From Xanthomonas hydrangeae (GTDB taxonomy: Bacteria > Pseudomonadota > Gammaproteobacteria > Xanthomonadales > Xanthomonadaceae): a DNA stretch of 64,000 bases. Below the pieces are notes generated by a model. That model saw only the letters and a program-made list of their open reading frames with translations. It was not told where the DNA came from and made no database searches. Shown here piece after piece: positions 1 through 64,000 of this stretch (the first letter of the stretch is position 1; every line of letters starts with the position of its first letter). Position numbers and translations under genes: made by a program. The DNA is taken from positions 248,001 through 312,000 of the forward strand of contig LR990730.1 in NCBI GenBank assembly GCA_905142475.1. Reading direction: 5' to 3'.

Positions 1-1
1 G

Positions 2-721
2 GTCAGCCGCCGCTACGGTCAGGCCATTGCCCTCGATGCAGTCACGCTGACATTCGCAAGCGGCATCACCACCGCCTTGATCGGCCCCAGTGGCGCCGGC
101 AAGTCCACCGTGCTGCGCATGCTGGTGGGGCTGGAATGGCCCGACAGCGGCACGGTCGCCTTCGACGGCACGCCGCTGCAACGCGCCAGCCTGCAGGCGC
201 AGCGGCAACGCATCGGTTATGTGATCCAGGAAGGCGGGTTGTTTCCGCATCTGGATGCGCGCAGCAATGTGGTGTTGCTGGCGCAGACGCTGGGCTGGAC
301 GCGGCAGCGCATCGATGCGCGCCTGGAGATCTTGTGCGCGCTGTGCCAGTTGCCGCCGGACTTATTGAAGCGCTACCCGGCCGAGTTATCGGGCGGACAG
401 CGCCAGCGCGTGGGCTTGATCCGCGCCTTGATGCCGGATCCACCGGCCTTGCTGCTGGACGAGCCGCTCGGCGCACTCGACCCCATCGTGCGCTATGACC
501 TGCAAGCGCAGATGCGCGAACTGTTCGCCCAGCTCGGCAAGACCGTGGTGCTGGTGACGCATGACGTTGCCGAAGCTGCTTATCTGGCCGACACCCTGGT
601 GCTGATGCGCGCCGGCCGCGTGGTGCAGCAGGGCAGTGCACGTAGTTTGCTCGAACATCCGGCCGATCCGTTCGTGCAACGTTTTCTCACTGCGCAACGC
701 AGCATCGGCGAGGCCGCATGA
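2..721 (+). CDS. ABC transporter ATP-binding protein, betaine/choline/EgtV type (5' end outside window)
   Basis: Nucleotide-binding subunit of an ABC importer of the quaternary-amine (OpuC/OsmV/EgtV) class, acting on the cytoplasmic face of the inner membrane. The frame is open from base 2, so the true start lies upstream. Visible motifs are Walker A GPSGAGKST, signature LSGGQRQR, Walker B ALLLDEP and the switch-histidine segment VLVTHDVAEAAYLAD. The stop codon overlaps the start of the next gene (ATGA at 718-721), so it is translationally coupled to the fused substrate-binding/permease subunit. No C-terminal CBS domain is present, as in short OpuC-like ATPases. The substrate is not determined by sequence; the ergothioneine genes nearby make a betaine such as ergothioneine a plausible alternative to choline or glycine betaine. 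Confidence 0.9.
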   Translation, partial: VSRRYGQAIALDAVTLTFASGITTALIGPSGAGKSTVLRMLVGLEWPDSGTVAFDGTPLQRASLQAQRQRIGYVIQEGGLFPHLDARSNVVLLAQTLGWTRQRIDARLEILCALCQLPPDLLKRYPAELSGGQRQRVGLIRALMPDPPALLLDEPLGALDPIVRYDLQAQMRELFAQLGKTVVLVTHDVAEAAYLADTLVLMRAGRVVQQGSARSLLEHPADPFVQRFLTAQRSIGEAA

Positions 722-2190
722 TCGCGCGCGTGTTGCTCGCACTATGTGTGCTGATCTGCAGCGCCGGCGCGCATGCCGCGCAGGTGACGATCGGCTCGAA
801 GAACTTCACCGAAGCGGTTTTGCTGGGCGAGATCGCCACTGCCGCCGGACAGAGAGATGGTGTGGAGGTGCAGCATCGCGCGCAGCTCGGTGGCACCCGC
901 ATCCTGTGGCGCGCGCTGGAGACCGGGCAGATCGATGCCTATGCCGAATACACCGGCACCTTGGCGCAGGAGCTGCTGCAGTTGCCCAAGGCCAGCCAGG
1001 CCGAACTGCGCGCCGCACTGGATGCGCGTGGACTGGCGATGACCGACTCGCTCGGCTTCCAGAACACCTATGCCTTCGGCATGCGTGCCGAACGCGCGCA
1101 GGCGCTCGGTATCGCGACGATGTCGGACCTGGCCCGGCATCCAAGGCTCACCATCGGCCTGAGCAACGAATTCATGCAACGCGCCGATGGCTGGCCTGGC
1201 GTGCGCGCGGCGTACGCATTGCCGCAGACTGCGACCGGGCTGGATCACGATCTGGCCTATCGCGCGCTGCAGAGCGGGGCGATCGAAGTCACCGATCTGT
1301 ACAGCACCGATGCGGAAATTCCGTATTACCAGCTGCAGGTGCTGCGGGACGATCGCCGGTACTTTCCCGAGTACCAGGCCGTGTTTCTGTATCGCAAGGA
1401 CCTGGCGCAACGCGCACCGGCGATGCTGAAGACATTGCAGGGGCTAAAAGGCCGCATCGACGAGGCGACCATGCAGCGGCTCAACGCGCAGGTGAAGCTG
1501 GAGCGTCAGTCCGAGGCGGCGGTGGCGGCGCAATGGCTGGGCGTCACGCCTGCATCCGAAGCCGATTCGCGTCTTAAGCGCCTGCTGCGGCACACGCGCG
1601 AACATCTGGCCCTGGTCGGCATCTCGTTGGGCTTTGCGTTGGTGATTGCGTTGCCGCTGGGCGTGCTTGCGGCGCGGCGGCAACGGCTCGGTCAGGTGGT
1701 GCTGTCGTTGACCGGCGTGTTGCAGACGCTGCCATCGCTGGCGGTATTCGTCTTCATGATTCCGCTGTTCGGCATCGGTGCAAAACCTGCGATTGCCGCA
1801 TTGTTTCTCTACAGCCTGCTGCCGATCGTGCGCAACACACATGCCGGGCTCACTTCAATCCCGCGCGAGCTGCGCCAGACCGCCCAGGCGATCGGGCTGC
1901 CGGCGTGGACGCGCCTGTGGCGCGTGGAACTGCCGCTGGCGCGTCGCACGATCGTAGCCGGCATCCAGACCGCAGCGGTGATCAATGTAGGCACCGCCAC
2001 GCTGGGCGCATTGATCGGCGCTGGCGGCTATGGCCAGCCGATCCTCACCGGTATTCGCCTGGACGACATCGGCTTGATTCTGGAAGGCGCGATTCCCGCG
2101 GCGGTGCTTGCACTGCTGGTGCAGGCGGCCTTCGAGGCACTGGAGCGCTGGGTCACGCCGCGTGGGTTGCGGCTCAGCCAGCGCGGTTGA
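718..2190 (+). CDS. Fused substrate-binding protein and permease of a betaine-type ABC importer
   Basis: 490 residues. A signal peptide (about residues 1-20, cleavage after AHA) is followed by an OpuAC-type periplasmic binding domain that starts with the hallmark IGSKNFTEAVLLGE and runs to about residue 280. A BPD-type permease domain follows (about 295-480), with several membrane helices and a likely EAA-like coupling loop around ELRQTAQAIGLPAWTRLW. It overlaps the ATPase gene by 4 nt, so the importer is one two-gene operon. The domain order (binding domain first, permease second) is the reverse of OpuFB and of the ergothioneine permease EgtU. A choline/glycine-betaine osmoprotectant role is the default family reading. 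Ergothioneine uptake is inferred only from the neighbouring egtB/egtD. Confidence 0.88.
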   Translation: MIARVLLALCVLICSAGAHAAQVTIGSKNFTEAVLLGEIATAAGQRDGVEVQHRAQLGGTRILWRALETGQIDAYAEYTGTLAQELLQLPKASQAELRAALDARGLAMTDSLGFQNTYAFGMRAERAQALGIATMSDLARHPRLTIGLSNEFMQRADGWPGVRAAYALPQTATGLDHDLAYRALQSGAIEVTDLYSTDAEIPYYQLQVLRDDRRYFPEYQAVFLYRKDLAQRAPAMLKTLQGLKGRIDEATMQRLNAQVKLERQSEAAVAAQWLGVTPASEADSRLKRLLRHTREHLALVGISLGFALVIALPLGVLAARRQRLGQVVLSLTGVLQTLPSLAVFVFMIPLFGIGAKPAIAALFLYSLLPIVRNTHAGLTSIPRELRQTAQAIGLPAWTRLWRVELPLARRTIVAGIQTAAVINVGTATLGALIGAGGYGQPILTGIRLDDIGLILEGAIPAAVLALLVQAAFEALERWVTPRGLRLSQRG

Positions 2191-2222
2191 GCGGCACTGC
2201 AACCCTATGTTCGCCATGAACA

Positions 2223-2294
2223 CGTAGGAGCGGCCTTGGCCGCGACGGGGCATTACCCCGGTAACGCCCCGTCGCGGCCAAGGCCGCTCCTACG
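2223..2294. repeat. REP-type palindrome (GTAGGAGCGGC family), 72 bp
   Basis: A near-perfect 72-bp palindrome starting CGTAGGAGCGGCC and ending with its complement. The stem is about 35 bp with a single mismatch (2252 against 2265) and a 2-nt loop. It lies between the transporter stop and the convergent PLP-enzyme stop, so it can also terminate both transcripts. The GTAG-tipped stem matches the REP/SMAG-like elements of Xanthomonadaceae, which are normally mobilised by REP-associated tyrosine transposases. A second copy is at 22913-23012. Confidence 0.85.
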
Positions 2295-2311
2295 AGGGCA
2301 GGCGTACTGCT

Positions 2312-3493
2312 TCATTCGCTTGGCAGCGCCGCAATCAAGCGTGAAAGCGCATCCTCGGTGACGCTCATGTGCGGCGCGATACGCAAACGCCCGTGCCGCC
2401 GTGTGCAGATCGCCCCAAATTTGCTGAACGTTGCCGCCACTGCATCCAGCTGGTCTGCTGGCGGCTGCAAGGCGGTGAGGTGCGGTGCATGCCCAGGCGT
2501 GCACCAGCCGCCCAGACCACGTGCGTGCAAGGCCGCGTCCCACTGCGCAGTGAGTGCACCAAGCGCCTGCCCAATACGCGCCGGTTGCCATGCAGCAACC
2601 TGCTGCAATGCCACCGTCGCCATCGCGATCCGCAAGGGATCGGCAACGCCGCCGGCATCGAACCGTCGTGCACCGCTGTGGTACGGCGGTGCTTTGGCGA
2701 CCGGAAAGTCCCAACTGCTGCCGGCATCGCGGCCGATCCAGTGTTCCTCGATCGGCACGCCATGTGCACGCCAGTGCGGTGCCACCCACAGCCAGGCCAA
2801 TCCCATCGGCCCGAGCAGCCATTTGTGGCCGACGCTGACCACAAAATCCGGGCGCCAGCGCGGCAGATCGGTCGGCAGCACGCCCAGGCTCTGGCTCAGA
2901 TCCAGCACCAGCGCCGCCCCGCGTGCATGCACCGCTGCGCTGATGCGGTCCAGATCCAGCTGTCGCCCATCCAGCCAATACGCCTGCGGTAGCGTCACGA
3001 TGCGCAGCGCAGGCGTCTCGGCAATCGCGCGCAGCACCGCATCGGTGAGTGCCTCCTCGGTGGCAGTGGACACCGCCACGATGTGCGCATTCACCTCGGC
3101 GCAGCGCCGTTGCCAGATCAGCAGGTTGGACGGGAACTGTCCTTGCAGCAGCAACACCGCCTCGCCGCGTTGCAGCGGCAGGTTGCGTGCGGCAGCGGCC
3201 AGCCCATGCGCGGCCGAGGGCAGCATCGCCACGCCATCGGTGTCGTGGTCGAACAAGCCAGCGGCAAGCGCACGCAAACATTCGATGTCGTGCAGCCACG
3301 CATCGAACGGCAGCTGCCAGGGTGTGGCCATCGCGTCGATGGCCTGATGTGCCACCGTTTGCACGGCGCGCAACAGCGGTCCGCGCGAGGCGGCATCCAG
3401 ATACGTGATGTCGATAGGTAACGCGAATGCCGGCTGCCGATGTGCCCAATCGATGGGTGCGGGGAGCAGGCTGGACAGGGAAGACGTGGGCAT
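2312..3493 (-). CDS. Class V aminotransferase-fold PLP enzyme, candidate EgtE-like C-S lyase
   Basis: 393 residues, cytoplasmic, fold type I PLP enzyme. The cofactor-binding segment is VLDLSQSLGVLP (Asp contacting the pyridine nitrogen), followed by the Schiff-base lysine in VSVGHKWLLGP. Family members include cysteine desulfurases, kynureninases and the ergothioneine C-S lyase EgtE. It is divergent from egtB across only 65 bp, so the two probably share a promoter region. That position suggests the last step of ergothioneine synthesis, cleavage of the hercynylcysteine sulfoxide, for which no other candidate is visible here. ATG 3493 is preferred; a GTG one codon upstream is possible. The role is inferred from context. 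Confidence 0.75.
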   Translation of the reverse strand: MPTSSLSSLLPAPIDWAHRQPAFALPIDITYLDAASRGPLLRAVQTVAHQAIDAMATPWQLPFDAWLHDIECLRALAAGLFDHDTDGVAMLPSAAHGLAAAARNLPLQRGEAVLLLQGQFPSNLLIWQRRCAEVNAHIVAVSTATEEALTDAVLRAIAETPALRIVTLPQAYWLDGRQLDLDRISAAVHARGAALVLDLSQSLGVLPTDLPRWRPDFVVSVGHKWLLGPMGLAWLWVAPHWRAHGVPIEEHWIGRDAGSSWDFPVAKAPPYHSGARRFDAGGVADPLRIAMATVALQQVAAWQPARIGQALGALTAQWDAALHARGLGGWCTPGHAPHLTALQPPADQLDAVAATFSKFGAICTRRHGRLRIAPHMSVTEDALSRLIAALPSE

Positions 3494-3558
3494 CACTACA
3501 GCTTACCGCTGGCTGCCACGCTGCCGACACGGCGCGTTCACGGCCGCTCCTCAAGCAT

Positions 3559-4848
3559 ATGCCCATGTCTGCAATCTCCCCCGTGCTGGTCGACCACCAG
3601 CAACAGCAGCTGACCCTGCTGGAACGCTTCGCGCAGACCCGCGCGTTGAGCGATCGCCTCGCCGCACCGCTCAGCGCAGAAGACGCGATGGTGCAGAGCA
3701 TGCCCGACGCCAGCCCCAGCAAATGGCATCTGGCGCATACCACCTGGTTCTTCGAACGCTTCGTGTTGCAGACAGATCCTGCGTACCGCGTGTTCGATCC
3801 GGCCTGGGATTTCTTGTTCAACAGCTACTACCAAAGCGTCGGCCCGATGCATGCGCGCGCGCGCCGCGGTGTGCTGTCGCGGCCCTCGTTGCAACAGGTG
3901 CGCGACTATCGCGCTGCGGTCGATGCACAGATGCAGCAGCGCTTGCGCGATGGGCAATTAGACGCCCAGGCCTGCACCATCGTGCAACTCGGGATCCAGC
4001 ATGAGCAGCAGCACCAGGAGTTGCTGCTCACCGACATCAAGCATGCGCTGTGGAGCAATCCGTTGCAGCCGGCCTATCGCGATGCGCCCGCACCGCCCGC
4101 CGCCATTGCCAGCACGCTGCGCTGGCATGCGCGCGACGAGCAGATCGTGCAGATCGGTGCAGCCGCGTGGCCGCAATCCGACGCGTTTGCCTACGACAAC
4201 GAATCGCCGCGTCACCGCGTCCTGGTCGGTGCGCATGCGCTGGCGCATCGCGTGGTCAGCAACGCCGAATTCCAGGAATTCATCGACGCTGGTGGTTACC
4301 GTAGCGCCGGCGCCTGGCTCAGCGATGGCTGGGCGATGGTGCAGGCGCAGGGCTGGCAGCGTCCGTTGTACTGGGATGCAGATGGACGCGAGTTCACGCT
4401 TGATGGCTGGCGTGCGCGCGATGCGCATGCACCGGTGTGTCATCTGAGTCTCTTCGAAGCCGATGCCTTCGCACGTTGGGCCGGCGCGCGTCTGCCCACC
4501 GAAACCGAGTGGGAGCAAGCCGCGTCCGGTGTGCCGGTGCAAGGCAACTTCGTCGATACCGACGCGCTGCATCCACGCGGCGCCGAAGCAGTGGATACCG
4601 GCCTGCAGCAGTTGTTCGGCGATGTCTGGGAGTGGACCGGCAGTGCGTATCTGCCGTATCCGGGTTTCGCGCCGTGGCCCGGATCGCTGGGCGAATACAA
4701 CGGCAAATTCATGAATGCGCAATGGGTGCTACGTGGCGGCAGTTGTGCCACGCCAGCCAGCCATATCCGCGCCAGTTACCGCAACTTTTTTCCATCCGAT
4801 GCGCGTTGGCAGTTTGCCGGCGTGCGCCTTGCCAAGGATCTGCCTTGA
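3559..4848 (+). CDS. egtB: Ergothioneine biosynthesis sulfoxide synthase EgtB
   Basis: 429 residues, cytoplasmic non-haem iron enzyme joining hercynine to a cysteine donor with O2. The N-terminal DinB-like domain holds the iron ligands: the SKWHLAHTTWFFE motif (His57/His60 region) and HEQQHQE (His148, His152). The C-terminal formylglycine-generating-enzyme fold (about 195-429) includes ESPRHRV, LPTETEWEQAA, DVWEWTGSAY and WVLRGGSC. Length matches the bacterial family. No egtA or egtC homologue is nearby, so the cysteine donor cannot be told from context. ATG 3559 was chosen; ATG 3565 (MSAIS) is equally possible because no clear ribosome site is seen. The stop is contained in the likely start of egtD. 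Confidence 0.93.
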   Translation: MPMSAISPVLVDHQQQQLTLLERFAQTRALSDRLAAPLSAEDAMVQSMPDASPSKWHLAHTTWFFERFVLQTDPAYRVFDPAWDFLFNSYYQSVGPMHARARRGVLSRPSLQQVRDYRAAVDAQMQQRLRDGQLDAQACTIVQLGIQHEQQHQELLLTDIKHALWSNPLQPAYRDAPAPPAAIASTLRWHARDEQIVQIGAAAWPQSDAFAYDNESPRHRVLVGAHALAHRVVSNAEFQEFIDAGGYRSAGAWLSDGWAMVQAQGWQRPLYWDADGREFTLDGWRARDAHAPVCHLSLFEADAFARWAGARLPTETEWEQAASGVPVQGNFVDTDALHPRGAEAVDTGLQQLFGDVWEWTGSAYLPYPGFAPWPGSLGEYNGKFMNAQWVLRGGSCATPASHIRASYRNFFPSDARWQFAGVRLAKDLP

Positions 4849-5831
4849 ACGCCGCCGCCCATGCCATGCAACGCGCCCACGCCGCGCTGACCGATCTGCA
4901 ACCGCAACCGGACGACATCACCGCCGATGCGCTGACCGGTTTGTCGCAGACGCCCAAGACGCTGCCGTCCAAGTATTTCTACGATGCGCACGGTTCACAG
5001 TTGTTCGAGGCGATCACCCGGCAGCCGGAGTATTACCTCACCGGCACCGAACTGGCCTTGCTGGAGGCCAGCATGCCCTCGATTGCGCAGGCGATCGGTG
5101 CTGGCGTGCATGTGGTCGAATACGGCAGCGGCAGCGGGCGCAAGACCGAGTTGCTGCTGCAGGGCCTGCGCGATGTAGTGGCCTATACCCCGCTGGAAAT
5201 CTCGCGCAGCGCCTTGCTCGACAGCACCGCGCGACTGGCCCAGCAATTTCCGCAGATCCAGATGCTGCCGGTGTGCACCGACTTCACCAAACCGCTGCGG
5301 TTGCCCGATGCGCAGCGCCCGGCGCGTCGGCATCTGGTGTTCTTCCCCGGTTCCACGCTGGGCAATTTCACCGACGCCGCCGCCATCGCGTTGATGGATG
5401 CGATGCGCCAGACCATGGGCAGCGACGGCTGCGCGTTGATCGGCATCGACCTGGACAAGGATGCCGGCCTGATCGAGGCCGCTTACAACGATGCGGCCGG
5501 GGTCACGGCCGAGTTCACCTTGAACCTGCTGGCGCGGCTCAACCACGAGATCGGCAGCGACTTCGATCTGGACGGCTTCCGCCACCATGCGGTGTATGCA
5601 CGCGAACGCGGCCGCATCGAGACCTTCCTGATCAGCCAGCGCGCACAGCGCGTGCAGGTGGGCGGCAAGGAATTCGCGTTTGCCGACGGCGAAGCGATGC
5701 AGGTCGAATACAGCTACAAGTACACCGACGCACGCTTTGCCGAACTCGCCGCTGCCGCCGGGTTGAAGGTCACCCACGGCTGGAACGATGCCAAGGACTG
5801 GTTCGGCCTGCGCGTGTTGCGTCCGCTCTGA
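4845..5831 (+). CDS. egtD: L-histidine N-alpha-trimethyltransferase EgtD
   Basis: About 328 residues. SAM-dependent enzyme converting histidine to hercynine, the first step of ergothioneine synthesis; cytoplasmic. Family signatures are PSKYFYDAHGSQLFEAITR near the N-terminus, the SAM-binding EYGSGSGRKTELLL, FFPGSTLGNF, GIDLDKDAG and the C-terminal VEYSYKYT. The start at TTG 4845 is chosen because AAGGA (4834-4838) sits 6 nt upstream and TTGA overlaps the egtB stop, implying translational coupling. ATG 4866 (MQRAHAAL) is the alternative and lacks a ribosome site. It forms an egtB-egtD operon, probably continuing into the small gene at 5847. Confidence 0.93.
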   Translation: MNAAAHAMQRAHAALTDLQPQPDDITADALTGLSQTPKTLPSKYFYDAHGSQLFEAITRQPEYYLTGTELALLEASMPSIAQAIGAGVHVVEYGSGSGRKTELLLQGLRDVVAYTPLEISRSALLDSTARLAQQFPQIQMLPVCTDFTKPLRLPDAQRPARRHLVFFPGSTLGNFTDAAAIALMDAMRQTMGSDGCALIGIDLDKDAGLIEAAYNDAAGVTAEFTLNLLARLNHEIGSDFDLDGFRHHAVYARERGRIETFLISQRAQRVQVGGKEFAFADGEAMQVEYSYKYTDARFAELAAAAGLKVTHGWNDAKDWFGLRVLRPL

Positions 5832-5846
5832 TCTCGCGCGCCTGGC

Positions 5847-6116
5847 GTGCAAGGAATCGATGACGGACAGATCGCCGCGACCATGCGCGCGCTGCTGGCG
5901 CGCCGGCTGCCGCAGCAGTCCATCTGCCCGTCCGACGTCGCCCGCGCGCTCAGCGAGGACGAGACCCACTGGCGTGCGCTGATGCCGCAGGTACGCAATG
6001 TTGCTGCCGATCTGGCCCGCAAGGACGTGGTACGGGTCACCCAGCGCGGCGACGTGGTTGACCCGGGCACGGTGCGTGGCCCGGTCCGTCTGATGCGTGG
6101 TCGGCATTTCGAATGA
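5847..6116 (+). CDS. DUF3253 family small protein
   Basis: 89 residues from GTG 5847, 15 nt after egtD, so probably the last gene of that operon. The pattern CPSDVARALSEDETHWRALMPQVRNVAADLARKD followed by RVTQRGDVVDPGTVRGPVRL is that of DUF3253, a small winged-helix-like family found in many proteobacteria and often near redox or metabolic genes. No enzyme motif, signal peptide or membrane segment. Function is unknown. ATG 5883 is an alternative start that would still keep the domain core. Confidence 0.7.
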   Translation: MQGIDDGQIAATMRALLARRLPQQSICPSDVARALSEDETHWRALMPQVRNVAADLARKDVVRVTQRGDVVDPGTVRGPVRLMRGRHFE

Positions 6117-6367
6117 CGGGCGCTGCCCTGCGCGTGCATGACCGCTGGCGCTCGGCAGGACGATGATGCCGAGCGGTGCGCCGACAGCGCATCGGCCCGG
6201 TAGGCGCTGACCGCTGTCGTGCCTAAACGCGATGCTGTGCCGTAGCGGCGCCGGCGCGATCTCCCAGCCCCACCACAGGAGCCTGTCGCTACTGCACAGC
6301 CGGCAAGCGTCAGCCGATCCGCGCGCAAGGTTCTAGCGCTGCAACGCGGACCTGGCCGCCCTGTCGT

Positions 6368-9300
6368 CTAGGCTGCCTGCACCACATGCAAGGCCTTGGG
6401 ATTGCGCCACTGCGCCAGCAGCGCGGCTTGGCGTGCCTTGGCTTCCTCCAGGTGCGCGTGCTTGATATGCCCATAACCACGGATATGCTCGGGAATGCTG
6501 GCGATCTGCGCCGCCAGGCCGATGTTGTCGGCATCCAGCCGTTCCAGCAGCGTGTCCACTGTCGCCACGTAATCGGCAATCAGCTGACGCTCGCCACGCC
6601 GTTCGGCGCTGTAGCCGAACACATCGAGCTTGCCGCCGCGCAGGAATCTCAGCCGCGCCAACAGCTTGAACGCAGTGAACATCCACGGCCCGTATTCGCG
6701 CTTGATCGCATGGCCGTGCGCATCCTTCCTGGCCAACAGCGGCGGTGCCAGGTGGAAGCGCAGCGTGTAGTCGCCTTCGAACTGCTGCTGCAGCCGGCGC
6801 TGGAAGTCGCCGCGCGTGTACAGGCGCGCCACTTCGTATTCGTCCTTGTAGGCCATCAGCTTGAAGGCATAGCGCGCTACAGCTTCGGTCAAGGCAGTGC
6901 TGCCGGGCGCACGTTGGGCCTCTTGCGCACGCACGCGCTCCACCAGCGCGAGATAGCGCTGCGCGTAGGCAGCGTCTTGATAGTCGGTCAGAAACGCGAT
7001 GCGCCGCGTAATCGCCTCGTCCAAGGACTGCGCCAGCTGCTCATCGTCGAGCGGATGCACCGGCGCATCGACATCGCCATGCAGCGTGCTGCCATCGGTC
7101 CGCGCCAATGCACGCGGCGCGCTCTGTCCGCCGAGATCGTGGTCTTCCCAGCTGCCGGGCGCACGCGCGGCCGGCGTGTCGCCGTGCAGGTGCACAGACG
7201 TTTCAGTAGTGGTCAGACCGGCAGCGCGGTGCACCGCCGGCAGATCCACCGCCGCCAGTCGCCCCCACGCGAACGCCTGCTGGTTCATCGCCACCGCCGC
7301 ACCGTTGAGCTCGATCGCGCGCATCAGCGCCGCATGCGACAACGGCACCAGCCCGTGCTGCCAGGCATAGCCGAGCACGAACAGATTGCTGGCGATCGCA
7401 TCGCCCAGCAGCGCGGTGGCCAGTTGCGTGGCATCCAGCAGTAACGGCTCCTGGCCGCCCAATGCGGTACGCACGCCGGCAATGATCTCGGCGGCGGGGA
7501 ACTGCAGATCCGGCTGGGTGGTGAAGTTGCCCGGCATTGCCTCATAGGTGTTGAGTACCACCTGGGTGCGGCCATCGCGCACCTTGGACAAGGCCCAGTA
7601 ATCGTTGACCACCACCATGTCGCAGCCCAGCACCAGATCCGCTTCGCCGGCAGCGATGCGCACCGCGTGGATATCGGCCGGTCGGCGTGCGATGCGGATA
7701 TGCGTGGTCACCGCGCCGCCCTTCTGCGCCAGCCCGGTCTGATCCAGCACCGTGGCGCCCTTGCCTTCCAGATGCCCGGCCATGCCGAGCAACGCACCGA
7801 TGGTCACCACGCCGGTGCCGCCGACGCCGGTGATCAGAATGTTCCAGGGTTGTTCCAGCGTGGTGCGTTGTGGCGGCGCGGGCAACGTGTCGAACAGCGC
7901 GGTGGCATCGCGTTGCTTGCCCCTGCGCGGCTTGCCGCCATGCACGGTGACAAAACTCGGGCAAAAGCCCGACACGCAGGAATAATCCTTGTTGCAATTG
8001 GATTGATCGATCTGCCGCTTGCGGCCGAATTCGGTTTCCTTGGGCAGCACTGACACGCAGAAACTCTTTTCGCCGCAATCGCCGCAACCTTCGCAGACCA
8101 GCGAATTGATCATGACGCGCTTGGGTGGGTCGACCAGCTTGCCGCGCTTGCGCCGGCGGCGTTTTTCGGTGGCGCAGGTCTGGTCGTAGATCAGGATCGA
8201 CACGCCCCTGATGGTGCGCAACTGCTGCTGCACCGCATCCAGTTCGCCACGGTCATGAAAAGCGACATCGGCGGGAAACAGCTCTCGCCGGCGCGTCCAT
8301 TTACCGATGTCGTCGCTGACTACCGCGATGGTGTGGATGCCTTCGGCGCGCAGCTGATGGGCGATGTCCGGCACGGTGAGGGTGCCGTCCACCGGCTGGC
8401 CGCCGGTCATCGCCACTGCATCGTTGTAGAGGATCTTGTAGGTGATGTTGACGCCGGTGGCCACCGACTGGCGGATTGCTAGTGAGCCGCTGTGGAAATA
8501 GGTGCCGTCGCCCAGGTTCTGGAACACGTGCGGCGTTTCGGTGAACGGCGCCTGCCCCGACCAGGTCACGCCTTCGCCGCCCATGTGGGTGAAGGTGTCG
8601 GTGGAGCGGTTCATCCAGGTCACCATGTAATGGCAACCGATGCCGCCCAGCGCACGCGAGCCTTCCGGCACGGCCGTGGAGGTGTTGTGCGGGCAGCCGG
8701 AGCAGTAATGCGGCACGCGCGGGAACAGCGCGCGCGGCAAGGCCATTTCGGCTTCCTTGGTGTCCATCCAGCGCAGCCGCTGCTCGATCGACTCGGTCAT
8801 CGCGCTGGATGGAAGCGCAAAGCGCTGGATGCGCTTGCCGATCACCGCGGCGATCGTGGCCGGGGTCAGTTCGCCGGTGGAGGGCAGGATCCATTCGCCC
8901 TGCTCGTTGTACTTGCCGACGATGCTCGGCCGCGCACCGGCGCTGGCCGGCCAGTTGTAGAACAGCTCCTTCATCTGGCGCTCGATGAAGGCCTTCTTCT
9001 CTTCCACCACCAGAATGTCGTCGAGGCCCTGCGCAAACGCGCTGATGCCCACCGGCTCCAGCGGCCAGGTCATGCCGACCTTGTACACGCGGATGCCGAT
9101 CTGCGCGCACGCCTGCGCATCCAGGCCCAGGTATTCCAGCGCCTGCAGCACGTCCAGATAGCTCTTGCCGGTCGTGACGATGCCCAACCGCGCGTGCGGC
9201 GAATCCAGCACCACACGGTCGATGCCGTTGGCGCGCGCGAATGCCTGCGCGGCGGCGATCGCGTAGCGGTGCAGACGCATTTCCTGATCCACCGGCGGAT

Positions 9301-10075
9301 CCGGCCAGCGGATGCTCAAACCCCCTGGCGGCAACGTGAAGTCCTCTGGCAGCACGATCGTGCGTGCGAACGGATCCACATCCACCGACGCGGAAGACTC
9401 CACCGTCTCGGAAATGGTCTTGAAGCCGATCCAGCGCCCGGTATAGCGGCTCATCGCCCAGCCGAGCAGGCCCATGTCCAGGATGTCCTGCACCCCGGCC
9501 GGATTGAGGATCGGCATCATCGCGCTGACGAATTCCTCTTCCGAGCCGTGCGGCAGGGTCGAGCTGCGGCAGGCATGGTCGTCGGCGGCCAGCGCCAGCA
9601 CGCCGCCATATGGCGAAGTTCCGGCGGCGTTGCCGTGCTTGAACACGTCGCCGCTGCGGTCCACACCCGGGCCTTTGCCGTACCACATGCCGTACACGCC
9701 CTGCACCTTGGCACCGGGGAACAGGTTGGTCTGCTGGGTGCCCCAGACCATGGTGGCGGCCAGGTCTTCGTTGAGGCCGGGGGTGAAGGTCACCCTGGCC
9801 GCATCCAGATGCTTGCGCGCGCGCCACAGCTCCAGATCGAACCCGCCCAGCGGGCTGCCGCGATAGCCGCTGATGAAGCCGGCAGTGGCAAGGCCGGCGG
9901 CGTCATCGCGCAGGCGTTGCATCAACGGCAGCCGCACCAGCGCCTGCACGCCTGACAAGTAGATGCGGCCATCGGCGCGCGTGTACTTGTGCTCCAGCGT
10001 GTAATCCGCATCCACCTGGCCGAGCTCCGGCGTGTTGGCAGAGTCGGGGGAAGAGAGTGCAGCAGTACTGGTCAT
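6368..10075 (-). CDS. Indolepyruvate ferredoxin oxidoreductase, IorA-IorB fusion
   Basis: 1235 residues. Oxidatively decarboxylates aryl or branched 2-oxo acids to acyl-CoA, passing electrons to ferredoxin. Order of domains: pyrimidine-binding alpha region (about 30-420); TPP/Mg region with PHYCSGCPHNTSTAVPEGS and ALGGIGCHYM; a ferredoxin-like cysteine cluster (VCEGCGDCG, then NCNKDYSCVSGFCPSF); and a C-terminal gamma/IorB part beginning ITGVGGTGVVTIG. The single-chain form is typical of aerobic proteobacteria, unlike the two-subunit archaeal enzyme. ATG 10075 (MTSTAAL) was chosen; further upstream only a TTG is available. It is monocistronic; the 251 bp downstream of its stop (6117-6367) hold no gene. 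Confidence 0.92.
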   Translation of the reverse strand: MTSTAALSSPDSANTPELGQVDADYTLEHKYTRADGRIYLSGVQALVRLPLMQRLRDDAAGLATAGFISGYRGSPLGGFDLELWRARKHLDAARVTFTPGLNEDLAATMVWGTQQTNLFPGAKVQGVYGMWYGKGPGVDRSGDVFKHGNAAGTSPYGGVLALAADDHACRSSTLPHGSEEEFVSAMMPILNPAGVQDILDMGLLGWAMSRYTGRWIGFKTISETVESSASVDVDPFARTIVLPEDFTLPPGGLSIRWPDPPVDQEMRLHRYAIAAAQAFARANGIDRVVLDSPHARLGIVTTGKSYLDVLQALEYLGLDAQACAQIGIRVYKVGMTWPLEPVGISAFAQGLDDILVVEEKKAFIERQMKELFYNWPASAGARPSIVGKYNEQGEWILPSTGELTPATIAAVIGKRIQRFALPSSAMTESIEQRLRWMDTKEAEMALPRALFPRVPHYCSGCPHNTSTAVPEGSRALGGIGCHYMVTWMNRSTDTFTHMGGEGVTWSGQAPFTETPHVFQNLGDGTYFHSGSLAIRQSVATGVNITYKILYNDAVAMTGGQPVDGTLTVPDIAHQLRAEGIHTIAVVSDDIGKWTRRRELFPADVAFHDRGELDAVQQQLRTIRGVSILIYDQTCATEKRRRRKRGKLVDPPKRVMINSLVCEGCGDCGEKSFCVSVLPKETEFGRKRQIDQSNCNKDYSCVSGFCPSFVTVHGGKPRRGKQRDATALFDTLPAPPQRTTLEQPWNILITGVGGTGVVTIGALLGMAGHLEGKGATVLDQTGLAQKGGAVTTHIRIARRPADIHAVRIAAGEADLVLGCDMVVVNDYWALSKVRDGRTQVVLNTYEAMPGNFTTQPDLQFPAAEIIAGVRTALGGQEPLLLDATQLATALLGDAIASNLFVLGYAWQHGLVPLSHAALMRAIELNGAAVAMNQQAFAWGRLAAVDLPAVHRAAGLTTTETSVHLHGDTPAARAPGSWEDHDLGGQSAPRALARTDGSTLHGDVDAPVHPLDDEQLAQSLDEAITRRIAFLTDYQDAAYAQRYLALVERVRAQEAQRAPGSTALTEAVARYAFKLMAYKDEYEVARLYTRGDFQRRLQQQFEGDYTLRFHLAPPLLARKDAHGHAIKREYGPWMFTAFKLLARLRFLRGGKLDVFGYSAERRGERQLIADYVATVDTLLERLDADNIGLAAQIASIPEHIRGYGHIKHAHLEEAKARQAALLAQWRNPKALHVVQAA

Positions 10076-10238
10076 GGCTTGCCCGGAAAGGGTGGCTGGA
10101 ACCCAGGGCTCCAAAACGGCCTAACAATTGTAACAGCCGCTATTCACATGCCTGGCACACCGGGTGTGCATCGCAGCGACACTGAGGTTAGGATGGGACA
10201 GGGTTGGGGTTTGTCGTGTGTCGCAAGGGGAAAAACCA

Positions 10239-10877
10239 GTGAGAACGAAGTTCGCATGGGCCATTGCGTTGGCCCTGCTCGGGAGCGTGTGGTCGTTGGC
10301 GCAAGCGCAGAGCCTGCCCAAGCCCAAGGAGTTCTATTTCGACGAAGACCGCGGCACCACCAAAGCCGTGGTCGCCGTGCAGGGGCAGGGCGATGCGGTG
10401 GTCGACCGCCTGGCCGCGATGGTGCAGCGTGACGCACGCGCCGCCGAGCCGCGCGCGCAGCTGGCCTCGCTGGCCTATGCCGGTGGGCGCACCCAGTTAG
10501 GCGACGAGCTCTACCAGGGGGCGTTGGGCCTGGTTTCCAATGGTAGCCAGCAATATCGCGCCATCACCTGGAACTACGGCTGGGATCTGTTGCGTGCCGA
10601 CAAGGCCGACAAGGCCTTGCAGATGTGGGCCAACCTGGCCAACGGCCGTCCGGCCACGCCGCAATGGCTGCCCACGACCGCGGCGCTGGCGCTGTGGCGT
10701 GCCGGGCGCAAGCAGGAAGCGGTCGAGTGGTATGCCGCCGCCGTGCGCACCTGGCCTGAACGCTGGAGCAGCACTGCCAACTACGCCAGCCTGCTGCCGG
10801 ACTGGCGCGAAGCAGAACGTGCCAGCCTGGCCGAGGTCTTCGCCGCCTGGCAGGCGAACCCGCCGGCGTTTCCGTAA
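10239..10877 (+). CDS. Exported TPR-like protein of unknown function
   Basis: 212 residues from GTG 10239, with a strong purine-rich ribosome site (AAGGGGAAAA) 5-10 nt upstream. A classical signal peptide (cleavage after AQA, about residue 23) directs it to the periplasm. The mature part is alpha-helical with tetratricopeptide-like spacing (RAEPRAQLASLAYAGG, ADKALQMWANLANG, AGRKQEAVEWYAAAVRTWP). No catalytic motif. TPR proteins act as scaffolds, but the partner is not apparent from the neighbours. It is followed by a strong hairpin. Confidence 0.75.
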   Translation: MRTKFAWAIALALLGSVWSLAQAQSLPKPKEFYFDEDRGTTKAVVAVQGQGDAVVDRLAAMVQRDARAAEPRAQLASLAYAGGRTQLGDELYQGALGLVSNGSQQYRAITWNYGWDLLRADKADKALQMWANLANGRPATPQWLPTTAALALWRAGRKQEAVEWYAAAVRTWPERWSSTANYASLLPDWREAERASLAEVFAAWQANPPAFP

Positions 10878-10882
10878 GTCTT

Positions 10883-10919
10883 GGCATCGCGCTGCAGTTA
10901 ACCGCCGCAGCGCGATGCC
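10883..10919 (+). terminator. Hairpin after the TPR gene
   Basis: A perfect 13-bp stem, GGCATCGCGCTGC (10883-10895) with GCAGCGCGATGCC (10907-10919), 11-nt loop, beginning 5 nt after the stop codon. There is no T-run, so it may be a transcript-stabilising hairpin rather than a true intrinsic terminator. Confidence 0.6.
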
Positions 10920-11381
10920 CTGCATCAGCCGAATCTGCGACAGGCCATCGCTGGTGATAGCTGCATTTGCATAGAAGCAGCCCGTGCTCGACTGACCAGG
11001 TTTTCGACTGCATCGAAACATCGCTACGACGCGAAGTTTTGCTTGTCTTCGAGGGCTTGAACAGAGCGGATAGATCAGAACAGAGCGGATAGATCAGGTG
11101 TAGTGCGGCTGTTCTGCTGTTCTGCTGTTCTGCTGATCTGCGGCTTGGCTGCAGGGTCCTTGCCCGCCCACCCTCGCGGGACACGCTGCAAGTACGTCCT
11201 TGTAAGCTCTTACGCGGCATCCATGCCGCGTAAGGTCCCGCGACGGTGAGCGGGCAAGGACCAGTCGAGATGGTCGGTGTGCATGGTTTTCAATAAAACA
11301 GCCTGCAAACTCTCTGGCGCGGTGTCCTCACCGCTTGCGGGACCGTGTGGCGGCATGGATGCCGCCAGCGAGCCCCCAGGG
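10920..11381. other. Gene-free, repeat-rich region before the insertion sequence
   Basis: No supported gene. It holds a tandem 19-bp repeat (11059-11096), three copies of TGTTCTGC (about 11110-11133), a 26-bp palindrome CTTACGCGGCAT-CC-ATGCCGCGTAAG (11209-11234) inside an element opening with GCGGGACACGCTGCAAGTACG, and the left part of a second palindromic element (11317-11381) that the insertion sequence interrupts. It looks like an accumulation site for Xanthomonas intergenic repeats. Confidence 0.7.
11059..11096. repeat. Tandem 19-bp direct repeat, two copies
   Basis: The unit GAACAGAGCGGATAGATCA occurs at 11059-11077 and again, identical and directly abutting, at 11078-11096. Two perfect copies suggest a recent slippage duplication. 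No coding role. Confidence 0.85.
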
Positions 11382-11415
11382 TGAAGTGACCCCCAAAAGC
11401 TGGACAGTTGGGCGA

Positions 11416-12249
11416 TCAGGCGACCAGCTTGCTCTGCTCCCGGTACTTTACCGGACTCAGGCCCTTCAATTTGAGCTTGATCCGGTCTTCGTTGTAGTAC
11501 CTGATGTACTCCACCAGCCCGGCTTCCAGACTTTCGACGCTGTCAAAGCTGTTTAGATAAAAGAATTCGGACTTCAGCGTCCCGAAGAAGCTCTCCATGG
11601 CCGCATTGTCCAAGCAGTTGCCGCGTCGGGACATGCTTTGTTTCAGAGAGTGCTTTTCGAGTTGATGCCGGTAGTTCTCGTGCTGGTAGTGCCATCCCTG
11701 GTCAGAGTGGATCATCGGCCGAGCGTCGGGCGAAAGTTTTTTGATTGCCTGATCCAGCATCTGGCCCACCAGGTCGAATACCGGTCGGCGTTTCATCTGA
11801 TAGGCCACGATTTCGCCGTTGTACAGATCCATGATCGGTGAAAGATAGAGCTTCATGCCCTGCACCTTGAACTCGGTGACATCGGTCACCCACTTCTGGT
11901 TGGGCATCTGAGCTTCAAACTGGCGGCTCAGTTCGTTGGCTACGATGACATTGGCTGCGCCCTTGAATGCGCGATAGCGCTTGATGCGCACCCGCGATCG
12001 CAGCCCCAGTCCGGCCATCAGGCGCTGCACCCGCTTGTGGTTGATCCTCTCACCCTGATTGGCTAGTTCCAGTGCGATGCGGCGGTAGCCATAGCGCCCT
12101 TGGTTTTCATCGTAAATCGCGCGGATGCGCTCACACAGGTCGATCTCACCTTCATCGGGACGGGCCAGGGCACGAATCTGGTAATAGAACGTGCTGCGCG
12201 ATAGCTCGGCCGCCTTGAGCAAAAGCGGCAGTGCGTAGGTCTGCCTCAA
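11416..12249 (-). CDS. IS3-family transposase OrfB (catalytic part)
   Basis: 277 residues with the retroviral-integrase-like DDE core: Asp in NQKWVTDVTEFKV, Asp in PMIHSDQGWHYQ, and Glu in DNAAMESFFGTLKSEFF. It opens with the HTH_21-type segment SRSTFYYQIRALARPDEGEID. The frame has only a TTG (12249) as local start and overlaps the orfA stop, so the protein is most likely made as an OrfAB fusion by frameshifting. The frame is intact and all three acidic residues are present. Confidence 0.92.
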   Translation of the reverse strand: MRQTYALPLLLKAAELSRSTFYYQIRALARPDEGEIDLCERIRAIYDENQGRYGYRRIALELANQGERINHKRVQRLMAGLGLRSRVRIKRYRAFKGAANVIVANELSRQFEAQMPNQKWVTDVTEFKVQGMKLYLSPIMDLYNGEIVAYQMKRRPVFDLVGQMLDQAIKKLSPDARPMIHSDQGWHYQHENYRHQLEKHSLKQSMSRRGNCLDNAAMESFFGTLKSEFFYLNSFDSVESLEAGLVEYIRYYNEDRIKLKLKGLSPVKYREQSKLVA

Positions 12250-12755
12250 TCCGTGGACGGCTTGCGCTTTGCGCGCTGCGCCGCCTGCTCTTCCTGGATC
12301 AAGGCATCGAGTTTTTTTAAGTAGGCCGTCTCCGCACGCAGGTAGGCCACTTCCTTGAGCAGCTCATCGCGGCTCATGTCCTCGGCGGGCTTGGACGAGC
12401 GTTTTTTTTTCATCGGCTTCTGGGGCGGCGATAACGCTTGGGCGGCGCCGTCAGCATACAGCCGTTGCCAATGCGCTACCGCACCGGCGCTGCCTATCTG
12501 GAAGTAGGTCGTGGCCTCGCGCGCAGACATCCCCTCTTGGCGCATCTTTTCAAGAACTTCCAGCTTGAACGCAAGATCATAGGAGCGGGCCTTGCGGTGA
12601 AACCCGCGCCAACCGTGCAACTGATAGGTCGCTGCCCAACGCCTGACCGTGGAGAACTCCAGACCATGACGGCGAGCCACCGCCTTGACCGAGATGGAGG
12701 TCTTGCAGGCCTCCTTGGCGACCTGAAGTTTGAAGCGAGCGTCATATCTGTGCAT
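12246..12755 (-). CDS. IS3-family OrfA (DNA-binding part)
   Basis: 169 residues from ATG 12755, preceded by GAGGA at a suitable distance. Two helix-turn-helix segments (about residues 10-55, FSTVRRWAATYQLHG; and 60-105, MSAREATTYFQIGSAGAVAHW) are followed by a lysine-rich stretch and a C-terminal leucine-zipper-like coiled coil (ELLKEVAYLRAETAYLKKLDAL). These are the parts that bind the ends and multimerise the transposase. It ends 4 nt into the orfB frame. Confidence 0.9.
   Translation of the reverse strand: MHRYDARFKLQVAKEACKTSISVKAVARRHGLEFSTVRRWAATYQLHGWRGFHRKARSYDLAFKLEVLEKMRQEGMSAREATTYFQIGSAGAVAHWQRLYADGAAQALSPPQKPMKKKRSSKPAEDMSRDELLKEVAYLRAETAYLKKLDALIQEEQAAQRAKRKPSTD
12312..12318 (-). 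other. Probable programmed -1 frameshift site (A7)
   Basis: On the coding (minus) strand the frame reads TTA AAA AAA CTC. The A AAA AAA heptamer lets both tRNAs slip back one base. After a -1 shift the frame is open with no stop through TTG AGG CAG and into orfB, giving an OrfAB transposase. This is the standard IS3/IS150 expression mode. Confidence 0.75.
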
Positions 12756-12991
12756 GAAATCCTCGGAGTTGGACGGAGTGTCCAACTTCCGGGGGTCACT
12801 TCAGGGACGGGTTCACCGCGTGTCCCGCGAGCGGCGAGGACACCGCGCACTCGACACACTGGTTTCGGATAGGCAAACGATGGAAGTCTCGCTGCTTCGG
12901 GTTAGCGCGATGCCAAGCCAGCCCTCCGCCGATGCCTGTGCTGCGCGCTATGCGATCCTGTGCATCGCTTTCCAACGGACACGATCACGCC

Positions 12992-13909
12992 ATGGCGGTG
13001 GATGCATTTGCGTTGATTCTGGCGATGTTGGGGCTGGGTCTGCTGTTCGCCCGCTTGCGGGTACTGCCGGACAACAGCGCCGACGTGCTCAATCGCATCG
13101 TGTTGTATATCTGCCTGCCGGCCTCGGTGCTGACCTATGTGCCGCGCCTGCATCTGGATGCTTCGCTGGGTGGAGTGATCGCCACGCCGTGGGTGTTGAC
13201 CGCGATCATCGTGCCGCTGCTGTGGGGCTGCAGCCGTGTGTTTGGATTCAAACGCGAGGAATATGCCGCGCTGCTGATGTGCGTGGTGTTCACCAACTCC
13301 AGCTTCATCGGCTTTCCGATGGTGCGCGCGTTGATCGGCGATCACGCGCTGCCGTATGCGGTGGTCTACGACCAGTTCGGCACTTTCGTGCTGCTGTCCA
13401 CGTTTGGGTTGTATGTGCTGGCGCGCTACAGCGGCGATACCCCGCCTACCGCGCGGATGATCCTGCTGCGGGTGCTGCGGTTTCCGCCGCTGTGGGCGCT
13501 GCTGTTCGCACTGACGTTGATGCCGGAGCAGCCGCCGACCTGGATCGGTTCGGGATTGAAGAGCCTGGCCGATGCGATGCTGCCGCTGGTGATGCTGGCG
13601 GTGGGCTTCTCCCTGCAGTTGCGGCTGCCTGCGGACGAGCTCAAACCATTGGCCGTCGGCCTGGTCTTCAAGTTGGCCGTGATGCCGCTGCTGGCGTTGC
13701 CGCTGTCCTGGGCGCTCGGCCTGCATGGGGCAATGCTGCAAACCAACGTGCTCGAATCGGCCATGCCCACCATGATCACCGCCGCCGCGCTGGCCATTTC
13801 GCATCGGCTGGCGCCGCGCCTGGCTGCAGCGATGGTCGGCTACAGCATCCTGCTGTCGCTGCTGACCTTGCCTGCCTGGGCCTGGTTGCTGGCACGTCTG
13901 GCGGCGTGA
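12992..13909 (+). CDS. AEC (auxin efflux carrier) family transporter
   Basis: 305 residues, inner-membrane permease with about ten hydrophobic segments split by a central loop (about 145-165), the usual AEC layout. Family features include the N-terminal VDAFALILAMLGLGLLFAR, the FTNSSFIGFPMVRAL motif in the first half, and the C-terminal ESAMPTMITAAALA motif in the second. AEC members carry auxin-like or small organic acids; the bacterial substrates are usually dicarboxylates such as malonate or malate, but this cannot be read here. ATG 12992 is chosen because the hydrophobic sequence starts just after it. Its promoter region adjoins the insertion sequence at 12803. Confidence 0.85.
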   Translation: MAVDAFALILAMLGLGLLFARLRVLPDNSADVLNRIVLYICLPASVLTYVPRLHLDASLGGVIATPWVLTAIIVPLLWGCSRVFGFKREEYAALLMCVVFTNSSFIGFPMVRALIGDHALPYAVVYDQFGTFVLLSTFGLYVLARYSGDTPPTARMILLRVLRFPPLWALLFALTLMPEQPPTWIGSGLKSLADAMLPLVMLAVGFSLQLRLPADELKPLAVGLVFKLAVMPLLALPLSWALGLHGAMLQTNVLESAMPTMITAAALAISHRLAPRLAAAMVGYSILLSLLTLPAWAWLLARLAA

Positions 13910-14238
13910 TGCCAGGCGCGAACTCGCGCTGCCACTTCGGTACTGCCGCACCGCAGGTTCAACGCGCACCCGCGTTAGCCTCGCAGCCAATGCTGCACTG
14001 CGATGACAATGCGCTGCATGCAGAGCCGCCAATCGACAGCACAGCGCGCGAGGTCATGACGCAGGCGCAGGTCGCGCAGAAGCTGCTGCGCACGCGCGCA
14101 GCACAGGGATTTCCCGAGCATGGATCACGGCTGCTGGAAGATCGTCCGGCTGGCAGTCGATCGGTTTAACGTCTTTCGACTACTTCCTCACCGTGCTGCG
14201 GTGTACGCTGCCGGCTTGCTCCCGGAAGCGAGGCGTGC
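13910..14238. other. Gene-free interval before the ParA-like gene
   Basis: 329 bp with no supported gene, RNA or repeat. The end (about 14165-14235) is less GC-rich and probably carries the promoter of the parA-sixA-yceI-pld gene run; no consensus boxes are clear. Confidence 0.5.
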
Positions 14239-14871
14239 ATGAAGACAGTCCTGGTGGCCGGCTCCAAAGGCGGCGTAGGCAAGACCACGATCGCCACCAA
14301 TCTGGCCGCACATGCGGCCTTGCAGGGCCAGCGCACCGTGCTGGCAGATGCCGATCCGCAAGGCTCGTCCACGCGCTGGGCGCAGCGTCGCGCCAGCCTG
14401 GAAAGTGCGGTGTTGCCGATCGACGCCACCCGCCGTCGCAACTGGCAGGCCGCAGTGCCCGATGGCACCGATCAGCTGATCATCGATGCCCCGGCCGGGG
14501 CGATGGCCGAGGATCTGAGCGGATTTCTGGACCACGTCGATGCCATCGTGGTGCCGGTGCTGTCCTCCGCACTGGATATCGAAGCGGTGGTGGGCTTTCT
14601 CAACACGCTGGCCAAGGTGCCGCGCGTGCACCAGCGCAAATTGCCGGTGGGCCTGGTGCTCAACCGCGCCCGTCCGTGGACCCAGACCTCGCAACAGGCC
14701 GCCGAGATGATCGGTACCTGGCCGTATCCGCTGGTGACCCAGCTGCGCGACACCCAGGCCTACGTGGTCATGGCCGGGCTGGGACGCAGCCTGTTCGACT
14801 ACCGCTCGGCGCAGGTGCGCGACCATCAACAGGACTGGGAGCCGCTGTTCAAGTGGCTCAAGAAGGCCTAA
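14239..14871 (+). CDS. ParA/Soj-family P-loop ATPase, orphan
   Basis: 210 residues, cytoplasmic deviant-Walker ATPase: [14 protein letters not shown] (residues 10-23), [13 protein letters not shown] (Walker A', the signature aspartate) and IIDAPAG (Walker B). Short, with no N-terminal DNA-binding domain and no parB partner nearby, so it resembles orphan ParA proteins used to position cargo such as chemotaxis arrays, secretion machines or carboxysomes rather than chromosome partitioning. It is first of four co-oriented genes (ParA, SixA-like, YceI, PLD) with gaps of 14, 3 and -4 nt. Confidence 0.88.
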
Positions 14872-14885
14872 ACCGGATAGTTTCC

Positions 14886-15362
14886 ATGCGCGAATTGATC
14901 TTGTTGCGACACGCCCACGCCGAGCCGGCCGATACCGGCCAGGCCGATCTGGACCGCCCGCTGTCCCCGCACGGCATTGCCGAGGCGGAATCGGCCGGCC
15001 GCTGGCTGCGCGAGCAGCGCCTGGTGCCCGACCGCGTGCTGTGCTCGCCGGCCCGGCGCGCCCGCGAGACGCTGGAAGCGGTACTGGAGCTCACCGGCTA
15101 TATCGAACAACGCCTGGACGAGCGCATCTACGAAGCGACGCCCGGCACCCTGGCCAGCCTGGTGGACGAACACCGCGACGCCGAGCGCTTATTGCTGGTA
15201 GGCCACAACCCCGGGCTGGAGCGGTTGGCAGCGCTGATGCACAGCGGCCAGACCGGCGACTACCGTGGCATGCCCACCGCCGCGATCGCCCTGCTGGCGC
15301 TGCCGCTGGAGGCCGCCATCGAACCGGGTATCGCCCGCCTGACCGCCTTCTGGTGGCCTTGA
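14886..15362 (+). CDS. SixA-like histidine phosphatase
   Basis: 158 residues, cytoplasmic member of the histidine phosphatase (phosphoglycerate-mutase-like) superfamily. The catalytic RHAHAE motif is at residues 8-13, a second arginine is in SPARRARET, and the distal histidine is in LLVGHNPGLE. The small size without an extra domain matches SixA, which dephosphorylates phosphohistidine of the nitrogen phosphotransferase protein NPr or of Hpt domains. The substrate here is not shown. It lies 14 nt after the ParA-like gene and 3 nt before the YceI gene. Confidence 0.86.
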   Translation: MRELILLRHAHAEPADTGQADLDRPLSPHGIAEAESAGRWLREQRLVPDRVLCSPARRARETLEAVLELTGYIEQRLDERIYEATPGTLASLVDEHRDAERLLLVGHNPGLERLAALMHSGQTGDYRGMPTAAIALLALPLEAAIEPGIARLTAFWWP

Positions 15363-15365
15363 TCC

Positions 15366-15938
15366 GTGTCATCGTCGCTGCGCTGGTACGCCTGGCTCGC
15401 GCTCTGGGTCGCTCTGCCCTGTATGGCGCAGCAGAAGGTGCATTCCATCGACCCGGTGCAATCGCGCTTCGGGTTCGAGATCAGAACGCGCTTCGGCATG
15501 AAGATCGAGGGGTTCTTCCCGCGTTTTCGCGGTGAACTGGTGGAATTGCCCGACAAACGCCAACAGGTGCGCTTCCGGCTGGACGCCACCCAGGTGGAAA
15601 TCCCCGGCAAGGACCGCTACACCGCGTGGATGCGCGGCGAGGATTTCTTCGATGTCGCCCAATACCCGGTGGTGGAATTCGAGTCGCTTCCCTACACCGA
15701 AGCGGTCGTGAAGCAGGGGGGCGACATCACCGGCAACCTGACCATTCGCGGAATCACGCACATCGAGACCCTGCATGTGGCGCCAGCTGAATGCGCGCGG
15801 CCGGGCTATGATTGCGACGTGATCAGTCGAGGTACGGTGCTGCGTGGACGTTACGGAATGAATGCGTGGCAGATGGCCCTGGGCGACAGGGTGACGTTCG
15901 TTCTGCGTGGGCGGTTGCAGGAGGCGCGGCGCCCGTGA
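15366..15938 (+). CDS. YceI-family periplasmic lipid-binding protein
   Basis: 190 residues from GTG 15366. A signal peptide (to about residue 21, CMA before QQKV) is followed by a lipocalin-like YceI barrel: VHSIDPVQSRFGFEIRTRFG, FDVAQYPVVEFES, GDITGNLTIRGITH. YceI proteins bind isoprenoid or fatty amides in the periplasm. The extended loop with two cysteines (ECARPGYDC) could form a disulfide. Its stop overlaps the start of the phospholipase D gene, so they are translationally coupled. Confidence 0.85.
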   Translation: MSSSLRWYAWLALWVALPCMAQQKVHSIDPVQSRFGFEIRTRFGMKIEGFFPRFRGELVELPDKRQQVRFRLDATQVEIPGKDRYTAWMRGEDFFDVAQYPVVEFESLPYTEAVVKQGGDITGNLTIRGITHIETLHVAPAECARPGYDCDVISRGTVLRGRYGMNAWQMALGDRVTFVLRGRLQEARRP

Positions 15939-17968
15939 GTTTCCTGTTGAGGGTGCTTGTGCTGGCAACGCTGTTGCTCGGCACCGGATGCGCCGGCCTG
16001 TCGCAAATCGAACGCAACCGTGCGGCAGGCGTGGCTTCTGCCGCGCGCAGCACGCTGGTGAGCTGCACCCAGGCCAATCGCTGTGCGCTGTCCTCGCCGC
16101 TGCGCGCGCTGGGCGGCGAGGCGATCACCAGCTCCACTGCGGCTGCGCCGCGGCACTACGCCACCATCGTCGATCGCGGCGAAGAGTCGTTGGTCGCGCG
16201 GCTGAATCTGATCCGCAGCGCCACCCGCAGCATCGATCTGCAGACCTATATCTTCGACAAGGACGACAGCGCGCGCATGGTGCTGGATGCACTGATCGAC
16301 GCGGCGCAGCGCGGGGTCAAGGTACGCATCCTGATCGACCAGCTCTCGGCGATCGCCGATCTGCAGATTCTCGGCGCGCTGTCCAGCACCCATGAAAATC
16401 TGCAGCTGCGCATCTATAACCCCACCTTCGGCAAGGTCAAACTCAATTACTTCGACTATGCCGGCAGCGTGGTGTGCTGTTTCCGTCGCTTCAACCAGCG
16501 CATGCACAACAAGCTGCTGGTGGTGGACGATGTGCTCGGCGTGGTCGGCGGCCGCAACTACCAGGACGACTATTTCGACTGGGACAGCGAATACAACTTC
16601 CGCGACCGTGACGTGATTCTGGCCGGCCCAGAAGTGCGTGCGATGGCGGCCAATTTCGACGCGTTCTGGCGTGCGCAGCGCAGCGTGCCGGCCGAGCGCC
16701 TGAACGATGTCGGCCGCCTGCTGCTGGAACAGGGCGCGCCGAACATGCCGCCTGCCGACATCCGCCGCCCGGAGCGGGTGGCGCGCGTCGACCGTGAGGC
16801 GCGCGATGCGCAATTCATCCGCGATGCGTTCGTGACCCCGGCCATGCCGGTGCAGCGCGTGCTGTATGTGGCCGACCTGCCGCAGAAACACCGCAAGGAA
16901 CATGCCGCCAAGGCGGTGTCCACCGCGCCGGAGCTGGATGGCCTGATCGCCGGTGCGCAGCAGGAAGTGCTGCTGCAGACGCCGTATCTGGTGTTGTCCG
17001 ATCAGGCACAGGCGATCTTCCGCACACTGCGCACGCGCCCGCTGCCGCCACGCATCGTGGTCTCGAGCAATAGCCTGGCGGCCACCGACAACCCGATCGT
17101 GTATGCGCTGTCGTACAAGTTCAAACGCCGCAATCTGCGCGAGCTGGGCTTCAACATCTACGAATTCAAGCCATTTCCGCTGAACGCACCGGTGGACTAC
17201 GCCAATCTGGTGCCCGACCCGCTCAATCCGCAGGCCGCCGAGCCGGTCGAGGGCGACAGCAGCGTCAATCGCGTGATCAGCGGCAGCGCGGCCGGCAACG
17301 CGGTGCGTGGCAGCGGTGGCAGCAATAGCAACGGTGGCGGCGGAACACCGGGGAGTGCCATTCGCGGCAGCGGCGGTGGCGCGGGACGTGCGCCCGGCGG
17401 CAGCGAGGTCGACCGGCGTGTGCTGCGTACCGAAACGCGGCCCTCGTTCCTGGGCACACGTGCGGTCAACAAGCCGCTGCCGGTCACCCGTGCCGGCGCG
17501 CGCATGGGCCTGCATGCCAAGTCGTTGGTGGTGGACCGGCGCATCGGCGTGATCGGCACGCACAACTTCGACCCGCGCAGCGAGAACTACAACACCGAGG
17601 CGGCGGTGGTGATCGACGATGCGCGCTTTGCGCAGGCGCTGGCCGCCAGCATCGAGCGCGACATCGCTCCGGAAAATGCCTGGACCGTGGCCTCGCGCGA
17701 AAAGCCGCCGGTGCTGAGCGGACTGAACTACAGCGTGGGCAAGGTGTCCGAATCGTTGCCGGTGCTGGATTTCTGGCCCTGGCGCTATGCCACCAATTAC
17801 GAATTCCAGCCTGGCCCCGGCTGCCCGTTTCCACTCAAGCGCCAGGACCCGCAGTTCCGGCAGTGCTATGTGGCGGTGGGCGACTTCCCCGAGGTCAACG
17901 TCGGCCCGAAGTGGTTGCTGGTGCGGATGCTGACCGCCTTCGGTGCCGGGCTTGTGCCGATTCTTTGA
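15935..17968 (+). CDS. Phospholipase D / cardiolipin-synthase-like lipoprotein with Gly-rich insert
   Basis: 677 residues from GTG 15935, overlapping the YceI stop. The lipobox LLGTGC (Cys19) predicts a membrane-anchored periplasmic lipoprotein. Two HKD motifs are complete: His191/Lys193/Asp198 (HNKLLVVDD) and His527/Lys529/Asp534 (HAKSLVVDR). This resembles YmdC/ClsC-like phosphatidyl transferases. Unusually, a glycine/serine/asparagine-rich, probably disordered insert (about residues 447-489) lies between the two catalytic halves. The C-terminus (from about 590) contains paired cysteines in PGPGCPFPL and FRQCYVAVGD. The substrate is unknown; a role in envelope lipid remodelling is inferred from family and location. 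Confidence 0.87.
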   Translation: MSFLLRVLVLATLLLGTGCAGLSQIERNRAAGVASAARSTLVSCTQANRCALSSPLRALGGEAITSSTAAAPRHYATIVDRGEESLVARLNLIRSATRSIDLQTYIFDKDDSARMVLDALIDAAQRGVKVRILIDQLSAIADLQILGALSSTHENLQLRIYNPTFGKVKLNYFDYAGSVVCCFRRFNQRMHNKLLVVDDVLGVVGGRNYQDDYFDWDSEYNFRDRDVILAGPEVRAMAANFDAFWRAQRSVPAERLNDVGRLLLEQGAPNMPPADIRRPERVARVDREARDAQFIRDAFVTPAMPVQRVLYVADLPQKHRKEHAAKAVSTAPELDGLIAGAQQEVLLQTPYLVLSDQAQAIFRTLRTRPLPPRIVVSSNSLAATDNPIVYALSYKFKRRNLRELGFNIYEFKPFPLNAPVDYANLVPDPLNPQAAEPVEGDSSVNRVISGSAAGNAVRGSGGSNSNGGGGTPGSAIRGSGGGAGRAPGGSEVDRRVLRTETRPSFLGTRAVNKPLPVTRAGARMGLHAKSLVVDRRIGVIGTHNFDPRSENYNTEAAVVIDDARFAQALAASIERDIAPENAWTVASREKPPVLSGLNYSVGKVSESLPVLDFWPWRYATNYEFQPGPGCPFPLKRQDPQFRQCYVAVGDFPEVNVGPKWLLVRMLTAFGAGLVPIL

Positions 17969-18172
17969 TCGCATGAGCGTGCCGTTCACTGGCCGCTGTC
18001 ATGGCGATATGTGTCCGGCGCAGTGACGGAACTGCGCCTGGACGCCGTGGAGCAATGATGTCTCCTGCATCGTGCAGCACCCAGTCAAGCTGCAAGAGCT
18101 GTTGCTGCAGCTTGGATCGATCAGGGCAGTCAGCGACAGTTGAACCAGTTCCTTCGGGCGCAGATGCTGTTG

Positions 18173-18193
18173 CAATCCCCAATCCCCAATCCC
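18173..18193. repeat. Three tandem copies of CAATCCC
   Basis: CAATCCC occurs three times in direct tandem immediately upstream of the thioesterase start. Related GGGATTG-type heptamers are seen on the other strand at about 36497-36520. Such heptamer runs recur between Xanthomonas genes; here the run occupies the place of the ribosome site. Confidence 0.7.
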
Positions 18194-18199
18194 CAGCCT

Positions 18200-18628
18200 A
18201 TGACCTTCCGCGAACCCGTCGATCTTGCTGCCCTCAACGCCTCCAGTCGCGACACCTTGATCGAACATCTGGGCATCGTGTTCACCGACGCCGGCGACGA
18301 TTGGTTGCGCGCCAGCATGCCGGTGGATTCGCGCACCAAGCAGCCGTACGGCTTGCTGCACGGCGGTGCGTCGGTGGTGCTGGCCGAAACCCTTGGCAGT
18401 AGCGCCGGCAATCTGTGCGTGGATATGACCACCCAGATGTGCGTGGGGTTGGAGATCAATGCCAACCATCTGCGTGCGGCGTATCAGGACGTGGTCACTG
18501 GCACCGCGCGCGCCGTGCATATCGGGCGCAGCACGCAGGTGTGGGACATCACCATCGAAAACCCGGCCGGCAAGCGCGTGTGCGTTTCGCGGCTCACCTT
18601 GGCCGTGGTCCCGCGCAGCAATGGCTGA
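18200..18628 (+). CDS. Hotdog-fold acyl-CoA thioesterase (PaaI/YdiI/EntH type)
   Basis: 142 residues, cytoplasmic. The hotdog core shows PYGLLHGGASVVLAETLGSSAG, with the HGG motif and catalytic glutamate of the YdiI/MenI/EntH group, then GLEINANHLRAA and GTARAVHIGRSTQVWDITI. Related enzymes hydrolyse 1,4-dihydroxy-2-naphthoyl-CoA or proofread aryl carrier proteins. Xanthomonads use ubiquinone, so a menaquinone role is unlikely; general acyl-CoA hydrolysis is the safer reading. ATG 18200 begins the conserved part. No clear Shine-Dalgarno sequence, because CAATCCC repeats lie there. Confidence 0.85.
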   Translation: MTFREPVDLAALNASSRDTLIEHLGIVFTDAGDDWLRASMPVDSRTKQPYGLLHGGASVVLAETLGSSAGNLCVDMTTQMCVGLEINANHLRAAYQDVVTGTARAVHIGRSTQVWDITIENPAGKRVCVSRLTLAVVPRSNG

Positions 18629-18745
18629 GCCCGCCGTGCAAGCACATGGGTGGAACAGCGCCACCCGCTGCCGGCACTGCGCGCGTGCCAAGCTGCTGTC
18701 ACAATAGTCGCGCTTCCTTCCCCTGGTACCGGTCCCGTTCCTGCA

Positions 18746-19546
18746 ATGAGCGAGTCATCCCTGGACGCCACGCGCGATGCTGGCGGCGTGCGTTGGTTCC
18801 GGTACCTGTATCGGGTACCGCTGCTGCTGGTGCACCTGAGCATCTGTCTGCCGATCACCATGCTGTGCGTGGTGGCGCCGCCGCTGGCGCGCATCCGTAC
18901 CGGCCACGACGACACCCTGGACGAGTGGATGATCCGCTGGTGGCAGGGCAATCTGATGCGTATCTTCGGATTTCGTTTGCGTCACTTCGGCACTCCGCTC
19001 CCGGGCGCTGCGTTGTTCGTCGCCAATCACGTCAGCTGGATCGACATCTCGATGCTGCACAGCCAACGCGTGATGGGCTTTGTGGCCAAGCGCGAGATCG
19101 CCGGCTGGCCGCTGGTGGGCTGGCTGGCGGCCAAGGGCCAGACCATCTTCCATCAGCGCGGCAATACCGAATCGCTGGGCGGCGTGCTGCAGGAAATGCT
19201 GGCGCGGCTGCAAAGCGGCAAGCCGGTGGGCGTGTTTCCGGAAGGGCGCACCCGCGGCGGCACCGAGGTCGGCCCGTTCCATGCCCGGATCTTCCAGGCC
19301 GCGGTAGAGGCCGGCGTGCCGGTGCAACCGGTGGCGTTGCGTTACGGCGAGCGCGGCAATGCGCAGGCGGTGGTGGCGTTCGGCGAGCGCGAGAGCTTCT
19401 TCGACAACATCGTGCGCCTGCTCGGCGAGCCGGCGCGGCTGGCCGAAGTGCATTTTCTCGAGCCGATCCGCGCGCTGGATGTCGACGGACGTCGCCGCCT
19501 GGCCGACACCTCGCGTCAACGCATCATTGCGGCAATGGAGTCCTAG
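18746..19546 (+). CDS. 1-acyl-glycerol-3-phosphate acyltransferase family (PlsC-like)
   Basis: 266 residues. An N-terminal membrane helix (about 28-50) anchors a cytoplasmic acyltransferase domain with block I NHVSWID (the HX4D catalytic pair), block II GQTIFHQRGN, block III FPEGRTRGG and block IV VPVQPVALRYG. It transfers an acyl chain to a lysophospholipid or to an ornithine or other amino lipid. Since plsC is normally a single essential gene elsewhere, this may be a second acyltransferase. It is co-oriented with the thioesterase upstream and the hydrolase downstream, a small lipid-related group. Confidence 0.86.
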   Translation: MSESSLDATRDAGGVRWFRYLYRVPLLLVHLSICLPITMLCVVAPPLARIRTGHDDTLDEWMIRWWQGNLMRIFGFRLRHFGTPLPGAALFVANHVSWIDISMLHSQRVMGFVAKREIAGWPLVGWLAAKGQTIFHQRGNTESLGGVLQEMLARLQSGKPVGVFPEGRTRGGTEVGPFHARIFQAAVEAGVPVQPVALRYGERGNAQAVVAFGERESFFDNIVRLLGEPARLAEVHFLEPIRALDVDGRRRLADTSRQRIIAAMES

Positions 19547-19608
19547 CCCGCGATGCGTATGCTCATCGCTCCTGCGGCCGACGCGACAGTGCCTGGCCCG
19601 ATGAGCGC

Positions 19609-20595
19609 ATGAACGTTTCCGACTATTCGCCGCCGCGCTGGTTGCGCAATCCGCATGTGCAATCGCTGCTGGGCAGCAGTGCGTTGCGCCGGATCCGCAG
19701 CCGCCAGTTGCTGGCCGCCAGCGGCGCGGTGACCAGCGAACATATTCTCGACGGCGGCGACGGCGTACGCCTGCAGGGCTGGATGAGCATCCCGCCCGGC
19801 GATGCACCGGTGCGCGCCACCGTGCTGCTGCTGCACGGCTGGGAAGGCAGCGCCGATTCCAATTACATGCGGCTCACCGCTGCGCGCCTGCTGGGCCTGG
19901 GCTATCAGGTGTTCCGGCTGAATTTCCGCGATCACGGCGGCACCCATCACCTCAACGTGGACCTGTTCCACTCCGATCGCATCGATGAAGTGGTCAACGC
20001 TGCAGGCGATCTGTGGCGGCGCTTTCCCGCACCGCAGTTATTGGTGGCCGGTTACTCGCTGGGCGGCAATTTCGCACTGCGGCTCGCCTTGCGCGCGCCG
20101 GCGGCCGGCCTGCCGGTGGCGCGGGTCGCAGCGGTGTGTCCGCTGCTGGATCCGGCCGCCACCATGCTGCAGCTGGAAAAAGGCCCGCAGTTCTACGATT
20201 GGTATTTCCGCCGGCGCTGGCGCGAATCGCTGCTGCGCAAACGCAAGCTGTTCCCCGATCAGCACGGCTACGACGATGCCACCCTGGCGCTGGACATGCG
20301 CGGCCTGATGGCCTGGTTGGCCGAGCAGCACACCGGGCACGGCTCGCTGCAGGCGTATTTCGACAGTTATTCGATTGCCGGCGAACGCCTGGCCGGCTTG
20401 CAGGTGCCGGTCCACATCCTGATGGCCGAAGACGACCCGGTGATTCCGTTCGCCGATTTCGCCGGCTGGCATCTGCCCGCGCACGCGCAGCTGGAAATCG
20501 CGCGCTGGGGCGGCCACTGCGGCTTTCTGGAAAATGCCCGTGGCGATGGTTTTGCCGAACGTTGGGTGGCCGAGCGGCTGACCGCGCAGGCCTGA
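19609..20595 (+). CDS. YheT-family alpha/beta hydrolase
   Basis: 328 residues. The N-terminal PRWLRNPHVQSLLGS signature and the nucleophile elbow VAGYSLGGNFALRLAL identify the YheT/ABHD1-3 group. The catalytic aspartate is in AEDDPVIPF and the histidine in RWGGHCGFLEN. These esterases act on membrane-associated lipids or acyl esters; the exact substrate is unknown. ATG 19609 is preferred; it lies 62 nt after the acyltransferase stop. No signal peptide. Confidence 0.87.
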   Translation: MNVSDYSPPRWLRNPHVQSLLGSSALRRIRSRQLLAASGAVTSEHILDGGDGVRLQGWMSIPPGDAPVRATVLLLHGWEGSADSNYMRLTAARLLGLGYQVFRLNFRDHGGTHHLNVDLFHSDRIDEVVNAAGDLWRRFPAPQLLVAGYSLGGNFALRLALRAPAAGLPVARVAAVCPLLDPAATMLQLEKGPQFYDWYFRRRWRESLLRKRKLFPDQHGYDDATLALDMRGLMAWLAEQHTGHGSLQAYFDSYSIAGERLAGLQVPVHILMAEDDPVIPFADFAGWHLPAHAQLEIARWGGHCGFLENARGDGFAERWVAERLTAQA

Positions 20596-20790
20596 AAGCG
20601 GCGACAACCGTCGCGAGCAGTCGCCAGGTGGGCGCGGATGGCGCGCTCCGAACTGCAGTGTACGAGTGGTGCCTGCCAACGGGCATCGGCCGCGCGCCTG
20701 GCGGCTGCGCAGCAGTGTTGATAGCCGCTCCGAGTCGGCGTCCCGCCGCGCATCGTTACAATAGGCGTTTGTCCTGGACACGCCGCCGCC

Positions 20791-22863
20791 ATGCAAGACG
20801 CCATTCTTCAAGCCCTGCGCCGCAATGCGGCCGACGATGCGGTGGCGCTGGCCCGCGAGTGGGTCATCAGCGCGCCGGATAATGCCGCCACCCATCGCTG
20901 GCTCGGTCTGGCCTTGCAGCAGCAGGGCCAACCCACGCTGGCGCTGGCCAGTATCGAAACCGCGCTGACGCTGACGCCGGAAGATGCCGACCTGCATCTG
21001 TTGCGCGCCGGCTTGCTATTGGCCACGCGCGATCTGTCTGCGGCCGATGCCGCGTTGTCGCGCACCACCGCACTCGACCCGAACCAGTTCAACGCCTACG
21101 TGATGCAGGCGCATCTGGCAGTGGCGCGCGGCGATCTGGATGATGCGCAGCGGCTGAGCCGCACGGCAGCGCGGCTGGCGCCGGAGCATCCGCAGCTGCT
21201 GGCCGTCGATGGCGTGGTGGAGCTGCGCCGCGGCCAGAGCGATCGCGCGCTGTCGCTGCTGACCCGCGCCGCCGAGCAGTTGCCGGACGACCCGCGGGTG
21301 CTGTTCGCGCTGGGCTTTGCGTATCTGCAGAAAGAACACTTCGCGTTCGCCGAGCGCGCCTTCGAGCGCGTGGTCGAGCTCAATCCGCCGGGCACCGCGC
21401 TGCGCGCCTTCGTCGCCCAGCTGGCCCAGCGCCAGGGTCGCCTGGACGACGCGCTGGCCGCGATGCAGGGTGTGTTCGCCCAGCCCGGTGGCGACATCCC
21501 GGCCATGCGCCGGCTCGCGGGCGAAATGGAATTGCAGGCCGGCCGCCCCGACCAGGCCGTGGCGCATTTGCGCCTGGCGCTTGCGCACTGGCCGGCCGAC
21601 CGGCGTACGCTGCACGCGCTACTGACGGCCTGGGAGCGATTGGGTGCGGTCGACGACGCGCGCGACACCCTGGACGCGGCGTTGGCCACCTCGGTCAATG
21701 CGCACGATCTATGGCTGGCGCGGCTGGCGGTGGAGCCGGTCGGCGGCCCGCAGGCGCAGGCGGTGATCGAGCGTTGGCTGCTGGGCATGCCCGAGCATCT
21801 GCCGGCACTGGAAGCGCTGATGCGCGTGCACGACATGCAAGGCCATGCCGAAGAAGCCGAAATGGTGGCGCGGCAGATCGTGGCGGTCGAGCCGGGCCGC
21901 ATCAGCGGCGAGCAGCGCATCGTCGAAGCCTTGCTGGAGCGCGACCCGCCGGCAGCGATCGCCTGCGTCCAATCCCTGATCGACTCGCTGCCCGAGAACC
22001 AGCAGACCGTGCTGCGACCGTGGCTGGGCAATGTGCAGGACCGCGCCGGCCAGCCCGATGCGGCGCTGGCCACCTGGATGCAGTTCCAGCGCGAGCAGGC
22101 CCAGCACCGTCTGCCGTTGCCGCCGCAGGCCGCGAAGCAGCCAATGCAGTGGCCGGCGGTGGGTACGATTCCCGACGCGGTGACCGCGCGCCCGCTGTTC
22201 GTCTGGGGCGTGCCCGGTTCGCATGTCGAACGCCTGATCGCAGTGATGGGCGCGGCCACCCCACTGGTGCGCGACGACCGTTACGGCACCACCCCGCCGT
22301 CCGACGCGCTGCAGAGCTATCGCAGCGTCGAACAGCTGGCCTCCGGCGAACTGGCGCCGCTGGCGCTGGTGGAAGGCTGGAAGGCGCAGCTGCCGCGGCG
22401 CGGTATCGACGACGGCAACGTCATCGACTGGCTGCTGTGGTGGGACAACACCTTGCTCACTGCACTGCGCCCGCACCTGCCCGAAGGCCGGCTGGCAATC
22501 GCATTGCGCGACCCGCGCGACATGCTGCTGGACTGGTTGTCGGCCGGTGCGCCTGCGCCGTTGGCCGTGCAATCGCCGCAGCAGGCCACCGACTGGTTGC
22601 TGGCGGCGCTGGAGCAGCTCGCCGTGCTGCACGAGCGCGATCTGTATCCGCACCGGATCATCCGCCTGGACGGCATCGAGAGCGACCCGCAGGGTATTTC
22701 CACCGCGCTGGAACAGGCCTTCGGCCTGAGCTTCCCGCTGATCGAGCCGCGCGGCCCCGCACGCCTGGCATCGGGCCGCTGGCGCAACTACCGCAGCGTG
22801 CTGGGCGCGCAATTCGATCTGCTCACCTTGATTGCAGTGCGCTTCGGTTACCCGCAGGACTGA
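20791..22863 (+). CDS. TPR protein with degenerate sulfotransferase-like C-terminal domain
   Basis: 690 residues. About residues 1-440 are consecutive tetratricopeptide repeats (for example NAATHRWLGLALQQQGQPTL, DPRVLFALGFAYLQKEHFAF, DRRTLHALLTAWERLGAVDD). From about 465 there is an alpha/beta domain resembling TPR-sulfotransferase proteins: PLFVWGVPGSHVERLIAVMG where the PAPS-binding PRSGTT loop would be, and RLAIALRDPRDMLLDWL resembling the 3'-phosphate motif. The PAPS loop has lost its canonical serine-glycine-threonine series, so sulfotransferase activity is doubtful. No signal peptide. It stands alone between a gap of 195 bp and a REP palindrome. Confidence 0.75.
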   Translation: MQDAILQALRRNAADDAVALAREWVISAPDNAATHRWLGLALQQQGQPTLALASIETALTLTPEDADLHLLRAGLLLATRDLSAADAALSRTTALDPNQFNAYVMQAHLAVARGDLDDAQRLSRTAARLAPEHPQLLAVDGVVELRRGQSDRALSLLTRAAEQLPDDPRVLFALGFAYLQKEHFAFAERAFERVVELNPPGTALRAFVAQLAQRQGRLDDALAAMQGVFAQPGGDIPAMRRLAGEMELQAGRPDQAVAHLRLALAHWPADRRTLHALLTAWERLGAVDDARDTLDAALATSVNAHDLWLARLAVEPVGGPQAQAVIERWLLGMPEHLPALEALMRVHDMQGHAEEAEMVARQIVAVEPGRISGEQRIVEALLERDPPAAIACVQSLIDSLPENQQTVLRPWLGNVQDRAGQPDAALATWMQFQREQAQHRLPLPPQAAKQPMQWPAVGTIPDAVTARPLFVWGVPGSHVERLIAVMGAATPLVRDDRYGTTPPSDALQSYRSVEQLASGELAPLALVEGWKAQLPRRGIDDGNVIDWLLWWDNTLLTALRPHLPEGRLAIALRDPRDMLLDWLSAGAPAPLAVQSPQQATDWLLAALEQLAVLHERDLYPHRIIRLDGIESDPQGISTALEQAFGLSFPLIEPRGPARLASGRWRNYRSVLGAQFDLLTLIAVRFGYPQD

Positions 22864-22912
22864 GCGGCGCCGACCTTCGGGTGAGCGCCCACCGCGGCGC
22901 TCCAGACCACTC

Positions 22913-23012
22913 CGTAGGAGCGGCCCCGGCCGCGACGGGGCGTTACCGCTGACGCGGCGCCCCGATGGGGCATGACCGATAAAACCCCGTCGCGGCCAGG
23001 TCCGCTCCTGCG
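22913..23012. repeat. REP-type element, second copy
   Basis: Left arm CGTAGGAGCGGCCCCGGCC... (22913-22940) and right arm (22985-23012) are inverted copies with a few mismatches, enclosing about 44 bp. The tip GTAGGAGCGGC is the same as in the 2223-2294 element. It lies 50 bp after the TPR gene and may stabilise or end its transcript. Confidence 0.82.
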
Positions 23013-23209
23013 GGGCGGCCACCGGACAGGCACCGACTGAACGTGGCGCGCGCGCAGGGCGCACGATCACGCGGCCGCAATCTTCGCCGGCGTGATGCAC
23101 CGGCAGCGATCCACCCGACCGAGCGCATCAGTGGGTTCCATTGCGACGGCTTCCACTGCTGCGCAGACCCAGGCACCCTGGTCGGCAACATCCCTCACGG
23201 AGACCCTGC

Positions 23210-23821
23210 ATGCGCCTGACCAGCAACAGCATCGACAACGGCAAGCCCATCGCGGTGGAATTTGCCGCCGGAACGCCTGACGGCTTTGCGCCCAACCGCA
23301 ACCCGCATCTGGCCTGGAGCGAGGTGCCCGAGGGCACGCGCTCGTTTGCGCTGCTGTGCCTGGATCCGGACGTGCCGACCGTGCCGGAAACCGTCGGACG
23401 CGATGACGTGCAGATTCCGGTGGATCAGCCACGCACCGATTTTGTGCATTGGGCCATGGCCGACATCCCCGCCGACGTGCACGAGATCGCGGCCGGCAGC
23501 TGCAGCGACGGCTTCGTGCCCAAGGGCAAACCACGGCCGGCCGGCCCGGCCGGCGCGCGGCAGGGCCTGAATTCCTACACCGAATGGTTTGCCGGCAATG
23601 CCGACATGGCCGGCAATTATCTGGGTTACGACGGCCCGTACCCGCCGTTCAACGACCTGCGCGTGCACCGCTATTTCTTCCGCGTGTTCGCGCTTGACGT
23701 GGTGCAGCTTAGCCTGCCCGATCTCTTTACCGCGGCCGATGTGTTGGCGGCGATGCAAGGCCATGTGCTGGCCGAGGCGGCGTTGCACGGGACCTATACG
23801 TTGAATCCGTCGCTGCGCTGA
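23210..23821 (+). CDS. YbhB/YbcL-type phosphatidylethanolamine-binding-like protein
   Basis: 203 residues, no signal peptide. The PEBP fold shows NPHLAWSEVPEGTRSFALLCLDPD, TDFVHWAMADIPADVHEI (the ligand-pocket region) and GYDGPYPPFNDLRVHRYFFRVFALD. Bacterial members are of unclear role; some inhibit proteases, others bind lipids or phosphorylated ligands. ATG 23210 is preceded by GGAG 8 nt upstream. It is monocistronic, followed by a 10-bp hairpin at 23834-23861. Confidence 0.88.
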   Translation: MRLTSNSIDNGKPIAVEFAAGTPDGFAPNRNPHLAWSEVPEGTRSFALLCLDPDVPTVPETVGRDDVQIPVDQPRTDFVHWAMADIPADVHEIAAGSCSDGFVPKGKPRPAGPAGARQGLNSYTEWFAGNADMAGNYLGYDGPYPPFNDLRVHRYFFRVFALDVVQLSLPDLFTAADVLAAMQGHVLAEAALHGTYTLNPSLR

Positions 23822-23833
23822 AGGCGCTTGAAA

Positions 23834-23861
23834 CGACGGCGCCGATCTGCGGGCGCCGTCG
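23834..23861 (+). terminator. Hairpin after the PEBP gene
   Basis: Perfect stem CGACGGCGCC (23834-23843) with GGCGCCGTCG (23852-23861), 8-nt loop, starting 13 nt after the stop. No T-run follows, so termination efficiency is uncertain. Confidence 0.55.
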
Positions 23862-24080
23862 GTGCCGAGGAGAGCTGCCGGTTCACCCGTTGTCCGGCAG
23901 TTCGGTAGCGGCATTTCTCAAGCGATCACTCACTGCTGCGTGCCGTGCGCGTCCGACCTGACGACCGCTGACCATGTGTTGTGAGCTGAGTGTCAGTGGC
24001 CTGCATCTGCACGTCCCATCCGCGCGCGTTGATCGCATCGGCCATCACGCCGACGACGCCACGCAGTCAACATTCGACTG

Positions 24081-24890
24081 CTAACCGCTGGCTTCGATCA
24101 TCTGATCGAGCACATACACCGGCGCGCCATCTGCGCCTGCGGCGGCGGGATAACGCGTCACCCGCAGCAAGGTGCGGATGCCGGTCTCGTGCTCGAAGCC
24201 TTCGATCTTGCCCTCGAAGGGCTGCCAGGTCTGGGTGACCGGCTGCCCTGTCGCATCCTGCTCGCGCAGCTGCAGGCATTGGCGCGACGGCTCGGAGGCA
24301 CACGGCACGGTCTCGGCGGCTACTTCGATCAATACCGTCCGACCGTGGCCGCCATAGCGGGTGTCTGCGGTGGGGGCGCCACCGAACACCAGGCGGGTGC
24401 CATCGCTGCGGGTCAGGGTCAGCTGCGGCGCGGGCTGCGCGGTGTTCAGTGCCACTGCGAAGCGGCCGGACAGCAGCTCGCTGGCGGCGCGTTCCTGCGC
24501 CATCCGCCGTGATTCGGCACACAGGCGTTTGCTCGACACCACCCGGCCGATCTGCAACTGCGCCTCGGCCACGCTGTAGTTGGCGCCCAGGGCATTGCAG
24601 GTCTGGCTGACCTGGATGCGTTCATCGCTGAAATCCAGTTGCAGTGGCGCAATGCCCTCGACAAACAGGCTGCGCAACGCGGTGCCGTGCGCATCGCTGG
24701 CCTGCTGCAATTGCCAGTGCTGCGCGCGCAGGGCGGCCCGCAGCGGGGCATTGTCGGCGGCCGGTGCGGTTACCGCATCGGCCTGCGCGGCAGCGCTGGG
24801 GGAGGAGCCGGGTGCATCCGGCGAAGCGCCCGACCCGCAGGCCGTCACGCCGGCCGCCAGCAGGGCAGGGGCGAAGAACACGGCACGCAT
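24081..24890 (-). CDS. META-domain (HslJ-like) lipoprotein with DUF4377 domain
   Basis: 269 residues from ATG 24890. The signal peptide ends in a lipobox-like segment (AAGVTAC, Cys at about 19), so it is a probable envelope lipoprotein. After an alanine-rich linker, residues about 45-165 form a META domain (HWQLQQASDAHG, LQLDFSDERIQVSQTCNALG, LCAESRRMAQERA). Residues about 185-265 match DUF4377 (EVAAETVPCASEPSRQCLQL, WQPFEGKIEGFEHETGIRTL). META proteins are linked to stress and novobiocin tolerance in E. coli (HslJ), but the biochemical role is unknown. Its promoter region adjoins the uppP stop upstream (25027). Confidence 0.82.
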   Translation of the reverse strand: MRAVFFAPALLAAGVTACGSGASPDAPGSSPSAAAQADAVTAPAADNAPLRAALRAQHWQLQQASDAHGTALRSLFVEGIAPLQLDFSDERIQVSQTCNALGANYSVAEAQLQIGRVVSSKRLCAESRRMAQERAASELLSGRFAVALNTAQPAPQLTLTRSDGTRLVFGGAPTADTRYGGHGRTVLIEVAAETVPCASEPSRQCLQLREQDATGQPVTQTWQPFEGKIEGFEHETGIRTLLRVTRYPAAAGADGAPVYVLDQMIEASG

Positions 24891-25026
24891 GGCGGCTCCC
24901 GGTGATCGATACGTCAGTGATACCGCCAGCGCGCGCCCAGGGCAATGACGGGTGTCACCGCCTGGGCGCGTGCCACGCCTGTCGCGCTCGCTTGAACATG
25001 CATGCCGCGCGGCGACAGTTGAGGCG

Positions 25027-25821
25027 TCATGCCGCAGCCGGCAGCCACAACAGCAAGGCTGCGCCCAGCACGATGCGGTAGACCGCAAACACCGTGAAGC
25101 GGTGCTTCTTGATGTAACCCAGCAGCCACTTCACCACCACAAAACCGGTGATGGTCGCCGCCACGAAGGCCACTGCCACATCGGCCCAGTTCTCGCTGCC
25201 GAAGCCGCCTTCCTTGTACATCTCCAGCAGCGCGTAACCGCTGGCCGCGAACATGGTCGGAATGCCCACCATGAACACGAAATCCGCCGCCGCCGAGCGC
25301 TTGCTCAGGCCCAGCAACATCGCCAGGAAGATCGCCGAAGCCGAGCGCGAGGTGCCGGGAAACACGCCTGCCACCACCTGTGCCAGGCCGACTGCGATGG
25401 CCACCTTCCAGGTCACCACGTCGCGCTCGGGCAATTTGCCGGCAAAGTGCTCGGCCACCAGCATCCATAGCCCGCCGATCAGCAGCGCCCAGGCCACCGG
25501 ATGCACGGTTTCCGGCAGCTGCCAGCCGGCCTTGCGCACGATCAGCCCGACTACTGCAGTGACCAGGAAGGCCACGCCGATCTTGAGCACGTAGTCGCGA
25601 TTGTCGCGTTCGCCCAGGCCGGTGGCCAGGGTCCACAGCTTCTGCCGCAGCGCCAGGCAGATCGCCAGAATCGCGCCGGCCTGGATGACGATATTGAAGA
25701 AGTCAGAGCGGCGTCCGAGCCATTGTTCGGCGATCAGCAGGTGGCCGGTGCTGGAGATCGGCAGGAATTCGGTCAAGCCTTCGAGAATGCCCAACAGCAG
25801 GGCGGAAATCAGATCGGACAT
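25027..25821 (-). CDS. uppP: Undecaprenyl-diphosphatase UppP (BacA)
   Basis: 264 residues, integral membrane phosphatase recycling undecaprenyl pyrophosphate to the monophosphate carrier for peptidoglycan and other glycans. Both signature blocks are intact: EGLTEFLPISSTGH (about residues 14-27) and FPGTSRSASAIF (about 170-181), plus about seven hydrophobic segments. Length fits the family. ATG 25821 (MSDLISALL) is the start at the family's usual position. It is divergent from glnA; the 222-bp intergenic region carries the glnA enhancer and sigma-54 promoter. Confidence 0.95.
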   Translation of the reverse strand: MSDLISALLLGILEGLTEFLPISSTGHLLIAEQWLGRRSDFFNIVIQAGAILAICLALRQKLWTLATGLGERDNRDYVLKIGVAFLVTAVVGLIVRKAGWQLPETVHPVAWALLIGGLWMLVAEHFAGKLPERDVVTWKVAIAVGLAQVVAGVFPGTSRSASAIFLAMLLGLSKRSAAADFVFMVGIPTMFAASGYALLEMYKEGGFGSENWADVAVAFVAATITGFVVVKWLLGYIKKHRFTVFAVYRIVLGAALLLWLPAAA

Positions 25822-25870
25822 CGGACTGGGGGAGGGATGGGGGGAGGCGTCAGGATAGTGCATTGCGGCA

Positions 25871-25887
25871 TGCACCATATCGGTGCG
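25871..25887. promoter_or_regulatory. NtrC-binding site 1 (glnA enhancer)
   Basis: TGCACCATATCGGTGCG matches the NtrC consensus TGCACY-N5-GGTGCA at 11 of 12 fixed positions. Its centre is about 129 bp upstream of the predicted glnA transcription start. Confidence 0.85.
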
Positions 25888-25901
25888 CATTGCGATCAAT
25901 T

Positions 25902-25918
25902 GGCACCGAGAAGGTGCA
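25902..25918. promoter_or_regulatory. NtrC-binding site 2 (glnA enhancer)
   Basis: GGCACCGAGAAGGTGCA matches TGCACY-N5-GGTGCA with one substitution. Its centre lies 31 bp, three helical turns, from site 1, the spacing that supports cooperative NtrC binding at enterobacterial glnA. Confidence 0.83.
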
Positions 25919-25980
25919 ATTGAAGCGTGAGCGACCTCTAGCGATGCAAGCAAAATCAACGACTTGTGAAAGTATGACGC

Positions 25981-25997
25981 TTGGCACGGTCCCTGCT
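25981..25997 (+). promoter_or_regulatory. Sigma-54 promoter of glnA
   Basis: TTGGCACGGTCCCTGCT has the invariant GG (25983-25984) and GC (25995-25996) separated by exactly 10 bp, as in the -24/-12 consensus TGGCAC-N5-TTGCW. The expected start is near 26008, leaving about a 35-nt leader before ATG 26044. Confidence 0.9.
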
Positions 25998-26043
25998 GTA
26001 GTACCGCCCACGAGCCACTTAACTTCCCCTGAGGTTTCTTCCG

Positions 26044-27453
26044 ATGTCCGTGGAAAATGTTGAAAAGCTGATCAAGGACAACAAGGTCGAGTTCGTCGAC
26101 CTGCGCTTCGTCGATATGCGTGGTGTACAGCAGCACATCACCTTTCCGGCCAACATCATCGAGCCGGCGTTGTTCGAAGAAGGCAAGATGTTCGATGGCA
26201 GCTCCATCGCGGGTTGGAAGGGCATCAACGAGTCGGACATGGTCCTGCTCCCGGACGCCGGCACTGCGTATCTGGATCCGTTCTTCGCCGATCCGACTGT
26301 CGTGCTGACCTGCGACATCCTCGATCCGGCCACCATGCAGAGCTATGAGCGCGACCCGCGCGGCATCGCCAAGCGTGCCGAGGCCTACCTGAAGTCCTCG
26401 GGCACCGCCGACCAGGCGTTCTTCGGCCCGGAGCCGGAATTCTTCATATTCGATTCGGTGCGCTTTGCCAACGACATGGGCCACACCTTCTTCCAGGTCG
26501 GTTCGGAAGAGGCTGCCTGGAACACCGGCGCCAAGTACGACGGCGGCAACAGCGGCTACCGTCCCGGCGTGAAGGGCGGCTACTTCCCGGTTCCGCCGAC
26601 CGACACGCTGCACGACCTGCGTGCGGAAATGATCAAGACGCTGGAGCAGGTCGGCATCGAGACCGAAGTGCACCACCACGAAGTGGCCACTGCCGGCCAG
26701 TGCGAGATCGGCACCAAGTTCAGCTCGCTGGTGCAGAAGGCCGACGAACTGCTGACGATGAAGTACATCATCAAGAACGTCGCCTACCGTAACGGCAAGA
26801 CCGCGACCTTCATGCCCAAGCCCATCGTGGGCGACAACGGCTCGGGCATGCACGTGCACCAGTCGCTGACCAAGGGCGGCGTCAACCTGTTCTCCGGCGA
26901 CGGCTACGGCGGCCTGTCGCAGATGGCGCTGTGGTACATCGGCGGCATCTTCAAGCATGCGCGTGCGATCAACGCCTTCTCCAACTCCGGCACCAACAGC
27001 TACAAGCGTCTGGTCCCGGGTTATGAGGCGCCGGTGATGCTGGCCTATTCGGCCCGCAACCGCTCGGCCTCGTGCCGCATTCCGTGGGTCACCAACCCGA
27101 AGGCGCGCCGTATCGAAATGCGCTTCCCGGATCCGTTGCAGTCCGGCTACCTGACCTTCACCGCGCTGATGATGGCCGGCCTGGACGGCATCAAGAACCA
27201 GATCGACCCGGGCGCCCCGAGCGACAAGGACCTGTACGACCTGCCGCCGGAAGAAGAGAAGCTGATCCCGCAGGTCTGCTCCAGCCTGGACCAGGCCCTG
27301 GAAGCGCTGGACAAGGACCGCGAGTTCCTCAAGGCCGGCGGCGTCATGAGCGACGACTTCATCGACGGCTACATCGCGCTGAAGATGCAGGAAGTCACCA
27401 AGTTCCGTGCTGCGACCCACCCGTTGGAGTACCAGCTGTACTACGGCAACTGA
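26044..27453 (+). CDS. glnA: Glutamine synthetase type I (GlnA)
   Basis: 469 residues, cytoplasmic dodecamer making glutamine from glutamate, ammonia and ATP. Signatures include [19 protein letters not shown], the catalytic [11 protein letters not shown], the ATP motif [17 protein letters not shown] and the adenylylation site [10 protein letters not shown], where Tyr398 is the GlnE target. So activity is controlled by the PII/GlnE cascade as in enterics. Transcription is set by a sigma-54 promoter and two NtrC sites in front. The start at ATG 26044 lies 9 nt after CTGAGG-like purines. A GC-rich hairpin follows at 27467-27500. Confidence 0.98.
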
Positions 27454-27466
27454 GTTCCACCGCGGT

Positions 27467-27500
27467 GATGGCGGAGGCCCCCCCTCCCACCTCCGCCATC
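27467..27500 (+). terminator. Hairpin after glnA
   Basis: A perfect 11-bp stem GATGGCGGAGG (27467-27477) with CCTCCGCCATC (27490-27500), 12-nt pyrimidine-rich loop, 13 nt after the stop. No T-run, so it may protect the mRNA end rather than terminate. Confidence 0.6.
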
Positions 27501-27598
27501 GCCGCCCATGTTCGATCGGTCCACGGCATCGGCCGTGGATTGAAGGGGTATTGAGAGAGCACTGGATCGCGACGCGCGGGCCTGACCTCTCCCACGAG

Positions 27599-28067
<469 letters not shown>

Positions 28068-28089
28068 ATCCCCCACCCCAGGAGTCCTT

Positions 28090-29532
28090 ATGAAGACAGG
28101 TCTTTTCGCCGGGTGGAAAGCCCGGTTCTACAGCGTCTGCATGCTGATGCTGTTCAGTGCGCTGGTGGTGGGCGGGATGGGCAGCGCGCATGCGCAATCC
28201 ACCCCGCAGGTCACCCCGTTGCCGACCGAGCCGGTCACCACCGAACCGCTGCCGTCCGCGCAGCCGGAAGCCGCTCCGGTGGCGGCCGCCGAGGCTGCAC
28301 CCGTGGTCGAGAAGGGCGATGTCGCCTGGATGCTGACTTCCACGCTGCTGGTGCTGCTGATGGTGGTGCCGGGTCTGGCGCTGTTCTACGGCGGCATGGT
28401 GCGCGCCAAGAACGTGCTGTCGGTACTGATCCAGGTCGCTGTGGTGTTTTCGCTGCTGACCATCCTGTGGGTGCTCTACGGCTATAGCCTGGCGTTCTCC
28501 GGCGAAGGTCCGTGGATCGGCAATCTGGACAAGGCACTGCTCAAGGGCGTGACCATCGAAACCCTGTCGGCCACCTTCACCAAGGGTGTCAGCCTGCCGG
28601 AATACGTGTTCGTGGCATTCCAGGCGACCTTTGCCGGCATCACCGGCGCGCTGATCGTCGGCGCCTTTGCCGAACGTGCCAAGTTCGCCGCAGTGCTGCT
28701 GTTCTCGGTGATCTGGTTCACCTTCGGCTATCTGCCGCTGGCGCACATGGTCTGGGCCACCGGTGGCTATCTGTTCGGCCTGGGCGCGCTGGATTTTGCC
28801 GGCGGCACCGTGGTCCACATCAACGCCGGTATCGCCGGCCTGGTGGGCGCCTACTTCGTCGGCAAGCGTGCCGGGTTGGGGCGTGAGGCGATCAAGCCGC
28901 ACAACGTGACCCTGACCTTCGTCGGTGCGTCGCTGCTGTGGGTGGGCTGGTTCGGCTTCAACGCCGGCTCCAACCTGGAAGCCAATGCCGGTGCGGCGCT
29001 GGCCTTCCTCAACACCTTGCTGGCCACTGCCGCGGCGGTGCTGGGCTGGTCGTTGACCGAGAAGATCATCAAAGGCAAGTCGTCCGCCCTGGGTGTGGCC
29101 TCGGGCATGGTCGCCGGCTTGGTCGGCATCACCCCGGCCTGCGGCACGGTGGGTCCGTTCGGCGCGATCGTGATTGGTCTTGCCGCCGGCGTGCTGTGCG
29201 TGTGGGGCGTCACTGGCCTCAAGCGTTTGCTGGGTGCCGACGACAGCCTGGACGTGTTCGGCGTGCATGGCCTGGGCGGCATCATCGGCGCGATCCTGAC
29301 CGGCGTGTTTTCGGCGGCCTCGCTGGGCGGCCAGAAGGGCGGCGACTACGACATCGTGCATCAGGTCGGTATCCAGGCATTGGGCGTGGGCATCACCCTG
29401 GTGTGGATCGGCGTGGTCTCTGTGGTGGGGTTCCTGGTGGCCAAGCTGGTGTTCGGCCTGCGCGTCACCGAAGAAGCCGAGCGTGAGGGGTTGGACATCA
29501 CCTCGCACGGCGAAGCCGCATACGAGTCTTGA
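28090..29532 (+). CDS. amtB: Ammonium transporter AmtB
   Basis: 480 residues. An N-terminal signal-like segment (to AHA, about residue 35) and a proline/glutamate-rich stretch (about 36-75) precede the 11-helix ammonium channel. Conserved features are DVAWMLTSTLLVLLM, the pore histidines in PLAHMVWATGG and DVFGVHGLGG, and NAGIAGLVGAYFVGKR. It imports ammonium across the inner membrane under nitrogen limitation. CCAGGAG lies 6 nt upstream of ATG 28090. It is co-transcribed with glnK and followed by a 9-bp hairpin. The acidic periplasmic leader is longer than in E. coli AmtB. Confidence 0.97.
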   Translation: MKTGLFAGWKARFYSVCMLMLFSALVVGGMGSAHAQSTPQVTPLPTEPVTTEPLPSAQPEAAPVAAAEAAPVVEKGDVAWMLTSTLLVLLMVVPGLALFYGGMVRAKNVLSVLIQVAVVFSLLTILWVLYGYSLAFSGEGPWIGNLDKALLKGVTIETLSATFTKGVSLPEYVFVAFQATFAGITGALIVGAFAERAKFAAVLLFSVIWFTFGYLPLAHMVWATGGYLFGLGALDFAGGTVVHINAGIAGLVGAYFVGKRAGLGREAIKPHNVTLTFVGASLLWVGWFGFNAGSNLEANAGAALAFLNTLLATAAAVLGWSLTEKIIKGKSSALGVASGMVAGLVGITPACGTVGPFGAIVIGLAAGVLCVWGVTGLKRLLGADDSLDVFGVHGLGGIIGAILTGVFSAASLGGQKGGDYDIVHQVGIQALGVGITLVWIGVVSVVGFLVAKLVFGLRVTEEAEREGLDITSHGEAAYES

Positions 29533-29539
29533 GCATGAA

Positions 29540-29565
29540 CACCCGCAGCCATGCCGCTGCGGGTG
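29540..29565 (+). terminator. Hairpin after amtB
   Basis: Perfect 9-bp stem CACCCGCAG (29540-29548) with CTGCGGGTG (29557-29565), 8-nt loop, 7 nt after the stop; no T-run. A TTTTT tract follows 36 nt later (29601-29605) after a weak GGAC/GTCC stem. Confidence 0.55.
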
Positions 29566-29778
29566 GCACGACGACCCAGCCGGGACTGCCCGCCGGGTCC
29601 GTTTTTCCCCGCGGCGCTGATTGGCGCGGTGCAACTGCCGAGGTGTCTGCATGACCAGCCCCACGCCTGTCACTGTCGGCGCGGATGTGTGCTGGATCGG
29701 TGCGCGCCATCGCGCTTCGGCCCCGAATTCTTTTCTGCACGCTTCGTCTGGCGCGACATCCGCGCACGTCGATGCTGC

Positions 29779-29797
29779 TTGCACTAAATTGGTGCAA
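29779..29797. promoter_or_regulatory. NtrC-binding site at the ntrB start
   Basis: TTGCACTAAATTGGTGCAA contains TGCACT-AAATT-GGTGCA, a perfect match to the NtrC consensus. It abuts and overlaps the ATG at 29797. A site at the initiation region, without a sigma-54 promoter, fits autorepression, as at E. coli glnLp. Confidence 0.82.
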
Positions 29798-30852
29798 TGG
29801 TGATTTCTTCTTCGATGCCATCGCTGGACAGCCTGGGCACCCCGGTGGCCTGGGCCGACCGCGAGGGCCGTGTGCTGGGCGTCAACCCAGCCTTCGCGCG
29901 CTGGCTCGGCGTCAGCGCACGGCGACTGGTCGATCAACCGCTGGCCGCGCTGGAAGTACAGGGCGATGCGCTCGCCCGCTTCCTGCTCAACGACGAACGC
30001 GATGTGCTGCGTCTGCATCGGCTGGCCCTGGGCCTGCCCAACGACGCACCGCGCTTTGCCGAAGGCTGGCTGTCGCGGCTGGACGACGGCGGCTGGCTGC
30101 TGGAAACCCACCCGGTCGACGAATTCCCCGCGCTGGATCCCACCCATGCACTGCCCAACGCCCTGAGCGCTGCGCTCAAGGGTCTGGCCCACGAACTGCG
30201 CAATCCGCTGGCCGGGCTCAAGGGCGCCGCACAGCTGCTGGCGCGCCGTTCGGCCGGGCGCGACGAGGACGAGCGCGAGCTGATCGAATTGATCGGCACC
30301 GAGATCGAACGCCTCAACACCTTGCTCGAACGCCTGCTCTCGCCCACACCGGCGCGCCCGCACGACCGCCTCAACATCCATGTCGTGCTCGAGCGCGTGC
30401 TGCGTCTGGCCGAAGCCGAGGGGGGCTGGTCGGTGCAGGTGCAACGCGATTACGACCCCAGCATTCCCGACATCCTTGGCGATGGCGATCGCCTGACCCA
30501 GGCGGTCTGGAATCTGGTGCGCAACGCGTTCCAGGCCGGCGCCACCCGGGTGACGTTGCGCACCCGCGTCGAACATGGCCAGCGCATCCGCGACCGCGTG
30601 CATGCGATGTCGCTGCGGCTGGAGATCATCGACGACGGCGGCGGTGTGCCCGAAGAACTGGCCGAGCACCTGTTCCTGCCGCTGGTCAGCGGGCGCGCCG
30701 AAGGCAGTGGGCTGGGCCTGGCGCTGGCCCAGCAGGTCTCGCGCGAACACCACGGCACGCTGACCTACCGCTCGCGCGCCGGCCATACCGTTTTCACCCT
30801 GCTGCTGCCCGAGCTGGCCGGCGATCACGACAAGGAGCATCTGCATGGCTGA
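29797..30852 (+). CDS. ntrB: Nitrogen sensor histidine kinase NtrB
   Basis: 351 residues, soluble. An N-terminal PAS domain (about 8-115) leads to the dimerisation/phosphotransfer helix with GLAHELRNPLAGLKGAAQLL (phosphorylated His132) and an ATPase domain with NLVRNAFQAGAT, IIDDGGGVPEEL and GSGLGLALAQQV. It phosphorylates or, with PII, dephosphorylates NtrC. The start is uncertain: ATG 29797 has no ribosome site and overlaps an NtrC operator; ATG 29815 (MPSLDS) is the alternative. It overlaps ntrC by 8 nt. Confidence 0.94.
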   Translation: MVISSSMPSLDSLGTPVAWADREGRVLGVNPAFARWLGVSARRLVDQPLAALEVQGDALARFLLNDERDVLRLHRLALGLPNDAPRFAEGWLSRLDDGGWLLETHPVDEFPALDPTHALPNALSAALKGLAHELRNPLAGLKGAAQLLARRSAGRDEDERELIELIGTEIERLNTLLERLLSPTPARPHDRLNIHVVLERVLRLAEAEGGWSVQVQRDYDPSIPDILGDGDRLTQAVWNLVRNAFQAGATRVTLRTRVEHGQRIRDRVHAMSLRLEIIDDGGGVPEELAEHLFLPLVSGRAEGSGLGLALAQQVSREHHGTLTYRSRAGHTVFTLLLPELAGDHDKEHLHG

Positions 30853-32275
30853 GGCCGCCGCCGCATCCCACCATATCTGGGTGGTCGACGACGACCGTTC
30901 GGTCCGCTTCGTGCTGTCCACCGCTTTGCGCGATGCCGGCTATGCCGTGGATGGCTTCGAGAGTGCCGCCGCTGCGCTGCAGGCACTGGCCATGCGGCCC
31001 ACGCCCGATTTGCTGTTCACCGATGTGCGCATGTCCGGCGAAGACGGCCTGACCCTGCTCGACAAGCTCAAGTCCAAGCACCCGCAATTGCCGGTGATCG
31101 TGATGTCGGCCTACACCGATGTGGCCAGCACTGCCGGCGCGTTTCGCGGCGGCGCGCACGAGTTCCTCTCCAAGCCGTTCGACCTGGACGACGCGGTGGC
31201 CCTGGCCGCACGCGCGCTGCCGGATGCCGATGCCGGCGTCGACGCATTGGTCGGCGTGCCGGTGGCGCAAGGCTCTGCCGCGTTGATCGGCGACACCCCG
31301 GCGATGCAGGCGTTGTTTCGCGCCATCGGCCGGCTCGCGCAGGCACCGCTGTCGGTACTGATCAACGGCGAAACCGGCACCGGCAAGGAACTGGTCGCAC
31401 GCGCGCTGCACAACGAATCGCCGCGCGCGCGCAAATCCTTCGTTGCCCTCAACACTGCCGCCATTCCTGCAGAACTGCTGGAAAGCGAATTGTTCGGCCA
31501 CGAAACCGGCGCCTTCACCGGTGCCACCAAACGGCACATCGGCCGCTTCGAACAAGCCGATGGCGGCACGCTATTTCTGGACGAAATCGGCGACATGCCG
31601 CTGCCGCTGCAGACCCGTTTGCTGCGCGTGCTGGCAGAGAACGAATTCTTCCGTGTCGGTGGGCGCGAACTCATCCGTGTCGACGTGCGCGTGATCGCCG
31701 CCACCCACCAGGACCTGGAGGCGCTGGTCGAACAAGGCCGCTTCCGTGCCGATTTGCTGCATCGTCTGGACGTGGTGCGCCTGCAATTACCGCCGCTGCG
31801 CGAGCGCCGCGGCGACATCGCGCAACTGGCGGAAAATTTCCTGGCCATGGCCGGGCGCAAGCTCGACATGCTGCCCAAACGGTTGTCGTCGGCCGCCTTG
31901 GAAGGCCTGCGCCATTACGACTGGCCCGGCAATGTGCGCGAACTGGAAAACGTGTGCTGGCGCCTGGCCGCCTTGGCCACCGCCGACATCATCGACGTGG
32001 TCGATGTGGAAGCCGCACTGGCGCGTGGCGGCCGTCGCCAACGCGCCGGGCGCAGCGACGGGCAATGGGACGAGATGCTCTCCAGCTGGGCCGCGCAACG
32101 TCTGAGCGAAGGCGCCCAGGGCCTGCACGCCGAAGCGCGCGAACGCCTCGACAAGACCCTGCTCGAAGCCGCCCTGCAACTCACCCAGGGCCGCCGCGCC
32201 GAGGCCGCCGCACGCTTGGGCCTAGGCCGCAACACCGTCACCCGCAAACTCGGCCCAGGCCGCAAACGCCGCTGA
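30845..32275 (+). CDS. ntrC: Nitrogen response regulator NtrC (sigma-54 activator)
   Basis: 476 residues. Receiver domain with phospho-acceptor Asp60 (LLFTDVRMSGEDG), AAA+ domain with Walker A GETGTGKE, the sigma-54 contact loop ELFGHETGAFTGA and Walker B GGTLFLDEIGDMP, then a Fis-type helix-turn-helix at the C-terminus (GRRAEAAARLGLGRNTVTRKL). It activates sigma-54 promoters such as that of glnA when phosphorylated by NtrB. It is translationally coupled to ntrB (8-nt overlap). All catalytic residues are present. Confidence 0.96.
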   Translation: MAEAAAASHHIWVVDDDRSVRFVLSTALRDAGYAVDGFESAAAALQALAMRPTPDLLFTDVRMSGEDGLTLLDKLKSKHPQLPVIVMSAYTDVASTAGAFRGGAHEFLSKPFDLDDAVALAARALPDADAGVDALVGVPVAQGSAALIGDTPAMQALFRAIGRLAQAPLSVLINGETGTGKELVARALHNESPRARKSFVALNTAAIPAELLESELFGHETGAFTGATKRHIGRFEQADGGTLFLDEIGDMPLPLQTRLLRVLAENEFFRVGGRELIRVDVRVIAATHQDLEALVEQGRFRADLLHRLDVVRLQLPPLRERRGDIAQLAENFLAMAGRKLDMLPKRLSSAALEGLRHYDWPGNVRELENVCWRLAALATADIIDVVDVEAALARGGRRQRAGRSDGQWDEMLSSWAAQRLSEGAQGLHAEARERLDKTLLEAALQLTQGRRAEAAARLGLGRNTVTRKLGPGRKRR

Positions 32276-32691
32276 TGTATCGCCTGGCCCCGGCTAAAGC
32301 CCGTTCCGCTGAAAGAAGGAACGGCGCGTAGGCGATACAGGCTTATCGCAATGGTGCATCAGACCGCACGCGGAGTTGAGCCCCTCTCCCGCCGGGAGAG
32401 GGGTTGAGGGTACGGGGCGTAGCCTGCACGCACCCAAACGTCACTAGCGCTTCGCCCGTACCCTCATCCGGCGCTACGCGCCACCTTCTCCCGGCGGGAG
32501 AAGGAAACAACGCGCGAGCCAGGCTTATCGCAATCGCACATCGTTGCTACCGCGCATCCGTCGACCCGCACCTCAAAACAACCCGACACTCCACACCAAC
32601 CCCGTAAACTCCCGATCAGCCGGCACGCGCATTTCATGACACGTGAACATGCGCCCGCATAGGTTTCCAGCCTGATCAGGAGAACAGCTCG
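32276..32691. other. Gene-free interval after ntrC, with palindromic repeats
   Basis: 416 bp without a supported gene. It contains a CCGTTCC/GGAACGG hairpin (32300-32325) just after ntrC and a compound inverted repeat (32381-32504) flanked by 15-bp direct repeats. The last 100 bp carry the leader of the first sodC, with AGGAGA 8 nt before its start. Confidence 0.6.
32338..32534. repeat. Compound inverted-repeat element flanked by 15-bp direct repeats
   Basis: CAGGCTTATCGCAAT is found at 32338-32352 and again at 32520-32534. Between them, CCCCTCTCCCGCCGGGAGAG (from 32381) and CTTCTCCCGGCGGGAGAAG (32485-32503) are each palindromic and also face each other; GAGGGTACGGG (32406-32416) pairs with CCCGTACCCTC (32455-32465). 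This is the structure of a small non-coding mobile or REP-like element; the CTCTCCCGCCGGGAGAG motif recurs in Xanthomonas intergenic regions. Confidence 0.65.
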
Positions 32692-33294
32692 ATGCGTTAC
32701 CGGTCGTCCACGATCGTCGCCCTCACCGCTCTGGTGCTGGCCGCCTGCAGCAGCACGCCACCACCGCCGAAGACACCTCCACCGCCAGTGGCGCGTGTCG
32801 TGCCCACCCGTCCGGTGCAACAGGCCGAAGCGGCGCTGGCCTCGGCCTCGGGCAGTCTGGTCAGCGGTCGGGTGGTGCTGGTGCCTGCGTTACAGGGAAT
32901 CCGCATCACCGGCACCGTCGGTGGCCTGCGCCCGGGCGGTGTTGCAGGCTTCCATGTGCACGAGCGCGGCGATTGCAGCGCCGCCGATGCCAGCAGCGCG
33001 GGTGCGCATTTCAATCCGACCGGTGCACCGCACGGGCGCACCGGTAGCAATCCCCACCACGCGGGCGACATGGACAATCTGCGCGCCGACGCCGAAGGCG
33101 TCGCGCACCTGGACATGATCGTTGCCGGCATCACCCTGGGCGATGCCGCGCCCACCGATGTGATCGGCAAGGCGCTGATCGTGCATGCCGATCCGGACGA
33201 CTATCGCAGCCAGCCCAGCGGCAATGCCGGCGCACGTCTGGCCTGCGGCGTCATTCGCGTCACCCAATGGCGCACACCCCCTTCGCAGCCCTGA
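32692..33294 (+). CDS. sodC: Cu/Zn superoxide dismutase lipoprotein, first copy
   Basis: 200 residues. Lipobox LVLAAC (Cys19) and a proline-rich linker (SSTPPPPKTPPPPVAR) put the enzyme on the periplasmic side of a membrane. Copper ligands are in GFHVHERGDC, the bridging and zinc histidines in GAHFNPTGAPHG and NPHHAGDMDNLRAD, and the last copper ligand in ALIVHADPDDY; the disulfide cysteine is in RLACGVI. It dismutates superoxide in the envelope. AGGAG lies upstream of ATG 32692. It is followed 48 nt later by a paralogue. Confidence 0.93.
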   Translation: MRYRSSTIVALTALVLAACSSTPPPPKTPPPPVARVVPTRPVQQAEAALASASGSLVSGRVVLVPALQGIRITGTVGGLRPGGVAGFHVHERGDCSAADASSAGAHFNPTGAPHGRTGSNPHHAGDMDNLRADAEGVAHLDMIVAGITLGDAAPTDVIGKALIVHADPDDYRSQPSGNAGARLACGVIRVTQWRTPPSQP

Positions 33295-33342
33295 GTTGGG
33301 GCATCCATGGCCGCAACTGCGGCCTCTCTACAGGAGTTTTTC

Positions 33343-33990
33343 ATGCGCATTCTTCCCACGACGTTGTTCCTGGCCACCGCGTTGGTGCTGACCGCGTGCA
33401 AGCGCGACGAACCGGCACCGGCCGATCCCGCACCCGCACCGCAGGCCGGCACGCCAGCCGAAGCGGCGCATGGTGGCGAGCATGCCGCCTCCATGGTCAC
33501 CGAAGCGGCAGCCACTACCACCGCAACCGCCGAGCTCAAGCCGACCAAGGGCAATGAGGTGAAGGGCACGGTGAGCTTCAAGACCGTCGACGGCGCGCTG
33601 CGCGTCACCGGCCAGCTGAGCGGACTCAAGCCCAACAGCGAGCACGGCTTCCACATCCACGAAAAGGGCGATTGCAGCGCACCGGACGGCAGCAGTGCCG
33701 GCGGCCATTTCAACCCGGCCCAATCCGATCACGGCGCCGTCAGCGCCGACCCGCATCACGGTGGCGACATGCCCAACATCAAGGCCGATGCGCAGGGCAA
33801 CGCCAGCATCGATGGCCCGGTCTCGAGCAATGTCAATCTCGGCAAGGCCGACCAGTTCGATATCGCCGGCCACGCCGTCATCGTGCATGCCGATGCGGAC
33901 GACTACAAAACCCAACCCACCGGCAACGCCGGCGGCCGTCTGGCCTGCGGTGTGATCACCACCGACAACGCGCCGGCTGCGACCAAGTAA
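33343..33990 (+). CDS. sodC: Cu/Zn superoxide dismutase lipoprotein, second copy
   Basis: 215 residues from ATG 33343, preceded by CAGGAG. Lipobox ALVLTAC (Cys18) is followed by an Ala/Pro/Glu-rich linker (about 19-55). All metal ligands are present: HGFHIHEKGDC, GGHFNPAQSDHG, DPHHGGDMPNIKAD, HAVIVHADADDY, and the disulfide cysteine in RLACGVI. It differs from the first copy mainly in linker and length, so the pair is an old tandem duplication. A strong bidirectional-type hairpin ends the unit at 34015-34044. Confidence 0.94.
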   Translation: MRILPTTLFLATALVLTACKRDEPAPADPAPAPQAGTPAEAAHGGEHAASMVTEAAATTTATAELKPTKGNEVKGTVSFKTVDGALRVTGQLSGLKPNSEHGFHIHEKGDCSAPDGSSAGGHFNPAQSDHGAVSADPHHGGDMPNIKADAQGNASIDGPVSSNVNLGKADQFDIAGHAVIVHADADDYKTQPTGNAGGRLACGVITTDNAPAATK

Positions 33991-34014
33991 GCCAAAGAAA
34001 CGGGCAGACAAACA

Positions 34015-34044
34015 AACGCCGCAGTGATCGATCACTGCGGCGTT
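34015..34044. terminator. Terminator hairpin after the sodC pair
   Basis: Perfect 15-bp inverted repeat AACGCCGCAGTGATC / GATCACTGCGGCGTT with no spacer, 24 nt after the stop, between convergent transcription units. Confidence 0.75.
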
Positions 34045-34208
34045 ATCTGTTTGGTGCACACCTGCCAAGCAGTGGTGCTGGTTTCAGCGCACGGACCAGT
34101 TCAGCACATGGATGTAAGGCGCGTAGGCGCGTGCCATGTTTGTCACCGAAAACGCCGGTTTTCCAGTGCGCGCTAACAGTTCAAAGTCCAAAGTAACCGA
34201 CGCGTTGC

Positions 34209-35093
34209 TTACGCAGCCAACGCTTGACGCGGATCCTGCCCCGGTTCCACATGCACATACAGAACCGGCAGCCCATGCGCTTCCAGCACGGCGGCCATCT
34301 GCCGCTGGCGTGAGAGGTATTGCTCGTACACCCCGCGCAGACGCTCGCAGTTTTCGCGATCGTGCGTGTAGTAATCGCACCAGCCGGCCGGGTCGAACAG
34401 CGCGATACGCACTTCGCCGTCGATATAACGCAGCACCGGCTCGGGCGGCTGTTCCAGCCACTCCTCGGTATGCGGGGCGAGCAGGGCGGCTTCGATCAGC
34501 GGCCATAGCGGCGCCAACCCTTGATTGTCGTACTGCATCGAAATCATCGCCGCCAGATCGTTCGCGGTGAGATAGCGCGCGTGTTCGATGCGTGCGCCGA
34601 AGCTTTCCTGCGCCAGCAGGGCGGTGTCGGCCTGCGCCATGCCCTGGGCCAGCAGCAGGTCTTCCATCGCATCGGCCACGGTGGCGACGATTTCCGGATC
34701 GCCAGACAGCAGGAACGGCAGCACGCGCAGGCCTCCGCCGGTGAGTTGCGCATCGGCCTGGAACGGCAACGGAATCTCGCCCTGCGCGTCGGCACCGAAC
34801 GCCAGCACGCGCGGGCCCTGATCGCGTCCTGGTGCGCGCGCCTGCAGCTCTTCCAGCCGGCGATGCAGCGGCCAGCCCGGCCGCAGCACTTCGGCCGGGT
34901 CGAAATGCGCCATCGCCACGCTCAGCTCCAGCGCGCGGATCTCCGGGATCCACTGCGCCAGGTCGCGGCCGATGCGTTCGGCCAGCATGCCGGCCTGCTC
35001 GGGCGCCAAGGCGCCGCGCTCGGGGGCGCTGCCGCCCGTCAATTCCAGCGCCATCACACCCATGGCGGTCACGCCGTGTTCGGTCTTGCTCAT
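34209..35093 (-). CDS. Conserved protein of unknown function
   Basis: 294 residues from ATG 35093 (MSKTEHG); ATG 35111 and GTG 35114 are alternatives and no ribosome site decides. No signal peptide, membrane helix or known catalytic motif is visible. Recurring features are an N-terminal alanine/glutamate-rich helical part, FDPAEVLRPGWPLHRRLEELQ, DNQGLAPLWPLIEAALL, and a C-terminal segment rich in aromatic and acidic residues (FDPAGWCDYYTHDRENCERL). It is divergent from the thiolase gene and convergent with sodC. I do not recognise the family. Confidence 0.7.
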   Translation of the reverse strand: MSKTEHGVTAMGVMALELTGGSAPERGALAPEQAGMLAERIGRDLAQWIPEIRALELSVAMAHFDPAEVLRPGWPLHRRLEELQARAPGRDQGPRVLAFGADAQGEIPLPFQADAQLTGGGLRVLPFLLSGDPEIVATVADAMEDLLLAQGMAQADTALLAQESFGARIEHARYLTANDLAAMISMQYDNQGLAPLWPLIEAALLAPHTEEWLEQPPEPVLRYIDGEVRIALFDPAGWCDYYTHDRENCERLRGVYEQYLSRQRQMAAVLEAHGLPVLYVHVEPGQDPRQALAA

Positions 35094-35181
35094 GATTCGC
35101 GGTTGGCCCATCACGGGGTCGAAGCTACACTGCGGCCATTATGCCTGCCGGCCCTGTGCAGGCCATGTCCCCGAGTCCTCC

Positions 35182-36477
35182 ATGCCAGGTCAACCGATGC
35201 CAGCAGCCCGTCCCGTCGCCATCCTGGGCGGCGTTCGTATCCCGTTCTGTCGTCAGAACACCGCGTACGCGGACGTGGGCAACCTGGGCATGTCGGTGCG
35301 CACGCTGGGCGCGCTGGTCGAGCGCTTCGGGCTGCATGGGCAGCAACTGGGCGAAGTGGCGATGGGGGCGGTGATCAAGCACTCCTCGGACTGGAACCTG
35401 GCTCGCGAGGCGGCGCTGTCGTCCGGCCTGTCGCCGCTGACGCCGGGCATCACCCTGCAGCGCGCCTGCGGCACCAGCCTGGATTCGGTGATCACCATCG
35501 CCAACAAGATCGCGCTGGGGCAGATCGATTCGGGCATCGGCGGCGGTTCGGACACGACGTCCGAAGTGCCGATCGTCTACGGCAAGAAGCTGCGCGCGCG
35601 GCTGCTGGCCGCCAACCGGGCCAAAGCCACCGGCGACAAGCTCAAGGCGCTGCTGCGTGGCTTCAAGTTCGGCGAGCTCAAGCCCGAGTTCCCCGGCGTG
35701 GCCGAGCCGCGCACCGGCAAGAGCATGGGCGACCACTGCGAGGACATGGCCAAGGAATGGAACATCGCGCGCGATTCGCAGGACGCGTGGGCGGTGGCCT
35801 CGCATCACAAGCTGGCGGCAGCGTATGAGCGCGGCTTCTTCGATTCGTTGATTGCCCCGTTCCGCGGTGTCTCGCGCGACAATATTTTGCGTGCGGACAC
35901 CTCGCTGGAAAAACTCGCCACGCTGCGCCCGGCCTTCGACAAGACCTCCGGCCGCGGCACGCTGACCGCGGCCAATTCCACCCCGCTCACCGATGGCGCT
36001 GCTGCGGTGCTGTTGTCCAGCGAAGCCTGGGCGCTGGCGCACGGGCACACCCCGATGGCCTATCTGCGCGATGCCCAGGTGGCGGCGGTGGATTTCGTCC
36101 ACGGAGAAGGCTTGCTGATGGCACCGACCATTGCAGTGCCGCAGATGCTGGCGCGCCAGGGCCTGACCTTGCAGGACTTCGACATCTACGAGATTCACGA
36201 GGCGTTTGCCGCCCAGGTGTTGTGCACGCTGCGTGCGTGGGAAAGCGAAGACTACTGTCGCAATCGCCTTGGTCTGGATGCGCCGCTGGGCCGTATCGAC
36301 CCGGACAAGATCAACCCGCTGGGTTCGTCGCTGGCGACCGGCCACCCGTTCGCCGCCACCGGCGCGCGCGTGGTGGCCACCGCGGCCAAGCAGTTGGAAG
36401 AACGTGGCGGCGGCCGTGCGTTGATTTCGATCTGTACGGCCGGCGGCATGGGCGTGGTCGCCATCGTCGAGCGCTGA
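35182..36477 (+). CDS. Thiolase, acetyl-CoA acetyltransferase / FadI type
   Basis: 431 residues. The nucleophile is Cys96 (LQRACGTSLDS); the other active-site residues are in YEIHEAFAAQ, GHPFAATGAR and ICTAGGMG. It cleaves or condenses 3-ketoacyl-CoA. The length and the RCAE-less N-terminus resemble the FadI/long thiolase group. The start is ATG 35182 or 35197 (MPAARPVAI). No beta-oxidation partner is adjacent, so it probably works with enzymes encoded elsewhere. CTAGGMG replaces the common CVGGG motif, which is seen in FadI-like enzymes. Confidence 0.9.
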   Translation: MPGQPMPAARPVAILGGVRIPFCRQNTAYADVGNLGMSVRTLGALVERFGLHGQQLGEVAMGAVIKHSSDWNLAREAALSSGLSPLTPGITLQRACGTSLDSVITIANKIALGQIDSGIGGGSDTTSEVPIVYGKKLRARLLAANRAKATGDKLKALLRGFKFGELKPEFPGVAEPRTGKSMGDHCEDMAKEWNIARDSQDAWAVASHHKLAAAYERGFFDSLIAPFRGVSRDNILRADTSLEKLATLRPAFDKTSGRGTLTAANSTPLTDGAAAVLLSSEAWALAHGHTPMAYLRDAQVAAVDFVHGEGLLMAPTIAVPQMLARQGLTLQDFDIYEIHEAFAAQVLCTLRAWESEDYCRNRLGLDAPLGRIDPDKINPLGSSLATGHPFAATGARVVATAAKQLEERGGGRALISICTAGGMGVVAIVER

Positions 36478-36640
36478 CGCTGCTGCGCATGTGCGATTGG
36501 GCATTCGGGATTGGGGATCCGTAAGAGCAAAGCTCTTAATTTTGCGAATCAGGACACCTACCCCGAGGCCTTGGGTCGCGATCTTCGCAGACCTTCGCAG
36601 GCCGGTGAGCGTTTGGAGTGGCACTCCCGCTCAGATCCAC

Positions 36641-36670
36641 AAAACAAAAAAGCCCCGGACACGCCGGGGC
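36641..36670 (-). terminator. Intrinsic terminator of the hemX-hemY unit
   Basis: On the minus strand GCCCCGG-CGTGT-CCGGGGC (7-bp stem, 36652-36670) is followed by TTTTTTGTTTT (36641-36651), a standard rho-independent terminator 64 nt after the hemY stop. Confidence 0.9.
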
Positions 36671-36733
36671 CCTTCAGCTAATCCACACATCGCCGCAGCA
36701 TCGATCAGCCGTGATCGATGACAGCGTGATCGA

Positions 36734-37999
36734 TCACGGCACGCGATCATCCGGTGCGAGCGGATCGACCGGGGGTGTTGCATACGCCGAGACGATCGGC
36801 CCACGCAGCGATTGCTGCGGCAAACCTCCATGCACCGGTTCCCCGCGTGCAGCGCGCAGGGCATTGGCATAGCAATGCTGCGCCGACAGCAGATCGCCGG
36901 CTGCGGCAAAGCCATGCCCGAGTTCTTCCCAGGCCTCGCTACCGGCGCCATTGGCCACGGCGCGATGCAGGAATTCTTCGGCCTGCGACCACTGTTGTTG
37001 ATGACGCGCCAGGCGCGCCATCGTCAACAACAGGCCCGGGCTATCCGGATACTGGGTCAGCCAACGCTGCGCACTGGCGCGGCGCGAATCGTATTTTTCC
37101 AGCGGCAGCACGCCGTACAGACGCACCAGCGATTCGTCCCATTGCGTATCCAGCGCCTGTTCCAGGCTGTGTACGGCGGCATCGTCCCAATGCAGAATCG
37201 CCGCGCGCTGTGCATAGGCGCCGACCACGGCCGGATAGGTGCGCAGCGGCTTGGGCAGCGCTTCCCAGCGTTCGGCCAGGGCATTGGCATCGCCGGCCTG
37301 CAACAGCGTCTGTTCGGCCAGCGTGGCCTCCAGCGCGTTGTAGGCATCGGGTGCCAGCACCGCCTGCTGACGCAATGCGCCGAGTTGACCGTAGGCCTCG
37401 TCGGCACGGCCGATCTGCGCCAGGGCCTGCGTGCGCAGCAGTAGCCCGCGTGCCGGCAGCGGTTGCGCGGCGGCACTATCGAGCGCATTGATCGCCTCGA
37501 CCGGGCGTTGCCGCGCCAGATGCCGTTCGCCCTGCAGCAGCGCATGTGCGGTGGGGTCGCGCTCGGCCAGTTGCTGGGCCAGCGCATTGGCCGAGGCTTC
37601 ATCGCCGCGCGCATCGGCCACACGGACTGCACTTGCCAGTGCGATACCGCTGACGTCGTCATCCTCGCTGGCAGTGACCAGCAGGCGCTCGGCACGCTGC
37701 CACTGGCCGTGATCGGCCGCGCGCAGGCCTTCGATCAGGCGGGCGCGGCCCTTCCTGCGGCGGTACTTGCCCCATACCCGGAACGGCAGGCTGATCAGCG
37801 TCCACACCAGCCACAGCACCAGCAGCGCGATGACCAGGATCAGCAGCGCCTGCGGCATGGCCGCGCGGTAGTCGTTGCCGCCGACGCTGACCACCACATT
37901 GCCCAGGTCGTAACTGTTTTGATGCGACAACCATTGCGCACCGAGCACGCCCAGCGCCACCGCAATTAACAGGATCAAGACGGTACGCAACACTTTCAT
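36734..37999 (-). CDS. hemY: HemY-like TPR membrane protein of haem biosynthesis operon
   Basis: 421 residues. Two N-terminal membrane helices (about 5-25 and 48-72, flanking the HemY_N motif) precede a cytoplasmic TPR-rich region (from about 85) with repeats such as LPARGLLLRTQALAQIGRAD and SPGLLLTMARLARHQQQWSQ. Proteobacterial HemY (not the Bacillus protoporphyrinogen oxidase of the same name) is linked to late haem synthesis, probably as an organiser. It overlaps hemX by 4 nt, so they are coupled. An intrinsic terminator follows. Confidence 0.9.
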   Translation of the reverse strand: MKVLRTVLILLIAVALGVLGAQWLSHQNSYDLGNVVVSVGGNDYRAAMPQALLILVIALLVLWLVWTLISLPFRVWGKYRRRKGRARLIEGLRAADHGQWQRAERLLVTASEDDDVSGIALASAVRVADARGDEASANALAQQLAERDPTAHALLQGERHLARQRPVEAINALDSAAAQPLPARGLLLRTQALAQIGRADEAYGQLGALRQQAVLAPDAYNALEATLAEQTLLQAGDANALAERWEALPKPLRTYPAVVGAYAQRAAILHWDDAAVHSLEQALDTQWDESLVRLYGVLPLEKYDSRRASAQRWLTQYPDSPGLLLTMARLARHQQQWSQAEEFLHRAVANGAGSEAWEELGHGFAAAGDLLSAQHCYANALRAARGEPVHGGLPQQSLRGPIVSAYATPPVDPLAPDDRVP

Positions 38000-38973
38000 T
38001 GGGTGGATCTCCCTTCACGCATGGCCTGCAGTTGCAGCAGGGTAGTGCCCAGTTCCGGCAGGCGCGGACGCAGTGGCGCTTGTTGCAAGGTGCGCAGGCG
38101 CGTGCGGGCCTGGCGACGTTGTGGCGAATCCGGCCACAGCCGGGTGGTCCAGGTGTCCACGCGCCGCAGCGATTGGGCGAAGCCGTCGACATCGCCGCGT
38201 TCGGCCGCAGCGCGGGCCAGGCTGACTTCGATCTGCAAGGCATCGCGCGCCGCATTGCGGTCGCCGCCGGTGAGCAGTGCATCGCCACGGCTGGGGCGAA
38301 TGTCCACCAGCGGTGCAAGCACTTTCTGCCACCACGGCTGCGCGGCTTCGTTCTCTTGCGCGGTGTGTTCCGGCAAGCGCTGCAGATCGGCGGCGAGCTT
38401 GTCCAGCAGTTGACCGGCTTGCGCTTGCGGGCCAGCACCGAGGCGGTCCAGTGCGTCGCGTTCCTGCACCAGCGCCTGGCGCAGATTGAGATAGCCCGGA
38501 TCGTCCACGCCGTTGAGTGCGGCATTGGCCAGCGCATAGGCACGGCGTGCGCCGTCGGCGTCGCCGGCAATACTCAGGCGTTGCTGGCCGAGCCGCAGCA
38601 GCAGTTCCACTTCATCCAGACGCAGCGCCTGCGCGCCATGTCGATTGGGATCGGCCAGTTTTTGTACGGTTTCTTCAAGCAATGCGCTGCGCTGGCTCAG
38701 CCCGAGCATTTCATCGCGTAAGACACGATTGGTCGCTGCGGCATCCTGCAGGCGCTCGTTGGCCAGGCGCTGATCGCGGCGCAAGGTTTCCAGCATCTGC
38801 TGCGTGCCATCCCAGCGTTGCTGCTGCGCCTGGGCCGCCTGCAGCTGGCCGCTTTGATAGGTCTGCCATGCGCGCCAGCCCAGAAACAGCGCCACGCCCA
38901 CTGCCGCCACGGCAACCGCAAGCAGCAGCCAGGCCACGGGGAAGCGTCGCGTGGAAGCGGGCATTTCAGTCAT
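37996..38973 (-). CDS. hemX: HemX-like membrane protein
   Basis: 325 residues. A single N-terminal membrane helix (about 12-33) is followed by a long periplasmic coiled-coil stretch (about 40-110, QAAQAQQQRWDGTQQMLETL) and a helical domain matching PF04375 (DEVELLLRLGQQRLSIAGD, VLAPLVDIRPS). Older annotations call this a uroporphyrinogen C-methyltransferase, but no SAM-binding motif is present here. It sits between hemD and hemY as in other gammaproteobacteria. Confidence 0.9.
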   Translation of the reverse strand: MTEMPASTRRFPVAWLLLAVAVAAVGVALFLGWRAWQTYQSGQLQAAQAQQQRWDGTQQMLETLRRDQRLANERLQDAAATNRVLRDEMLGLSQRSALLEETVQKLADPNRHGAQALRLDEVELLLRLGQQRLSIAGDADGARRAYALANAALNGVDDPGYLNLRQALVQERDALDRLGAGPQAQAGQLLDKLAADLQRLPEHTAQENEAAQPWWQKVLAPLVDIRPSRGDALLTGGDRNAARDALQIEVSLARAAAERGDVDGFAQSLRRVDTWTTRLWPDSPQRRQARTRLRTLQQAPLRPRLPELGTTLLQLQAMREGRSTQ

Positions 38974-39076
38974 TGGGACATCCTCGGGCGGTCACGACTG
39001 GCGCATGCGCCGCAGTCATCTGGTACAGCATGGCGTGCGGCAGCAGACACCCGCAAGCGCTGGATGGATTCGGAGT

Positions 39077-39853
39077 TCAGCAAGGTCGTGATGGTGTCAC
39101 GATCGCTGCTGCGGCGGCGGCCAATTGCTCGGGCAGTGGACCTGCGGCGCGCACCACATGCATGAAGCCGGCGGCATGTGCGGATGCGCGCATGCGCTCG
39201 CTGGAGGCCACCACCGGATGGAGTCGCCACGCATCGACCAACGCTGCGGGCAATTGCTGTAACACCAGCGATAGCGCGTCGGCGCTGCTCAATGCCAGCA
39301 CGCTGCGTGGCAGTGCACTGGCCAGGGCGTGCACGGCCGATGCGCGCAATCGCAGCGCGACGCGTTGATAGACATCGGCGCGCAGGACACGGGCGCCACG
39401 CTGCTCCAATGCCGGTGCCAGCATGCCGCGCCCGCCTGGCGCAGTGATCAGTGCGACTGTCTGCAATGGGGGCTCGAACAGTGGCAGTGCCAGCAGTCCT
39501 TCGCTATCCATGCGCGCAGGGCGCACCACGGCATCGATCCCGCAGGCCTGCAGTGCGCGCGCGGTGCCTTCTCCCACGCTCACCCATTGCGCCTGCGCTG
39601 GCCGCTGCAGCGGTGAAAGACGCTGCGCGGCGTGCACTGCTGCCGGGCTGGTGAACACCGCGATCGGTGCCTGCAGCGCTTGCTCCAGTGCGGACCGTGC
39701 CTGTGCGGTGTCGTTGGTCTGCAGCCGCCACGGCGACAGCGCGAGCAGCCGTCCGCCATGCCGGGCGGCGGCCCGCCGCAGTGGCGCGTGCTCACCGCTG
39801 GGCCGCAGCGAGATCAGGGTCCAGGCGTCGGTCGAGGAGGTGGGCCGGGTCAT
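39077..39853 (-). CDS. hemD: Uroporphyrinogen-III synthase HemD
   Basis: 258 residues from ATG 39853. Cyclises hydroxymethylbilane with inversion of ring D, in the cytoplasm. The two-lobed fold is recognisable by DAWTLISLRPSGEHAPLRRA, VFTSPAAVHAAQRL, WVSVGEGTARALQACGI, LITAPGGRGMLAPALEQRGA and the C-terminal PVVASSERMRASAHAAGF. Sequence conservation in HemD is low, so the hemX-hemY context adds weight. hemC is not upstream within the window; the upstream neighbour is divergent. Confidence 0.88.
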   Translation of the reverse strand: MTRPTSSTDAWTLISLRPSGEHAPLRRAAARHGGRLLALSPWRLQTNDTAQARSALEQALQAPIAVFTSPAAVHAAQRLSPLQRPAQAQWVSVGEGTARALQACGIDAVVRPARMDSEGLLALPLFEPPLQTVALITAPGGRGMLAPALEQRGARVLRADVYQRVALRLRASAVHALASALPRSVLALSSADALSLVLQQLPAALVDAWRLHPVVASSERMRASAHAAGFMHVVRAAGPLPEQLAAAAAAIVTPSRPC

Positions 39854-40073
39854 CTCACGATTATGCGAGAACGTTGCGGCGTCAGGGCGAGATGGCACCG
39901 CGCGGATGTCGCCGGTGGCGATCTCATCAGACCGGAATGCCGTCACGCACGGCAGCGTTTGCAGGCGAAATTGCCGGCATTCATGAATGAGACGGGCGTC
40001 TCATTTCGTAACCTCTTGTAAATCTCGTGGATCCGGCCACGATCCGCCTCGACAGCCACGCCGGAGTAGTACC

Positions 40074-40883
40074 GTGATCAAGTCCTACCTCATCAACATG
40101 CAGCGCAGTAGCGACCGTTTGCAGGCCATGTCGGCGCGGTTCCAGGCGCTGGGCATGCCGTTCGAGCGCATTCCCGCCTTCGACGGCGCCACGCTGACGC
40201 CCGAACAGATCGCCGATTTCGTGCGCGAACGCCCGCTGGAAGGTTCCGGGGATGGCTTCAGCACCGGCCCGCGCAAGTGGACCGCTTCCAACATCGGCTG
40301 CTTTCTGAGCCATCAGGCCGCGTGGCGCATCGCGGCGGACTCCGATGACGCCTACACCGCCATCTTCGAAGACGACATGCATCTGTCCGACGCGCTGCCG
40401 GCGCTGTTGCGCAGCACCGAGTGGCTACCGGCGGGCAACAGCATCGTGCGGCTGGAACCGTCCTACAACCGCATCAAGCTCGATAGCAAGGTCGCCGACA
40501 TCGGCGGGCGTCAGCTGCGCCTGGTGCGTCCATCCACCTATCAGCACTGCTGGCCGGTGTGCGCCGGCGCGCTGATCGTCAGCCGCGATGCGGCACGCGT
40601 GTTGCTGGCCGCCGAAGCGCGCTGGCACACCATGGCCGATATTTTTCTGTTCGGCTGGAACGAATCGCCGGTCGCACAGCAGTTGTCCACCTATCAGCTC
40701 TCGCCGGCGGCCTGCATCCAGGACAAGTTCTTCCACAACGCCCCGGAGCAGATCGTATTCACCAGCACCATCGATGCGCCGCTGACGCAGGCGCAGAAGC
40801 AGCGCAGTGCGCATTGGAAGGCGAAAGCGACCGCGTTGTTGCGTGTGGCGCAGGGCTATCGCAAGGTGGTGTTCGCGCCCTGA
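40074..40883 (+). CDS. Glycosyltransferase family 25 (LPS/LOS sugar transferase)
   Basis: 269 residues from GTG 40074, preceded by CGGAG. It has the GT25 start VIKSYLINMQRSSDRLQAM, then FERIPAFDGATL, SNIGCFLSHQAAWRIAADSD and the metal-binding FEDDMHLSD (DxD type). These enzymes add galactose or glucose to lipooligosaccharide in pathogens. Cytoplasmic, no membrane helix. It stands alone, not in an LPS cluster, so the acceptor is unknown. The late region HNAPEQIVFTSTIDAPLTQA is compatible with an intact enzyme. Confidence 0.9.
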   Translation: MIKSYLINMQRSSDRLQAMSARFQALGMPFERIPAFDGATLTPEQIADFVRERPLEGSGDGFSTGPRKWTASNIGCFLSHQAAWRIAADSDDAYTAIFEDDMHLSDALPALLRSTEWLPAGNSIVRLEPSYNRIKLDSKVADIGGRQLRLVRPSTYQHCWPVCAGALIVSRDAARVLLAAEARWHTMADIFLFGWNESPVAQQLSTYQLSPAACIQDKFFHNAPEQIVFTSTIDAPLTQAQKQRSAHWKAKATALLRVAQGYRKVVFAP

Positions 40884-41080
40884 GCGGCGCGATAGCGAAG
40901 GCCTGCAACGAGATGGCGCTGAACGTGTTTTACCATGCGGTACCGCATGTATTTCAGTGCACAAGACGCTCGCAGAACATTGCGGCATGATGCCGCCCTT
41001 CGCCGTCTTTCAGCCTTCGCCTGACTCCTTCGTGCACGCTCGCATCCGCCCTGCAGTCGCTGCAGCAGCAATTCATTGCC

Positions 41081-41491
41081 ATGCCGCCGGTGCTGTCGAT
41101 GGGCATCGCCGTCGATGGCTTGCATGACGGCGCGCTGCGCTTGCGTGCACCGCTGCAGGCCAACGTCAACGACAAGGCCAACGCGTTCGGCGGCAGTCTG
41201 GCCTCGCTGATGACGCTGGCCAGTTGGGGCTGGCTGACCCTGCAGCTGCAATTGGCCGGGCACAGCGCCGATGTCTATGTGGCCGACAGCCAGCTGCGCT
41301 ATGTCGCGCCGGTGTACGAAGACCTGGTCGCCAATGCCGAGCCATCCGAGATGGGCAGTTGGGATGCGTTTTTGGCCACCTTCCGCCAACGCGGCAAGGC
41401 GCGTATCGGCATGCGTGCGCAGATTGCGCTGGGGTCGGGCGCGGCGGCGGCGACCCTGAGCGGGCGCTTCGTGGCGTTTCCAAAACGGTAG
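41081..41491 (+). CDS. YiiD C-terminal-type hotdog thioesterase
   Basis: 136 residues from ATG 41081. It matches the hotdog domain found at the C-terminus of E. coli YiiD: MGIAVDGLHDGALRLRAPLQANVNDKANAFGGSLASLMTLASWGW, where N-(D)-K-x-N-A-F-G-G-S is the family mark. In YiiD it is fused to an acetyltransferase; here it stands alone. The reading frame is open further upstream (LASALQSLQQQFIA) but lacks a standard start, so the N-terminus may be longer. Substrate unknown. Confidence 0.8.
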   Translation: MPPVLSMGIAVDGLHDGALRLRAPLQANVNDKANAFGGSLASLMTLASWGWLTLQLQLAGHSADVYVADSQLRYVAPVYEDLVANAEPSEMGSWDAFLATFRQRGKARIGMRAQIALGSGAAAATLSGRFVAFPKR

Positions 41492-41519
41492 GATGCGGGT
41501 TGGACTCGGGGGGATGCGC

Positions 41520-41942
41520 ATGCGTGCAGTGATCGGGGCAATGTTGTTGCTCGGGCTGGCGATGGTGAGCGGTATGGTGTGTGCCGGCAGCCGTGCCCAG
41601 GCGCGCGCGCTGGAGACCACCCAGGCCGCCTACACGGCCGCAGTGCGCTGGAGCGACTTCGACGCCGCGCAGGGCTTTGTCGAACCCACGTATGCCTTGG
41701 CGCATCCGCTCAGCGATCTGGAGCGCTCGCGCTACGAACAGGTGCAGATCTCCGGCTACCGCGAGGTGCGGGTGGGCGAAGATGCCGCGGGCGACCTGCG
41801 CCGCGAGGTCGAGTTGCGTGTGATCAACCGCAACACCCAGGCCGAGCGGCTGGTGCGCAGCATCGAGCTGTGGCGCTGGGATGCCGAGCGCAAACGCTGG
41901 TGGCTGGCCAGCGGCCTGCCCGATCTGTGGCAGGGCCAATAG
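41520..41942 (+). CDS. Small exported or membrane-anchored protein of unknown function
   Basis: 140 residues from ATG 41520, with GGGGGG 6 nt upstream; ATG 41514 and 41493 are weaker options. Residues 1-24 form a signal or anchor helix (AVIGAMLLLGLAMVSGMVC). The mature part (ETTQAAYTAAVRWSDFDAAQGFVEP ... VRSIELWRWDAERKRWWLASG) has the alpha+beta pattern of NTF2-like or DUF4440-type domains without catalytic residues. It lies 28 nt after the thioesterase and 76 nt before the rhodanese gene, all on the same strand. Confidence 0.68.
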   Translation: MRAVIGAMLLLGLAMVSGMVCAGSRAQARALETTQAAYTAAVRWSDFDAAQGFVEPTYALAHPLSDLERSRYEQVQISGYREVRVGEDAAGDLRREVELRVINRNTQAERLVRSIELWRWDAERKRWWLASGLPDLWQGQ

Positions 41943-42018
41943 CCCGCACCGCTGCGCCCTGGCCGTCGCGTGCGCCAGCTGTGCGACAATTCCCGCCCGC
42001 TTGAACGACCCTGACCCC

Positions 42019-42456
42019 GTGAATTTCGAAGAGCTGCAGGCCTTTGTCGGCCGCAACCCCATGTTGTCGCTGGCCCTGGTGGGCCTGACCATCGCCCTGA
42101 TCGTCACTGAGGTCGCGCGCCTGTTCCGTGGGTATCGCGCACTCACGCCGGCCGAGCTGACCCGTTTGATCAACAGCGAGAATGCGCTGGTGATCGACCT
42201 GTCGCCCACCGCCGATTTCGAAAAAGGCCATATCGCCGGCAGCCGCAATGTGGCGCTGGCCAAGTTCGACCCGGCCGGCAAATTGCTTGCCAACGCCAAG
42301 GCCTCCCCCGTGGTGGTGGTCTGCCGTAACGGCAACGCCTCGGCAGGCGCGGCCAAGACGCTCAAGAAGGCCGGCTTCGAGAAGGTGTACTGGCTCGATG
42401 GCGGCGTGGCTGCCTGGCAGATCGCCGAGCTGCCGCTGGTCAAGGGTCGCGCCTGA
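42019..42456 (+). CDS. Membrane-anchored rhodanese-like sulfurtransferase (YibN type)
   Basis: 145 residues from GTG 42019 (TTG 42001 is an alternative). One N-terminal membrane helix (about 16-35, MLSLALVGLTIALIVTEVA) and a cytoplasmic rhodanese domain with IDLSPTADFEKGHIAGSRNV and the active-site loop VVVCRNGNASAG, where the cysteine accepts sulfane sulfur. It is upstream of secB and gpsA, matching the E. coli order yibN-grxC-secB-gpsA, but the glutaredoxin gene grxC is absent here. The exact function is unknown; YibN has been linked to membrane protein and lipid processes. Confidence 0.88.
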   Translation: MNFEELQAFVGRNPMLSLALVGLTIALIVTEVARLFRGYRALTPAELTRLINSENALVIDLSPTADFEKGHIAGSRNVALAKFDPAGKLLANAKASPVVVVCRNGNASAGAAKTLKKAGFEKVYWLDGGVAAWQIAELPLVKGRA

Positions 42457-42567
42457 TCTCACCTTGTACGGCGGCAGGCAAGTCCCCATTGCTTGCGTGA
42501 GAGACTCGCGCTTTCACGCCTGCATCATTCAACGCTGCATCCACCGAACCGTTTTTTGGAGTTAGGA

Positions 42568-43083
42568 ATGTCCGACGAAATCATCAACGGCGCCGTTGCG
42601 CCGGCCGACGCCGCTGCTGGCCCCGCTTTCACCATCGAGAAGATTTACGTCAAGGACGTTTCTTTCGAATCGCCGAACGCACCGGCAGTCTTCAACGACG
42701 CCAACCAGCCCGAGCTGCAGCTGAACCTCAATCAGAAGGTGCAGCGCCTGAACGACAACGCCTTCGAAGTGGTGCTGGCCGTGACCCTGACCTGCACCGC
42801 CGGTGGCAAGACCGCCTATGTGGCAGAAGTGCAGCAGGCCGGCGTGTTCGGCCTGGTCGGCCTGGAGCCGCAGGCGATCGACGTGCTGCTCGGCACCCAG
42901 TGCCCGAACATCCTGTTCCCGTATGTGCGCACCCTGGTCAGCGACCTGATCCAGGCCGGTGGCTTCCCGCCGTTCTACCTGCAGCCGATCAACTTCGAAG
43001 CGCTGTACGCAGAAACCCTGCGCCAGCGCTCGCAGGGCGAAGGTACCTCGCTGGCCGATTCCGAGCCGGCTGGCAACGCCTAA
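42568..43083 (+). CDS. secB: Protein-export chaperone SecB
   Basis: 171 residues, cytoplasmic tetramer that keeps preproteins unfolded and delivers them to SecA. Conserved segments: [100 protein letters not shown] provides a strong ribosome site before ATG 42568. It is followed by gpsA 15 nt later, as in most gammaproteobacteria. Confidence 0.97.
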
Positions 43084-43098
43084 GCGTCGCGTGTGCCG

Positions 43099-44124
43099 AT
43101 GAGCGATTCGACCCACAAGATCGCCGTCCTCGGCGCCGGTTCCTGGGGCACGGCCCTGGCCGCGCTGCTCGCCAGACACGGTCACCCGACCGTGCTCTGG
43201 GGGCGCGATGCGGCGATGGTGGATGCCATCGACCGCAATCACGAAAACGTGCGGTATCTGCCGGGCATTCCACTGCCCGAGTGCTTACGCGCGACCACCG
43301 ACCTGCAGCTGGCCGTTGCCGATGCAAGCTGGATCCTGGTCGTGGTGCCCTCGCATGCGTTCACCGAAACGATCCAGCTGATTGCACCGTTGCGTCCGGC
43401 CGGTGCCGGCGTTGCGTGGGCGACCAAAGGATTCGAGCCCGGTTCCGGGCGGTTCCTGCACGAAGTGGCGCGCGCCATCCTCGGCCCCAGCGTGCCGCTG
43501 GCGGTGGTGACCGGGCCGTCCTTCGCCAAGGAAGTCACGCTCGGTTTGCCGACCGCCATCACCGTGCACGGCGACGATGCGGCGTTTGCGCAAGTGGTGG
43601 CCGACGCCATGCACGGCCCCACCTTCCGCGCCTATACCGGCGATGACATGGTGGGCGCCGAACTCGGTGGCGCGATGAAGAACGTGCTGGCCGTGGCCAC
43701 CGGTGTGGCCGATGGCATGCAGCTGGGCCTCAATGCACGCGCCGGTCTGATCACGCGTGGCTTGAACGAGATGCTGCGCCTGGCGGCGGTGATCGGTGCG
43801 CGTCCGGAAACCTTGATGGGCCTGGCCGGATTGGGCGATCTGGTGCTGACCTGCACCGGCGATCTGTCGCGCAACCGGCGGCTGGGTCTGGCGTTGGGGC
43901 GCGGGCAGAGCTTGAACGATGCGATCCGCGAGATCGGTCAGGTGGTCGAGTCGGTGCAAACGGCCGATGAAGTCATGCGCCAGGCCGAACATCACGGCAT
44001 CGAATTGCCGATCTCCAACGCCGTACGTGCCGTGTTGCATGGCGAGATCACGCCGGAAGCCGCATTGAAGGAACTGTTGGCGCGCGAGCGCAAGCCCGAG
44101 TATCCGCAGGCGTTGTTTACCTGA
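43099..44124 (+). CDS. gpsA: Glycerol-3-phosphate dehydrogenase [NAD(P)+] GpsA
   Basis: 341 residues. Reduces dihydroxyacetone phosphate to sn-glycerol 3-phosphate for phospholipid synthesis; cytoplasmic. Motifs: NAD(P)-binding [25 protein letters not shown], the substrate/catalytic [29 protein letters not shown] (catalytic lysine) and [26 protein letters not shown] 43099 is chosen over GTG 43093. A strong bidirectional terminator ends the rhodanese-secB-gpsA unit. Confidence 0.97.
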
Positions 44125-44158
44125 CCGGCCTGCATCGCGTATCGCGTGGTGAAGTGAA

Positions 44159-44199
44159 AAACACTAAAAAGCCCGGCAATGCCGGGCTTTTTAGTGTTT
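44159..44199. terminator. Bidirectional intrinsic terminator after gpsA
   Basis: A perfect 19-bp stem AAACACTAAAAAGCCCGGC / GCCGGGCTTTTTAGTGTTT with a 3-nt loop (AAT), 34 nt after the gpsA stop. T-runs exist on both strands, so it can stop transcription from either side. Confidence 0.93.
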
Positions 44200-44375
44200 G
44201 CGCACCTTGTCGTTGCGTGCATCGAGGCGAACGCTTGTCGCGTCGCAGCCACGTGAACGTGCTGCGCACTACGTTCTAGCGCAACAGCCCGCAGACACGG
44301 CAACGGTCGAACCCACCGGCGTGGCGTATTGCATCTAGCGATCGAGTGCGCTGCATCGCAATCATCCAATCGCAC

Positions 44376-44409
44376 AAAAGAAAGAAGCCCGGTCGTGGGA
44401 CCGGGCTTC
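44376..44409 (-). terminator. Intrinsic terminator of ax21
   Basis: On the minus strand GAAGCCCGGTC (11 bp, 44409 to 44399) pairs with GACCGGGCTTC (44394 to 44384) around a CCAC loop, then TTTCTTTT, about 45 nt after the ax21 stop. Confidence 0.9.
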
Positions 44410-44454
44410 CAATGCAACGCGGGAGAGAGAGTCGCGTTGCGTTAAACGTGCTGC

Positions 44455-45051
44455 TTACCAGCTGAAGCGCGGGCCGACCGACCATTCCTTGTTGCCGTCG
44501 CCATCCATACGGATGTCGCCGTTGATGCCCCAGTTCTGGTTCAACTTCACCTGGGCGCCAAGGCGGCCGTAGAAGGTGTCGTCCAGATCGATGCCACGCT
44601 TCTTGGAGAAATCTTCGTAGCCAGCCAGCGCGTAGACTTCGAAATGCTCGCCGAACGAGTTACGCAGGCCAGCTTCGACGCTGAAACCGTCGAAATTGAT
44701 GTTCGGGGTGTCCAGGTCCAGCTTGCGATAGGCAACGCGCGCCAGCAGGTCGGTGCTGGTGGCCACTTCGTAGTTGTAGCCCACGCCCACGCCCCATTGC
44801 TGGAAGTCGGTGTTGGAGCTTTCGAACACGTTGTTGTTGTCGTCAGCGTTCTGCTTGCTGTAATCGCCAAACACGTGGATGTTCGGGGTGATGGCGTAGG
44901 AGCCCTTCACGCCCCAACCGTCAGCGTCGCGACCTTCGGTCGGCGTGCGCACATAGTCGCCTTCGACGAAGTTGTAGGAGAGGTTTTCAGCAGCGGAGGC
45001 CGCAAACGGCAGAGCTGCGAGAAGGCCGAGGGCCAGCAAAGAAGTCTTCAT
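44455..45051 (-). CDS. ax21: Ax21-family outer-membrane beta-barrel protein
   Basis: 198 residues. Signal peptide with cleavage ASA|AEN at about residue 20; the mature protein starts with AENLSYNFVEGDYVRTP, the peptide once named axYS22. The rest is an amphipathic eight-strand-type beta barrel (WGVKGSYAITPNIHVFGDYS, WGVGVGYNYEVATSTDLLAR, GRLGAQVKLNQNWGINGDIR) that ends in the aromatic residue W expected for outer-membrane insertion. Highly conserved in Xanthomonas and Stenotrophomonas. Original claims that Ax21 is the XA21 elicitor and a quorum signal were retracted; it is secreted or shed with outer-membrane vesicles. Its own terminator follows. Confidence 0.93.
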   Translation of the reverse strand: MKTSLLALGLLAALPFAASAAENLSYNFVEGDYVRTPTEGRDADGWGVKGSYAITPNIHVFGDYSKQNADDNNNVFESSNTDFQQWGVGVGYNYEVATSTDLLARVAYRKLDLDTPNINFDGFSVEAGLRNSFGEHFEVYALAGYEDFSKKRGIDLDDTFYGRLGAQVKLNQNWGINGDIRMDGDGNKEWSVGPRFSW

Positions 45052-45396
45052 GATCGAGATACCTGTACTTATTGATTTGGGCCGGCGCTGAGGCGGATGC
45101 CGTTCGCTGCCGAGATGTAAATTCTCCGTTATTCGATGGAACGCGACATGAATTTTGAACTGACTGGTGCATGAATCATCGCGCCTGGTTCAGTTCCGGT
45201 TTTTGTCATCAAGCTGCAATGCGTGTAGCGCACAGGCAAAGCGTGATCGGGTGGGGGTTACTTCGCGACGATGTGATACGCGCGTGTAGAAACACCTGTT
45301 TTGCAGCGTTTTTGCCGTTTGCATCGAGGCGAGGACATTGCACTGACGCTGCGGCTGGGACCATGCAGGATTGTTGAACATCTCTGGAGCTGCATT
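45052..45396. other. Divergent promoter region ax21/poxB
   Basis: 345 bp without a gene, AT-richer at 45110-45180, where the ax21 promoter must lie (minus strand). The poxB side has GGAG 8 nt before GTG 45397. No operator or consensus promoter could be named with confidence. Confidence 0.55.
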
Positions 45397-47124
45397 GTGG
45401 CGAAGAAAAAGACGTTGGCGCGGTTTCTGGCCGAGACGCTGCAGAGCGCGGGTGTGGAGCGGATATGGGGTGTGACCGGCGACAGCCTCAACGGCTTGAC
45501 CGATGCCTTGCGTGAGATGCAGACGATCGAATGGATGCATGTGCGCCACGAAGAAGTCGCCGCATTCGCCGCTGGCGCCGAGGCTGCAGTGACCGGCCAG
45601 CTGGCCGTGTGTGCGGGCAGCTGCGGGCCGGGCAATCTGCATTTGATCAACGGGCTGTTTGATTGCCATCGCAGCCGTCAGCCGGTGCTGGCGATCGCTG
45701 CGCATATTCCCTCGTCCGAGATCGGGCTGAGTTATTTTCAGGAGACCCACCCGCAGGAGTTGTTCCGCGAGTGCAGTCACTTCGTGGAGTTGGTGACCAA
45801 CCCGGCGCAGCTGCCGGAAGTGCTGCATCGGGCGATGCGCACCGCCATCCTGCAGCAGGGTGTGGCGGTGGTGGTGATCCCCGGCGATATCGCGTTGCTG
45901 GAAATGGACAAGCACGTGTCCAGTGCCTGGCCGCAATTGCGCCAGCCGCGCGTGCTGCCAGCCGCCGAAGACGTGGCGCAGTTGGCCGAGCTGTTGCAGC
46001 AAAGCGAGGCGATCACGCTGTTGTGCGGCAGCGGCTGCGCGGGTGCACACGATGCGGTGGTGGCATTGGCCGACACCCTGGGCGCGCCGATCGTGCACGC
46101 GTTGCGCGGGAAAGAATATGTGGAGTGGGAGAACCCGTTCGATGTCGGCATGACCGGTTTGATCGGTTTTAGTTCCGGCTACCACGCGATGCTCAACTGC
46201 GACACCTTGATCATGCTGGGCACGGATTTTCCGTATCGGCAGTTCTACCCGAAGGACGCGACCATCGTGCAGGTGGATCGCGACCCGAGCGCATTGGGAC
46301 GGCGCACGCCCTTGCAACTGGGGATCGCGGCGGATGTGGGCGAAACCATTGCCGCCTTGTTGCCGCACCTGCAGCGACGCGAGAAACGCGACTTCCTGGA
46401 GAAATCGCTTGCGCACTACCGCAAGGCACGCGAGGGGCTGGACGATCTGGCGGTGCCGGCAGACCCGGGCGAGCCGCTGCATCCGCAATTCGTGGCGCGG
46501 ATGATCAGCCAGATTGCCGACCAGGATGCAGTGTTTACCTGCGATGTCGGCACGCCGACAGTGTGGGCCGCGCGCTATCTGCGCATGAACGGACAACGCC
46601 GTTTGCTCGGCTCGTTCAATCACGGTTCGATGGCCAATGCGATGCCACAGGCGCTGGGCGCACAGGCGGCGTTTCCAGGCCGTCAGGTGATTTCGCTGTC
46701 TGGCGATGGCGGCTTTGCGATGTTGATGGGCGATTTCATCTCGCTGGCGCAGCTGCGTCTGCCGGTGAAGATCGTGGTGTTCAACAATGCCTCGCTGGGA
46801 TTTGTGGCGATGGAGATGAAGGCCGCGGGTTATCTGGATACCGGCACCGAGTTGCGCAATCCGGACTTCGCTGCGATGAGCAATGCGATGGGCATTTTGG
46901 GCATCCGTGTGGATGAGTCGTCGCAGCTGGAACGTGCATTGCGGCAGGCCTTTGCGCATTCCGGCCCGGCGTTGGTGGATGTACGCATCGCCACGCAGGA
47001 ACTGGCAGTGCCGCCGGCGATCAAGTTGGAACAGGCCAAGGGGATGGGCCTGTATCTGCTCAAGGCGGTGATGAGTGGGCGCGGCGATGAAGTGATCGAT
47101 CTGGTCAAGACCAATATGCGTTAA
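45397..47124 (+). CDS. poxB: Ubiquinone-dependent pyruvate dehydrogenase (pyruvate oxidase) PoxB
   Basis: 575 residues from GTG 45397 (GGAG upstream), the length of E. coli PoxB (572). TPP- and FAD-dependent peripheral membrane enzyme turning pyruvate into acetate and CO2 while reducing ubiquinone. Motifs: [14 protein letters not shown] and [16 protein letters not shown] (TPP activation glutamate), [19 protein letters not shown] region, and the TPP-binding [29 protein letters not shown] split over the window 46700-46790. The C-terminal lipid-binding helix region (about 550-575) is present. In E. coli poxB is a stationary-phase gene; here the promoter was not identified. Confidence 0.93.
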
Positions 47125-47171
47125 CGCCATCGCCGCGTTCACCACTGCACGTCTTCATCGGACCCCTTCGC

Positions 47172-48614
47172 ATGCCTCGCTCGTTGTTGCGCCAATTGCT
47201 GTTGATCTGGGTGGTGGTTCTGGCCGCCTGCGTGGGCGTGGCCACGATGTTGTATGTCCTGTACCGACAAACAGAAGGCGTGCGACTGGATGAGGCGCGC
47301 CAGCAATTGAGCGCGCAGTGCACGCGCATCGTGCAGCGCTATGCCGGCGCAAGCGAGGCCGCGCGCAGTGGCGACAACGGCGCCGGGCTGGCAGCGGTGG
47401 TGGTGCAGTTGGTGCTGGCCGACGCGCCCGGCGTGGAAGGCGGGGTGTGGAATCTCGACAAGGGATTTATTGCCTATGCCTATCCCACCTACGACGGTAG
47501 CGATCACAAGACCGATATCCCCGCCGCCGAGTGGACCACGATCGTCAGTACTGCACGGCAAAGTGCGGTGGGTAACAAGGCGGTGGAATTTCGTCGCGAT
47601 GGCAGCCGCGAAGTGGTGTTGATCAGCGCCTGCCCGCTGGCCTCGGGCACCGCCGCATGGACCATGTCGCGAGTGCCGGCGAGCACCTCCGATGCCTGGC
47701 GGCCGTTGGTGATCGGCATGCTGCTGATCTTCGCCATGGTGGCGGTGTCGGCGATCGCGTTGGGCGTGGTGGTGCGGCGCTGGAGCCAGCGCCTGCAGCG
47801 GATCCAGCAGGCGCTCGCCGCCGATACCGAGCTCCCGCAGATACCGGTCACCGGCGCACCCGAGCTGGATCGGTTGGGCGCTGCGGTGAGCGACTACGCA
47901 CAGCGTAATGCGCAAGCGCTGGCGCAGACACGGCGGTTGGCCGACGAGCTATCCCGGCACGAACGTCTGGCCGCGCTTGGCCGCCTGACGGCGACGGTGG
48001 CGCATGAGATTCGCAACCCGATCGCCACCATGCGTCTGGCGGTGGAAAACGACATCGCCAGGCGGCAGAGCACGCCGGACGATGCTGCGCATGGCGAGCT
48101 GATGCTGGGCCAGATCCGTCGCCTGGATGGGGTGGTCGAAAGTCTGCTCGGCATGGTGCAGCCGATCCGTCTGCAGTTGGAAACGGTGGTGGTGCAGGAC
48201 TGGTTGGCGACCTTGCTGGATCCGGCCTTGCTACCGCCAGGCACGCCTGCGCCACAGCTGCGCGTGCCTGCTACGCCGTTGCAATGGACGCTCGACCCAC
48301 AGCAGCTCGGGCGCGCCGTGCACAATCTGCTGCGCAACGCGTTGCAGCACGCCGACGCAGGCAGCACGGTGACGTTGGAGGCCAGCGCCAGCGATGATTT
48401 GTTGCAGCTACAGGTCTGCAATCGTGGCGCGGCTATCGCCGAGTCCATTGCAGCGCAGTTGTTCGAGCCGTTCGTCAGCGGTCGCAGCGATGGCAATGGC
48501 CTCGGCCTTGCCCTGGTGCGCGAGATCGCGCGCGCGCATGGCGGGCAGGTGCGTTACGTACATGCCGATGGCATGACCCATTTCATTGTGGAGCTGCCAT
48601 GGCGCGCATCCTGA
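47172..48614 (+). CDS. Sensor histidine kinase of an orphan sigma-54 two-component system
   Basis: 480 residues. Two membrane helices (about 8-30 and 176-202) bracket a periplasmic sensor domain (about 31-175) of no recognised family. A cytoplasmic linker leads to a HisKA domain with TATVAHEIRNPIATMRLAVE and an ATPase domain with HNLLRNALQHADAG and GNGLGLALVREIARAHGG. It lies 47 nt after poxB and overlaps the next gene, its response regulator, by 16 nt. The signal is unknown; the periplasmic domain suggests envelope or external cues. Related kinases of this architecture pair with NtrC-like regulators. Confidence 0.9.
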   Translation: MPRSLLRQLLLIWVVVLAACVGVATMLYVLYRQTEGVRLDEARQQLSAQCTRIVQRYAGASEAARSGDNGAGLAAVVVQLVLADAPGVEGGVWNLDKGFIAYAYPTYDGSDHKTDIPAAEWTTIVSTARQSAVGNKAVEFRRDGSREVVLISACPLASGTAAWTMSRVPASTSDAWRPLVIGMLLIFAMVAVSAIALGVVVRRWSQRLQRIQQALAADTELPQIPVTGAPELDRLGAAVSDYAQRNAQALAQTRRLADELSRHERLAALGRLTATVAHEIRNPIATMRLAVENDIARRQSTPDDAAHGELMLGQIRRLDGVVESLLGMVQPIRLQLETVVVQDWLATLLDPALLPPGTPAPQLRVPATPLQWTLDPQQLGRAVHNLLRNALQHADAGSTVTLEASASDDLLQLQVCNRGAAIAESIAAQLFEPFVSGRSDGNGLGLALVREIARAHGGQVRYVHADGMTHFIVELPWRAS

Positions 48615-49939
48615 TCATCGATGACGACGCGGCGTTTCTTGCCACCTTGCAGGCAACGCTGCGCTCGCTCGGCCATACGGTGATCGCGGTCGATAACGGC
48701 GCCGATGGATTGGTGCGCTTGAACGAGGGCGGTATCGCGTTGGCGTTCGTGGACTTCCGCATGCCCGGCATGGACGGCATTGCGGTGTTGCGCGCGCGGG
48801 CGGACGATGCCCGTGCGCGTCGGGTGCCATTGGTGATGCTCACCGCATACGCGTCCAGCGGCAACACCATCGAAGCGATGACGCTGGGTGCGTTCGATCA
48901 CCTGGTCAAACCGGTGGGGCGTGCCGATATCGTCGAGGTGGTTGAGCGTGCATTGGCAAGTCGTGCGGACACCGACGCCGATACCGCGGCGACCGGGCTG
49001 CCTGAAGACGACGACGCCCTGATTGGCCACAGCCCGGCGATGCGTAACGTGCACAAACGCATCGGGCTGGCGGCAGCCTCCGATTTGCCGGTGTTGATCA
49101 CCGGCGAGACCGGCACCGGCAAGGAGCTGGCTGCGCGTGCCTTGCATCGTGCCAGCGCACGCGCGAATGCGGCGTTCGTGGCGGTCAATTGCGCCGCGAT
49201 TCCCTTGGAGCTGATGGAGAGCGAGTTGTTCGGCCATCGCAAGGGCGCGTTTTCCGGGGCGACCGGCGACCGTATCGGCCTGATTCGCGAGGCCGATGGT
49301 GGCACCTTGTTCCTGGACGAGATCGGCGACATGCCGCTGCCGATGCAGGCCAAGTTGTTGCGCTTTCTGCAGGAAGGTGAAGTCACGCCCCTGGGTGGCC
49401 GCGGCGCGCAGAAGGTGGATGTGCGCGTGCTGGCGGCCACGCATCGCGATCTGGCCGCGTGGGTGGCGGCTGGGCAGTTTCGCAGCGACCTGCGTTATCG
49501 CCTGAATGTGGTGCCGATCGAGCTGCCGCCGCTGCGCGAACGCGGGCAGGACATCGTGCTGCTTGCGCAGTATTTTCTGCGCACCGGCGAAGGTGCAGCG
49601 CGTGCGTTATCGCCGGACGCGCAAGCGAGGCTGCTGGCCTATCCGTGGCCCGGCAACGTGCGCGAGCTACGGAATGTCATGCAACGCAGTCAGCTACTGG
49701 TGCGCGGCCACAGCATCACCGCCGAGGATCTGGACGAGGCGCTTGGTCACAGTGCCGAGCAACCCATGACGACGGCGCCGGTGGAAGGCACCTTGCCCGA
49801 GGCAGTAGCGCGTCTGGAAAAGCAGATGATCCAGGACGCATTGGCGCACAGTGGCGGTAACCGCGCCGAAGCCGCGCGCCGGCTCGGCATTCATCGCCAG
49901 CTGCTGTATCGCAAGCTCGATGAGTATGGGTTGCAGTAG
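48599..49939 (+). CDS. Sigma-54-dependent response regulator
   Basis: 446 residues. Receiver domain with Asp52 (AFVDFRMPGMDG), AAA+ domain with Walker A GETGTGKE, loop ELFGHRKGAFSGA (serine instead of the threonine in GAFTGA, still found in active members) and Walker B GGTLFLDEIGDMP, then a C-terminal Fis-type helix-turn-helix (NRAEAARRLGIHRQLLYRKL). It overlaps the kinase gene by 16 nt. A consensus sigma-54 promoter lies 298 bp downstream in front of the next gene, so that gene is the probable target. Phosphorylation by the adjoining kinase is inferred. Confidence 0.94.
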   Translation: MARILIIDDDAAFLATLQATLRSLGHTVIAVDNGADGLVRLNEGGIALAFVDFRMPGMDGIAVLRARADDARARRVPLVMLTAYASSGNTIEAMTLGAFDHLVKPVGRADIVEVVERALASRADTDADTAATGLPEDDDALIGHSPAMRNVHKRIGLAAASDLPVLITGETGTGKELAARALHRASARANAAFVAVNCAAIPLELMESELFGHRKGAFSGATGDRIGLIREADGGTLFLDEIGDMPLPMQAKLLRFLQEGEVTPLGGRGAQKVDVRVLAATHRDLAAWVAAGQFRSDLRYRLNVVPIELPPLRERGQDIVLLAQYFLRTGEGAARALSPDAQARLLAYPWPGNVRELRNVMQRSQLLVRGHSITAEDLDEALGHSAEQPMTTAPVEGTLPEAVARLEKQMIQDALAHSGGNRAEAARRLGIHRQLLYRKLDEYGLQ

Positions 49940-50146
49940 TCGCAGCGATAAAACCGAATGCGATGTTTGCGGGCCGGCTTAGTCGGTGCTTTGGCTGCGA
50001 TGCAGTACGCGCACAGCAACACGCGCACATGTGGGTGATTGCATGCCGCCGTTGCCACACGTAGTGCTTGGCCACTGGCGCCACAGCAGACCTTGCGCCG
50101 GGAGAGTGCCTGCTTTCGCACAGTCATGCATAACGAGGCTGCAAAG

Positions 50147-50163
50147 TGTCTGCAAAGCAGACA
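50147..50163. promoter_or_regulatory. Candidate enhancer site for the orphan regulator
   Basis: TGTCTGCAAAGCAGACA is a perfect 17-bp palindrome whose centre is about 109 bp upstream of the predicted sigma-54 transcription start. This is the usual position of an upstream activating sequence. CTGCAAAG also occurs directly repeated 11 bp apart (50139 and 50150). Confidence 0.65.
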
Positions 50164-50236
50164 GTGGTGTATGAAACGCAGACGTTCATTCGCACTACTG
50201 CATGTGCAAAATCCTTGAAAAACAACGCATTCGACG

Positions 50237-50253
50237 TTGGCACGATTGCTGCT
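50237..50253 (+). promoter_or_regulatory. Sigma-54 promoter of the duplicated-domain genes
   Basis: TTGGCACGATTGCTGCT carries GG (50239-50240) and GC (50251-50252) with the obligatory 10-bp spacing and fits TGGCACG-N4-TTGCW except for C in place of the first T. Predicted start near 50264. Confidence 0.85.
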
Positions 50254-50298
50254 TTGTCTTCAGGGCAAGCGGCGCTCCTGCCGCCCTGGAGACATCAC

Positions 50299-51111
50299 AT
50301 GATTCGTCAGACCGCACTCGCTTTCGCACTGGCCTGCAGCGTGGCGACCGCCGCCGCGCAGGCTCCCACACCGCCGGCAGCACCGCTGGCGCCGCGTGCG
50401 CCGGTCGGCACGCCACCGCCGGCTCCGCCGCTGCCGCCCGCACCGCCTGCGCCGTTGGCCGCCACCCCGGTGCGCATCACCGGCACGGTCGAGCGCTTCA
50501 TGCTCAATCCCAATGGCGAGGTCGATGGCCTGTGGTTGCGCGATGGCACCCAGGTGGCGTTTGCGCCGCATCTGTCCGGCGAACTGCAGGCAGCCGTGCG
50601 CCGTGGCGATGCGGTCACCGTGCAGGGTTATCGTCTGGGCAGCCTGCCGGTGCTACGTGCCAGCAGCATCCGTTCCACGCGTGGTGGGCGCGAGGTGGTC
50701 GACCGCCCGCCGACGACCGCCGCGATGCCGCCCGCGCCTCCGGCACCCGCCGCATTGACGCCGTTGCAGGCTGAGGGACGCATCGAGCGGTTGGTCTACG
50801 GCCCCGGTGGCGAGACCAATGGTGCGTTGCTGAGCGATGGCACGCTGGTGCGGATGCCGCCGCATCTGGCGCTGCAGTTCGGCGATGTGTTGCGCACCGG
50901 TGCGCCGCTGAGCGTAAGCGGATTCGGTGTTGCCACGGCCACCGGCCGCGCCATCGAAGCCACGCAGTTGGGTCGCGATCGTGCCTCGCAGCGCGCCTTG
51001 TTCAGTCCTCCGCGCCCGGATGGTCCGGTGCCGCCCGCACCACCGGCGCCGCCTGTCCCGCCGGCCGCACCGCCACCGCCACCGCCGGCTCCGGCGCCGG
51101 CGCCGCGTTGA
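50299..51111 (+). CDS. Secreted Pro/Ala-rich protein with two copies of an undescribed GxxxR...DGTxVxxxPH domain
   Basis: 270 residues from ATG 50299 (GGAG 7 nt upstream). Signal peptide to about residue 20 (AAA before QAPTP). A proline/alanine-rich linker (21-56) precedes repeat 1 (58-125: GTVERFMLNPNGEVDGLWL, RDGTQVAFAPHLSGEL), a second linker, repeat 2 (156-224: GRIERLVYGPGGETNGALL, SDGTLVRMPPHLALQF), then a C-terminal tail of almost only Pro and Ala (237-269). The repeats look like small OB-like beta barrels. No known name or catalytic site. It sits directly under a sigma-54 promoter and next to a paralogue; envelope location is inferred from the signal peptide. Confidence 0.8.
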   Translation: MIRQTALAFALACSVATAAAQAPTPPAAPLAPRAPVGTPPPAPPLPPAPPAPLAATPVRITGTVERFMLNPNGEVDGLWLRDGTQVAFAPHLSGELQAAVRRGDAVTVQGYRLGSLPVLRASSIRSTRGGREVVDRPPTTAAMPPAPPAPAALTPLQAEGRIERLVYGPGGETNGALLSDGTLVRMPPHLALQFGDVLRTGAPLSVSGFGVATATGRAIEATQLGRDRASQRALFSPPRPDGPVPPAPPAPPVPPAAPPPPPPAPAPAPR

Positions 51112-51117
51112 TCCATC

Positions 51118-51141
51118 GCGCCGTCGCACACGCGACGGCGC
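51118..51141 (+). terminator. Hairpin between the two duplicated-domain genes
   Basis: Perfect 9-bp stem GCGCCGTCG (51118-51126) with CGACGGCGC (51133-51141), 6-nt loop, 6 nt after the stop. No T-run, so partial read-through into the next gene is likely, lowering its expression relative to the first. Confidence 0.6.
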
Positions 51142-51243
51142 TCACACCGTTCATCTCTATGCGCTTTTCCTGCCACGTGTCATGCGTGGCGAGGGGCGCG
51201 GCTTGCCGGCGTTGGCCGGTCCTATTTTCGTTGGAGTTCTTTC

Positions 51244-51858
51244 ATGCATTGGGTCGATCCTGATTTCCTTCCCGAAACCCGCGGCACGCTGGCGCGCTTT
51301 CTGCTCAATCCCAAGGCCGATATCGATGGCCTGCTGCTGACCGACGGCACCGAAGTGCACACACCGCCGCATCTGTCTGCCGCCTTGCTCAAGGCGCTCA
51401 AGCCCGGCAGCACGTTGACCGTGCGTGGCCTCAAGCCGCGCGATGTGGACATGCTGGTGGCGCTGGCGATCGATCCGGAAGGCGGCAAGCGCATTCTCGA
51501 TGAAGGCCCGCATGGGCCGCACGTCAAACCCAAGCCCAAACCGCCTGCCGGCAAGCCACCCAAGCCGCAACGTACCCAGCACAGCGGCACCATTGCGCGG
51601 TTGCTGCACGGCCCGCACGGGCAAGTGCATGGCGTGTTGCTCGATGACGGGGCCACGGTGCGGTTTCCACCGCATGCTGGCGCCGACTTTTCCAAGCAGC
51701 TGATCGTCGGCAAGGCGCTGGTTGCAGAAGGCGAGACCCAGGCGACGCCGCACGGCGTGCTGATCCACGCGCATGCGTTGGGCGCCAAGGCCGCGTCGCT
51801 GAAGCAGATCGAGCATCCGCATGGCCCGGGTGCACATAAGCCCAAGCCCAAGCACTAG
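51244..51858 (+). CDS. Cytoplasmic paralogue with two copies of the same undescribed domain
   Basis: 204 residues from ATG 51244 (TTGGAG 8 nt upstream). No signal peptide. Repeat 1 (about 12-76: GTLARFLLNPKADIDGLLL, TDGTEVHTPPHLSAAL) and repeat 2 (about 112-178: GTIARLLHGPHGQVHGVLL, DDGATVRFPPH) are joined by a lysine/proline/histidine-rich linker (86-111), and the tail HPHGPGAHKPKPKH is also rich in these residues. The shared signature is G-x-[ILV]-x-R-[FL], G-[LAV]-x-L-x-D-G-[TA]-x-V-x(3)-P-H. Its basic linkers contrast with the neutral Pro/Ala linkers of the secreted paralogue. Function unknown; basic tails could bind nucleic acid or acidic polymers. Confidence 0.78.
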   Translation: MHWVDPDFLPETRGTLARFLLNPKADIDGLLLTDGTEVHTPPHLSAALLKALKPGSTLTVRGLKPRDVDMLVALAIDPEGGKRILDEGPHGPHVKPKPKPPAGKPPKPQRTQHSGTIARLLHGPHGQVHGVLLDDGATVRFPPHAGADFSKQLIVGKALVAEGETQATPHGVLIHAHALGAKAASLKQIEHPHGPGAHKPKPKH

Positions 51859-51962
51859 GTGCCCGCGATGCGGCTGCCGCGTTGGCGCGATGCGATCGCA
51901 ATGGGGTCGGCCATGCACGTCAGCGTGCGCAGTCGCTTTCCATCGTGTGACGGAGAACGCCG

Positions 51963-53186
51963 ATGCGCATGAGCACACCGCGCCCACGAGGCAGCCGCGC
52001 ACTGGAAGCGCTGCATTTCAGCGTGGCCGATGTGCAGGACGGGCTGGGGCCGTTTCTCAGCGTGTTTTTGCAATCCAAGGGCTGGTCGGTGGCGGCGATC
52101 GGTACGGTGATGAGCGTGGGCGGCATCGCCGGCATGCTTGCCACCACGCCGGCCGGTGCACTGGTCGATACCACCCGGCGCAAGCGCGCCGTGGTGGTGG
52201 TCGGCTGTCTGGCGATTCTGTTGGCCACTGCACTGATCTGGCTGCGGCCGAGCTCCTCCGGTGTGGTCGCCGCACAGATCGTCTCGGCATTGGCGGCAGC
52301 CGGTATCGGCCCGGCGCTGACCGGCATCACCTTGGGGCTGGCGCATGCGCATGGGTTCGATCATCAACTGGCGCGCAATCAGGTCGCCAACCATGCCGGC
52401 AACATGCTGGCCGCACTATTGGCCGGCTGGCTGGGATGGCGTTACGGGTTCGCGGCGGTGTTCGTGCTCACCGCTGCATTCGGTGTGTTGGCGATCGTGG
52501 CGGTGTGGCTGATTCCGTCGGCGGCCATCGACCATCGCGCCGCGCGTGGTCTCGGCAACACCGATGGCGCCGACGCTCTCAGTGGTTGGCGCGTCTTGCT
52601 GACCTGCCGTCCACTGGCGCTGTTGGCGGTCACGCTGGGTCTGTTCCATCTGGGCAATGCGGCGATGTTGCCGTTGTACGGCATGGCGATCGTGGCCGCG
52701 CATGCGGGCGACCCGAGTGCGCTGACGGCCACCACCATCGTGGTCGCGCAGGCCACGATGGTGGTGGTGGCGTTGTTGGCGATGCGCTGGATCCGCCTGC
52801 ACGGACATTGGTGGGTGTTGCTGGTGGCATTCATGGCGTTGCCATTGCGCGCGCTGGTCGCCGCATCGTTGATCCAGGGCTGGGGCGTGTTTCCGGTGCA
52901 GATGCTCGATGGACTCGGTGCCGGCCTGCAGGCCGTGGTGGTGCCGGCGTTGGTGGCGCGTTTGCTGCAGGGCACCGGGCGCGTCAATGTCGGTCAGGGC
53001 GCTGTGATGACGGTGCAAGGTGTGGGCGCGGCGCTGAGCCCGGCATTCGGTGGCTGGCTGGCGCACGCCTTCGGCTATCGCGTCGCGTTTCTGGCGCTGG
53101 GCGCGATCGCGTTGTTGGCGGTGGCGCTGTGGGCAGGCTGCCGCGGCATGTTGCGGGCAGCGATCGATGTGCAAGCGGTGCAGTGA
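51963..53186 (+). CDS. Major facilitator superfamily transporter
   Basis: 407 residues with about 12 hydrophobic segments and the MFS loop between helices 2 and 3 (GALVDTTRRKRAV, a motif-A like D-x(3)-R-[RK]). Motif C/central-loop and a second motif A-like segment (ARLLQGTGRVN) are visible. The LHFSVADVQDGLGPFLSVFLQSKGWS start marks a group of MFS proteins of unknown substrate. It is 104 nt after the duplicated-domain gene on the same strand, so part of the same transcript is possible. ATG 51963 could also be 51969 (MSTPRPR). Confidence 0.87.
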   Translation: MRMSTPRPRGSRALEALHFSVADVQDGLGPFLSVFLQSKGWSVAAIGTVMSVGGIAGMLATTPAGALVDTTRRKRAVVVVGCLAILLATALIWLRPSSSGVVAAQIVSALAAAGIGPALTGITLGLAHAHGFDHQLARNQVANHAGNMLAALLAGWLGWRYGFAAVFVLTAAFGVLAIVAVWLIPSAAIDHRAARGLGNTDGADALSGWRVLLTCRPLALLAVTLGLFHLGNAAMLPLYGMAIVAAHAGDPSALTATTIVVAQATMVVVALLAMRWIRLHGHWWVLLVAFMALPLRALVAASLIQGWGVFPVQMLDGLGAGLQAVVVPALVARLLQGTGRVNVGQGAVMTVQGVGAALSPAFGGWLAHAFGYRVAFLALGAIALLAVALWAGCRGMLRAAIDVQAVQ

Positions 53187-53338
53187 AGCTGTGGCATGAG
53201 CGCGGCGCCCAGGCACAACATCGCAGCAACAATCGAGTGGAGCGGATTGCGCGCAGAACCATCACCGGCGCGCGATACGCCGCTTTCCGGCAGCGATTAG
53301 CCGCCCGTCAGTTGTGCAGTCGTATCGATCATTGCGAC

Positions 53339-53815
53339 TTACCGACCGCCGCTGAAGTCCCATTGCCGCCAGGCTTCGAACACCATGACCGCGACCGTGT
53401 TGGACAGATTGAGGCTGCGGTTGTCCGGTCGCATCGGCACACGCAGCCGGTGCTGTGGCGGGATGGATTCCAGTACATCGGCCGGCAGGCCGCGGGTTTC
53501 CGGGCCAAACAAAAAGGCATCGCCATCTGCGAACTGCGGTGTGTCGTAACGCACGCTGCTACGCGTACTCAGTGCAAACACGCGCTTGGGCGCGATTGCG
53601 GCAAGTGCAGTGGGCAGGTCGGCATGCACCTGCAGGGTTGCGTACTCGTGATAGTCCAGGCCGGCGCGTTTGAGCTGCTTGTCGCTGAGGTCGAAGCCGA
53701 GCGGCTCGATCAGGTGCAGGCGCGCGCCGGTGTTGGCGCACAAGCGGATCACATTGCCCGTATTGGGCGGAATTTCTGGTTGAAACAGGATGACATCGAG
53801 GACGGGTGCTGACAT
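53339..53815 (-). CDS. trmL: tRNA (cytidine/uridine-2'-O)-methyltransferase TrmL
   Basis: 158 residues from ATG 53815. SPOUT-fold methyltransferase acting on the wobble nucleotide (position 34) of tRNA-Leu in E. coli. The three SPOUT motifs are present: IPPNTGNVIRLCANTG, LFGPETRGLP and RSLNLSNTVAVMVFEAWRQ. Cytoplasmic. It is followed, in the same orientation, by nothing for 150 bp; the upstream neighbour (53842-54303) is co-oriented with a gap of 26 nt. Confidence 0.94.
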   Translation of the reverse strand: MSAPVLDVILFQPEIPPNTGNVIRLCANTGARLHLIEPLGFDLSDKQLKRAGLDYHEYATLQVHADLPTALAAIAPKRVFALSTRSSVRYDTPQFADGDAFLFGPETRGLPADVLESIPPQHRLRVPMRPDNRSLNLSNTVAVMVFEAWRQWDFSGGR

Positions 53816-53841
53816 GCGCGCAAGTGTAGCTGCGCGCGTGC

Positions 53842-54303
53842 TTAAAGGCCGAGGGTGACGTTGACCAGTGCTTCCAGCTCGACCGGCGCCGGCTGCAGCT
53901 GCGGCACCGGCAGGTTGACGATGACCTGACCCATCAGCGCGCCAATGGCGGCAGCGGCCTGGCTCGAAGCGGTCTGTGCACTGGCAGTGGTGCTGCGGAC
54001 CACCAGATCGGCGCGCTGTTCGGCCGAGGGGCGGACCTGGACGGTCGCCAGGGTGACGATGCGCGGGCCGGCCTGTTCGGCAGCGAGTGCGGCCAGTTGC
54101 TCGGCCGACGGACGCACCTGCACGGCGGGCAGGCTGCGGATGTCGCTGCTGCGCTCCAGTGTCTGCTGGGCGATCTGGTCGGCGGCCGGGCGAACCTGCA
54201 CGGTGTCCAGCGTGGTCAGGCTGGCGGCCTGGGCGAAACCCGCCAGGGCGGTGCCGGCGAGCAGGGCGGCGGAGAGGGCGATGCGCAGGGTCTGGGTCTT
54301 CAT
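53842..54303 (-). CDS. Exported small protein with three VQVRP-x-A-[DE]-Q motifs
   Basis: 153 residues from ATG 54303. Signal peptide to about residue 26 (FAQA|ASLTT). The mature protein has three spaced repeats: LDTVQVRPAADQIAQQ, LPAVQVRPSAEQLAALAAEQ and LATVQVRPSAEQRADLVV, each preceded by a short L-[TP]-x segment. It ends with a hydrophobic, proline-containing stretch (MGQVIVNLPVPQLQPAPVELEALVNVTLGL, 54 to 5 residues before the end, given in part). No family recognised. Repeats of this kind suggest a small envelope or adhesion scaffold. Codon use is typical of the chromosome. Confidence 0.7.
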   Translation of the reverse strand: MKTQTLRIALSAALLAGTALAGFAQAASLTTLDTVQVRPAADQIAQQTLERSSDIRSLPAVQVRPSAEQLAALAAEQAGPRIVTLATVQVRPSAEQRADLVVRSTTASAQTASSQAAAAIGALMGQVIVNLPVPQLQPAPVELEALVNVTLGL

Positions 54304-54701
54304 GGTGACGTCTCTTGGTGTGGGTGATCAGTGGTGTGGTAGTAAGGTAGTACACCGTTTCGGTATGCGCAAGAACTTTCTCGGTGCTTTTTTATTTATT
54401 CAGCTGGAAGTCATAATCAGATGGGCACACGACACGGCTGGCTCCTTGCCGGTGAACTAGCAGCAAAGTGCGTGCCAGCATCAGTGCATTGATTTAAAAG
54501 GGATTTGTTGTTGGCGGCAGTGTCCGCGTCTGGACACCCGGACGCGTGCGGTGCCCGCGGACAGCGCAGCGGAGGGATCGCCAGGGCAATGGAAGTGACA
54601 TTCGGTGCGCTGAATGAGGCGGTGGCCGGCACACGGCACGCGCTGATTGCCGGCAGACAACTGCGGCACAATCCGGCTTTACCCACAGGTGTCCAAGACT
54701 T
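54304..54701. other. Gene-free interval with AT-rich block
   Basis: 398 bp without a supported gene. Around 54330-54420 it is AT-rich and probably holds the promoter for the VQVRP-repeat gene on the minus strand, including a direct GTAGTA repeat (54339-54353). The remainder has no recognisable feature apart from the promoter side of the DUF4156 gene. Confidence 0.55.
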
Positions 54702-55022
54702 ATGCGCGTGCTCATGCTGTCTGTTCTGGTTGCCGCTACTACCGCGGCCTGCACCTGGGTGCCGATCGAACAAAGCGGCAAGGGCGTGCAGGTCCTGCCC
54801 GCAGGCCCTGTGCCAGCTGGCTGTCAGCAGCAGGGCGAGGTCGTGGTGTCGGTCAAGAGCAAGGTCGGCTTCTATAACCGCAACCCGTTGCGGGTGCAGG
54901 AAGAGCTGGAGACGCTGGCACGCAACGAGGCCCCGGGCGCCAATGCCAACACGGTCCAGGCGCAGGGCCAGCCGGCCGATGGCAGCCAGCGTTTCAACGC
55001 GCTCCGCTGCCCGCCGCGCTGA
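54702..55022 (+). CDS. DUF4156-family lipoprotein
   Basis: 106 residues. The signal peptide ends in a lipobox-like TTAAC (Cys17). The mature domain matches DUF4156: WVPIEQSGKGVQVLPAG, CQQQGEVVVSVKSKVGFYNR, RVQEELETLARNEAPGANANTV and a C-terminal cysteine (ALRCPPR). E. coli YbaY-like and RcsF-type small lipoproteins share size but not sequence. Function unknown; envelope location is inferred. It is 101 nt upstream of oleA, same strand, but probably a separate unit. Confidence 0.8.
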   Translation: MRVLMLSVLVAATTAACTWVPIEQSGKGVQVLPAGPVPAGCQQQGEVVVSVKSKVGFYNRNPLRVQEELETLARNEAPGANANTVQAQGQPADGSQRFNALRCPPR

Positions 55023-55123
55023 ACCGTTGGGCCAGGGCGAGGCCGGTTCAATTGTAAAGATGCGGTAAAAGCGGCCAGCAGCTAGACTGACGCCCCCTCG
55101 CCTGACGCCATGGCGCTATTTCG

Positions 55124-56140
55124 ATGCTCTTCCAGAATGTCTCCATCGCGGGACTGGCGCATATTGATGCGCCGCACACGCTGACTTCCAAGGAAATCAA
55201 CGAGCGCCTGCAACCGACCTACGACCGTCTCGGGATCAAGACCGACGTGTTGGGCGACGTTGCGGGTATCCATGCACGGCGCCTGTGGGACCAGGATGTC
55301 CAGGCATCGGATGCCGCCACGCTGGCCGCACGCAAGGCACTGCTCGACGCCGGGATCGGCATCGAGAAGATCGGCCTGCTGGTCAACACCTCGGTGAGCC
55401 GCGACTACCTGGAGCCGTCCACGGCCTCCATCGTGTCCGGCAACCTGAGGGTCGGCGACCACTGCGTGACCTTCGACGTCGCCAACGCCTGCCTTGCCTT
55501 CATCAACGGCATGGACATCGCCGCCCGCATGCTGGAGCGTGGCGAGATCGACTACGCGCTGGTCGTGGACGGCGAGACCGCCAACCTGGTCTACGAAAAG
55601 ACGCTGGAGCGCATGACCTCGCCGGACGTCACCGAGGAGGAGTTCCGCAACGAACTCGCCGCGCTGACCCTGGGCTGCGGTGCGGCGGCCATGGTCATGG
55701 CGCGCACCGAGCTGGTGCCCGACGCGCCGCGCTACAAGGGGGGCGTGACCCGCTCGGCCACCGAGTGGAACAAGCTGTGCCGGGGCAACCTGGACCGCAT
55801 GGTCACCGACACCCGGCTGCTGCTGATCGAAGGCATCAAGCTGGCGCAGAAGACCTTCCTGGCCGCCAAGCAGGCGATGGGCTGGGCGGTGGACGAGCTG
55901 GACCAGTTCGTCATCCACCAGGTCAGCCGCCCGCACACCGCCTCGTTCGTGAAGTCGTTCGGCATCGACCCGGCCAAGGTCATGACCATCTTCGGCGAGC
56001 ACGGCAATATCGGCCCGGCCTCGGTGCCGATCGTGCTCAGCAAGCTCAAGGAACTGGGCCGCCTGAAGAAGGGCGACCGGATCGCGCTGATGGGCATTGG
56101 CTCGGGGCTGAATTGCTCGATGGCGGAAGTGGTTTGGTGA
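55124..56140 (+). CDS. oleA: OleA, long-chain acyl-CoA condensing thiolase-superfamily enzyme
   Basis: 338 residues. Condenses two fatty acyl-CoA molecules head to head into a 2-alkyl-3-ketoacid, the first step to long-chain cis-alkenes. The active-site residues are all there: Glu97 (RDYLEPST), Cys123 (VANACLAF), His265 (VIHQVSRPH) and Asn295 (EHGNIGPAS); published X. campestris numbering, as I recall it, is 20 higher because of a tag. In other Xanthomonas ole clusters oleB follows; here a Fic/R-M cassette is in between. The sequence TTAAAAAAAATGGATTTTTAG follows the stop and is AT-rich. Confidence 0.95.
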   Translation: MLFQNVSIAGLAHIDAPHTLTSKEINERLQPTYDRLGIKTDVLGDVAGIHARRLWDQDVQASDAATLAARKALLDAGIGIEKIGLLVNTSVSRDYLEPSTASIVSGNLRVGDHCVTFDVANACLAFINGMDIAARMLERGEIDYALVVDGETANLVYEKTLERMTSPDVTEEEFRNELAALTLGCGAAAMVMARTELVPDAPRYKGGVTRSATEWNKLCRGNLDRMVTDTRLLLIEGIKLAQKTFLAAKQAMGWAVDELDQFVIHQVSRPHTASFVKSFGIDPAKVMTIFGEHGNIGPASVPIVLSKLKELGRLKKGDRIALMGIGSGLNCSMAEVVW

Positions 56141-56188
56141 GTTGCACCACGTGACGTGTTAAAAAAAATGGATTTTTAGTACACGTTC

Positions 56189-56221
56189 CCTCATCATGTT
56201 CGTTCTAAGAACATGATGAGG
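56189..56221 (+). promoter_or_regulatory. Palindrome immediately upstream of the Fic gene
   Basis: Perfect 13-bp inverted repeat CCTCATCATGTTC (56189-56201) / GAACATGATGAGG (56209-56221), 7-nt spacer, ending 5 nt before ATG 56227. Its inner GTTCTAAGAAC (56202-56212 region) is itself palindromic. It could be an operator for the winged-helix domain of the Fic protein, or an mRNA hairpin that hides the ribosome site. Confidence 0.6.
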
Positions 56222-56226
56222 CAGGC

Positions 56227-57375
56227 ATGGATAGCGTGTCGAAGTTCATCGCTGAGCTCCCCTACAACGATCTCCCGCTGCTTCCACCAGCGGGAGATAT
56301 CGAAACGCGGAGTCTGCTCAAGGCTTGCATCAATGCGCGAACTGCATTGGCCGAACTGAAACAGGCAACAGCGTTGCTGCCAAATCCTACGGTGCTGATC
56401 AATACGATTCCGATGCTTGAGGCTCAGGCCAGTTCTGAGATCGAGAACATCGTGACGACGACGGACGAACTGTTCCGCTACGCCGAAGATCAGGACAAGG
56501 CACAAAAGCCTGCCACTAAGGAAGCATTGCGTTACCGCAGTGCGCTCTACGAAGGATTTCAGTCGCTACAGCAGCGGCCTTTGTGTACGGACACCTCTGT
56601 TGTCGTCTGCAGCCGTATCAAGGCGGTGCAAATGCAGATCCGTCGCGTACCCGGGACTGCTCTGGCCAACGACCAAACCCAGCAGGTCATCTACACGCCG
56701 CCGGTTGGTGAGACGCTGCTGCGCGATAAACTAGCCAACTGGGAACGCTTCATCCATGAAAACACCGACGTCGATCCATTGATTCGCATGGCTGTCGCGC
56801 ACTATCAATTCGAAGCGATCCACCCGTTCACCGATGGCAACGGCCGCACCGGGCGGGTACTGAACTTACTGATACTCATTGAGCAGGGCCTGCTTGATCT
56901 GCCAGTGCTCTATCTGTCCCGTTACATCATCCGCCACCGCAGCGACTACTACCGCCTGCTACTGGATGTGACGCGGCATGGGCATTGGGCCGAATGGATT
57001 CACTACATGCTGGCTGCCGTTGCCGAAACCGCTGCATGGACGACGGCGAAGATCCAGGCGATTCGAGGACTGGAGGCGCAGGCCCGCGACTACATTCGTG
57101 ATCACGCTCCCAAGGCATATAGCCGGGAGTTGGTGGACGTGATTTTCAACCAGCCTTACTGCCGTATCCAGAATGTCGTCGACATGGTGGGGGTCACGCG
57201 CCAGACCGCCGCACGGCATCTAAAAGAGCTTGCGGATATTGGCGTGCTGCACGACCAGCGGCAGGGCAAGGAGAAATTATTCCTACATCCGGCGTTCCTT
57301 CGCTTGCTTTCAAATGACGACAACCAGTTACCCGCATACCGCATGCCTGCGCGGAACGTGGAACCGAACACATGA
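56227..57375 (+). CDS. Fic-domain AMP-transferase-type protein with C-terminal winged helix
   Basis: 382 residues. N-terminal Fic_N region (about 20-100) with the inhibitory motif SSEIEN, the [ST]xxxE[GN] type that masks the active site (class II Fic). The core motif HPFTDGNGRTGR (about 204-215) is complete. The C-terminal part (about 300-360) is a winged helix (RIQNVVDMVGVTRQTAARHLKEL). Fic proteins AMPylate target hydroxyls; such Fic genes with DNA-binding domains occur next to type I and III restriction systems. It overlaps mod by 4 nt (ATGA). The G+C is below the surroundings, consistent with acquisition. Confidence 0.88.
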   Translation: MDSVSKFIAELPYNDLPLLPPAGDIETRSLLKACINARTALAELKQATALLPNPTVLINTIPMLEAQASSEIENIVTTTDELFRYAEDQDKAQKPATKEALRYRSALYEGFQSLQQRPLCTDTSVVVCSRIKAVQMQIRRVPGTALANDQTQQVIYTPPVGETLLRDKLANWERFIHENTDVDPLIRMAVAHYQFEAIHPFTDGNGRTGRVLNLLILIEQGLLDLPVLYLSRYIIRHRSDYYRLLLDVTRHGHWAEWIHYMLAAVAETAAWTTAKIQAIRGLEAQARDYIRDHAPKAYSRELVDVIFNQPYCRIQNVVDMVGVTRQTAARHLKELADIGVLHDQRQGKEKLFLHPAFLRLLSNDDNQLPAYRMPARNVEPNT

Positions 57376-59003
57376 CTAAAAAATACGACCATCTCGATCG
57401 TCAAACCTTGATCGGCCTATTGCAGCGGCGCGATGCCGAGCGCCAGCTGGGTTTGGTATGGGAGCGCGACGAGATCGAGGCCGACCAGGCACTCAACGAC
57501 GATTTTGTCGCGTTGTCATTAGATGCCGGCCTGAGCCATGGCGAGGCGCCGTGGGACAACCTGATCATCGAAGGTGACAACTACGACGCGCTGCGTGCAC
57601 TGCGGATGACTCATAGAGGCGCGATCCGCTGCATTTATATCGACCCGCCTTACAACACCGGTAATAAGGACTTCGTCTACAACGATCGCTTCGTCGACAA
57701 GACTCACCGGTTCCGTCATTCGCTATGGCTGGAGTTCATGTATCGGCGCCTGCAGCTGGCTAAAGAGTTGTTGGCTGATGATGGAGTTATTTTTGTAAGT
57801 ATTGATGACAATGAAGTGTTTCGACTTGGAATGTTGATGGACCGTATATTTGGAGAGAAAAATTTTATTGCCAATGTTATTTGGCAAAAAGTCTTTTCTC
57901 CAAAAGGGACAGCACAACATTTCTCTGACGATCACGAATACGTAATTATTTACGGGCGTGACAAAAATAAATGGCGACCTAACTTGCTTGCAAGAACGGC
58001 TGCTCAAGATCGCGCTTATAAAAATCCTGATGATGATCCTCGCGGCCTTTGGACTTCGGGAGATCTTTCAGCTAGAAATTACTATTCCAAGGGAATCTAT
58101 TCGATTGTCGGCCCAACTGGCCGAGTCATCGCAGGCCCGCCTGCAGGAACGTATTGGCGTTTCTCCGAAGAAAGGTTTAAAGAACTGGATGCGGACAATC
58201 GTATTTGGTGGGGCAAAAGTGGCGATAATATGCCTCGACTCAAGCGGTTTCTAGCAGATGTCCAGCAAGGCACGGTTCCACAAACACTTTGGACTTACGG
58301 CGAAGTCGGTCACACGCAAGATGCAAAGAAGCAGCTACTTGATGTCCTCAATTTTAATTCTACAAATGATGTTTTCTCTACCCCTAAGCCTATCCAATTG
58401 ATGGAGCGAATACTAAGCATCGCCAGCAAGCCGGGTGACACTGTCCTTGATTTCTTTGCAGGCTCGGGCACATTTGCTCAGGCAGTTGCCAAGCTAAATT
58501 CTGAAGATGGCGGGAAACGCAAGTTCATCCTAGTCAGCAGCACGGAAGCCACTGAGGATACGCCTGACAAGAACCTCTGCCGCGATGTTTGCGCCGAGCG
58601 CGTACGCCGTGTGCTGGGTGGCCACACCAATACCAAGGGTCAACCAGTTGAGGGCCTGGGCGGCGGCTTCGCCTACTTGCGTACCCGTCGTATCCCGAAG
58701 CATCGGTTGGCGCTGAAGCTGGACCACGCGGAGGTTTGGCACGCGCTCCAACTATTGCATAGCCGACCGTTGTCCCACTGGCCTGGCGGCGGTTTTGCCA
58801 GCGATGACGAACTGGCCTATCTGGCGGATTTCCAGGCCGCACATGTAGAGCAGTTACGTGAGTGGCTGCGGACCCGCACAGCGGCAGTCGCTGTCGTCTA
58901 TACCTGGTCGACGGAACGGCTGAACGGATTGCTGGGAGAGACAGCGGCCGACTTGTCTCTGCTGCCCTTGCCGCACCACCTGCGCGAACGCTTCGGACGT
59001 TGA
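57372..59003 (+). CDS. Type III restriction-modification system, DNA methyltransferase (Mod)
   Basis: 543 residues. Beta-class N6-adenine methyltransferase: motif IV IDPPYNTG (91-97) precedes motif I DFFAGSGTF (about 360-367). The stretch between them, where the target-recognition domain is expected, has strikingly low G+C (57770-58560), while both ends are GC-rich. It recognises and methylates the specific sequence and guides Res. Start ATG 57372 overlaps the Fic stop; the stop is 1 nt before res. Length is at the lower end of type III Mods (about 540-680). Intact, no frameshift. Confidence 0.92.
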   Translation: MTKKYDHLDRQTLIGLLQRRDAERQLGLVWERDEIEADQALNDDFVALSLDAGLSHGEAPWDNLIIEGDNYDALRALRMTHRGAIRCIYIDPPYNTGNKDFVYNDRFVDKTHRFRHSLWLEFMYRRLQLAKELLADDGVIFVSIDDNEVFRLGMLMDRIFGEKNFIANVIWQKVFSPKGTAQHFSDDHEYVIIYGRDKNKWRPNLLARTAAQDRAYKNPDDDPRGLWTSGDLSARNYYSKGIYSIVGPTGRVIAGPPAGTYWRFSEERFKELDADNRIWWGKSGDNMPRLKRFLADVQQGTVPQTLWTYGEVGHTQDAKKQLLDVLNFNSTNDVFSTPKPIQLMERILSIASKPGDTVLDFFAGSGTFAQAVAKLNSEDGGKRKFILVSSTEATEDTPDKNLCRDVCAERVRRVLGGHTNTKGQPVEGLGGGFAYLRTRRIPKHRLALKLDHAEVWHALQLLHSRPLSHWPGGGFASDDELAYLADFQAAHVEQLREWLRTRTAAVAVVYTWSTERLNGLLGETAADLSLLPLPHHLRERFGR

Positions 59004-59004
59004 T

Positions 59005-61506
59005 ATGCCTATGCCACTGAAAGAGTTCCAAACCGTCATCTGCGACGGCATCGTCGCCCAGTTTGGTGAGGTGCGTGCGCTGTATCGACAGATCGCCGCC
59101 GCCGCACCGGACCGCATTGATGAGGCGCGTCGCAAGGACGCTGCCATCGTATTGCAGGCACCGACTGGCGCTGGCAAGACGCGCATGGCGATCGAGGTGA
59201 TGCGCCGCGTGTCGGTCGAGGAACGGGTGTTGTGGTTCTGGTTCGCGCCCTTCACCGGCCTGGTCGAGCAATCGCGCAAAGTCCTGACTCATCAAGCGCC
59301 AGAGCTGGCAATGCTGGATCTGGATGCGGACCGGCAGGTGGATGCCGTGCGCGGCGGCGGCGTGTTCGTGGTCACCTGGGCGTCGTTGGCGGCACGCAAG
59401 GCCGAGAGTCGGCGCGCGCGCCAGCGCGGCGATGCCGGCATGTCGATCGATGACGTGATCGTAATGGCGCGCGAGCAAGGCTTGCGTATCGGCTGCGTGG
59501 TGGACGAGGCGCATCACGGATTTCAGCGTGACACCCAGGCACGGGCGTTCTTCTGCGACGTGCTGAAGCCCGATTACGCACTGCTGATGACCGCCACGCC
59601 ACGCGATGCTGACATGAAGGCCTTCGAGCGCGCGACCGGCTATTTCGTCGGAGAGCCTGCGGACTGGGCCTCGGTTAGCCGTGCCGATGCAGTCGATGCC
59701 GGCTTGCTCAAGCGCGGTGTGCGGATGGTGCGTTTCATCGCCCGCGATGGCGATACCGCGCAATTGGTGGATTTTGAACATCTTGCGTTGCGCGAGTGCA
59801 CACAGATGCATCGCACCATTCGCAAGAACTTGGCAGATGCGGATATTCCACTGACGCCATTGATGCTGGTGCAGGTGCCCGATGGCAAGGTTGCGCAGGA
59901 GGCGGCGCGGACGTATCTGGTGGAGCAGCTGGGATTCGATGCGACCGCCGTGCGTGTACATACCGCCGCAGAACCTGATCCGGATCTACTGTCGTTGGCG
60001 CAGGATCCGACGGTGGAAGTGCTGATCTTCAAGATGGCCGTAGCGCTGGGGTTCGATGCGCCACGTGCGTTCACCCTGGCGGCATTGCGCGGTGCGCGCG
60101 ACCCGAGTTTCGGTGTGCAAGTGATCGGCCGCATCATGCGCCGCCATGCGCTGCTACAGTCGCAGACGGATGTGATGCCCGTTCTGGATCACGGATATGT
60201 ATTTCTTGCCAATTCCGAGTCGCAAGAAGGTTTGCTGCTAGCCGGCGCCCAGATCAACACACTCACAACGCAAGCGCCCGAACTGGGGACGCAGACGGTT
60301 GTCACCATGATCGGCGATGGTGCCTCGCTGCAGGTCGTGCGCAGCGGAGAGCCTCTGAGCCTGCTGGTATCGCGCGCAGGGGTGCACGTGTTGGACGCCG
60401 AAGCCGAGAGAGATGCTGTCTCCTCGGCGGGCACTACTAGTACGGTGGCTGATACCCTGGCAGGGACCCCGTTCGCTGGGATGGCGAATGCGACCCAAGC
60501 CGCGCTGGAAATGTTTGGAGGCGAGGGGGCTTGGCCTGATCGGGCCACAAGTGTTGCTGGTGCATTTGTGTTGGCTCGGGAGAGCATGTATCGGTATCCG
60601 CGTCGTCCCGATGCTCCGGATCGCTTGCGTGGAGAGCAGCTACCGCCGGTGTCAGCTGATTTCGAGGCAGGCCTGGCTGCGCACGTCGATTTCTCACCGG
60701 AAGTGCTGGCCGATCGCCTACGTGGGAAGGTGCAGGTCCAGCGATTGGACACAGACCTGTTTGCTGGTCATCGGGTCGCAGAAGATGGAAGCGACCTTTG
60801 GGCCAATCTTTCGCCGCAAGCTGTCGCCGAAAAAGCCGAACAGATCCGATTGCGGCTCGTAGAAGCCAACGACCGCGAGCTATACCGCAGACTATTGGAG
60901 CGTTTCGTTCGCGCGATCGAAGCGTCAGGCGCGGAAGTGCCTGAAGACGAAGAGCTGCAAATGCGCCAGTTGGACCTCTTGCTGGTTAGACGCCCTCGGC
61001 TGTTGCGAGAGGCATTCAAAAGCCTGCGTCAGGGCCAAGTGCTCGATGTCGATGTGCTACTGCCGGCCGAGTTGTTCAGCGATCAACCGCTGCGCTCCGC
61101 CAATCGCGGGCTTTATGGCGTCTTTCCAGCTGGTTTGAACCAGGATGAGCTAGCCATTGCGGAGCGCCTGGATGCCAGTACCCAAGTGCGGTGGTGGCAT
61201 CGCAATCAACCCAAATCAGGCATCGGTCTCTATCGCTGGGATGAGGGGGACGGCTTCTACCCTGATTTCGTGGTGTCTGTCGCAGAACGCTCCGCTCCAG
61301 GTATTGCGCTGCTGGAGGTGAAGGGCGAGCACTTGTGGGGCAAGCCCAGCGAAGTGGACAAGAGTGCGGCGATCCATCGCGAGTATGGTGCCGTTTTCAT
61401 GGTCGGCCGTAAACGCGGCGAGCGTGATTTCTTCTATCTGCGCGAGCTGGGTGGACGCCTGCAACGCGCAGGCTCCTTTGATCTGGATCGGATGCGATTT
61501 ACATGA
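59005..61506 (+). CDS. Type III restriction enzyme Res subunit (helicase-nuclease)
   Basis: 833 residues. SF2 helicase motifs: Walker A APTGAGKTRMA (about 52-62), DEAH-type VVDEAHHGF, LLMTATPRD (motif III), and the arginine-finger region VIGRIMRRH. The C-terminal PD-(D/E)xK nuclease reads YPDFVVSVAE...ALLEVKGEHLW (from about 752). It uses ATP to scan DNA and cuts together with Mod when sites are unmethylated. ATG 59005 follows mod directly; its stop overlaps the oleB start by 4 nt. All core motifs are present. Confidence 0.92.
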   Translation: MPMPLKEFQTVICDGIVAQFGEVRALYRQIAAAAPDRIDEARRKDAAIVLQAPTGAGKTRMAIEVMRRVSVEERVLWFWFAPFTGLVEQSRKVLTHQAPELAMLDLDADRQVDAVRGGGVFVVTWASLAARKAESRRARQRGDAGMSIDDVIVMAREQGLRIGCVVDEAHHGFQRDTQARAFFCDVLKPDYALLMTATPRDADMKAFERATGYFVGEPADWASVSRADAVDAGLLKRGVRMVRFIARDGDTAQLVDFEHLALRECTQMHRTIRKNLADADIPLTPLMLVQVPDGKVAQEAARTYLVEQLGFDATAVRVHTAAEPDPDLLSLAQDPTVEVLIFKMAVALGFDAPRAFTLAALRGARDPSFGVQVIGRIMRRHALLQSQTDVMPVLDHGYVFLANSESQEGLLLAGAQINTLTTQAPELGTQTVVTMIGDGASLQVVRSGEPLSLLVSRAGVHVLDAEAERDAVSSAGTTSTVADTLAGTPFAGMANATQAALEMFGGEGAWPDRATSVAGAFVLARESMYRYPRRPDAPDRLRGEQLPPVSADFEAGLAAHVDFSPEVLADRLRGKVQVQRLDTDLFAGHRVAEDGSDLWANLSPQAVAEKAEQIRLRLVEANDRELYRRLLERFVRAIEASGAEVPEDEELQMRQLDLLLVRRPRLLREAFKSLRQGQVLDVDVLLPAELFSDQPLRSANRGLYGVFPAGLNQDELAIAERLDASTQVRWWHRNQPKSGIGLYRWDEGDGFYPDFVVSVAERSAPGIALLEVKGEHLWGKPSEVDKSAAIHREYGAVFMVGRKRGERDFFYLRELGGRLQRAGSFDLDRMRFT

Positions 61507-62405
61507 CCTACCCCGGCTATCCCTTCACTCCCAAGCGCCTTGAGGTGCGTCCCGGCATTGCGATGTCGTATCTGGACGAAGGTCCGCGCGATGGCGAAGT
61601 CGTCGTGATGCTGCACGGCAATCCGTCGTGGAGTTATCTGTGGCGGAACCTGGTGAGTGGCCTGTCGGATCGTTACCGCTGCATCGTGCCCGACCATATC
61701 GGCATGGGGCTGTCCGACAAGCCGGACGATGCGCCCGACGCGCAGCCGCGTTACGCGTACACGCTGCAGTCGCGCGTGGACGATCTGGACACGCTGTTGC
61801 GGCATCTGGATATCAGCGGGCCGATCACGCTGGCGGTGCACGATTGGGGCGGCATGATCGGATTCGGCTGGGCGTTGTCGCATCACGCGCAGGTCAAGCG
61901 GCTGGTGATCACCAACACCGCTGCATTCCCGTTGCCGCCGGAGAAACCGATGCCGTGGCAGATCGCGATGGGCCGGCATTGGCGGCCGGGCGAGTGGTTT
62001 ATCCGTACGTTCAATGCGTTTTCGTCCGGCGCTTCGTGGTTTGGCGTATCGCGGCGGATGCCGGCCGCCGTGCGTCGCGCGTATGTGGCGCCATACAACA
62101 ACTGGCGCAACCGCATCTCCACCATTCGCTTCATGCAGGACATTCCGCTGTCGCCCGCCGACCAGGCGTGGTCGCTGCTGGAACGCTCGGCGCAGGCATT
62201 GCCCTCGTTTGCCGACCGCCCGGCTTTCATCGCTTGGGGGCTGCGCGATATCTGCTTCGACAAGCATTTCCTGGCCGGCTTCCGTCAGGCATTGCCGAAT
62301 GCCGAAGTCACCGCGTTCGACGATGCCAATCACTACGTGCTGGAAGACAAGCACGAAGTGCTGGTGCCGGCGATCCGTGCGTTTCTGGAGCGCAATCCAC
62401 TGTAA
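61503..62405 (+). CDS. oleB: OleB, beta-lactone decarboxylase (haloalkane dehalogenase fold)
   Basis: 300 residues. Alpha/beta hydrolase that decarboxylates the cis-beta-lactone made by OleC to the final cis-alkene. The nucleophile is Asp114 (LAVHDWGGMIG), the base His277 (DDANHYVLED); oxyanion side HGNPSWSYLWRN. ATG 61503 overlaps the Res stop (ATGA), so it is coupled to the restriction gene in this strain. The protein is complete, and no internal promoter is evident, so transcription from the R-M operon may now be required. Confidence 0.94.
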   Translation: MTYPGYPFTPKRLEVRPGIAMSYLDEGPRDGEVVVMLHGNPSWSYLWRNLVSGLSDRYRCIVPDHIGMGLSDKPDDAPDAQPRYAYTLQSRVDDLDTLLRHLDISGPITLAVHDWGGMIGFGWALSHHAQVKRLVITNTAAFPLPPEKPMPWQIAMGRHWRPGEWFIRTFNAFSSGASWFGVSRRMPAAVRRAYVAPYNNWRNRISTIRFMQDIPLSPADQAWSLLERSAQALPSFADRPAFIAWGLRDICFDKHFLAGFRQALPNAEVTAFDDANHYVLEDKHEVLVPAIRAFLERNPL

Positions 62406-62552
62406 GCGCCGCTGGTTTACTCATGCAGGCGCGCAGCAGGCGCGGTGCAAGCTGCGCGCAAAAAGCGGATGGACAAGTGGAGAGAATCGGCCACCCAGTC
62501 GTTCTGTGGGTCGCTGCGCGTGGACGCCGCACTTACTCGCTGCGATCAGCCG

Positions 62553-62936
62553 TTACAGCGGCGGCAGCGGATTGCGCTGTGCGTCGTCCACGTCGAGCCA
62601 GTCGGTTTCGGTGAGCGCGTGCAGGCCGTGCGCCAATCGCGACTTGTCGCACTGCGCGCTACGCTCACCAAACTCCAGCGAGGCCGGCACGGCGGCGCAG
62701 GAGGAGGGGCGGCGGTCGTGGATGCTGCAGCGGCTGTAGCGACCGATGTCCGCGTCCAGTGCGATGCAGCGCGGCTGCGATTGCGAGGTGCCGCGCATGA
62801 CGCGCTCGTGCGTGCGCAATGACTCGGTCAGCTCGATCGGCACCCTGCCGCCCAATGCGGGGTCGGCTTCGCTCCAGTGGAAACTGACGCGGAAGTAGGC
62901 GCAGCAAGCGCCGCAGGTGAGGCAGGGATGTGCCAT
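62553..62936 (-). CDS. YkgJ-family cysteine-cluster protein
   Basis: 127 residues from ATG 62936 (MAHPCLTCGACC). The cysteine-rich start (CLTCGACCAYF), a mid cysteine pair (SQPRCIAL, RYSRCSIHDRRPSSC) and QCDKSR near the end are the YkgJ/CxxCxxCC pattern, thought to bind zinc or an iron-sulfur cluster. It is on the strand opposite to oleB and oleC, which it separates. Function unknown. Confidence 0.85.
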   Translation of the reverse strand: MAHPCLTCGACCAYFRVSFHWSEADPALGGRVPIELTESLRTHERVMRGTSQSQPRCIALDADIGRYSRCSIHDRRPSSCAAVPASLEFGERSAQCDKSRLAHGLHALTETDWLDVDDAQRNPLPPL

Positions 62937-63280
62937 GGAATGCCGGGCCTTGCGCGGCGAAACAACGTGGAGAGCGCGGCATTCTGACCGAACCACGCCA
63001 CGATACAAGTGGCAGGCTGCGCCGGCCCGTTAGCGATTCATGCGCGTGCGCGCCTAGGAGCGACGCGCGATGAAGCGAGCAGGTCGTATGCGGGGCGCTG
63101 GCGACACCGCGCTGGGTTGGCGGAGCATGGTTTTTCGCCGTTAAGACGATCACTGGAGATCAGGGTGAATCGTTCGCGCGCATTTTTTTAAATGCGCCTT
63201 CGCCGGGCGCAGGTTACATCTGCGACGTTGCGCGTGATCCAAGCGGCCGGCACCGTCGGCGCATGGGTGATAATGCGCCA
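62937..63280. other. Gene-free interval before oleC
   Basis: 344 bp without a gene. It holds the hairpin at 63178-63197 and presumably the promoters of the YkgJ gene (minus) and oleC (plus). Nothing else is recognised. Confidence 0.55.
63178..63197. terminator. Small hairpin in the oleC upstream region
   Basis: GCGCATTT (63178-63185), TTTT loop, AAATGCGC (63190-63197): a 8-bp stem with T/A tracts inside. It could terminate weakly or be part of the oleC leader. Confidence 0.5.
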
Positions 63281-64000
63281 ATGACAACTCTTCTCTGCAA
63301 TATCGCCGCCACCCTGCCGGAACTCGCGCGCGAGCGCCCCGAGCAGATCGCCATCCGCTGCCCGGGCCGTCGCGCCGCCAACGGATTTGCTGCCTACGAT
63401 GTGACGTTGAGCTATGCCGAGCTGGACGCGCGCAGCGATGCGATCGCCGCCGGGCTGGCATTGCATGGCATCGGACGTGGCGCGCGCGCGGTGGTGATGG
63501 TGCGGCCGTCGCCGGAATTCTTCTTGTTGATGTTTGCGTTGTTCAAGGCCGGTGCGGTGCCGGTACTGGTGGATCCGGGCATCGACAAGCGCGCGCTCAA
63601 GCAATGCCTGGACGAAGCGCAGCCGCAGGCGTTTATCGGTATTCCGCTGGCGCAGCTGGCGCGTCGTCTGTTGCGTTGGGCGCGCTCTGCCAAGCAGATC
63701 GTCACCGTCGGTGGCCGCTACGGCTGGGGCGGGGTGACGCTGGCGCGTGTGGAGCGCGATGGCGCCAACGCCGGCAGTCAATTGGCCGCCACCGCGCCGG
63801 ACGATGTGGCCGCCATTCTGTTCACCAGCGGCTCCACCGGGGTGCCGAAGGGCGTGGTGTATCGACACCGGCATTTCGTCGGGCAGATCGAGTTGCTGCG
63901 TAATGCATTCGACATGCAGCCCGGTGGTGTGGATCTGCCGACGTTCCCGCCGTTTGCCTTGTTCGATCCGGCATTGGGGCTGACCTCGGTGATTCCGGAT
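63281..64000 (+). CDS. oleC: OleC, AMP-dependent beta-lactone synthetase (3' end outside window)
   Basis: The first 240 codons are open to the window end. N-terminal ANL-superfamily fold: LSYAELDARSDAIAAGLALHG, PSPEFFLLMFALFKAGAVPVLVDPG, and the ATP/AMP-binding P-loop AAILFTSGSTGVPKGVVYRH (about residues 181-200). OleC adenylates the beta-hydroxy acid from OleD and closes the beta-lactone that OleB opens. ATG 63281 is the only start in frame after the upstream stops. oleD is expected downstream of the window. Confidence 0.92.
   Translation, partial: MTTLLCNIAATLPELARERPEQIAIRCPGRRAANGFAAYDVTLSYAELDARSDAIAAGLALHGIGRGARAVVMVRPSPEFFLLMFALFKAGAVPVLVDPGIDKRALKQCLDEAQPQAFIGIPLAQLARRLLRWARSAKQIVTVGGRYGWGGVTLARVERDGANAGSQLAATAPDDVAAILFTSGSTGVPKGVVYRHRHFVGQIELLRNAFDMQPGGVDLPTFPPFALFDPALGLTSVIPD

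Follow-up and report, generated by a model that had tools for sequence, protein, structure and literature searches.

The locus lies in the window, the whole 64-kb stretch of Xanthomonas hydrangeae DNA that was analyzed, and comprises a sensor histidine kinase (HK), an NtrC-type response regulator (RR), two paralogous proteins designated P3 and P4, and an MFS transporter, with candidate regulatory sites between the RR and P3 genes (Table 1). The 16-nt overlap of the HK and RR genes reported in the initial annotation is borne out by their open reading frames, and the -24/-12 element that it had placed after the RR gene is found there as TTGGCACGATTGCTGCT, 297 bases past the RR stop. The start of P3 is read as the ATG at 50299, with a conserved GGAGA 5' of it. 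Within 47000-53900, Rfam gave no RNA element at gathering score and a simple consensus scan found no sigma-70-type promoter.

Table 1. Features of the locus (positions in the window)
Feature	Position	Strand	Remarks
Sensor histidine kinase (HK)	47172..48614	+	HisKA + HATPase_c
HK sensor part	47253-47717		Predicted PAS/Cache-like fold
NtrC-type sigma-54 response regulator (RR)	48599..49939	+	REC, Sigma54_activat, Fis-type HTH; GAFSGA replaces GAFTGA
Putative upstream activating site A, TGTC-N9-GACA	50147..50163	+	Start 91 bp 5' of -24 element
Putative upstream site B, imperfect TGTATGAAACGCAGACG	50168..50184	+	6/8 arm bases; start 70 bp 5' of -24
Candidate sigma-54 -24/-12 promoter TTGGCACGATTGCTGCT	50237..50253	+	GG-N10-GC
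P3	50299..51111	+	Predicted signal peptide, proline-rich linkers, two domain repeats
P3 repeats	50473-50709 and 50764-51000	+	
P4, P3 paralogue without signal peptide	51244..51858	+	N-terminus MHWVDPD, two repeats
P4 repeats	51271-51510 and 51574-51813	+	Predicted OB fold each
MFS transporter	51963..53186	+	Final gene of conserved block

All three RR domains (PF00072, PF00158, and PF02954) score above cut-off. The GAFTGA loop of NtrC-type regulators contacts sigma-54; among 47 RR rows, 28 have GAFSGA, the form found in the Xanthomonas RR, and 19 have GAFTGA. Identity of this RR with GX_XOC0286, labeled "ntrC family" in its source (PMC6090019), is not established and is not claimed. For the sensor part of the HK, one of five models exceeds pLDDT 70, and the best Foldseek match, at 3.6e-3, misses the E 0.001 threshold. 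The earlier suggestion that the system senses an external or envelope signal fits the predicted extracytoplasmic PAS/Cache-like domain.

P3 and P4 each contain two copies of one domain, in line with the repeated domain noted initially. Neither matches any Pfam or NCBIfam family at E 0.1, which agrees with the statement that nothing in them resembles nitrogen, flagellar, or pilus genes; effectors of toxin, pilus, flagellum, or nitrogen type were dropped, since the two proteins match no family. When 16 effector domains were searched singly, three Pfam families came up at E 0.07-0.16, each for one member; BOF (YgiW/YdeI/SipA) was not among them. A phage origin was rejected, with one PHROGs match at E 0.39 and, for P3 only, none among phage records at E 1e-3. 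A PDB sequence search gave one match at E 0.67, which was not used, and no viral structure matched at E <=0.001. P4 was the effector modeled with AlphaFold (mean pLDDT, 83.5); the best structure matches of the P4 model include the OB domains of SSB, PriB, and TiaS, a likeness at fold level only. Foldseek rows covering both P4 domains have a TM of about 0.2-0.3 and an rmsd near 17, and we therefore used the single-domain fold only. The effector domains are thus predicted to be OB folds, a common fold that is no proof of a ligand. By a crude hydropathy rule, a signal peptide is predicted in 26 of 31 P3-type rows and in none of 23 P4-type rows. The nonsecreted (P4-type) paralogues form one group (support, 100/98), and 12 of the 20 linked loci outside Xanthomonas encode this cytoplasmic paralogue as well.

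Taken singly, the promoter motif and the palindrome are each near chance in the window: there are seven promoter-like matches with <=2 mismatches versus 5.15 expected, and one palindrome match with <=2 mismatches versus 0.37 expected, a count that 29 of 100 shuffles reach. The perfect 17-bp palindrome of the initial annotation is present as TGTCTGCAAAGCAGACA and is unique in the 5.58-Mb genome, but the form with <=2 mismatches occurs in 29 places (10 for a reversed control). Around the 14 of the 28 other matches that were examined, no strong -24/-12 element lies within 55-105 bp on either side, the best score being 18.9 versus 22.2 at this locus. The strict combination of TGTC-N9-GACA with -24/-12 occurs once in the genome, here, and not in the reversed control. 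The description of the circuit as self-contained thus holds in this genome only at the strict pattern, with 14 of 28 weaker matches examined, and does not hold in Methylocystis MJC1 and Caballeronia SBC2, whose split-off exporter operons carry their own copy of the motif pair. The first reading had overlooked site B, which lies 21 bp downstream of site A, a spacing of about two helical turns.

It is conservation, not motif rarity, that makes the case for the candidate promoter elements. All 26 Xanthomonas promoters counted keep both, with the site starting 90-92 bp before -24; three of the 28 named loci were excluded from the count because their contigs start within P3. The perfection of the palindrome is a feature of this strain, most relatives having TGTCTGCAAAGCGGACA or TGTCCCC variants. 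Elsewhere, 16 of 20 loci have sites that start 66-72 bp, 88-93 bp, or at both distances ahead of a strong -24/-12, a geometry seen in 1 of 6000 shuffled stretches, although the 20 are not independent because several are close relatives (L113/L115, L116/L117, and L087/L093). The four that fail the strict test have sites displaced by ~10 bp (L076), a -12 element ending in TTGA (L077 and L078), or sites of 6-of-8 quality only (L086). Across 30 loci, the spacing within TGTC-N-GACA is 9 in 31 instances and 10 in 6. L079 is not counted among the 20, because the promoter there leads into an anion-transporter gene and has a weak -24/-12; in a separate measurement, the L079 site starts 93 bp before -24. 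A further motif-pair match, at 15542 of L085, has no recognized module gene behind it.

Effector loci without an adjacent HK-RR pair lack this arrangement in nine of ten cases. The tenth, L045 (Terriglobia), has it, and a 56% identical RR is encoded on another contig of the same genome; misbinning is possible, because L045 is a MAG contig and the RR on the other contig groups with alphaproteobacterial RRs, and we count this locus as supporting evidence only. Distant RRs were sought in the genomes behind L045, L081, and L120 and, for L089, in the plasmid record only. Caballeronia M1242 has an orphan P4 (L114) without sites and a full system on another plasmid (L115); the orphan therefore lacks sites despite an RR in the genome.

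The block is patchy, being found in 8 of 119 Xanthomonadaceae genomes and at least 9 of 398 Pseudomonadota genomes; since 7-9 first-look candidates were scored per large genome, tallies from the profile search are lower bounds. Three marginal alphaproteobacterial matches (~50-60 residues; E 4e-4 to 9e-4) were discarded. Five Xanthomonas genomes without effectors are also missing the RR orthologue and the transporter. Carriers include Xanthomonas, Burkholderia, Caballeronia, Bradyrhizobium, and Methylocystis, and recurrence of the HK-RR/sigma-54 circuit beyond Xanthomonas, in alpha- and betaproteobacterial loci, is well supported by the comparisons. The initial proposal that the RR drives P3 and P4 through the palindrome and a sigma-54 promoter gains support from the geometry conserved in Xanthomonas and in these loci, from the co-loss of effectors, regulator, and transporter, and from the nine negative loci. 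In the titles and abstract openings listed, a literature search on the system and its setting found no description, which is not proof of its being unpublished; in the passages searched of the RpoN1/RpoN2 studies of Xanthomonas (PMC7280030 and PMC7970052), nothing was tied to the locus.

Both of the genes originally named as targets belong to the unit, but the unit is larger: it takes in the MFS gene and, in other lineages, additional permeases. Genes found in those lineages encode an ArsB/CitMHS permease, a YdcZ permease (a putative exporter by its description), and a calcineurin-like phosphoesterase; at E 1e-3, neither the window nor any of the 28 Xanthomonas loci has a relative of these. 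Among NCBIfam families, the window's MFS best matches one of multidrug resistance, although its 45.2 bits fall short of the 131-bit cut-off. In both anion transporters tested from other species, PF02040 is above its Pfam cut-off and the NCBIfam ArsB models are below theirs. The MFS transporter is not obligatory, because no MFS of the window's family was found at E 1e-6 at the linked loci L076, L080, and L090, and L044 has a remnant only. Stress genes are present in some module neighborhoods.

The RR shares its domain architecture with NtrBC and AtoSC, ntrC and AtoC being its top two models, but falls short of their cut-offs (432 of 558.6 and 398.7 of 714). The HK and RR have ZraS and ZraR models among their best NCBIfam matches, with scores far under cut-off (129 of 479 bits for the HK, 384 of 760 bits for the RR), and the periplasmic effector of ZraSR is ZraP, whereas the effectors here are predicted to be OB-fold-like. 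The Pfam and NCBIfam libraries contain a BOF (YgiW/YdeI/SipA) profile, which P3 and P4 do not match at E 0.1. Against the GlrR equivalog the RR scores 347 bits (cut-off, 763). Reports on QseEF (GlrKR) (PMC6075780 and PMC8745638) describe an NtrC-type regulator that acts, via several short TGT...ACA palindromes, on a sigma-54 promoter adjoining its own operon, and tie this system to the cell envelope; the regulator type, promoter type, and short palindromes recur in the module. However, the site given in those reports is TGTC-N10-GACA or TGT-N12-ACA, whereas spacing 9 dominates here, and the main target is a small RNA gene rather than a protein operon. In Vibrio cholerae, SipA is reported to be a periplasmic OB-fold protein that depends on a two-component system for expression and binds antimicrobial peptides (PMC6370654 and PMC5636140). 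Like VC1638/VC1639-SipA (YgiW/YdeI, BOF family), the module pairs a two-component system with a predicted periplasmic OB-fold protein; unlike it, the module has two OB domains, a cytoplasmic paralogue, and a sigma-54 promoter.

We propose that an extracytoplasmic signal is read by the dedicated two-component system through the PAS/Cache-like domain, and that the phosphorylated RR would bind a pair of TGTC-N9-GACA sites separated by about two helical turns and open one sigma-54 promoter. The output would be periplasmic P3, its cytoplasmic paralogue P4, each with two OB-fold-like domains, and the MFS permease, to which other lineages would add the ArsB/CitMHS and YdcZ permeases and the phosphoesterase. 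Gene order, cis-site geometry, co-loss, and paralogue groups are supported by comparison of loci, and the folds and signal peptide are predictions. As to ligand and function, we infer that a single ligand, toxic or related to stress, is bound by the OB proteins on each side of the inner membrane and exported by the permeases. A sensor-induced efflux or envelope-protection operon, with OB proteins binding the ligand on both inner-membrane faces, is thus the reading that we think somewhat probable. A broader view is offered tentatively, as less likely than not: this would be a resistance or homeostasis module, so far undescribed and spread horizontally, whose twin double-OB proteins, one secreted and one cytoplasmic, handle one ligand on both faces and are made along with exporters under a dedicated sigma-54 switch that keeps its enhancer geometry fixed from Alphaproteobacteria to Xanthomonas.

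Other readings deserve consideration. The OB proteins may act on the envelope itself, by peptide or glycan binding or chaperoning, in the manner of YgiW/VisP/SipA, with the permeases secondary; the precedent of SipA (PMC6370654 and PMC5636140), the predicted signal peptide of P3, and the three loci (L076, L080, and L090) that have P but no MFS of the window's family argue for this. However, a cytoplasmic paralogue, present in those 12 of 20 linked loci, has no role in a purely periplasmic task, and two exporter operons bear the same cis sites, and we consider an envelope-stress role rather unlikely. It seems more improbable still that the sensor, like CitA and DcuS, recognizes an organic acid and that the permeases import a carboxylate or other nutrient, because the gene contexts examined show no recurring catabolic gene, the closest family of the MFS is one of multidrug resistance, if below cut-off, YdcZ is a putative exporter, and some neighborhoods contain stress genes. 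That the promoter elements are chance matches, with P3 and P4 expressed by read-through or from another promoter, would agree with the near-chance frequency of either motif singly in the window, but sequence and spacing are kept across distant lineages and nine of ten loci without an adjacent HK-RR pair are negative; this explanation appears already largely refuted, and we give it hardly any credence.

The analysis supplies a family that matches no Pfam or NCBIfam model with a predicted fold, a candidate regulator and cis-element, and partner transporters, and "hypothetical proteins" in five genera therefore become a testable system. The enhancer spacing, nearly constant from lineage to lineage, also provides a clean natural data set on how sites for enhancer-binding proteins are placed relative to sigma-54 promoters. 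Recurrence of the arrangement in widely differing bacteria, with exporter-like genes alongside, makes it look like a widespread response module. In this plant-associated bacterium, a sensor and its switch appear to induce a matched pair of proteins, one predicted to lie outside and the other inside the inner membrane.

The arrangement described in the initial annotation, in which overlapping histidine kinase (HK) and NtrC-type regulator (RR) genes precede a palindrome and a -24/-12 promoter upstream of the secreted-type protein P3 and its paralogue P4, was read correctly, and both cis elements are kept in 26/26 Xanthomonas promoters; the ORF coordinates bear out its 16-nt HK/RR overlap. Counts of the palindrome and of the promoter in the window are each unremarkable alone. 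Across the whole 5.58-Mb genome, a strict TGTC-N9-GACA site and a correctly spaced -24/-12 element coincide once, at this locus. With up to two mismatches, the palindrome occurs in 29 places versus 10 for a reversed control (about threefold), and a strong -24/-12 element lay near none of the 14 checked among the 28 other weak matches.

Gene block in the window, with the gene upstream of it
Feature	Position	Placement	Remark
PoxB-type ubiquinone-dependent pyruvate dehydrogenase	45391-47124	upstream of HK	NCBIfam 1062.9 bits, above the cut-off of 792
HK, histidine kinase	47172-48614	same strand as rest of block	
RR, regulator	48599-49939	same strand	overlaps HK by 16 nt
P3	50299-51111	same strand	predicted signal peptide
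P4, P3 paralogue	51244-51858	same strand	no signal peptide
MFS permease	51963-53186	same strand, after P4	

The window's nearest named relative is X. hortorum (P4 identity, 99%). When the intergenic regions of the window and 25 named Xanthomonas loci were aligned, TTGGCAC and the -12 CTGC were invariant in drifting surroundings, and every one of the 26 promoters had a site, matching at least 7/8 arm bases, whose start lies 90-92 bp upstream of the -24 element. A second, weaker site follows 19-22 bp downstream where the threshold detected one. The other three of the 28 named loci were set aside, as their contigs start within P3 (L037, codon 67; L038, codon 46; L043, codon 59). Genome G092 has two P3-like matches, each at the end of a contig; together, these cases would fit assembly breaks in the GC- and proline-rich P3 repeat. 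The PoxB-type gene ends 47 bases before HK and is matched in the window and the 25 named Xanthomonas loci reaching that far (26/29 sources); read-through from it could set the basal HK-RR level.

Outside Xanthomonas, 20 promoters were tested (19 linked loci plus L045, with L079 treated apart), a pass requiring a -24/-12 score of ≥20 of 22.5 and a TGTC-N9-GACA site with ≥7/8 bases that starts 66-72 or 88-93 bp upstream of that element. Sixteen of the 20 passed, compared with 1/6000 shuffled copies of the same stretches, although close relatives make the independent cases fewer than 20. Most sites lie at 68-70 bp (13) or 90-92 bp (14), six being placed elsewhere. The four failing loci are near-misses: sites are shifted in L076, the -12 is weaker in L077 and L078, and L086 has 6/8-base sites at 69 and 91. 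In L077, L078, and L079, members of one family, the -12 ends TTGA, not TTGC, and the upstream sites are retained (one mismatch in L077). This fixed geometry supports the earlier reading, made from sequence, that RR would act on adjoining genes through the palindrome and sigma-54.

An HK and RR of this type lie in the same stretch as P3 or P4 (P) at 20/30 non-Xanthomonas loci, the kinases of L111, L113, and L115 being counted from annotation. Ten loci have no adjacent HK-RR; in nine of them (L081-L084, L089, L092, L112, L114, and L120), the site arrangement is missing, L082 and L083 each having a single isolated 7/8 match. The tenth, L045, has it, and a 56% identical RR is encoded elsewhere in its genome. 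In this Terriglobia MAG, P and HK-RR are on separate contigs (L045, L132), P being accompanied by a perfect site and a promoter; either control in trans or misbinning of a contig would account for this.

The RR group of the module comprises 29 rows (support, 92/97), and comparison supports its association with cis sites at fixed positions before P3. GAFSGA replaces GAFTGA in 28/47 rows, namely, all 26 Xanthomonas regulators read, that of the window included, and two others. Models of HK residues 28-182 gave a long helix and a PAS/Cache-like core (best of five, pLDDT 76.8; others, 64.8 to 40.5). On re-alignment, WalK and CitA were closest and DcuS lower, and Foldseek gave no match at E 0.001. 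The GVEGG and YAxPTYxG stretches, invariant from Xanthomonas through L044 (15 rows), make up a candidate surface for ligand binding or dimerization.

P3 and P4 each carry two domain copies of ~75-80 residues (core, G..xRFxLNPxGxxDGxxLxDGTxVxxPPHL). Neither matched Pfam or NCBIfam at E 0.1, and single domains gave chance-level matches only. In the AlphaFold model of P4 (21 sequences; mean pLDDT, 83.5), each half is beta-beta-beta-alpha-beta-beta, with OB domains of SSB, PriB, and TiaS as best structural neighbors; the predicted halves resemble the OB fold, a common one that indicates no ligand. In a 54-row tree, all 23 proteins with an MHW start and no signal peptide grouped together at 100% bootstrap support (100/98), so the two-form split predates the spread across classes, by descent or transfer. 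Signal peptides were called by a crude hydropathy test, passed by 26 of the other 31 rows.

P4 is present in 30/35 Xanthomonas genomes. In the five without a P match (one 81% complete), the RR search turned up a 41-48% paralogue at best, and MFS had no counterpart at E 1e-40; two P-positive genomes searched alongside had both RR and MFS at 84-93%. Judging by these searches, the module is gained and lost as a unit in Xanthomonas. P occurred in at least 9/398 Pseudomonadota, at least 4/300 Burkholderiales, at least 8/385 Alphaproteobacteria (5 of 8 strong), and 8/119 Xanthomonadaceae genomes (confined to two genera), and on 20 plasmid records from Caballeronia, Paraburkholderia, Burkholderia, Bradyrhizobium, Methylocystis, Methylocapsa, and Acidiphilium. 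Contexts were examined for 17 of these, the other three being apparent near-duplicates; 4 of the 17 are unannotated and were interpreted from tblastn alone. Three small alphaproteobacterial genomes belonging to the same genus (L081, L082, and L083) hold divergent copies of P that have neither HK-RR nor the site arrangement. In Caballeronia loci L084, L112, and L114 (8001-8552), an orphan P4-type gene that lacks the cis sites is flanked by a GntR regulator and an amidohydrolase; a different plasmid of strain M1242 carries the complete system. The P4 copy of Paraburkholderia PGU19 (L092) lies beside a divalent metal transporter and a thiamine-pyrophosphate enzyme (33% identity to the window's PoxB).

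Gene order is HK-RR-P3-P4-MFS in Burkholderia stagnalis, with an anion transporter added at the end in Bradyrhizobium barranii, and HK-RR-P3-P4-phosphoesterase-MFS-arsenic transporter-DMT in Paraburkholderia D15 and Caballeronia M1242. The additional permeases are of CitMHS/ArsB and YdcZ types; neither the window nor any of the 28 Xanthomonas loci contained the extra permease or phosphoesterase genes (E 1e-3). L044 retains a 65-residue MFS remnant after P (40% identity, E 3e-5), and in L023 the MFS match covers residues 263-407 alone (68%), the gene appearing truncated or replaced. Scanning the window and 31 loci for the motif pair gave 19 matches: 16 before P3, 2 before exporter operons, and 1 in L085 (at 15542), an unannotated record, far from module genes and before no recognized one. 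The exporter matches precede an MFS gene in Methylocystis MJC1 (L088 at 12477) and a divergent metallophosphoesterase-MFS-arsenic-transporter-DMT operon in Caballeronia SBC2 (L091 at 4042, minus strand); in both cases the sites lie at 69 and 91 bp. On these motifs, exporters belong to the predicted regulon in these two strains.

SipA/YgiW comes closest as a working analogue: this periplasmic OB protein binds antimicrobial peptides and depends on a two-component system for its expression (PMC6370654, PMC5636140), but P3 and P4 match no family profile by sequence. The nearest regulatory analogue is QseF, whose site is TGTC-N10-GACA (PMC8745638), one base off the N9 spacing here. Phosphorylated RR would bind its sites as two dimers in phase and activate sigma-54 polymerase, yielding periplasmic and cytoplasmic ligand-binding proteins together with an exporter. 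The function of the module is hypothetical; the best explanation, which we consider fairly probable, is an extracytoplasmic sensor and sigma-54 switch inducing an OB-protein/exporter operon. Our confidence is set slightly lower because of L045, the partly checked weak palindromes, and the weak sensor model. The initial interpretation can be widened beyond two target genes and beyond Xanthomonas.
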